Below, one piece after another: positions 1 to 34,483 of a DNA stretch of 34,483 nt (the first letter of the stretch is position 1; each line of letters begins with the position of its first letter). The DNA is from Rhodocyclaceae bacterium. GTDB lineage: Bacteria > Pseudomonadota > Gammaproteobacteria > Burkholderiales > Rhodocyclaceae. Where the stretch lies: the NCBI GenBank assembly GCA_025361105.1, contig JANYAW010000369.1, forward strand, positions 1 through 34,483. Direction: 5' to 3'. The notes under the pieces were generated by a model that was not told the origin of the DNA, did no database searches, and was given only the letters and a program-made list of their open reading frames with translations. Both the position numbers and the translations under genes were made by a program.

Positions 1-1
1 A

Positions 2-742
2 CTGCAACTCAAAAAACAAGCGCGTCGCCGCTTGATTGGTGCGATTGCGCTGGCGCTATTTGGTGTGATCACTTTGCCTATGGTCATGGACAGCCAGCCG
101 CGACCGGCCGCACCGGAAATCCAAGTGCATATTCCCAGCCAGGACGGTCCAGGATTCACCGGCAAAATCGTGCCTGGTGCTGCTGTCAAACCAACACCTA
201 TGCCACCCGCACTGCCTGCCGCAGCAATGACAACAGCGCCGCAAGCCGATACGCCAGTGACAAAAGGTGCACCGAGCACACTACCGAGTACGAGCGAAGC
301 CAGTGCACCAGTGGCACCGGCAAAAGTGGCGGAGGTCAAGAAATCCGTGGAGGCCGTGCCTGGCAAAGCGCCAAGTTCAGCCGTTGCAAAACCGAAACCG
401 AGCGCAGGAAAAACACCAGAGCCAGCCAAGAAAGTTGCTGAAGCAGCGAGCACTGAAACAAAAACCAATGACGAGCCGCGCGCATTGGCCGCGCTTACTG
501 GTACGGAGAGTCTTAGCGCGCCTTGGGTTGTGTTGTTGGGTGCCTACAAAGATGCGGGTAACGTTAAGACCTTGCTGGCCAAAGTCAAGGAAATGAAAAT
601 TCCCGTGTCGACAGAAAAATTTGAATCGTCGGCCGGCCCCAGAATCCGTGTGCGTGCTGGCCCGTTTGCGACACGCGCCGAAGCCGAAAAAGCGCAGGCG
701 CGAATTCTCACCATCAAAGTACGTGGCGTGCTGTCGCAGTAA
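2..742 (+). CDS. SPOR-domain (DedD-like) cell-division protein, 5' partial
   Basis: The frame is open to the window edge (LQLKKQARRRLIGAIALALFGVITLPMVMD), so the TTG at 32 is unlikely to be the true start. N-terminal TM, Ala/Pro-rich linker and C-terminal SPOR motif (WVVLLGAYKDAGNVKTLLAKVK...RIRVRAGPFATRAEAEKA). Sits upstream of cvpA-purF. Confidence 0.85.
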   Translation: MQLKKQARRRLIGAIALALFGVITLPMVMDSQPRPAAPEIQVHIPSQDGPGFTGKIVPGAAVKPTPMPPALPAAAMTTAPQADTPVTKGAPSTLPSTSEASAPVAPAKVAEVKKSVEAVPGKAPSSAVAKPKPSAGKTPEPAKKVAEAASTETKTNDEPRALAALTGTESLSAPWVVLLGAYKDAGNVKTLLAKVKEMKIPVSTEKFESSAGPRIRVRAGPFATRAEAEKAQARILTIKVRGVLSQ

Positions 743-759
743 CCGGTTAACAGTTGGCG

Positions 760-1254
760 ATGACGTTTTTTGATTACGCGGTGCTGAGCATCGTTGGTGT
801 TTCGATTTTGGTCGGTGTGTGGCGCGGGGTGGTGAGTGAGTTGCTGGCCTTGGCAGCGTGGGTGGTGGCGTTCTTTGCGGCGCGAGAATTTGCAACAAGC
901 GTCGTGCCGTGGTTCGCGAAATGGGTTGCGGACCCGGGTCTGTGTTTAGCAGCAGCGTATGCAGGTATTTTTGTCGGCGTGTTGTTGATATTTGCAATAC
1001 TCCGATTTGCCATTTCGATGATGCTCACGGCAGCGGGTTTGGGATTATTGGATCGGCTTTTGGGTGCGTGTTTTGGGGCAGTGCGTGGTGCTTTGATTGT
1101 ACTGATTGCAGTCATGCTGGCCGGGCTTACACCATTGCCCGCCCAGCCTTATTGGCGCGATGCGGTGTTGGCGCAACCCATAGAAACAGCGGTGTTTGCA
1201 GTGAAGCGTTGGATGCCGGCGGATTTGGCAGCACGAATCAAGTTTTACCGATAG
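760..1254 (+). CDS. cvpA: CvpA family membrane protein
   Basis: Four-TM protein FFDYAVLSIVGVSILVGVWRGVVSELLALAAWVVAFFAAREFA...; directly upstream of purF. ATG at 760; the ORF track uses TTG at 754. Confidence 0.88.
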   Translation: MTFFDYAVLSIVGVSILVGVWRGVVSELLALAAWVVAFFAAREFATSVVPWFAKWVADPGLCLAAAYAGIFVGVLLIFAILRFAISMMLTAAGLGLLDRLLGACFGAVRGALIVLIAVMLAGLTPLPAQPYWRDAVLAQPIETAVFAVKRWMPADLAARIKFYR

Positions 1255-1305
1255 CGAGTTTTCGTTGATTGAATAAGTGTCGTCCGGTATTGATAAGGAA
1301 TAACC

Positions 1306-2847
1306 ATGTGTGGAATCCTCGGTGTGGTCGCGACCTCACCAGTCAATCAGTTGTTGTATGACGGCTTGCAGGTCTTGCAACATCGCGGCCAGGATGCTGC
1401 GGGTATTGCGACCAGCGAAGGCGGGCGTTTTCATATGCACAAAGGCTCGGGTTTGGTGCGTGATGTGTTTCGCACCCGCAACATGCGCAGCCTGACCGGC
1501 CAATGGGGCATCGGGCATTGCCGCTATCCGACCGCAGGCTCGGCCTACAACCCGGCCGAGGCGCAGCCGTTCTATGTCAATTCGCCGTTCGGTTTGATGC
1601 TCGCGCACAACGGCAATCTGACTAATTCCGATCAACTCAAGCAAGACATGTTTTTGCAAGACTTGCGGCACATGAATACCAATTCGGATTCGGAGATTTT
1701 GCTCAACGTCCTGGCGCACGAACTGCAAGCCGCATCGACGCAATATCAAGTCGATGCCGAGACTATCTTCAAAGCCGTGTCGGGAGTTTATCGTCGCGTG
1801 CGTGGTGCTTATGCGGTGGTGGTGATGATCGCGGGCTACGGCTTGCTAGCCTTTCGCGATCCGTATGGCATACGCCCGCTGGTGGTTGGCAAAAACGATA
1901 CGCCGGACGGTACGGAATATCTGGTTGCCTCCGAGAGCGTCGCGATTGATACGTTGGGCTTCAAAGTGCTGCGTGACGTTGCGCCGGGTGAAGCGGTGCT
2001 GATAGATCTGCGCGGAAATTTCCTGAGTCGGCAATGTGCCGATCACACGATGCACGCGCCGTGCATGTTTGAGTTTGTTTATTTGGCACGACCGGACTCG
2101 TTGATGGACGGAATCTCCGTTTACGAAACGCGAGCAAAAATGGGTGAGTTTTTGGCCGACAAAATTCGCCTGACCTTGCCGCATTTGAAGATAGATGCCG
2201 TGATGCCGATTCCCGATTCAAGTCGGCCCGCCGCCATGGAATTGGCGCGGCGGCTTGACTTGCAATATCGCGAAGGCTTTGTAAAAAATCGCTACATCGG
2301 TCGCACATTTATCATGCCTGGTCACGCCACACGGCGCAAATCGGTGCGTCAAAAACTCAACGCGATTGCGCAGGAATTCCGTGGCAAAAATGTGCTGCTG
2401 GTGGACGATTCCATCGTGCGCGGAACCACCAGTCGCGAGATTATCAATATGGCGCGCGAGGCTGGTGCGAACAAAGTTTATTTCGCTTCTGCATCGCCGC
2501 CGGTGCGCTTCGCCAACGTCTATGGCATCGACATGCCCTCGCGTAGTGAGCTAATCGCGGCCTTTCGCAATGACGAAGAAATCTGCCGCGAGATTGGCGC
2601 CGATGAATTGATTTATCAAGACATCGACGCGCTTCGCGCAGCAGTACGTGCCGTCAATCCGGCGGTGACCCAGTTTGAGACTTCGTGTTTCGACGGGAAC
2701 TATGTGACCGGCGATATCAGCGCGGCGTATCTCAAACACATGGAAGACAGACGTGATGCGCCAGTGGACGACCAAGACGGCGACGACGGCTATGGCGGTG
2801 ATAGCAGCGGCGGGCAATTGGATCTCAACCTGGTTTCATCCGAATAA
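1306..2847 (+). CDS. purF: Amidophosphoribosyltransferase
   Basis: N-terminal MCGILGVV (catalytic Cys2), [15 protein letters not shown]-binding [17 protein letters not shown]. Confidence 0.97.
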
Positions 2848-2864
2848 GGATTTGGTCGAAAAAA

Positions 2865-4049
2865 ATGGATGAGCATGAGCAAAATGATTGGGCACCCGAA
2901 ACGCTCGCGGTGCGTTTGGGCCAAGAGCGCAGCCAATACGGCGAGCATTCTGAAGCGCTTTACCTGACTTCGAGTTTCGTTTTCAAAAACGCGGCGCAAG
3001 CCGCTGCGCGCTTCTCCGGGGCAGAGCCGGGCAACGTCTATGCACGATTTACCAACCCGACCGTAACGAGCTTGCAACAGCGTTTGGCGGCGCTGGAAGG
3101 CGCGGAAGATTGCATTGCTACTGCAAGCGGTATGGCGGCGATCATGGCGACGGTGATGGCGTTGATGAATTCAGGCCAGCATATCGTAGCCTCGCAAAGT
3201 ATTTTTGGTGCGACTCAACAATTGTTCGGCAATTTGTTGCCGCGTTTTGGTATCGAAACGACCTTTGTCGACGGCGCGAATCTCGCTGCGTATTCGGCAG
3301 CGCTGCAACCAAATACGCGCATCGTATTTGTCGAGTCACCCTCCAATCCGTTGACCGAATTGGTCGACATCGCTGCACTGGGCAAGATTACGCGTGCGCA
3401 CGGTTCGCTGTTGGTGGTGGACAATTGCTTTTGCACGCCAGCGCTGCAATTGCCGCTGGCACTCGGCGCAGATTTGGTGATTCACTCAGCGACCAAATAT
3501 CTTGATGGGCAGGGGCGTGTATTGGGCGGTGCGGTGTGCGGTCCCAAGGTGCTGACCGACGAAGTATTTAAATTTCTTCGCACTACCGGACCGACGCTCT
3601 CGCCGTTCAATGCGTGGATCATTCTCAAAGGTCTGGAGACGCTGTTTATTCGAATGACCGCACAGTCGGCCAATGCACTAGCCCTGGCGCAATGGCTGGC
3701 GCAGCAGCCATCGGTGTCACGGGTACATTACCCAGGATTGCCTACGCATCCGCAATATGAACTCGCCAAGCGTCAGCAAAGTGGTGGCGGGGCGATTGTG
3801 TCATTTGAAGTTCGCGGCGGACGCGATGCAGCATGGCGCGTGGTCGACCATTGCAAATTGCTTTCGATTACTGCAAATCTTGGCGATACCAAGACTACGA
3901 TTACCCATCCCGCATCCACCACGCATGGCCGCATCACCGCTGAAGCGCGTGCGCAATCCGGGATCACCGAAGGTTTGTTACGGATAGCTGTGGGTCTTGA
4001 AGCGCAAGTCGATTTGCAAGCGGATTTGTTGCGCGGCCTGGCTGGCTAG
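2865..4049 (+). CDS. metZ: O-succinylhomoserine sulfhydrylase (PLP-dependent Cys/Met metabolism enzyme)
   Basis: SATKYLDGQGRVLGGAV PLP-lysine motif, full-length Cys/Met PLP fold, purF-metZ neighbourhood. Confidence 0.92.
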   Translation: MDEHEQNDWAPETLAVRLGQERSQYGEHSEALYLTSSFVFKNAAQAAARFSGAEPGNVYARFTNPTVTSLQQRLAALEGAEDCIATASGMAAIMATVMALMNSGQHIVASQSIFGATQQLFGNLLPRFGIETTFVDGANLAAYSAALQPNTRIVFVESPSNPLTELVDIAALGKITRAHGSLLVVDNCFCTPALQLPLALGADLVIHSATKYLDGQGRVLGGAVCGPKVLTDEVFKFLRTTGPTLSPFNAWIILKGLETLFIRMTAQSANALALAQWLAQQPSVSRVHYPGLPTHPQYELAKRQQSGGGAIVSFEVRGGRDAAWRVVDHCKLLSITANLGDTKTTITHPASTTHGRITAEARAQSGITEGLLRIAVGLEAQVDLQADLLRGLAG

Positions 4050-4068
4050 CTAGCTAGTACTTCGAACC

Positions 4069-4875
4069 TCAGTGCGACCAGTCCAGACGCTGAACTTTTC
4101 CGGCCTTGATTTCCAAGGCATCGCCACGACCCGTGTCCCAATCTGAAAGCACCCAGCGCTCACTGCCTGTGGCGGCATCGACGATCTCATGACCGGGTCG
4201 ATGTGTGTGACCGTGAATCATAATCTGGCAACCTGATGCAGCCAGCGTTTGCCTCACAACGTTTGGATTGGCATCCATAATCTCGGCAGATTTTTGGCGG
4301 ACTGCTTCTGCGCTACGCTGGCGTAGTGCAACAACTTCGGCGCGCCTGGCTTCTAAAGGTTTCGCCAGGAAATTTTTTTGCCATTCTCCTATACGTACAA
4401 GGCGGCGAAAATCCTGATAGGCATGATCGTCGGTGCACAGCGTATCGCCGTGGAGTAAAAGCGCTTGCATGGTGTGATTTAACGGCGTGTCACCAGCACC
4501 AACTGGCGGTTGCGTAATGGCTTGCGTGATATTCAACACGCTGAGCTCAGGCAACAAAATCGCACCGGTTGCCGCTGCGAAATTTGAGCCAATCAAGAAA
4601 TCGCGATTGCCATGCACGAAGAACAATCGCGTGCCGCCATCGGATAGCTGTCGCAACTTCGCGACGATTTCGGCGATGAACAAATCATCAAGATTGTCGT
4701 CACCTATCCAATACTCGAACAAGTCGCCAAGAATAAACAATGCCTCAATTTTTTGCGCCACACAATTGACCAAAAGGCGCGCAAATCGCTCGGTCAAGTC
4801 CGCGCGATCTTGGCGCAGGTGCAAGTCGGAGACAAAGCGGACGGTACCGGCAATGGAGAGCATGCCGTCGCCCAT
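4069..4875 (-). CDS. lpxH: UDP-2,3-diacylglucosamine diphosphatase
   Basis: Metallophosphoesterase motifs FVSDLHL, LGDLFEYWIGDD, HGNRDFLIG, HGDTLCTDD, HGHTHRPG. Contains an apparent extra loop encoded by repeat copy A. Confidence 0.93.
   Translation of the reverse strand: MGDGMLSIAGTVRFVSDLHLRQDRADLTERFARLLVNCVAQKIEALFILGDLFEYWIGDDNLDDLFIAEIVAKLRQLSDGGTRLFFVHGNRDFLIGSNFAAATGAILLPELSVLNITQAITQPPVGAGDTPLNHTMQALLLHGDTLCTDDHAYQDFRRLVRIGEWQKNFLAKPLEARRAEVVALRQRSAEAVRQKSAEIMDANPNVVRQTLAASGCQIMIHGHTHRPGHEIVDAATGSERWVLSDWDTGRGDALEIKAGKVQRLDWSH
4477..4507 (+). repeat. 31-bp dispersed repeat, copy A (inside lpxH)
   Basis: ATTTAACGGCGTGTCACCAGCACCAACTGGC, identical to the consensus. Confidence 0.9.
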
Positions 4876-4879
4876 TGCA

Positions 4880-5386
4880 CTAGACGCTAACCGCGCTTTC
4901 GATAATCACGTCGTCCTTTGGCACGTTCTGGTGATGGCCGCTGTTGCTAGTTTTGACGGCGGTAATTTTGTCCACCACATCGGTGCCGTCAACCACGCGG
5001 CCAAATACGCAATAGCCCCAGCCATCTTGACCCGGATGATTGAGAAAATCGTTGTTGCCGACATTGATAAAAAATTGTGCGGTGGCCGAATGCGGGTCAG
5101 AAGTACGCGCCATCGCAACGGTGTAGCGATTGTTCTTCAGTCCATTTGCCGCTTCATTGGCGACGGGTTCGCCGACGGATTTTTGTTTCATGCCCGGAGC
5201 GAAACCGCCGCCTTGAATCATGAAGCCATCAATCACGCGATGAAATATCGTGCCGTTGTAGTGGCCGGCGGCGACATAAGCGATGAAGTTGGTGACCGTT
5301 TTGGGTGCTTTTTCAGCATCAAGCTCCAACGTGAATGCACCGTGGTTGGTGGTGAACTTGATCATGGATTTTTCGCTAGTAGTCAT
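4880..5386 (-). CDS. ppiB: Peptidyl-prolyl cis-trans isomerase, cytoplasmic cyclophilin
   Basis: Cyclophilin motifs [54 protein letters not shown]. Confidence 0.92.
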
Positions 5387-5961
5387 TTTTTTTCGCTAAG
5401 TAATTTGACAGAAATAATAGTCACCGGTGTGGTGGGGACATTTTGATGCGGGCCTGAATTACCGGTCGGGACTTTGGCAATTTTTTGTACCACATCCATG
5501 CCGTCGACAACTTTGCCGAACACGGCATAGCCCCAACCATCACGGCCGGGATTGTTGAGAAACTCGTTGTGTTTGAGGTTGATGAAAAACTGTGACGTTG
5601 CCGAGTGCGGCTCGTTGGTGCGCGCCATTGCCAAAGTGCCAAGCTCGTTTTTCAAGCCATTGGTGGCCTCATTGGTGATGCTGGCGCGCGGTTCTTTCTG
5701 CACCATTTTTTCCGTGAAGCCGCCGCCTTGAATCATGAAGTTGTCCATTACGCGATGAAAAATCGTCCCTGCGTAAAAACCATCTTTGGTGTACTGGAGA
5801 AAGTTGGCGACCGACTTCGGCGCTTGCTCGGCGTACAGTTCGACAATCATCGTGCCTTGGCTGGTTTTAATCTCAACCCGAGGATTGGGTGCCGGTTCTG
5901 CGGCGAGACTGACGGCAGAAACCAGTAAGCTAAAAAGCGTTACCGCAATAAATCGAAACAT
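5383..5961 (-). CDS. ppiA: Peptidyl-prolyl cis-trans isomerase, exported cyclophilin
   Basis: Signal peptide [23 protein letters not shown] plus cyclophilin core ([24 protein letters not shown]). ATGA overlap with ppiB. Confidence 0.88.
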
Positions 5962-5986
5962 GTTGATTCCTTCAAAGTGAAATTAC

Positions 5987-7297
5987 TCAAACTGCATCTT
6001 CTTTAACAATCTTCCAGCGTCCGGATTCCTTAATCCAGTATTGACGCTTTTTCATTGATCCAGACAAAGTGCTCGAACGATAGTTCTGATCGAAAGTCAC
6101 CACGACGTAGTCTTCTGCGCCAGGATTGCGAAACATGCTGATGTTGTTGACGCCAACTTTGATCCACGTTTTCCCGGCGTTCACGGTTTGCTTGCGCGCT
6201 AACCAAGCTGTTCGATCCTGTCCGTCAGACAAAAACTCGCGCGCGTAATTTTCGGCATAGTGAGCATCGTCGCGCGTCTCCCACGACACGCGCCATGCAT
6301 CAATCACCGCGAGCAAGGAATCACGCTCATGCTGCCAATCGTCGTGCGATAGCCATTCGATATTGTTGCTGATGATGACCGGCGTGAGCCCAATTTGCAG
6401 CGTCTTGGCCACGACATCGAGGTCTTGATTGGATAACACCACACAGCCATCCGATGCCTTGGGCGGGCGGGAATAAGTATCCGACGGAGTGCCATGCAAC
6501 CAAATCCCATGTCCGTCGCGACCGTGCTGCTTGTCCCACGCGTTCGGGTAGTTCAGTGGATACGCACCATTGCCATATAAATCAGCCAAGCCGCTACGCG
6601 GCAAGCTTGAAGTAACGTGATAAACACCAATCGGTGTCTTGCGATCACCTTCGCGTACTTTGTCTGCACCAAGCTTGCCTTGTGAGATGTAATAGTCAGC
6701 GACAAACTTCGGCGTGCCATTGTCATTTTGGTAAAGATACAAGCGCGATTTCTGCGTATCGACGACCACCGCATAACGCTGCTCGGCATGCATTTGCATC
6801 AAATAGCGCGGCACGTAGTCCACCGGTGGTTTTGCGCGATAAGCTTTGAGTCGCGCCATCGCTTCATCACGCAGATCGGCGACTTTTTCGGTAGACAAAT
6901 TGTTACCAACATCGCCAAACGTTTCCAGTGGCCGCGTCCGCGCCAACAACAAATCACCACGTATCAAATGCCCCAGCCGAAAGTTTGGATAGCTCGCCAA
7001 CAGCGTATCGGTTTGGCGCATTGCCAAATCCAAACGGTTGGATTCAATCTTGTCAAAAATACTTGCCAACTGCGCTTCCAGCCCGCCATCAGATAAGGCG
7101 GTGCCGTCATCTCCAGCGACACGATGGCTCGCCAGTGTTGCCTGCGCGAGCCGTTCGGGCTTGGGTAGCATCGCCCATGCCGCGAGCGCGGCAACCACCA
7201 CCGCAATGCCCGCAGTAGCTCGCATTGCCTTGGCCGAAAAAGAAAAATGCAACGCAGGCATTAGCGTGACCCGACTTGCTCGTGGGTGATTAGCCAT
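5987..7297 (-). CDS. L,D-transpeptidase family protein with C-terminal NTF2-like domain
   Basis: YkuD motif GHGIWLHGTPSDTYSRPPKASDGCVVLSNQDL (HGT...SDGC). C-terminal WRVSWETRDDAHYAENYA...GRWKIVKEDAV. Start uncertain: ATG at 7261 overlaps the upstream stop (TAATG) and may be the true start. Confidence 0.88.
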   Translation of the reverse strand: MANHPRASRVTLMPALHFSFSAKAMRATAGIAVVVAALAAWAMLPKPERLAQATLASHRVAGDDGTALSDGGLEAQLASIFDKIESNRLDLAMRQTDTLLASYPNFRLGHLIRGDLLLARTRPLETFGDVGNNLSTEKVADLRDEAMARLKAYRAKPPVDYVPRYLMQMHAEQRYAVVVDTQKSRLYLYQNDNGTPKFVADYYISQGKLGADKVREGDRKTPIGVYHVTSSLPRSGLADLYGNGAYPLNYPNAWDKQHGRDGHGIWLHGTPSDTYSRPPKASDGCVVLSNQDLDVVAKTLQIGLTPVIISNNIEWLSHDDWQHERDSLLAVIDAWRVSWETRDDAHYAENYAREFLSDGQDRTAWLARKQTVNAGKTWIKVGVNNISMFRNPGAEDYVVVTFDQNYRSSTLSGSMKKRQYWIKESGRWKIVKEDAV

Positions 7298-8295
7298 TTG
7301 CCATCACGATGAACCATTGTGACTGACTTGGTGCTGTTGGCTTTAAGTGACGCAGACCGATAATTTTGGCGGAACGTCGCGGTCGCCGTTTCGCCGGCAA
7401 GCTTGACGTTTAACTTTTCGATGCTGACTTGAATCGCGCCGGGTTTGGTAATTCGCTGCTTACGTTCAAGCTCCCAAGCGCTGCGCGAGAGCCCACCCGG
7501 TGTTTGGAAATCGGGCGCGTAATGCGCCAGATACGCGCTGACCTCTTTGTTCGACCAAGCGCTTGCCCAAGCATTGAGTGCCTTGGCGACATCAGCACTG
7601 TTTGCTGCAGACGCGCTAGGTTTGTCGGCTACTGGTACAGCAGGCTTTGGCGCTTCGACCGCTTTGGTCGGTGCCGTAACCACCGGTATAGTCACAGGAG
7701 TCGATGGTGGCGAGGTCGTCGCGACAATCACTGGTTTTGCGGTTTCGATCGGCTTGGCAGCTACTTGCACCGGACTTCGCACGTTGGTCGTCATCAGATC
7801 ACGAATCAAGGCGAGTTTGCTTTGTGCTGACGCATTTGAAGAATCCAACTGCAATGCGCGGTCATAGGCCTGACTCGCGAGACGCGCATAAATATCGCCC
7901 AAATTTTCGTGCGCGGTGGCGTAGGACGGATGTGTACGAATCGCCATTTCGAGCGCGCCTTTGGCTTTTTCGTATTGCTTTTGTTGCGCAAAAATCACCG
8001 CCAAATTGTTATACGGCTCGGGCAACTCAGGGTAATCCTCCGTCAGTCGCTGGAACACCGCAATCGCTTCTGTCGGCCGGTTCATTTCGGTAAGTGCGAT
8101 GCCACGCAGAAATCGCGCTTGTGCATCTTTGGGTTTACTGGCCAGAAATCGATCAAGCTGTTCGAGTGCCTGCGCGTGTCGACCCTCCTTGATGAGCTTG
8201 CTGGCATCCGTCAACGTGTCGGCGTACGCTGGGATGCTGAGCGTCATGGCGATGACTATGGCAAGGATTGGAAGTCGAAAAGAAAGTAATTTCAT
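7261..8295 (-). CDS. Exported TPR protein with C-terminal NTF2-like domain
   Basis: Signal peptide, TPR repeats (GRHAQALEQLDRFLASKPKDAQARFLRGIALTEMNRPTEAIAVFQ...), Pro/Ala linker, C-terminal domain resembling that of the downstream L,D-transpeptidase. Confidence 0.85.
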   Translation of the reverse strand: MKLLSFRLPILAIVIAMTLSIPAYADTLTDASKLIKEGRHAQALEQLDRFLASKPKDAQARFLRGIALTEMNRPTEAIAVFQRLTEDYPELPEPYNNLAVIFAQQKQYEKAKGALEMAIRTHPSYATAHENLGDIYARLASQAYDRALQLDSSNASAQSKLALIRDLMTTNVRSPVQVAAKPIETAKPVIVATTSPPSTPVTIPVVTAPTKAVEAPKPAVPVADKPSASAANSADVAKALNAWASAWSNKEVSAYLAHYAPDFQTPGGLSRSAWELERKQRITKPGAIQVSIEKLNVKLAGETATATFRQNYRSASLKANSTKSVTMVHRDGKWLITHEQVGSR

Positions 8296-8511
8296 GTAGG
8301 TGGTTGCCGGTCAATTGCCCGACCAAGTACGTAGTGTGGTGACAAAAACACGCAGGTCAATCAGGATAAAATCTAATCTGAATTCTACCAAAACGTGCCG
8401 CAACTAAGCGCTTCCCTGCTCGCCAATGAAGCGTCGAGAACGCTTGCATTAGCGCGCTAACTTGAGCCATTCCTTGAGTCATTCCTTACGTGTGTCGCCA
8501 AACTTTCCAAT

Positions 8512-9927
8512 ATGCTGAAAATTCACAATACGCTGAGCCGAGAAAAACAAGAATTTATTCCGCTTGAAGCGGGACGGATTCGGATGTACGTTTGCGGTCT
8601 GACGGTGCAAGATGTTCCGCACCTTGGCCACGCGCGCACCTTCATTGCGTTCGACGTGATTGCGCGTTGGTTGAAGATCACTGGGTACGACGTAAGCTAC
8701 GTCAGAAACATCACGGACATCGACGACAAAATCATTCGCAAAGCGGGTGAAGGCGGCGAGTCGATTGGCGCGCTGACTGAGCGCACCATCGTTGCGATGC
8801 AATCCGATTTTGCTGCCTTGGGAATGGCCGCGCCAGATTTTGAACCGCGCGCCACGCAATACATTCCGCAAATGCTGGAAATGATAGCGACTCTGGAGCG
8901 CAAGAAATTGGCCTATCAAGCGGGCGATGGCGATGTCAATTTTGCGGTGCGGCGCTTTGAAGGTTACGGAAAATTATCCGGCAAATCGCTCGACGATTTA
9001 CGCGCTGGTGAGCGCGTCGCCGTCGATACTTCAAAGCGTGATCCACTGGATTTCGTGTTGTGGAAATCCGCTAAAGCTACCGAACCTGCCGAGTCAAAAT
9101 GGGATTCACCATGGGGTTCGGGGCGTCCGGGCTGGCATATCGAGTGCTCGGCGATGTGCGTAGCAGTTTTAGGGAAGACTCTGGACATTCACGGCGGCGG
9201 GCCAGATTTGAAATTCCCGCATCACGAAAATGAAATCGCCCAAAGCGAAGGCGCACACGATGTGACTTTCGCCAACTATTGGATGCACACTGGTGCGCTC
9301 AATGTTGACGAAGAAAAAATGAGCAAGTCACTCGGTAATTTTTTTACCGTACGCGAGGCCTTGGCTCGCTACGATGCTGAAGTGATTCGTTATTTTGTGG
9401 TGCGTTCGCACTACCGCAGTAGTGTGAATTTTTCGGAAGACCAGCTAATCGAATCGCATGCTGCACTGCGTCGACTGTATACAGCGCTCAGGCAGGATTT
9501 GCCAGTTGGTGCTGGCAACACGCCGTTAAATGATGTGAATTGCGCAGTGAATTGGGATGACGATTACGGCAAGCGCTTTAGGGCCGCAATGGATGATGAT
9601 TTCAATACGCCTGAGGCACTCGCGGTGTTGTTTGATTTGGCTGGCGAAGTGAATCGCGGCAATCGCAGCGCTGTCTCGCAACTCAAAGCGCTCGGTGGCG
9701 TATTGGGTCTTTTGCAGCGAGCCCCGTCGGTTTTCTTGCAAGCAGTGACCGGGCTGACAGATGAACAGAGCCTTGGCAACGCGGCAATTGAGGAAAAAAT
9801 TTTGGCGCGAACGCAGGCTAAGCAAGCGAGAAATTTTGCGCAATCAGATCGCATTCGCGATGAGTTGAAGGCGCAAGGCATTGTTTTGGAGGATGGACCG
9901 CAAGGCACTACCTGGCGAAGATCGTGA
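8512..9927 (+). CDS. cysS: Cysteinyl-tRNA synthetase
   Basis: [47 protein letters not shown] (KMSKS). Contains an apparent extra loop encoded by repeat copy B. Confidence 0.97.
9501..9531 (-). repeat. 31-bp dispersed repeat, copy B (inside cysS)
   Basis: GCCAGTTGGTGCTGGCAACACGCCGTTAAAT, 29/31 to the consensus reverse complement. Confidence 0.9.
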
Positions 9928-10065
9928 CGGTCGCGATGGTAGCGAGGATTTGTATTTGCGCGGTGTAACATGCAAACGGCTCGGGTGTCCGAGCCGTTAC
10001 CTAATACCGTTTCAGTTTCAATCGTGGTCGCTGCATTTTCTTTTTTGCGAAGCCAAAAAATCGGC

Positions 10066-10150
<85 letters not shown>

Positions 10151-10169
10151 GGGTGCAAAACAGGCGCGG

Positions 10170-10197
10170 ATTCTAATGGAAAGCCCCAAATTGTCAA
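10170..10197 (-). promoter_or_regulatory. Putative sigma70 promoter for tRNA-Leu
   Basis: On the minus strand TTGACA (10197-10192), 16-nt spacer, TAGAAT (10175-10170), ending ~20 nt before the tRNA 5' end; overlaps the rnr start codon region. Confidence 0.65.
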
Positions 10198-12494
10198 ACA
10201 AGTCAGCCAAAACCAAGACCAAAACAGATTACTCGAATCGTCGAAAGGCCGATCCGCATTTCGAGCGCGAACGCGAGAAATATGACGAGCCGTTGCCGAG
10301 TCGTGAATTCATTCTCGACATCTTGACGACGCAAGGCGTGCCATTGGCATTCGTCGAGCTTTGCAATTTGCTTGATATAAAAGCCGTCGAGCAAGAACCA
10401 TTTCAACGTCGACTTGGTGCGATGGCGCGTGATGGTCAAGTGATGCAAAACCGGCGCGATGACTGGTTGGTACCAGATAAGGCTGACCTGATTCGTGGAC
10501 GCATTGAAGGTCATCCGGACGGCTACGGATTTCTCGCACCCGACGAAGGCGGTAGTGATTTGTTTTTGTCGGCGAAGGAAATGGCCAAAGTCTTGCACGG
10601 CGACCGTGCTATTGCGCGCGTCATTGGCATCGACCGCAAAGGTCGCCCTGAAGGCAAAGTGGTTGAGGTGATTGAACGCGCGAATACCAAGTTGGTTGGG
10701 CGCGTATTTCAAGAGCATGGCGTGTGGTTTGTGGTGGCCGAAAACAAGCGCATTAGCCAGGATATTTTGCTCGCGCCGTATGAAAAAAAGAACGCCAAAA
10801 TGCCGCGTCCGGAATCTGGCCAAGTGGTGATGGTGGAGTTGCTGGAACAACCAAGTCGGCAGTCGCAGCCGATTGGGCGCGTTATCGAAGTGCTCGGTAA
10901 CTATGCGGATTCGGGCATGGAAATCGAGATTGCGTTGCGCAAGCACGAGTTGCCGCACGAGTTCTCGAAAGACGCATTGGCGGAAACCAAAAAGCTGCCT
11001 GACACAGTGCGCAAGTCCGATTGGAAGGGTCGCGAAGACATCACCAAGTTGCCACTGGTGACTATCGACGGCGAGACCGCGCGCGATTTTGATGACGCGG
11101 TGTATTGCGAAAAAGTTGGCAAGGGATTTCGTTTGATTGTCGCGATTGCTGATGTATCACATTACGTGACCGCTGGAGGTGCGCTCGATGGAGATGCATA
11201 TGATCGTGGCACGTCGGTGTACTTTCCGCGTCGCGTGATTCCGATGTTGCCGGAAAAAATTTCCAATGGACTGTGTTCGTTGAACCCGGACGTAGAGCGA
11301 CTGTGTGTGGTCTGTGACATGTCGATTTCCGGTACAGGGGTCATCAGTCGCTATCGGTTTTATCCCGCAGTGATGTTTTCGCATGCGCGTTTGACCTACA
11401 CCGATGTGGCGGCGGCGTTGTACGAGCGCGATGCGCCAACGCGCAAGAAACTGGCGGCATTGTTGCCACATCTGGAGTCACTCGACACTTTGTTCAGGGT
11501 CTTGCTTCTCGCTCGAGAAAAGCGTGGTGCAATTGATTTCGAGACGCTGGAAACGCGCATGAGTTTTGATGGCAACGGGAAAATTTCGAGCATCGACCCC
11601 TACCATCGCAACGACGCACATCGGTTGATTGAAGAGTGCATGCTAGCGGCCAACGTTTGTGCGTCCGAGTATTTGCACAAGTGCGAACATCCGGCTTTGT
11701 ATCGCGTACATGAAGGCCCGACGCCTGAACGTTTGGTAAAGCTACGTGACTTTCTCGGTACCTTCGGTTTGCAACTTGGCGGTGGCGAAACACCAAGCGC
11801 CAAGGACTATGCAGCACTGCTGGCGCGCATCGGCGATAGGCCAGACAAACAATTGTTGCAAACGGTGATGTTGCGCTCGCTGCGGCAAGCGGTATATAGC
11901 CCAGACAATGTTGGGCATTTCGGGCTGTCGTATGAGAGCTATACACATTTCACCTCGCCGATTCGCCGCTATCCGGATTTGCTTGTTCATCGTGCTATCA
12001 AGGCTGCGCTAAAGGGCGTTCGCTACGAGCCCGGATCGTGGGATGAAATTGGAATTCACTGCTCGAAAACCGAACGTCGCGCCGATGAAGCGACGCGCGA
12101 TGTCGAAGCCTGGCTGAAATGCTTTTACATGCGTGATCGAATTGGCGAGGAATTTACCGGCAGTATTTCGGCGGTGGTGCCGTTTGGTGTGTTCGTCGCA
12201 CTCGACAATGTGTTTGTCGAAGGTTTGATTCACGTTTCCGAACTTGGTCACGATTATTTCCACTTTGATGAAAAAGCGCATGCAATGGTTGGCGAGCGCA
12301 GCGGTCGACGTTTCCGCTTGTCAGATCGCGTCTCAGTGCAGCTAGTGCGCGCTGATTTGGAGACCAACAAGATAGATTTTCGGCTAGTCGATGGCGGCGT
12401 TGTTGGCCGATCACAGAGCGTGGAAAAAAAGCCGTATAGCGACAATTCGGTGCCGAAAGCTAAGCAAAACAAAGGAAAGAGTGGGCGACGCTGA
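10176..12494 (+). CDS. rnr: Ribonuclease R
   Basis: RNB signature TIDGETARDFDDAVYCEK...HYVTAGGALDGDAYDRGTSVYFPRRVIPMLPEKISNGLCSLNP and C-terminal S1 domain (GEEFTGSISAVVPFGVFVALDNVFVEGLIHVSEL). Start moved to ATG 10176 because the ORF-track start overlaps the tRNA. Confidence 0.94.
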   Translation: MESPKLSNKSAKTKTKTDYSNRRKADPHFEREREKYDEPLPSREFILDILTTQGVPLAFVELCNLLDIKAVEQEPFQRRLGAMARDGQVMQNRRDDWLVPDKADLIRGRIEGHPDGYGFLAPDEGGSDLFLSAKEMAKVLHGDRAIARVIGIDRKGRPEGKVVEVIERANTKLVGRVFQEHGVWFVVAENKRISQDILLAPYEKKNAKMPRPESGQVVMVELLEQPSRQSQPIGRVIEVLGNYADSGMEIEIALRKHELPHEFSKDALAETKKLPDTVRKSDWKGREDITKLPLVTIDGETARDFDDAVYCEKVGKGFRLIVAIADVSHYVTAGGALDGDAYDRGTSVYFPRRVIPMLPEKISNGLCSLNPDVERLCVVCDMSISGTGVISRYRFYPAVMFSHARLTYTDVAAALYERDAPTRKKLAALLPHLESLDTLFRVLLLAREKRGAIDFETLETRMSFDGNGKISSIDPYHRNDAHRLIEECMLAANVCASEYLHKCEHPALYRVHEGPTPERLVKLRDFLGTFGLQLGGGETPSAKDYAALLARIGDRPDKQLLQTVMLRSLRQAVYSPDNVGHFGLSYESYTHFTSPIRRYPDLLVHRAIKAALKGVRYEPGSWDEIGIHCSKTERRADEATRDVEAWLKCFYMRDRIGEEFTGSISAVVPFGVFVALDNVFVEGLIHVSELGHDYFHFDEKAHAMVGERSGRRFRLSDRVSVQLVRADLETNKIDFRLVDGGVVGRSQSVEKKPYSDNSVPKAKQNKGKSGRR

Positions 12495-12558
12495 ATCACG
12501 TACAATCGAACGAATGTAGCCAAACCATGCGAAGGTAATCTGAAAATGCGAGAGCGCA

Positions 12559-13722
12559 ATGATTGACGGTCTAATTGATTTTTCATGGCTACGATTTTTT
12601 ATTATCACCATGTGCTTGACGCAGGTGACGATTGCCACAGTGACAATTTTTTTGCATCGACATCAGGCACATCGCGCACTCGATTTGAGTCCACTCCCCA
12701 GCCATTTCTTTCGATTCTGGCTGTGGTTCACCACTGGTATGGTGACTAAAGAATGGGCTGCCATTCATCGCAAGCATCATGCAAAATGCGAGACAGCTGA
12801 CGACCCGCATAGCCCGCAAATGTTGGGCATCAATCGTGTGTTGTGGGGCGGCGTTTTCTTGTATGTGAAAGAGGCGCACAACAATGAGACGCTTGAACGT
12901 TATGGCCACGGCACGCCCGATGACTGGCTGGAGCGCAAGGTTTATTCGGCGAATCCAAAATCAGGGATACTGATCGCTTTGGCGCTCGACATGCTGATTT
13001 TCGGTGTTATTCCAGGCGCAGTTTTATGGGTGGTGATGGTGTTGTGGATTCCGTTTTGGGCAGCAGGGGTGATTAACGGCGTGGGTCACTTTTGGGGATA
13101 TCGCAACTACGCGAGTGCCGACGCGGCGCGAAACATCCTGCCATTTGGCATATTCATCGGCGGCGAAGAACTGCACAACAATCATCACACTTATGCCACC
13201 TCGGCCAAGTTGTCGAGCAAGTGGTACGAGTTTGATATTGGCTGGATGTATATCTGCATCCTCGAATGGTTGGGGTTGGCGCGAGTCAAAAAAATCGCGC
13301 CAAAGGCTAAATTTGGCGGCGTGCGCGCGTCAATTGATTTGGACACTTTGCAAGCGGTCATCACGCATCGCTACGATGTCCTCGCCCGTTATCTGACCTC
13401 TGTGCGCCAGCTCGCAGCAGAAGAATTTAGTCGCTTGAAAATGACCGCACAGGATGGCAAGCGCTTCAGGCGTTTGCTTGGGCAAGATGCGGCAACGCTG
13501 ACACCGGCGGCACGCGAGCAACTTAGCCCGCTGTTGGCGAGGAGCGAGCGTCTCGACAAAATCGTGACGATGCGTACTGAGCTGGAAGCCTTGTGGGAGC
13601 GCTCAAGCGCCTCGCATGAACAATTGGTGCGTCAATTACAGGACTGGATCGCACGTGCGGAAGCGAGCGGGATTCGGCAGCTTGAGGAATTCTCATTGAG
13701 CCTGAGACGCTACGCCGTATAA
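12559..13722 (+). CDS. Acyl-CoA/fatty acid desaturase
   Basis: Histidine boxes HRHQAHRAL, HRKHHAKCE, EELHNNHHTYATSAK; several TM segments. Confidence 0.9.
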   Translation: MIDGLIDFSWLRFFIITMCLTQVTIATVTIFLHRHQAHRALDLSPLPSHFFRFWLWFTTGMVTKEWAAIHRKHHAKCETADDPHSPQMLGINRVLWGGVFLYVKEAHNNETLERYGHGTPDDWLERKVYSANPKSGILIALALDMLIFGVIPGAVLWVVMVLWIPFWAAGVINGVGHFWGYRNYASADAARNILPFGIFIGGEELHNNHHTYATSAKLSSKWYEFDIGWMYICILEWLGLARVKKIAPKAKFGGVRASIDLDTLQAVITHRYDVLARYLTSVRQLAAEEFSRLKMTAQDGKRFRRLLGQDAATLTPAAREQLSPLLARSERLDKIVTMRTELEALWERSSASHEQLVRQLQDWIARAEASGIRQLEEFSLSLRRYAV

Positions 13723-13741
13723 ATCTTCGGCACTGAAAAAC

Positions 13742-13766
13742 AAAAACCCGCCGAGGCGGGTTTTTT
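13742..13766. terminator. Rho-independent (bidirectional) terminator
   Basis: AAAAACCCGCC-GA-GGCGGGTTTTTT between the convergent desaturase and rpmG genes. Confidence 0.85.
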
Positions 13767-13781
13767 ATTGTGAAGCGAAAT

Positions 13782-13949
13782 TTACTTTAGTTTCACTTCC
13801 TTATAGGCAACATGCTTGCGCGCCTTCGGATCGTACTTCATGAATTCCAGCTTACCCGGCGTGGTCTTCTTGTTTTTTGACGTGGTGTAGAAATGACCGG
13901 TTCCGGCTGTGGATTCCAGTTTGATTTTTTCGCGTCCGCCTCTGGCCAT
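13782..13949 (-). CDS. rpmG: 50S ribosomal protein L33
   Basis: My translation: [55 protein letters not shown] (55 aa). Not in the supplied ORF list. Confidence 0.95.
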
Positions 13950-13981
13950 GATTTTCTCCTAAATGCTTATTGCTAGCGGAA

Positions 13982-14218
13982 TTAGACGCGTTCGCCGCGC
14001 TCGCGCAGCTCAATCAGAACGACATCAATACCTTTTTTATCAATCGTACGCAGGCCTGCGTTAGAAACACGCAAACTTACCCACCGGTTTTCATTTTCGA
14101 CCCAGAATCGACGGTTATGCAGATTCGGGAGGAAGCGACGCTTGGTCTTGTTATTAGCGTGCGAAACGTGATTTCCGACCATCGGGGCTTTCCCCGTGAC
14201 TTGGCAAACGCGGGACAT
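13982..14218 (-). CDS. rpmB: 50S ribosomal protein L28
   Basis: [33 protein letters not shown]...; adjacent to rpmG. Confidence 0.96.
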
Positions 14219-14340
14219 GCTTGCTCCTAATATTGCCTAAAAGTAAAGCCAACCATTTTAACGTGTAATTTTCCATTGTTCAACAGTGTTTGGGTAAAAA
14301 ATCTAAAAAATTGCCGAAATTCCAATTTGGCCGACCAATT

Positions 14341-15022
14341 TCAGACCAAACCACGTTCTGCCAACGAAAGCGGTTTTTGGGTGGTGGTAACAATGAAATG
14401 ATCGAGCAAGCGGACATCGACCAGCGTGAGCGCCTGTTTCAGCGCCTGAGTTAGCGAAATATCAGCGGCCGACGCTTCGGCGCGGCCCGACGGGTGATTG
14501 TGCGCCAGAATAACGGCGGCCGCGTTGAGTTCAAGCGCCCGTTTGACTACTTCGCGCGGATGGACGCTGGTTTGCGTCAAAGTACCGCGAGACAATTCCT
14601 CGCTCTTGATGAGCTTGTTGCCTGCATCCAGCCACAGCGCGACAAACACTTCATGCGGCAACGGTGCGATTTGCAAGTGCAACCAATCGGCCACGGCTTG
14701 TGGGTTTGACAGTACATCGCGGGTGTTCATTTGCCCGACCAGCGTGCGTTTGGCCAGTTCCAAGACTGCAAGCAATTGCACGGACTTGGCGCGACCAATA
14801 CCGACGACTTCTTGTAATTTGCTGGCGGGTGCGGAGGCGAGTTGGTTCAAATCCCCGTCAAATTTTTCAAGCAGTTCACGGGCAAGGTCGACCGCCGATT
14901 TGCCGCGCCGCCCAACGCGCAAAAAAAATCGCCAAAATTTCTGCATCGGAAAGCGCCGCCGCACCATGCTTGAGCAAACGCTCGCGAGGCCGCTCCGCAG
15001 CTGGCCAGTGGTTAATCGCCAT
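14341..15022 (-). pseudogene. radC: RadC family (JAB/MPN) protein, frame interrupted near the N-terminus
   Basis: MPN motif ILAHNHPSGRAEASAADI in ORF 14341-15027. Family-like N-terminus [33 protein letters not shown] lies in another frame from ATG 15022; frames meet at the A8 run 14921-14928. Whether this is a sequencing error, slippage or a real mutation is unresolved. Confidence 0.8.
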
Positions 15023-15065
15023 GGCATAGAATGTTTGCATTGTGCATTGTCAGGATTCTAAAGCC

Positions 15066-16250
15066 ATGATGGAACTGCATGGAAGGCGCGTGGTGCTTGG
15101 CGTGACGGGCGGTGTGGCGGCGTATAAGGCTGCCGAGTTGGCACGTTTGTTGGTGAAGGCCGATGTCGAGGTGAATGTTGTGCTCACCGAAGCTGGTGCG
15201 CAGTTTGTTGGCGCGGCAACATTTCAGGCAATTACCGGCAGGCCGGTTTGGCAAACCCTGTGGGATTCGCGAATGGACAACGCGATGGCGCACATCGACT
15301 TGAGTCGTGACGCGGATTTCATTTTGATTGCACCGGCAACGGCGGACTTCTTGGCCAAATTGACTCACGGTTTGGCGGATGATTTGTTGTCGACATTGTG
15401 CTTGGCGCGGGATTGTCCCTTGTTGGTCGCACCAGCGATGAACCGGCAGATGTGGCAAAACCCGGCCACGCAGCGAAATATCATGCAATTGGTCAATGAT
15501 GGCGTGAGCGTTCTTGGCCCAGGAATTGGCGAGCAAGCATGCGGCGAAACCGGTGCGGGGCGAATGCTCGAAGCGACTGAGATTCTCGATGATGCCATTG
15601 CGTTTTTGCAGCCGAAAGTCATGGCCGGAAAGCGCGTTTTGATTACCGCCGGACCGACCTTTGAAGCGATTGATCCGGTACGTGGATTGACCAATCCCAG
15701 CTCGGGGAAAATGGGTTTTGCACTCGCCCGCGCTTGTGTCGAAGCGGGTGCGCAGGTGACGCTGATAGCAGGTCCAGTGACACTGAACACGCCGCGCGGT
15801 GCGACACGTATTGACGTCACCAGCGCTTTGCAAATGCGTGATGCGGTGATGCGGGCAGTTGATGCTGCTGATGTGTTTATCGGCGTTGCTGCGGTTGCCG
15901 ACTATCGGCCAGTCGAAAACGTCGCACACAAGATAAAAAAATCATTAGTGATGAGTATTGATTTGATCGCTAATCCGGATATTTTGGCGGAAGTCGCAGC
16001 GCGTCCGAATGCCCCGTTTTGTGTAGGCTTTGCTGCGGAGAGCCAAAATTTGGCGAGCTATGCCGAAGGCAAACGCGTGGCCAAAAAACTGCCTCTAGTG
16101 GTCGGAAATTTAGTGCAAGACGGTCTTGGCGGCGATCAGAATGCGGTGACATTATTTGACGAAAACGGCGCACATTCGCTGCCCCAAGGCGACAAATTGG
16201 AAGTGGCGCGCGAGATTGTCAAACACCTCGCCGTGCTGGCGGGCAAGTGA
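15066..16250 (+). CDS. coaBC: Bifunctional phosphopantothenoylcysteine decarboxylase/phosphopantothenate-cysteine ligase
   Basis: [63 protein letters not shown]. Start set at ATG 15066. Confidence 0.95.
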
Positions 16251-16257
16251 GAAACCA

Positions 16258-16719
16258 ATGCACAAAATTGATATCAAAATCATCGATGCGCGCTTGCGAG
16301 ATGTCGACGCAGCGCTGATGCCCCAATACGCCACCGCTGGCTCGGCAGGGCTGGATTTGCGCGCCTGTATTGATGCGCCGATCCACTTGCAAGCCGATGC
16401 AACGACTTTGATCCCGACTGGCATTGCGATTCATCTTGGTGACCCCAATCTCGCCGCGATGATCCTGCCGCGTTCAGGCTTAGGTCACAAACACGGTATC
16501 GTTTTGGGGAACTTAGTCGGCTTGATTGATTCGGATTACCAAGGGCAAATTTTTGTGTCGACGTGGAATCGCGGCGCGCATGAGTTCGTCATCAACCCGA
16601 TGGAGCGTATTGCACAACTGGTGGTTGTACCGGTCGTGCAGGTCGCATTCAATATCGTCGATGAATTCGACAAAAGCCAACGCGGAGCGGGCGGGTTTGG
16701 GAGTACGGGAAAGGCTTAG
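16258..16719 (+). CDS. dut: dUTP diphosphatase
   Basis: [13 protein letters not shown]...[60 protein letters not shown]. Start ATG 16258. Confidence 0.96.
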
Positions 16720-16756
16720 CGGCAACGCAACGGCGTGTCCGTGGTGCTGGCGATAC

Positions 16757-16784
16757 TAATGGCGTGTCACCAGCACCAACTGGC
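16757..16784 (+). repeat. 31-bp dispersed repeat, copy C (between dut and aceB)
   Basis: TAATGGCGTGTCACCAGCACCAACTGGC, 27/28 to consensus; preceded by a partial inverted copy GGTGCTGGCGATAC at 16743-16756. Confidence 0.9.
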
Positions 16785-16797
16785 AAGTTCGCTTCCC

Positions 16798-18393
16798 TTA
16801 GTCCATCGCCTCGTACAACGGCAGCGTCAAGAACTCCGGATAGTTTTCCGAGAGCGACATTTCCTCGAATATGATTGCCGCTTGCTCGTAGGTTTTGGTG
16901 TCGTCGCCCGCTGCGCCGACGGTTGCTTTTACTTTCGCGAGTTCTTCAGTGATTAATACCCGCACCATCTCTGCTGTGACTTTGCGGCCATCGTCCAGCA
17001 CACCTTTGGGCGACACCACCCATTGCCGAACCTGCGAGCGGGAAATTTCTGCGGTTGCCGCGTCTTCCATCAAATTGTGTATCGGCACGCAGCCGTTACC
17101 CGCGAGCCATGAGCCGAGGTAATGTACGCCGACATTGATGTTGTTGCGCACGCCAGCTTCAGTAATTGGAGTTTCGGGCAGAAAGTTGAGCCAATCTTTC
17201 GGCCCGAAATTTTCGTCGCGCTGTTTTTCCCACTGGTTCGGGCGCTCGCCCAACACTTTTTGGAATTCCTCCGCCGCAATCGCCACCAAGCCAGGATGCG
17301 CGACCCAACCGCCGTCGAAGCCGTCGTTGGCATCACGGGTTTTGTCGTGGCGAATTCCGGCCAGCGCTTTTTCGTTGGCGACTGGATCGTTCTTGATCGG
17401 AATCAGCGCACTCATGCCGCCCATGGCCGGTGCGCCGCGCTTGTGGCAGGCTTTCACCAGCGCCAGCGCGTAGGAACGCATGAACGGAACTTCCATCGTA
17501 ATCGCGCTACGTTGCGCCAAACAAAAATCCTTGTTGCGTTTGAATTTCTTGATGCAGGAAAAAATGTAGTCCCAACGTCCGGCATTCAAGCCCGCGCTGT
17601 GCTCGCGAAGTTCGTACAAAATTTCTTCGAGTTCAAATGTCGCCAAAATTGTCTCGATCAAAACGGTCGCTTTAATTGTGCCTTGCGGTATGCCGATTTC
17701 ATTTTGCGCCATCACGAAAATGTCATTCCACAAACGCGCCTCAAGGTGCGATTCCATTTTTGGCAGATAGAAAAACGGTCCTGCGCCGCGGGCGATTTGT
17801 TCCTTGGCGTTGTGAAAAAACACCAGTGCAAAATCGAACACACCGCCGGACACCCGCTGGCCATCGACCAACACGTGCTTCTCGTCCAAATGCCAGCCGC
17901 GCGGACGGATTTGTAGCGTGGCGATTTTGTCGTTGAGTTTGTATTCCTTGCCTGCTTCGTTTCTGAAACTTAGCTCGCGCCGTATCGCTTTGAACAAATT
18001 GATTTGCCCTTGAATCTGGTTGTCCCATTTCGGGCTGTTGGAATCCTCAAAATCGCTCATGTAACTATCCGCGCCAGAATTGAAGGCATTGATAATCATC
18101 TTCGCTTCCACCGGCCCGGTGATTTCGGTGCGACGACGCTCGAGCGCTTTTGGTAGTGGCGCGATTTTCCAATTCCCATCGCGAACATACTTGGTTTCGG
18201 GCAAGAAATCGGGCAATTCGCCTGCGTCAATGCGCGCTTGGCGAGCAATGCGCGCGGCGAGTAAATCGCGACGGCGCGATTCGAACGCACGATGCAATTT
18301 GGCGACAAAGGCCAGCGCTTCTGGCGTGAGAATTGTGGCGAATTCGGCTGAAACAGGTGCCGTAATTTGAATGTCAGCGGGCATCGTGCTCAT
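16798..18393 (-). CDS. aceB: Malate synthase A
   Basis: PRGWHLDEKHVLVDG, GRWDYIFSCIKKFKRNKDFCLAQRSAITMEVPFMRSYALALVKACHKRGAPAMGGMSA. Confidence 0.96.
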   Translation of the reverse strand: MSTMPADIQITAPVSAEFATILTPEALAFVAKLHRAFESRRRDLLAARIARQARIDAGELPDFLPETKYVRDGNWKIAPLPKALERRRTEITGPVEAKMIINAFNSGADSYMSDFEDSNSPKWDNQIQGQINLFKAIRRELSFRNEAGKEYKLNDKIATLQIRPRGWHLDEKHVLVDGQRVSGGVFDFALVFFHNAKEQIARGAGPFFYLPKMESHLEARLWNDIFVMAQNEIGIPQGTIKATVLIETILATFELEEILYELREHSAGLNAGRWDYIFSCIKKFKRNKDFCLAQRSAITMEVPFMRSYALALVKACHKRGAPAMGGMSALIPIKNDPVANEKALAGIRHDKTRDANDGFDGGWVAHPGLVAIAAEEFQKVLGERPNQWEKQRDENFGPKDWLNFLPETPITEAGVRNNINVGVHYLGSWLAGNGCVPIHNLMEDAATAEISRSQVRQWVVSPKGVLDDGRKVTAEMVRVLITEELAKVKATVGAAGDDTKTYEQAAIIFEEMSLSENYPEFLTLPLYEAMD

Positions 18394-18533
18394 TTGTTTT
18401 CCTTAGTATTAGCGGTGAATGTGGGCAGAAAACGAAACTTTATTACATTACAAACATCGTGATAAGCTGAGCATTTGTTCATTCAGTAGATACTTAAAGT
18501 ATTGAATCGAGTATCGAACAAAAATCGCCATCC

Positions 18534-19430
18534 ATGAGCCATTTCAAACAAATGCAAGCCTTTGTGAATGCCGCCACACGCGGCTCGCTGGCCGACGCGG
18601 CAAGGCTGGACGAGGTGACGCCAGTGGTCATCGGGCGGCGCATTGATGCGCTGGAGACCCGCTTGGGTGTGCGGCTCTTGCTGCGCACGACGCGCAAACT
18701 CACGCTGACCCGCGAGGGTCAAGCTTTTTTGGAAGATTGTCAGCGCGTGCTGACTGATTTGAGTAACGCAGAAACGGCCGTGTCGCTTGGCAGCATTCGT
18801 GCGCGCGGGCACGTCAAAATTTCTGCACCGGCCGGATTTGGGCGGCGGCATGTTGCCCCGCACGTGGCGACATTTCAGGCCGAGCATCCCGACGTGCGCA
18901 TCAATCTGGATTTGACTGACCGGTTGGTCGATTTGATGAATGAAAGCGTTGATTGTGCGGTGCGAATCGGCGAGATGGATGATTCAAATTTGGTCAGCGT
19001 GCGCTTGGGTGAAATGCGCCGCGTGATCGTCGCCGCGCCTAAATATTTGCGGGCCAACGGCGTACCGTCAGCACCAACTGAGCTTGCGCATCACAACTGC
19101 TTATCGCTGACCCAACAACGCGGTTGGTCGTTGATGGCGAATGGCGAAGCACAGGTGATCAAAGTTGCAGGCAATTTGGAGAGCAACGATGGCGCCGTGT
19201 TGCGTGAGTGGGCACTGGCCAGCAAAGGGCTAGCCTGGCGCTCGTGGTGGGAAGTTGGCAACGATGTGATCAAAGGCAAACTCAAAACCGTGTTGGACGA
19301 TTACGCTGCGCCACCGGTCGGAATATACGTGGTGTTCCCAGATCGCCGACATTTGCCGCTGCGCGTGCGTTTGTTTATTGATATGCTGAAAGCATGTTAC
19401 GCGCGCGGTGATTATTGGGAGCGGACGTGA
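18534..19430 (+). CDS. LysR-family transcriptional regulator
   Basis: N-terminal wHTH (MSHFKQMQAFVNAATRGSLADAARL...VVIGRRIDALETRLGVRLLLRTTRKLTLTREGQAFLE) and substrate-binding domain. Located between aceB and aceA. Confidence 0.92.
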   Translation: MSHFKQMQAFVNAATRGSLADAARLDEVTPVVIGRRIDALETRLGVRLLLRTTRKLTLTREGQAFLEDCQRVLTDLSNAETAVSLGSIRARGHVKISAPAGFGRRHVAPHVATFQAEHPDVRINLDLTDRLVDLMNESVDCAVRIGEMDDSNLVSVRLGEMRRVIVAAPKYLRANGVPSAPTELAHHNCLSLTQQRGWSLMANGEAQVIKVAGNLESNDGAVLREWALASKGLAWRSWWEVGNDVIKGKLKTVLDDYAAPPVGIYVVFPDRRHLPLRVRLFIDMLKACYARGDYWERT

Positions 19431-19439
19431 GCAAATTGC

Positions 19440-19466
19440 TCGGTTGGTGCTGGTGACACGCCGTTA
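19440..19466 (-). repeat. 31-bp dispersed repeat, copy E (between lysR and aceA)
   Basis: TCGGTTGGTGCTGGTGACACGCCGTTA, 25/27 to the consensus reverse complement; 10 nt after the lysR stop. Confidence 0.88.
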
Positions 19467-19479
19467 CAGCCATGAGACG

Positions 19480-19520
19480 AAAAAAACGCCGCGACTCATT
19501 TCGAGCGCGGCGCTTTTTTT
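19480..19520. terminator. Rho-independent (bidirectional) terminator
   Basis: AAAAAAACGCCGCG...CGCGGCGCTTTTTTT between convergent lysR and aceA. Confidence 0.8.
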
Positions 19521-19534
19521 ACTGCGAACAATAT

Positions 19535-20833
19535 TTAGTGAAACTGTTCTTCTTCCGTCGAGCCGGTCAGCGCAGTCACTGACGATTTGCCACCTTGAAT
19601 CACGGTCGTCACTTCATCGAAATAGCCAGTACCGACTTCTTGCTGATGCGAGACAAAGGTGTAACCACGATCACGCGCAGCGAACTCCGGTTCCTGTACT
19701 TTCTCAATGTACGCGGTCATGCCGCGTTCAACATAGTCTTGCGCCAGGTCGTACATGTGGTACCACATGTTGTGGATGCCGGCCAAGGTGATGAATTGGT
19801 ATTTGTAGCCCATTGCGCCAAGTTCGCGCTGGAATTTGGCGATGGTCGCATCGTCGAGATTTTTCTTCCAGTTGAACGACGGTGAGCAGTTGTAGGCGAG
19901 CAATTTGCCGGGGAATTTGCTGCGGATCGCTTCGGCGAACTTGCGTGCGAATTCCAAATCCGGCGTGCCGGTTTCACACCACACCATGTCGGCGTAGGGC
20001 GCGTAGGCGAGACCGCGGCTGATGGCTTGATCAAGGCCTTTATAGGTTTTGTAGAAGCCTTCTGCGGTGCGCTCTCCAGTGATGAATGGCTTGTCGTTGT
20101 CATCCACATCCGAGGTAACCAAATCTGCGGCTTCGGCATCGGTGCGGGCAAGGATGATAGTAGGTACGCCCATCACGTCGGCGGCCATGCGCGCGGCGAT
20201 CAGTTTTTGTACGGCTTCTTGCGTTGGCACCAAAACCTTGCCACCCATATGGCCGCATTTTTTGACTGAGGCGAGCTGGTCTTCAAAATGCACACCAGCC
20301 GCGCCAGAGCGAATCATGGCTTTCATCAATTCAAATGCGTTTAACACGCCACCAAATCCGGCTTCTGCATCGGCAACGATAGGCGCGAAATAATCGATGT
20401 AGCCTTTGTCGCCAGCGTCTATACCTTTGGAGTGTTGAATCTCATCCGCACGGCGGAAAGAGTTATTGATGCGCTCGACGACTTTTGGCACCGAGTCGAC
20501 GGGGTAGAGCGATTGATCGGGATACATCGCGGCGTAGCCGTTGTTGTCGGCGGCGACTTGCCAGCCGGACAGATAAATTGCCTTGATGCCGGCTTTGACT
20601 TGCTGCATCGCCTGACCGCCGGTGAGCGCGCCCAAGCAATTGACATAGGGCGTGTTGTTGACCAAGTCCCAAAGTTTGTCAGCGCCACGTTTTGCCAGCG
20701 TGTTTTCGATAGCGAAGGAGCCGCGCAAACGGACGATGTCTTCGGCAGTGTAGCCACGCTTGATGCCTTTCCAGCGCGGGTTTTCGGCCCAGTCTTTGGC
20801 CAGAGCGGCAGCTTGTGCTTTACGGTCAGTCAT
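19535..20833 (-). CDS. aceA: Isocitrate lyase
   Basis: [17 protein letters not shown] (KKCGH catalytic motif), full length. Start set at ATG 20833 ([15 protein letters not shown]). Confidence 0.97.
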
Positions 20834-20914
20834 TAGAGTTCCTTTGTATAGTGGGTAGGCGGTCAAGATGAACCACGACGCAAAGTTTACGTGGAGTATT
20901 GCGCCGTGTCAACA

Positions 20915-20928
20915 GTCTTATATAAGAC
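20915..20928. promoter_or_regulatory. Putative palindromic operator upstream of aceA
   Basis: Perfect 14-bp palindrome GTCTTATATAAGAC about 85 bp upstream of the aceA ATG. Confidence 0.5.
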
Positions 20929-20995
20929 ATATTACATTAAGCTTGACGCGCTATCTGTTTGAAAAATATAGAAATACACTTTTTGAGTGGTGTGC

Positions 20996-21481
20996 TTACG
21001 GCACGTGAATCGCTATTTTGCTCACAATCACACCATCTTCGTCGGCGTAAATCCATTCGCCCGGGACAAAGTCGACATCGCCAAACGAGACGACGATATC
21101 CGCTTCGCCGATATTTTTCTTCAAGGTTTTCATCGGATGAGTGTCGATTGCAAAAACACCGATATCCATTTCAGCTATCGCGCGCGAATCACGAATGCAG
21201 CCGTTGACCACGATGCCAGCCCAGTTATTTTTGATACCAAGGCTCGCGAGTTGATCACCGACCAGCGCGCGCCGAATGCTGCCACCGCCGTCGATAACCA
21301 GCACTCGTCCGTCTCCCGCCGATTCAAGCGCTTTGCGCACGAAGGAGTTGTCTTCAAAAACTTTCAGCGTAACAATTTTGCCGTGAAATGAGGCCTTGCC
21401 GCCAAAGCTGGTGAACATCGGTTCAACAACGCGCACACCATCCTCGTGCGCATCGCAAAGGTCAGTGGTCAGGTAAGTCAT
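20996..21481 (-). CDS. rraA: RraA family protein (regulator of ribonuclease activity A)
   Basis: MTYLTTDLCDAHEDGVRVVEPMFTSFGGKASFHGKIVTLKVFEDNS..., DGGGSIRRALVGDQLA. Start set at ATG 21481. Confidence 0.92.
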   Translation of the reverse strand: MTYLTTDLCDAHEDGVRVVEPMFTSFGGKASFHGKIVTLKVFEDNSFVRKALESAGDGRVLVIDGGGSIRRALVGDQLASLGIKNNWAGIVVNGCIRDSRAIAEMDIGVFAIDTHPMKTLKKNIGEADIVVSFGDVDFVPGEWIYADEDGVIVSKIAIHVP

Positions 21482-21502
21482 ATTGGTTCCTCTGAAATGA
21501 AA

Positions 21503-21535
21503 AACGCGCCACACGTTTTCACATGTGCGGCGCGT
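21503..21535 (-). terminator. Terminator hairpin downstream of clpA
   Basis: On the minus strand AACGCGCC...GGCGCGTTTTTC between the clpA stop and the rraA start. Confidence 0.65.
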
Positions 21536-21562
21536 TGGGTGTTAAAAGATTTCAGTCGAGCG

Positions 21563-23839
21563 TCAGTGCTGAATCGGTGCAGGCGCTGCAACATCAGATT
21601 CTGTCGCCGGAAAAGTCAGTTGAACTTTCTCGTTTTCGTCCAGATCTATTGTCACGCGGCCACCATGAATCAGCTGGCCAAATAGCAATTCATCGGCCAA
21701 TGCCGCACGTATCGTATCCTGAATCAGCCGTGCCATTGGCCGTGCCCCCATCAGAGGATCGAAACCCTTTTCACCCAGCCAGGCACGCAGCGCATCAGTG
21801 AAAATCGCTTCGACTTTTTTCTCATGCAACTGGCCTTCGAGTTGCATCAAGAATTTATCAACTACGCGCAAAATAATTGCCGCATCAAGCGCTTTGAAGG
21901 AAATGATGGCATCGAGACGATTACGAAATTCCGGTGAGAACATCCGCTTGATGTCGCCCATTTCATCGTTCTGCCCTTTGTTGGACGTAAAGCCAATGCT
22001 GGATTTTTGCAGCGCTTCGGCACCGGCATTGGTAGTCATCACAATAATCACATTGCGAAAATCGGCCTTGCGCCCGTTGTTGTCGGTCAGCGTACCGTGA
22101 TCCATTACCTGTAACAAAATATTGAACACATCGGGGTGAGCCTTTTCAATCTCGTCGAGCAGCAAAACCGAGTGCGGTTTCTTCGTCACCGCTTCGGTCA
22201 ACAATCCGCCTTGGTCGAAACCGACGTAGCCCGGTGGCGCGCCAATCAACCGACTCACCGCATGTCGTTCCATGTATTCAGACATATCGAATCGAATCAA
22301 CTCGATGCCCATTGAATACGCGAGTTGTCGCGCGACTTCGGTTTTGCCAACACCAGTGGGACCGGAAAAAAGGAAATTGCCGATGGGTTTTTGCGGCTGA
22401 CCAAGACCAGAGCGCGACATCTTGATTGCCTTGGCCAAGGCTTCAATTGCCGTGTCCTGACCGAACACCAGATTCTTCAAATCGCGATCAAGATTTTTGA
22501 GTGCGGAACGATCATCCGCTGATACATGCTGCGGCGGAATGCGCGCAATTTTGGCGACGACTTCTTCAATCTCTGGTTTGCCTATGGTTTTTTTCTGTTT
22601 CGATTTCGGCAGAATTCTTTGTGCGGCACCGGCTTCATCAATGACATCAATCGCCTTGTCGGGTAGATGTCTGTCATTGATGTATTTGGCAGAAAGTTCC
22701 GCCGCTACCGAAATTGCCGCCGCAGAATACTTAACACCGTGGTGCTCTTCAAAGCGGCTTTTCAGGCCACGCAAAATCGATACCGTCTCTTCAACACTTG
22801 GTTCTTCAACATCAACTTTCTGGAATCGCCGTGACAAGGCATGGTCTTTCTCAAACACACCGCGATATTCGCTGTAAGTCGTCGCGCCAATACATTTCAA
22901 GTCACCTGATGCCAAGGCTGGCTTGAGCAAATTCGACGCGTCCAAGGTGCCTCCCGAGGCTGCGCCCGCACCGATAAGCGTATGAATTTCATCGATGAAC
23001 AAAATCGCATTAGGGTCGCCGAGCAATTGCTTGAGCACGCCTTTCAAACGTTGTTCAAAATCGCCGCGATATTTAGTTCCGGCAAGCAGCGCGCCCATGT
23101 CCAAAGAATGCACCACGCATTTTGAAAGAATTTCTGGCACGCGACCTTCGACGATGCGATGTGCCAGTCCTTCCGCAATTGCCGTCTTGCCGACACCAGC
23201 TTCGCCGACTAATAGTGGATTGTTTTTGCGCCGACGACACAAGGTTTGAACAACTCGCTCGAGTTCTTTTTCACGACCAATCAGCGGATCGATTTTCCCA
23301 GTCAATGCCTGTTGATTCAAATTCACCGTGAACGAGTCCAAGGGGCTGTTCTTTTCTTGTGCTTCGGATTCGGTTTCGGTCGATTCTTCCTTGCCAGCCG
23401 GATGCGGCGTTTTGGTGATGCCATGCGAAATGAAATTCACTACGTCAAGGCGCGAGACGTTTTGGCGCTGCAAGAAAAACACCGCGTGAGAATCTTTTTC
23501 GCCAAAGATGGCGACCAGCACATTGGCGCCGGTGACTTCTTTTTTGCCCGAAGACTGAACATGCAAAATCGCGCGCTGAATGACGCGCTGGAACCCTAAG
23601 GTGGGTTGCGTGTCGATCTCGTCCAAGCCACCAATGGTTGGGGTATGTTCGGTGATAAAGGTCAGCAATTCTTTACGCAAGCCTTCGGCATCGGCAGCGC
23701 ACGCACGCAAGACATCGGCGGCACTCGGGTTATCGAGCAAGGCCAGCAGCAAGTGCTCAACCGTGATGAATTCATGGCGCTTTTGTCGTGCTTCCATAAA
23801 AGCCATATGCAGGCTGACTTCGAGTTCCTGAGCAATCAT
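21563..23839 (-). CDS. clpA: ATP-dependent Clp protease ATP-binding subunit ClpA
   Basis: Two AAA+ modules (GEAGVGKTA, GPTGVGKTE; Walker B ILFIDEIH, VLLLDEIEKAHPD), Clp N-domain; adjacent to clpS. Confidence 0.96.
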   Translation of the reverse strand: MIAQELEVSLHMAFMEARQKRHEFITVEHLLLALLDNPSAADVLRACAADAEGLRKELLTFITEHTPTIGGLDEIDTQPTLGFQRVIQRAILHVQSSGKKEVTGANVLVAIFGEKDSHAVFFLQRQNVSRLDVVNFISHGITKTPHPAGKEESTETESEAQEKNSPLDSFTVNLNQQALTGKIDPLIGREKELERVVQTLCRRRKNNPLLVGEAGVGKTAIAEGLAHRIVEGRVPEILSKCVVHSLDMGALLAGTKYRGDFEQRLKGVLKQLLGDPNAILFIDEIHTLIGAGAASGGTLDASNLLKPALASGDLKCIGATTYSEYRGVFEKDHALSRRFQKVDVEEPSVEETVSILRGLKSRFEEHHGVKYSAAAISVAAELSAKYINDRHLPDKAIDVIDEAGAAQRILPKSKQKKTIGKPEIEEVVAKIARIPPQHVSADDRSALKNLDRDLKNLVFGQDTAIEALAKAIKMSRSGLGQPQKPIGNFLFSGPTGVGKTEVARQLAYSMGIELIRFDMSEYMERHAVSRLIGAPPGYVGFDQGGLLTEAVTKKPHSVLLLDEIEKAHPDVFNILLQVMDHGTLTDNNGRKADFRNVIIVMTTNAGAEALQKSSIGFTSNKGQNDEMGDIKRMFSPEFRNRLDAIISFKALDAAIILRVVDKFLMQLEGQLHEKKVEAIFTDALRAWLGEKGFDPLMGARPMARLIQDTIRAALADELLFGQLIHGGRVTIDLDENEKVQLTFPATESDVAAPAPIQH

Positions 23840-24159
23840 CAGTTTTCCTCCATTACGCAGGCCAGCGGGTGCTGATGCCGACGGGAAAATGCTTCGACTT
23901 GTTCAACCTTTGTAGCCGCCACATCGCGAGGGTAAGTACCGCATACGCCTTTCCCATCTCGATGCACGTTCAACATTACCATGGTCGCTTGCTCGCGAGA
24001 GAGTCCAAAAAACTTCTCTAGTACGACAACGACAAAGTCCATTGGAGTGAAATCATCGTTGAGCAGCAACACCTTAAACATCGGTGGTGGCTTAACTCGA
24101 CTTTTCTCCGGAAGCAGGACAGCACCGCCATCACGTTCGATTTGCTTGCGCGTGACCAT
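23839..24159 (-). CDS. clpS: ATP-dependent Clp protease adaptor ClpS
   Basis: [51 protein letters not shown]; stop abuts the clpA start. Confidence 0.95.
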
Positions 24160-24292
24160 GATTTGATTCTAATGCGATATGGAGGCGCGACACGACAGTT
24201 GCAAGGGTTGAATAGGGCGCGCAAGGCGGTTCTTTTTACGCGCGGCAATGAAAATTGTACATGTGGTTTTTATGTAACAATTGCTAAAAAAG

Positions 24293-24321
24293 TTGACCAT
24301 TTTGTAAAATGGGCGTATAAG
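24293..24321 (+). promoter_or_regulatory. Strong sigma70-type promoter for the cold-shock gene
   Basis: TTGACC (24293-24298), 17-nt spacer, TATAAG (24316-24321), giving a predicted ~215-nt 5' UTR. Confidence 0.75.
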
Positions 24322-24544
24322 GCGAAGCGTGTTTGGCTCAAGGTCTGTCTCAGTGTTCCTTACGAATTGTTTTCTCTTCGCCGAGGTTTCCGGTCTCCCC
24401 GCTGTCCTTCAGTTTTCTGAATCGCCGCTCGGTGTCCTTCACTGCTTCAAAATTGTTAGACAAACATCACCCCGGTGATCATGTTTGCACACGCCGTGTG
24501 CGCTGAAATCCGGTTTATTCGTTTTTGATTAAGGAAGAGTTTTC

Positions 24545-24748
24545 ATGGCAACAGGTACAGTCAAGTGGTTCAACGACGCCAAGGGTTTCGGCTTCATCAC
24601 TCCAGATGATGGCAGCGAGGATCTTTTCGCGCATTTCTCCGCAATTAACATGGCGGGATTCAAGTCTCTGAAGGAAGGTGACAAGGTAACGTTCGACGTT
24701 GTGCAAGGCCCTAAGGGCAAGCAAGCGTCAAACATTCAGAAACCCTGA
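24545..24748 (+). CDS. Cold-shock protein, CspA family
   Basis: [34 protein letters not shown]... with RNP1/RNP2 motifs, 67 aa. Confidence 0.96.
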
Positions 24749-24806
24749 TTGCCGCTCTTCGCTTCGACTTGTGGTGCTGAAGATTTTGTCAGCACCAAAA
24801 ATTGAG

Positions 24807-24839
24807 AACCCGCTCAAGGCAACTTGAGCGGGTTTTTTC
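24807..24839 (+). terminator. Rho-independent terminator of csp
   Basis: 12-bp perfect stem AACCCGCTCAAG-GCAA-CTTGAGCGGGTT followed by a T tract. Confidence 0.9.
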
Positions 24840-24948
24840 TTTGTGGGCAACAACTTTTTTAAATGAAAATTTTCATTTTTCCTTCGCCACCAGCACGATC
24901 TAACCCACGCCGGATGCACGCGCCAAACTTTAAGTCTGAGGCGCCGCT

Positions 24949-25494
24949 GTGCCGCGCCTAATCTTGCTCAACAAACCCTTCGGCGTGCTGACGCAATTCA
25001 CTTCTGAATTAGGTCACGCCACGCTCAAAGATTTTGTACCCGTGCCCAATGTTTATCCCGCCGGCAGGCTCGACGCGGACTCGGAAGGCTTGGTACTACT
25101 CACCGACGACGGTGCACTGCAGGCGCGCATCGCCGACCCGCGCCACAAGCTTGCCAAGCGCTATTGGGTGCAGGTCGAAGGCATTCCCGAATCGGCCGAT
25201 TTGTTGCGCCTCACCAATGGTATTGACCTCGGCGATTTCGTCACCGCGAAATGCGAATGCAAAATCATTGATGAGCCAGCATCACTATGGCAGCGCACAC
25301 CGCCGATACGTGTGCGTGCGGCAATCCCAACCACGTGGCTGGAGATTATTTTGCGCGAAGGAAAAAATCGACAAATCCGTCGAATGACTGCGAAAATTGG
25401 CTATCCTTGCTTGCGCCTGATTCGATACTCCATCGGGCAATGGACTTTGCGGGACATGCAACCAGGCAAATGGCGAGAAGAGGAAATACGATGA
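24949..25494 (+). CDS. rluE: 23S rRNA pseudouridine synthase, RluE-like (RsuA family)
   Basis: LILLNKPFGVLTQFT...VYPAGRLDADSEGLVLLTDDGALQARIADP...KRYWVQVEGIP; REGKNRQIRRMTAKIGYPCLRLIR. Confidence 0.9.
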   Translation: MPRLILLNKPFGVLTQFTSELGHATLKDFVPVPNVYPAGRLDADSEGLVLLTDDGALQARIADPRHKLAKRYWVQVEGIPESADLLRLTNGIDLGDFVTAKCECKIIDEPASLWQRTPPIRVRAAIPTTWLEIILREGKNRQIRRMTAKIGYPCLRLIRYSIGQWTLRDMQPGKWREEEIR

Positions 25495-25931
25495 TGCGAA
25501 TTAGTTTTTTGGTAGCGCTAATGCTGAGCAGCATCAGCGTATCAGCGCAGTATGCAATCCCGCAAATTGAATTGACTGCGGGCATGTATCGCATTGAAGC
25601 GGAAGTCGTCACCACGCCAGAGCAGCGCGCAACCGGCTTGATGCGTCGCACTGAAATGCCTCAACAACACGGCATGCTATTTGTGTTCCCGGAAGAAATG
25701 CGCCACTGCATGTGGATGAAAAATACACTGCTGCCACTCTCCGTAGCTTTCATTGACCGTAGTGGAAAAATTATCAACGTAGAAGAAATGCAACCGCAAA
25801 CCGAAAACAATCATTGCGCGAAAGCCGAAGCGCGCTATGCGCTGGAGATGAATTTGGGCTGGTTCAAAACACGCGGCTTAAGTCGCGGTGCGCAAATTGT
25901 TGGTGTGGAGAAAGCACCGGTTGCACGGTAG
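25491..25931 (+). CDS. Exported DUF192 family protein
   Basis: Signal peptide MMRISFLVALMLSSISVSAQ, DUF192 core EVVTTPEQRATGLMRRTEMPQQHGMLFVFPEEMRHCMWMKNTLLPLSVAFID. ATGA overlap with rluE. Confidence 0.9.
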   Translation: MMRISFLVALMLSSISVSAQYAIPQIELTAGMYRIEAEVVTTPEQRATGLMRRTEMPQQHGMLFVFPEEMRHCMWMKNTLLPLSVAFIDRSGKIINVEEMQPQTENNHCAKAEARYALEMNLGWFKTRGLSRGAQIVGVEKAPVAR

Positions 25932-25962
25932 TGATTGTGACGCTCGCAGTATGGAGGAATGG

Positions 25963-26328
25963 ATGGATCTCATCGTCAAAATTGCGTGGTTGAGTTTGGC
26001 TGCGGTGCATGCCATGCCTGCGGCAGTATTGTTCGTGCCAAGCATGACGCAGACGCTTTACGGCGTGGCCGCAGACGGGACGATTGGCGTGTTGCTGATC
26101 CATCGTGGCGCGTTGTTTTTGGCGCTACTCGTTGCGGCACTGTTCGCAATGTTTGATCCAGACGCGCGCAAAGTTATTTCATTGCTCATCGCAATCAGCG
26201 TCATAGGCTTTTTGCTGGTCTATGCGCGCGCTGGTAAGCCCGAAGGCGCGTTGCGAACTATTGCGATTGCTGACCTTGTCGCATTGCTACCCTTGGCGTT
26301 GGTATGTTTTGACGCATGGTGGAAGTAG
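25963..26328 (+). CDS. Small multi-pass membrane protein, unknown function
   Basis: MDLIVKIAWLSLAAVHAMPAAVLFVPSMTQTLYGV... with about four hydrophobic helices; GGAGGAA just upstream of ATG 25963. Confidence 0.7.
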   Translation: MDLIVKIAWLSLAAVHAMPAAVLFVPSMTQTLYGVAADGTIGVLLIHRGALFLALLVAALFAMFDPDARKVISLLIAISVIGFLLVYARAGKPEGALRTIAIADLVALLPLALVCFDAWWK

Positions 26329-26342
26329 GGAGTCACGGTGAT

Positions 26343-26373
26343 ATTTAACAGCGTGTCGCCAGCACCAACTGGC
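26343..26373 (+). repeat. 31-bp dispersed repeat, copy F
   Basis: ATTTAACAGCGTGTCGCCAGCACCAACTGGC, 29/31. Confidence 0.9.
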
Positions 26374-26383
26374 GATTTTGGCC

Positions 26384-26450
26384 TTACAGGAATCGATCCA
26401 ACAATCGCCGACTGGTCTTATCCAGCGCTGATACGTCGGCAGAGGAATTT
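26384..26450 (-). pseudogene. Truncated 3' relic of a DUF1854-family gene
   Basis: Minus-strand translation NSSADVSALDKTSRRLLDRFL* matches the C-terminus of the intact gene at 27359-27847 (IADVLALDKTSRRLLDRFL*); no upstream remainder. Confidence 0.85.
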
Positions 26451-26496
26451 AAGAATTTAAGGGGTCGCACTAAGTTGAGGCGACCGGCATCACCCC

Positions 26497-26527
26497 GTCA
26501 GTTGGTGCTAGCCACACGCCGTCAAAT
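26497..26527 (-). repeat. 31-bp dispersed repeat, copy G (inverted relative to F)
   Basis: GTCAGTTGGTGCTAGCCACACGCCGTCAAAT, 26/31 to the consensus reverse complement. Confidence 0.82.
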
Positions 26528-26614
26528 CCTTTGCAATCAATCAATGGCGCGAAGCTAAGGCAGATCGTCATTTCCTCACACCCGCAATTCCTCATTTCGC
26601 CGAAACACAGCCGC

Positions 26615-27232
26615 TCATTTCTGTTTGGTATAGAAATAATCGTAAGCAACACTCCAGCTTTTGCCGCCGTCGGCTGAGCGTTCAGAGTACTGCCTGACCT
26701 GACCTTGTGCAGTAACGCTGAGGGTCATTTTCCGCAATATCACTTTCCCATCACGCAAATGGGTCTCGCCTTCAAGGCGCATTGCGCCTTCATGCAAATC
26801 GCCGCTGAACTCGCTGACCGTACCGACTCGGTCAACCCACGTCTGGCGCCATTTGTACAGGGTAGCATCAAAAAAATTGATGCTCTTTCCTGTGTAGCCG
26901 TCCGGCTCAAAATAGCTTTCCAGAATTGAGCAGCTACCGGGCAGGCGTTCAATTTTGCTCTCGGCGATTTTCCGACCGTGGTCATAGACATCCCAGTTAC
27001 CGAGCCAGAAGTCGAGTTGCCGTTGCTCCACCGCCTTGTTGTCGCACGAGCTGTCCATGTCTAGCGCGGGGGTCTGCGTCGCTGATTGGCTATAGGCAGG
27101 GAATGCGAAGTTCAGACATAAGCCGAGCAGTCCGCGCATGACAAGCTGAATCATCCATTTTGGCAAACCAAACTGTGCGGAGAAAAGAACAATAGATTGC
27201 GGCGGCGATTGCAGCAACAGCATGTTTTTCAA
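26615..27232 (-). CDS. Exported protein, DUF1579-like, unknown function
   Basis: Signal-like segment (VMRGLLGLCLNFAFPAYSQS) then QRQLDFWLGNWDVYDHGRKIAESKIERLPGSCSILESY...; start uncertain. Confidence 0.65.
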   Translation of the reverse strand: MKNMLLLQSPPQSIVLFSAQFGLPKWMIQLVMRGLLGLCLNFAFPAYSQSATQTPALDMDSSCDNKAVEQRQLDFWLGNWDVYDHGRKIAESKIERLPGSCSILESYFEPDGYTGKSINFFDATLYKWRQTWVDRVGTVSEFSGDLHEGAMRLEGETHLRDGKVILRKMTLSVTAQGQVRQYSERSADGGKSWSVAYDYFYTKQK

Positions 27233-27300
27233 TTTGCGCTCCTTAAAATTTCACCCTAGTGTGATCGTTGTCAAATTCATCCGTTGATATCTTGTGGTGA

Positions 27301-27331
27301 ATTCGACGGCGTGTCACCAGCACCAACTGGT
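27301..27331 (+). repeat. 31-bp dispersed repeat, copy H (downstream of DUF1854 gene)
   Basis: ATTCGACGGCGTGTCACCAGCACCAACTGGT, 28/31. Confidence 0.9.
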
Positions 27332-27358
27332 GAAGCTGAGCTTGGACGAATTCCGCCG

Positions 27359-27847
27359 CTACAAAAACCGATCCAATAATCGTCGACTGGTTTTGTCCAG
27401 CGCCAATACATCAGCAATCAAAAACTGTATTGAATGGCTATCGGCAACCAAAAGTGAATGCTTGCCCAGATGTCGTATGTCTTCTTCGCCACGCAGGACA
27501 AATGAGGTTTCGCCGCGATCGGTGTCGACTGTCCATGTGCTGGGTGTAGCGAAACTTGAGACGCGTTTTAGACGCGTGATGGTTGGCATAAATTCACGTG
27601 CGGCCAATTCGCTGGTCACTAGATCGCGCAAGTCGGCGGGGAGATCGGCGAGGCTTTCTATCCAAGCCAATTCTTCGCCGTTGATGGCGACGACTGAAAT
27701 GCCTTCATTCGGCGCAGCCACTGGGAAGGCGCGCACCGGTGAGACACCTTCGTGCGACACGCCATGCACATCGGTCAAAACCAAGCGTCCAAAAGTGTTT
27801 CGCCGAAATTGAAAGTTAACGCGTTGAAAGTTATTTATTTCAGCCAT
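27359..27847 (-). CDS. DUF1854 family protein, probably linked to cyanophycin metabolism
   Basis: FQFRRNTFGRLVLTDVHGVSHEGVSPVRAFPVAAPNEGISVVAINGEELAWI...; overlaps the 3' end of the ABC transporter gene by 8 nt and lies next to cphA-type genes. Confidence 0.82.
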   Translation of the reverse strand: MAEINNFQRVNFQFRRNTFGRLVLTDVHGVSHEGVSPVRAFPVAAPNEGISVVAINGEELAWIESLADLPADLRDLVTSELAAREFMPTITRLKRVSSFATPSTWTVDTDRGETSFVLRGEEDIRHLGKHSLLVADSHSIQFLIADVLALDKTSRRLLDRFL

Positions 27848-30149
27848 GAGTTTTCGCTCCCGCCAAAGCCACGCCGCCGGGCGGCAACACTGGATTGCCG
27901 TCGACGTTGCGCGCTTGCGCTTCGTAGAGCCGGTAATACGCGCCTTGCCGCGCCATCAGCTCGTCGTGGCCACCAACTTCCACTATTTCACCTCTGTCCA
28001 TCACCACCAGCCGGTCGGCCTTATGCAATGTGGAAAGTCTGTGCGCAATCGCAATGGTGGTGCGACCAGCGACCAAGTTGTCGAGCGCTTTTTGGATCTC
28101 TTTTTCTGTTTCGCTGTCGACGCTGGAGGTTGCTTCATCCAAAATCAAAATCCGTGGATTGATCAGCAGTGCGCGGGCGATAGAAATGCGTTGTCGTTCG
28201 CCACCTGACAAACCCTGGCCACGTTCGCCGACTAGCGAGTCGTAGCCCATCGGCAAGCGCAAAATAAATTCGTGGGCGTGTGCGGCGCGTGCAGCGGCGA
28301 TGATTTCCTGCCGCGTAGCCTCGGGTTTGCCGTAGGCGATGTTCTCGGCAATTGAGCCGAAAAACAAAAACGGTTCTTGCAGAACCAGTCCGATATGCCG
28401 ACGGTAATCGGCAACCGGAAACGAGCGCACATCAACGCCATCGACACGAATTGCGCCGTCGGTCACGTCATAAAAACGGCAAATCAAATTGACTAAAGTG
28501 CTCTTACCCGAACCGCTGTGACCAACCAGACCGATCATTTCGCCAGGTTGAATATGCAGCGACAAATTACGCACCACCGAGCGGTTGCCATAACGAAAGC
28601 CAATGTCGTGAAGCGTGATTTCGCCGCGCACAGTTTCGACGTGAATCGGATTGGTCGGCTCGGGCACATTAGAAACATGATCGAGAATATCGAAGATGCG
28701 CTTGGCACCAGCGGCGGCTTTTTGTGTCACCGAAACAATGCGGCTCATCGAATCCAGGCGTGAATAAAAACGCCCGATGTAGGCGAGAAAAGCGGTCAGC
28801 ACGCCGACGGTGATTTCATGTTGCGAGACTTGCCAAATGCCGAAGGTCCAGACTACCAACAAGCCGATTTCGGTAAGCAGCGAAACCGTGGGCGAGAACA
28901 GTGACCAAGTTTTATTCAGCTTGTCATTGACCAATAAATTATGTCGATTGGCTTCGCGAAATCGTTGTGCTTCGCGCTTTTCTTGGGCGAAAGCTTTGAC
29001 TACGCGGATGCCGGGGATGGTGTCGGCCAGGACATTGGTCACTTCGCCCCAAACGCGATCAATTTTTTCAAATCCGGTACGTAATTTGTCGCGTACCAAA
29101 TGAATCATCCACGCGATGAATGGCAAGGGAATCAAAGTCACCAGAGCCAACCACGGATTGATCGAAAACAAAATCACGGCGGTCAAAAATATCATCAGTA
29201 CGTCGGATGCGAAATCCAGCGCGTGCAGTGACAAAAACACGCAGATGCGATCGGTCTCCGAGCCGATGCGGGTCATCAAATCACCGGTGCGTTTGCCACC
29301 GAAATATTCCAGCGACAGCTGCAACAAATGCTCGTAAGTCGTGGTGCGCAAATCCGCGCCGATGCGCTCGGATACCAGCGCCAAAATATAAGTCTTGGCC
29401 CAGCCCAAGCCCCATGAAATCAGCGCGGCAGCCAGCAGCCCGAGCATATATCCGGCGACGGTCATCGGGTCGATATGTGCGCCGTTTTGAAACGGGATCA
29501 ACACTTCGTCCATCAACGGCATCGCCAAATACGGCGGGATTAAAGTCGCGGCGGTGGAGCCGAGCATCAACAAAAATCCGGCCAGCAATTGGCCTTGATA
29601 CGGCTTGGCAAATCGCCACAAACGGAACAAGGTCCATGTTGATGGCGGCTTGTAAATTTCGCGCGTGCAAATTGAGCATTCATCGCTGCCGGACTCCAAC
29701 GGCGTTTTGCATTTTGGGCAAATGTCGTCGGCATCGCGCACTGGTGGATTACCGCTGGTTTTGGCGGTCAGCAAAATATTGAATTCGCGAATCACGCGCA
29801 ACGCGGCGAGATTGTGCCCCAAGGTATAGCGCCAACTGGCAAGGCGGGCATGCGGGCTGAGTAATTCCAAAGTACCCACGCCGGCGTAATCAAAATGCTT
29901 GAGTGCCATGCCCGATTGCATAGGCCAGCGCGACCATGTCGCTGCGCCAGGTGATTTGGCGATGAGGCAATCTTGCGTCAGTGCAATCAGACCTGAGCGA
30001 AAATTCAGCGTCGCGTCGAGGTCGACTTCGACCCAATCGAGTATCGCATCGCCGGGCAACAGTTGCGCGGTGATTTCAACTTGCCAATGCTCGGGCAAAT
30101 CAACAAGGCCACTAGGAGGAGGGGATGTTTGGTCGGTTGAAGGAGTCAT
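27840..30149 (-). CDS. ABC transporter (fused permease/ATPase) with N-terminal extension and zinc ribbon, cyanophycin-cluster associated
   Basis: Walker A GLVGHSGSGKST, signature LSGGERQRISIARALL, Walker B ILILDEATSSVDS; N-terminal CPKC...CSIC; divergent from the cphA-like genes. Confidence 0.9.
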   Translation of the reverse strand: MTPSTDQTSPPPSGLVDLPEHWQVEITAQLLPGDAILDWVEVDLDATLNFRSGLIALTQDCLIAKSPGAATWSRWPMQSGMALKHFDYAGVGTLELLSPHARLASWRYTLGHNLAALRVIREFNILLTAKTSGNPPVRDADDICPKCKTPLESGSDECSICTREIYKPPSTWTLFRLWRFAKPYQGQLLAGFLLMLGSTAATLIPPYLAMPLMDEVLIPFQNGAHIDPMTVAGYMLGLLAAALISWGLGWAKTYILALVSERIGADLRTTTYEHLLQLSLEYFGGKRTGDLMTRIGSETDRICVFLSLHALDFASDVLMIFLTAVILFSINPWLALVTLIPLPFIAWMIHLVRDKLRTGFEKIDRVWGEVTNVLADTIPGIRVVKAFAQEKREAQRFREANRHNLLVNDKLNKTWSLFSPTVSLLTEIGLLVVWTFGIWQVSQHEITVGVLTAFLAYIGRFYSRLDSMSRIVSVTQKAAAGAKRIFDILDHVSNVPEPTNPIHVETVRGEITLHDIGFRYGNRSVVRNLSLHIQPGEMIGLVGHSGSGKSTLVNLICRFYDVTDGAIRVDGVDVRSFPVADYRRHIGLVLQEPFLFFGSIAENIAYGKPEATRQEIIAAARAAHAHEFILRLPMGYDSLVGERGQGLSGGERQRISIARALLINPRILILDEATSSVDSETEKEIQKALDNLVAGRTTIAIAHRLSTLHKADRLVVMDRGEIVEVGGHDELMARQGAYYRLYEAQARNVDGNPVLPPGGVALAGAKTHG

Positions 30150-30331
30150 AGCAGAGAGAATAAGCCATGCGCCATCGAAAATGGTAGCGAAAATACTTGC
30201 GGGATTAAGGTAATCTGACAGGCGTGATGAGGGTTATTGGCGAAGCATTGATGGATGGATTCAGCAAAACGCCACAGGCTGCCATTCAACAAGAAAACTT
30301 TGAAAAGGCGTTGAAACTGCGAACGCGCACC

Positions 30332-32515
30332 ATGACAAACAAAAATATCAAACTTTTGCGCGTTACGCATCTGCGTGGCCCGAACATTTGGACTTACCGG
30401 CCGACGCTGGAAGCTTGGGTCGACATCGGCGAGCTTGAAGATTTTCCATCCAACAAAATTGACGGGTTTTATGAGCGACTCGATGCCGCCTTACCCGGCT
30501 TGATTGAGCATCGCTGCGGAGTTTATGAGCGTGGTGGATTTATGCAGCGCGTGCGCGAAGGCACTTGGTCGGCGCACATTCTTGAGCACGTCGTGATTGA
30601 ATTGCAAAACCTCGCTGGTATGCAAACGGGGTTTGGTCAAACCCGCGAAACGCCCGCGCGAGGCGTGTACAAAATGGCGGTGCGCGCGCGCGATGAAACG
30701 GTCGGGCGGGCGGCGATTGATGCAGGAAAAAATTTGTTGGTTGCGTTGATTAACGATCAAGCGTTTGATGTTAAAGCGGCGATTGCCGAGCTCAAGGATT
30801 TAGTCGAAAGCTACTGCTTGGGGCCATCCACCGCATGCATCGTGAATGCCGCTACCACGCGGCGAATTCCGGCGATGCGTTTGAACGACGGTAACTTGGT
30901 GCAGCTGGGCCACGGCAAAAAACAGCGCCGGATTTGGACTGCCGAGACCGACCAAACCAGTGCGATTGCCGAGAGCGTTTCGAGCGATAAAGATTTGACC
31001 AAGTCACTACTCGTCGCCTGCGGTGTGCCAGTGCCGGAGGGGCAAGTGGTTGATACGCCGGAGGCTGCGTGGGAGGCTGCGCAGGACATTGGTTTGCCAG
31101 TGGTGGTGAAGCCGACCGATGGCAATCATGGCCGGGGGATTTCAATTGAACTAACGACACAAGCCGAAGTCGAAGCCGCATTTCCGTTCGCGCAGCGTCA
31201 TGGCAGCGAAGTGATGGTCGAGAAATTTATTGCGGGTAACGAACATCGCTTACTCGTCGTTGCAGGCAAAGTGGTTGCTGCTTCGCGTGGCGAGAGCGCG
31301 TGGGTAGTTGGCAATGGGGTGAATACGGTTTATGACTTGGTCGAAGATCAGATCAATGCCGATCCACGACGCGGTAGCGGAGAAGATTTCCCGCTGGCAG
31401 AGGTCGGCATCGTCAACAGCCCGTCGATACGCCAAGACCTGGCGCGACAAGGTTTGGAGCCGGATTCGATTCCTGAAAATGGTCGCCGTGTGTTGATTCA
31501 ACGCAACGGCAATGTGGCGTTTGAATGCAGCGAATTTGTGCACCCCGAAGTGGCTGCCGTAGTGGGCTTGGCGGCACGGATTGTTGGCTTGGACATTGCC
31601 GGAATTGATGTCGTCGCGCAGGATATTTCACGTCCGTTGGCTGAGCAAGGTGGGGCAGTAGTCGAGGTGAATGCCGGGCCAGGATTATTGATGCATTTGA
31701 AGCCCGCCAGCGGCACGCCGCAGCCGGTGGGCGAGGCGATTGTGGCGCACTTGTTCCCGGATGCGAGTAACGGTCGGATTCCCATTGTGGGGATTAGTGG
31801 CACTGGTGGAAGCAATGCAAATGACAACAACGCGCACATCGCCCGTCTCGTGCATTGGTTGATGGACTTCGCTGGTTATCACGCGGGCTTGGCCTGCGCA
31901 GACGGATTGTTCCTTGGCCGGCGTCGGGTAGACGCGCGCAACTCGGTTAATTTTGATGCTGGTCAGCGCGTGTTGATTAACCGTTCGGTCGACGCTGCAG
32001 TATTTGAAACCACTGTAGAAAGCATATTGCGCGAAGGCTTGCCGTATGACAAATGTCAGGTCGGCGTGGTCACCGACGTAGGTGAAGCGGATGATTTCAG
32101 CGAGTTTTATATGAACCACGACGATCATGTCTACAAAGTGCTGCGCACGCAAGTCGATGTGGTGCTGGCCACCGGAATTGCGGTGCTTAACGCTGCCGAT
32201 GCGCAAGTCGTCGAGATGGCCGAGTTGTGCGATGGCGAGGTGATTTTCTACGGTGTGCGGTCCAACGAGGTTATTGCGGCACATTTACAAAGCGGCGCGC
32301 GCGCGGTGGTTTTACAAGCGCAACAAGCGGCATTGTGCAAAGGCGATGAACCTGCACGCTTGGTCAATATCGCTACCCCGTTGCTGGCCGACGAAGGACG
32401 GAAATCCAGCGTCGCAGCGGCCATCGCGGTGGCGTGGGGGCTGGGAATTTCCGCCGAATTGATTGCGGCAGGCTTGGAAAATTTTACTACCGACGCGCCA
32501 ACGTTTAACGCATAG
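30332..32515 (+). CDS. Cyanophycin synthetase-family paralogue
   Basis: CphA N-domain, ATP-grasp (VVVKPTDGNHGRGISIEL...) and Mur-ligase-like region, but with degenerate P-loop GTGGSNAND. Start set at ATG 30332; ORF track begins at 30224. Confidence 0.88.
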   Translation: MTNKNIKLLRVTHLRGPNIWTYRPTLEAWVDIGELEDFPSNKIDGFYERLDAALPGLIEHRCGVYERGGFMQRVREGTWSAHILEHVVIELQNLAGMQTGFGQTRETPARGVYKMAVRARDETVGRAAIDAGKNLLVALINDQAFDVKAAIAELKDLVESYCLGPSTACIVNAATTRRIPAMRLNDGNLVQLGHGKKQRRIWTAETDQTSAIAESVSSDKDLTKSLLVACGVPVPEGQVVDTPEAAWEAAQDIGLPVVVKPTDGNHGRGISIELTTQAEVEAAFPFAQRHGSEVMVEKFIAGNEHRLLVVAGKVVAASRGESAWVVGNGVNTVYDLVEDQINADPRRGSGEDFPLAEVGIVNSPSIRQDLARQGLEPDSIPENGRRVLIQRNGNVAFECSEFVHPEVAAVVGLAARIVGLDIAGIDVVAQDISRPLAEQGGAVVEVNAGPGLLMHLKPASGTPQPVGEAIVAHLFPDASNGRIPIVGISGTGGSNANDNNAHIARLVHWLMDFAGYHAGLACADGLFLGRRRVDARNSVNFDAGQRVLINRSVDAAVFETTVESILREGLPYDKCQVGVVTDVGEADDFSEFYMNHDDHVYKVLRTQVDVVLATGIAVLNAADAQVVEMAELCDGEVIFYGVRSNEVIAAHLQSGARAVVLQAQQAALCKGDEPARLVNIATPLLADEGRKSSVAAAIAVAWGLGISAELIAAGLENFTTDAPTFNA

Positions 32516-32557
32516 TTCAGCGCATAAGCATTGCTCAACAAATAGGAAAACTGTCTC

Positions 32558-34483
32558 ATGGATGTATCGCGTATTCGTGTGTTGCGAGGGCCAAATTTAT
32601 GGAGCCGTCACACCTCCGTTGAAGCTATCGTGGCTTGTGCGCCGGATGAATGTGAGATCGACACGATGCCAGGGTTTGAAGCGCGAGTGCGTGCGCGTTT
32701 TCCCGAGCTTGGGCAATTGCAACCCAAGGGCCATCTCGACCCGATGTCGCTCGCCCATGTGCTCGAAGCGGCGACTTTGGGGCTGCAAATTCAAGCCGGT
32801 TGTCCGGTGACATTTAGTCGCACACAAGCCACGGTTGATGTCGGCGTCTTTCAATTGGTGGTTGAATACACCGAGGAAAGCGTGGGACGCATGGCGCTGG
32901 AAATGGCGCAGGAACTGGTCGAATCAGCGCGCACCGATACACCGTTCGATTTGACCGCATCGCTGGCCAAGCTTAAAGAGACAGACGAGGACGTGCGCTT
33001 GGGTCCATCGACAGGCGCAATAGTGCATGCAGCAGTTTTGCATGGCATTCCGTATCGACGCTTGACGCAGGGGAGTTTGGTGCAGTTCGGTTGGGGTTCG
33101 AAACAGCGGCGAATTCAAGCGGCGGAAATCGATTCCACCAGCGCGATTGCCGAATCCATTGCGCAGGACAAACAACTCACTAAACGCTTGCTCAAAGCCG
33201 CTGGCGCCTCGGTGCCGACTGGTCGTCCGGTCGATGATGTGGACGATGCGTGGGCAGCGGCGTTGGAGATTGGTTTACCAGTGGTGGTCAAGCCGCAAGA
33301 TGGCAATCAAGGCAAAGGTGTGACGGTCAATATCGTCACCCGTGATCATCTGGAAATCGCTTTTAACGCAGCCAAGGAATTTCGCCGCAACATCATGGTC
33401 GAAAGTTATATGCCGGGCCATGACTTTCGCATGCTGGTGGTCGGCGATAAATTGATTGCCGCCGCCCGCCGCGATTCGCCTTTTGTGGTCGGAGATGGCG
33501 TGCACACGATTGTTGAATTGGTCGCCCAAATCAACACCGACCCACGCCGCGGCGATGGTCACGCCACCCCGATGACGCGGATCCGGATTGATGAAATCGC
33601 CGTCGCGCGCATTGCGATTCAAGGCTTCACACCTCAATCTATCCCGCCCAAAGGTCAGCGCGTGGTGTTGCGTAACAACGCGAATTTGTCCACTGGCGGT
33701 ACGGCCACTGATGTCACTGATGACGTGCATCCCGATGTAGCCGCTAGTGCAGTAGCCGCAGCGCAGATGATCGGTTTGGACATATGTGGCGTGGATATCG
33801 TCTGCGATACCGTGTTAAGACCGCTGGAAGAAACCGGTGGCGGCATCGTTGAAGTCAATGCCGCGCCGGGACTTCGCATGCACACCGCGCCGTCGTTTGG
33901 CAAAGGTCGGCCAGTAGGCGAAGCGGTAATTGCGGCACTCTATCCCGACGGCGGCGATGGTCGTATTCCTCTGGTCGCAGTGACCGGAACGAATGGCAAG
34001 ACAACAACGGTGCGACTGATTTCACACCTGATTGCGGCCAGCGGTTTACGCGTCGGCATGACTAATACCGACGGCGTTTATGTGCAGGGCAAACGTATCG
34101 ACACCGGAGATTGTTCCGGCCCACGCAGTGCGCGCAATGTGTTGATGCATCCCGATGTTGATGCAGCGGTGTTTGAGACCGCGCGTGGCGGCATGCTGCG
34201 TGAAGGCTTGGCTTTTGATCGCTGCAAGGTTGCGGTGGTTACCAACATTGGTTTGGGTGATCATTTGGGGCTAAATTACATCACCAGCGTCGCCGATTTG
34301 GCGGTGCTCAAACGCGTCATCGTGCAAAACGTTGCGCCTGCAGAAGCGGGTGGCGTCGGCGTGCTCAACGCCGCCGATCCATTGGTGGTAAAGATGGCTG
34401 GCGATTGCCCCGGCGAAATTATTTATTTTGCGGTTGATCAAAATTTGCCGGTGATGGCGGCGCATCGTGCGCGTGGGCATCGG
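32558..34483 (+). CDS. cphA: Cyanophycin synthetase, 3' partial
   Basis: My translation MDVSRIRVLRGPNLWSRHTSVEAIV...; ATP-grasp VVVKPQDGNQGKGVTV, Mur-ligase P-loop VTGTNGKTTTVRLI; open to the window end (absent from the ORF list for lack of a stop). Confidence 0.94.
   Translation, partial: MDVSRIRVLRGPNLWSRHTSVEAIVACAPDECEIDTMPGFEARVRARFPELGQLQPKGHLDPMSLAHVLEAATLGLQIQAGCPVTFSRTQATVDVGVFQLVVEYTEESVGRMALEMAQELVESARTDTPFDLTASLAKLKETDEDVRLGPSTGAIVHAAVLHGIPYRRLTQGSLVQFGWGSKQRRIQAAEIDSTSAIAESIAQDKQLTKRLLKAAGASVPTGRPVDDVDDAWAAALEIGLPVVVKPQDGNQGKGVTVNIVTRDHLEIAFNAAKEFRRNIMVESYMPGHDFRMLVVGDKLIAAARRDSPFVVGDGVHTIVELVAQINTDPRRGDGHATPMTRIRIDEIAVARIAIQGFTPQSIPPKGQRVVLRNNANLSTGGTATDVTDDVHPDVAASAVAAAQMIGLDICGVDIVCDTVLRPLEETGGGIVEVNAAPGLRMHTAPSFGKGRPVGEAVIAALYPDGGDGRIPLVAVTGTNGKTTTVRLISHLIAASGLRVGMTNTDGVYVQGKRIDTGDCSGPRSARNVLMHPDVDAAVFETARGGMLREGLAFDRCKVAVVTNIGLGDHLGLNYITSVADLAVLKRVIVQNVAPAEAGGVGVLNAADPLVVKMAGDCPGEIIYFAVDQNLPVMAAHRARGHR

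Follow-up and report, generated by a model that had tools for sequence, protein, structure and literature searches.

A DNA-uptake-sequence-like repeat in a Sulfuritalea-like clade of Rhodocyclaceae and its site in a lengthened loop of LpxH

Introduction

Uptake sequences have been described for the Neisseriaceae (PMC3630211) and the Pasteurellaceae (PMC1626085), and the properties reported for them include over-representation, dialects, permissive sites, even spacing, an origin by point mutation and long-term stability of the sites (PMC3630211, PMC1626085, PMC1939737). The DUS of the Neisseriaceae, which is recognized by the receptor ComP, is 10-12 nt long with a CTG core, occurs in hundreds to thousands of copies at permissive genic and intergenic sites and forms genus-level dialects that track phylogeny (PMC3630211). 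The USS of the Pasteurellaceae consists of a 9-nt core with AT-rich flanking segments, originates by substitution at sites that are stable over long times, and falls into two diverged types, Hin and Apl, in sister subclades (PMC1626085). Abundant short repeats enriched between genes are also formed by REP elements, which go with RAYT (Y1) transposases. Rickettsia palindromic elements (RPEs), in turn, are in-frame repeat peptides in tolerated loops of essential genes, present as insertions of roughly constant length. Among MITEs, REP/RAYT elements and RPEs, target-site duplications are expected for MITEs only.

Here we describe a repeat of about 580 copies in a Rhodocyclaceae genome, one copy of which lies in frame in the lipid A gene lpxH. 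The repeat resembles the DUS and the USS in its copy number, its genic and intergenic sites, its dialects and its origin by substitution, and differs from both in its contiguous strong consensus of 24-25 nt, unrelated in sequence to the USS; at about one copy per 5 kb it is also less dense than the DUS, and its receptor is putative. Weighing the evidence below, we put at roughly two in three the probability that this repeat is a signal akin to DNA uptake sequences in a Sulfuritalea-like clade of Rhodocyclaceae. In the part of the literature that was covered, we found neither an uptake sequence in Rhodocyclaceae nor this motif, and as far as that literature goes the signal, which looks like one of the DUS/USS kind, is new for the family.

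Results and discussion

The repeat family

The window, by which we mean the whole stretch of 34,483 nt that was analysed, belongs to a metagenome assembly of 420 contigs (G000), 13% of which was analysed in detail; whole-genome counts stem from a genome-wide motif search and the finer analyses from a 370 kb sample. The strong part of the motif is CAGTTGGTGCTGGYRACACGCCGT, of 24 nt, and about 33 nt can be aligned over the 92 copies of the sample, although their consensus is somewhat flattered by collection at up to five mismatches. In these copies, no signal was seen in the flanks outside the aligned motif. The sequence-only reading of this DNA had proposed a repeat family, and the family is genuine: the window holds seven copies at up to three mismatches, against none in 100 shuffled sequences, and the 2.86 Mb genome holds 577 (284 and 293 on the two strands), whereas the reversed pattern has no copy genome-wide and the reversed sequence none at up to four mismatches in the sample. 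The features of the window that concern us are as follows.

4069..4875, minus strand: lpxH, UDP-2,3-diacylglucosamine diphosphatase, 268 aa (NCBIfam matches, alignment to relatives, model)
4463..4525, minus strand: region of the extra lpxH codons, marked by two GCTTGC that lie 57 nt apart (a direct repeat at chance level) and comprising the motif and over 20 nt that do not belong to the repeat
4482..4505, minus strand: motif copy in lpxH, exact consensus, encoding PVGAGDTP (relatives have an orthologous copy in the family dialect)
9503..9526, plus strand: motif copy in cysS (PVGAGNTP), with 8-10 extra residues compared with the relatives G017 and G008
16759..16782, minus strand: motif copy just downstream of the stop of a malate synthase-like gene, adjoining a partial inverted copy at 16729-16752
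19055..19078, minus strand: weak motif copy in a LysR-type gene, reading VPSAPT, at the position where the orthologue in G008 carries the dialect of that genome
19441..19464, plus strand: motif copy between the convergent genes for a LysR-type regulator (18534-19430) and an isocitrate lyase-like protein (19535-20866)
26348..26371, minus strand: intergenic motif copy
26499..26522, plus strand: intergenic motif copy, inverted relative to that at 26348-26371
27306..27329, minus strand: intergenic motif copy between the minus-strand genes 26615-27232 and 27359-27847

At 16729-16782 the motif overlaps a diverged inverted partner (ACGGCGTGTCCGTGGTGCTGG beside ATGGCGTGTCACCAGCACCAACTGG), and comparable tandem-like tails occur at two other loci (L002 and L009).

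Dialects and orthologous sites

At up to three mismatches, AAAAGTCGGYGCTGGCGRCACGSCG has 24-778 copies in each of the 33 genomes behind related lpxH loci, mostly Sulfuritalea, Rhodocyclaceae or Rhodocyclales MAGs, and none in three outgroup genomes. The dialect of the clade relatives, AAAAGTCGGYGCTGGCGRNACGGCG, differs from that of the genome under study, whose own dialect, at up to two mismatches, has 531 copies there and a single hit in one of 249 other family genomes. Further dialects are AAAAGTCGACGCTGG in G068 and AAAAGTCAGTSCCGG in G010. Since dialect-like motifs of lower count are seen in these two genomes and in G018, G022 and G069, the system may reach beyond the clade within the family.

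The dialects meet at common sites. For 20 of the 26 alignable genic copies of the own dialect, the orthologous protein of G008, which belongs to another genus (and is treated as the genome of locus L069, on agreement of counts and listed coordinates), has the G008 dialect at the corresponding position and pointing the same way, in most cases with 0-2 mismatches, and such a match is found by chance in 1.2% of random windows of that size. Many sites are thus old and have been kept, while the sequences at them changed together.

As a separate observation, the family dialect occurs as an exact copy in 73 viral-contig stretches of IMG/VR (L227-L299), which might mark phages or prophages of the clade; the own dialect was not found in IMG/VR viral contigs.

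Placement and spacing of the copies

Copies are depleted from genes and concentrated between converging ones. Only 53% (G000) and 61% (G008) lie inside genes, against 90-92% expected, and gaps between convergent genes hold 11-12% of the copies in both genomes, against about 1% expected; intergenic enrichment is weaker in the small sample from G001 (treated as the genome of L039, on agreement of counts). Genes were called with a home-made gene finder whose output looks sound on the window. Among same-strand genic copies of G000, 24 of 27 are read in the frame that gives VGAGDT. The spacing is evener than random, with a coefficient of variation of the gaps of 0.64 against 0.89 in G000 (P 0.0002) and 0.62 against 0.98 in G008 (0 of 5000 simulations as low), and is not significantly even in the 30-copy sample of G001.

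A chromosome-organising or segregation signal, in which an intracellular protein would bind motif copies at intervals of about 5 kb and selection would preserve the sites, could account for the even spacing, and also for the orthologous sites, the long and specific motif and the intergenic enrichment; on account of their even spacing, uptake sequences themselves were at one time suggested to play a part of this kind. We nevertheless hold this explanation to be unlikely. No orientation pattern was seen among neighbouring copies along the contigs, and a joint dialect switch of hundreds of sites would be achieved more easily by the drive of uptake than by selection acting site by site. It also counts against such a signal that no known nucleoid protein, as far as we are aware, has around 600 sites as long as these.

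Substitution or insertion

From three genomes, we chose 24 well-conserved protein segments that contain the motif and compared them with the family member G017, a nearly motif-free reference with at most six matches to the family dialect. The net length change was zero in 14 of the 24 segments, among them segments recognizable as MurC, MurG, LeuS, TsaD, AroB, RsmE, HrpA, QueE and GlnS; in the rest it lay between -5 and +8, with no one value favoured, some motif sites gaining 6-8 residues. At the level of sequence, these alignments show that most of the tested genic copies arose by substitution in existing codons; motif-bearing DNA may have been inserted at a minority of sites. In the same gap test on the USS, Redfield et al. 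found gaps in just 24% of alignments (PMC1626085).

Target duplications, of which the sequence-only reading had seen a candidate in lpxH, were sought around the 92 copies of the sample, and flank-shared 6-mers (29 of 92 copies, against 22.4 +- 3.9 for randomly re-paired flanks) and 7-mers (8 of 92, against 6.4 +- 2.3) gave no clear excess over chance. On the gap, duplication and orthology tests together, we rejected a mobile insertion with target duplication.

More broadly, a short mobile element of the REP/RAYT, MITE or RPE kind, inserting in frame into genes, would be suggested by the high copy number, by the extra codons in lpxH and cysS and by the short hairpin into which the own-dialect consensus is predicted to fold. 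Both G000 and G008 have a Y1 transposase-like gene, and in G000 its stop is followed after 14 nt by a motif copy. The other evidence makes this explanation quite improbable. Most tested sites show no net indel, the gap and orthology tests revealed no fixed-length insertion with empty sites in relatives, and the orthologous sites that do exist across genera hold another dialect, with copies spaced evenly rather than clustered. The outer pairs of the hairpin are often broken among own-dialect copies, and no hairpin is predicted for the other dialects. Among the carriers, no Y1 gene turned up in G061 (680 copies, 85% complete), G018 (82 copies, complete) or G068. A REP/RAYT system was therefore rejected on the missing Y1 gene of several carriers and the lack of a hairpin common to the dialects; the many genic copies without length change and the even spacing likewise set the motif apart from REP elements. 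RPEs share with the motif the in-frame repeat peptide in a tolerated loop of an essential gene, as in lpxH, but here the length mostly stays unchanged and the sites are shared with relatives. The Y1 (IS200/RAYT-like) genes are single, on C200 in G000 (L137, L342) and on C3 in G008 (L159), and in G008 two motif copies have 15 further upstream bases in common.

A transcription-termination or RNA-processing element spread across gene ends, to which the enrichment between convergent genes and the own-dialect hairpin could point, is very improbable, given that about half of the copies lie within genes in both orientations, that the dialects have no hairpin in common and that an Rfam search of the window returned a tRNA alone and no match at the motif.

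The LpxH loop

The lpxH product matches PRK05340.1 (254 bits, cut-off 134) and TIGR01854 (219.5 bits, cut-off 190.35). At 268 aa, against 244-251 aa in most clade relatives, it has a net gain of about 18 codons. This agrees in substance with the 19-codon insertion claimed in the sequence-only reading: the extra codons are real and specific to the lineage, and alignment sets the gain at about 18. The same reading held that LpxH normally passes almost directly from the VLNI-like strand to LLxHGD, and solved LpxH structures do lack about 17 of the residues in between. The direct repeats GCTTGC are present at 4463-4468 and 4520-4525, offset by exactly 57 nt as had been noted, but the 57-nt unit itself does not stand as a repeat, since the conserved repeat measures only about 24-33 nt and more than 20 nt of the unit lie outside it. 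The exact repeat copy, CCAGTTGGTGCTGGTGACACGCCGTTAAAT on the lpxH coding strand, is flanked by the 18 extra codons on both sides, and these include a 12-nt near-tandem repeat (ITQA-ITQP). In the predicted structure the extra codons lengthen a beta-hairpin whose turn (residues 120-132, of low model confidence) sits between strands 112-119 and 133-141, which bears out the suggestion of a tolerated loop.

The motif itself is not peculiar to this lineage. About 30 relatives carry it at the same LpxH loop, mostly without a gain in length, and most have VGAG[GD]T there, encoded in their own dialect (AAAGTCGGCGCTGGYGRYACGSCG) and without the extra codons. The alanine codon of the motif is GCT in 20 of 22 lpxH genes, against 60 of 793 at other lpxH alanine codons (P 1e-19), a bias that shows conservation at the level of DNA and not merely of protein. 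Because related species hold the same site in another dialect and mostly without an insertion, the lpxH repeat is unlikely to owe its place to a mobile element, contrary to what had been suggested from the sequence alone.

Judging from the alignments, the motif site in the LpxH loop appears to be ancestral to the clade, and the copy either switched dialect along with the other sites or arose afresh at this loop; the match at 20 of 26 orthologous positions favours the switch. Around this site, the beta-hairpin seems to have been lengthened, specifically in this lineage, by the approximately 18 extra codons. The LpxH proteins of L043, L045 and L061 each have expansions of their own beside the motif, which marks the loop as permissive. 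A pattern common to the expansions of L043 and L045, CVPxxPL...RGQVTA, is perhaps another repeat. In-frame repeat peptides that resemble insertions can be converted native codons.

DNA uptake

The over-representation on both strands, the preponderance of substitution over insertion and, in G000 and G008, the even spacing with intergenic enrichment are what is seen in signals of the DUS/USS type. The genome under study encodes ComEC/Rec2 (349 bits, cut-off 190) and DprA (245 bits, cut-off 191), as well as a cluster of pilins, the first of which matches the Pfam family ComP_DUS (32.9, cut-off 27.3), a further likeness to the Neisseriaceae. Competence genes do not discriminate carriers, as ComEC occurs in nearly all relatives, including nearly motif-free ones, and the ComP_DUS-type pilin family, too, is present in nearly motif-free relatives and was for this reason dropped as a specific marker; uptake as the function is therefore inferred.

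On this reading, motif-bearing DNA would be preferred by a receptor at the cell surface, probably one of the type IV minor pilins, and fragments from kin would pass into the cell by way of the pilus and ComEC and be recombined with the help of DprA. The bias of uptake would keep turning near-matches into the motif at any place, in proteins or between genes, where the change is tolerated. A shift of receptor specificity in this lineage, followed by the old sites, would have given rise to the own dialect; lpxH would be one such old site, and the lengthening of its permissive loop by additional codons a separate event. On balance we lean towards a third, overlooked self-recognising DNA uptake system, in Rhodocyclaceae, with an unusually long signal and hundreds of orthologous sites that switched dialect with the receptor change of one genus.

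The Neisseriaceae and Pasteurellaceae are known mostly from animal hosts, and if free-living Rhodocyclaceae do have a clade-wide system with dialects, it could be tested whether host-associated life is needed for it. The joint change of a receptor and hundreds of sites would likewise become testable, as would the extent to which a DNA signal unrelated to proteins reshapes their loops.

A candidate place for the receptor is a minor-pilin cluster at L340:5815-9140, close to which two motif copies lie; it encodes PilE/ComP-type and FimT/GspH-type pilins, PilV, PilW and one more pilin-like protein, and after these a PilY1-like protein.
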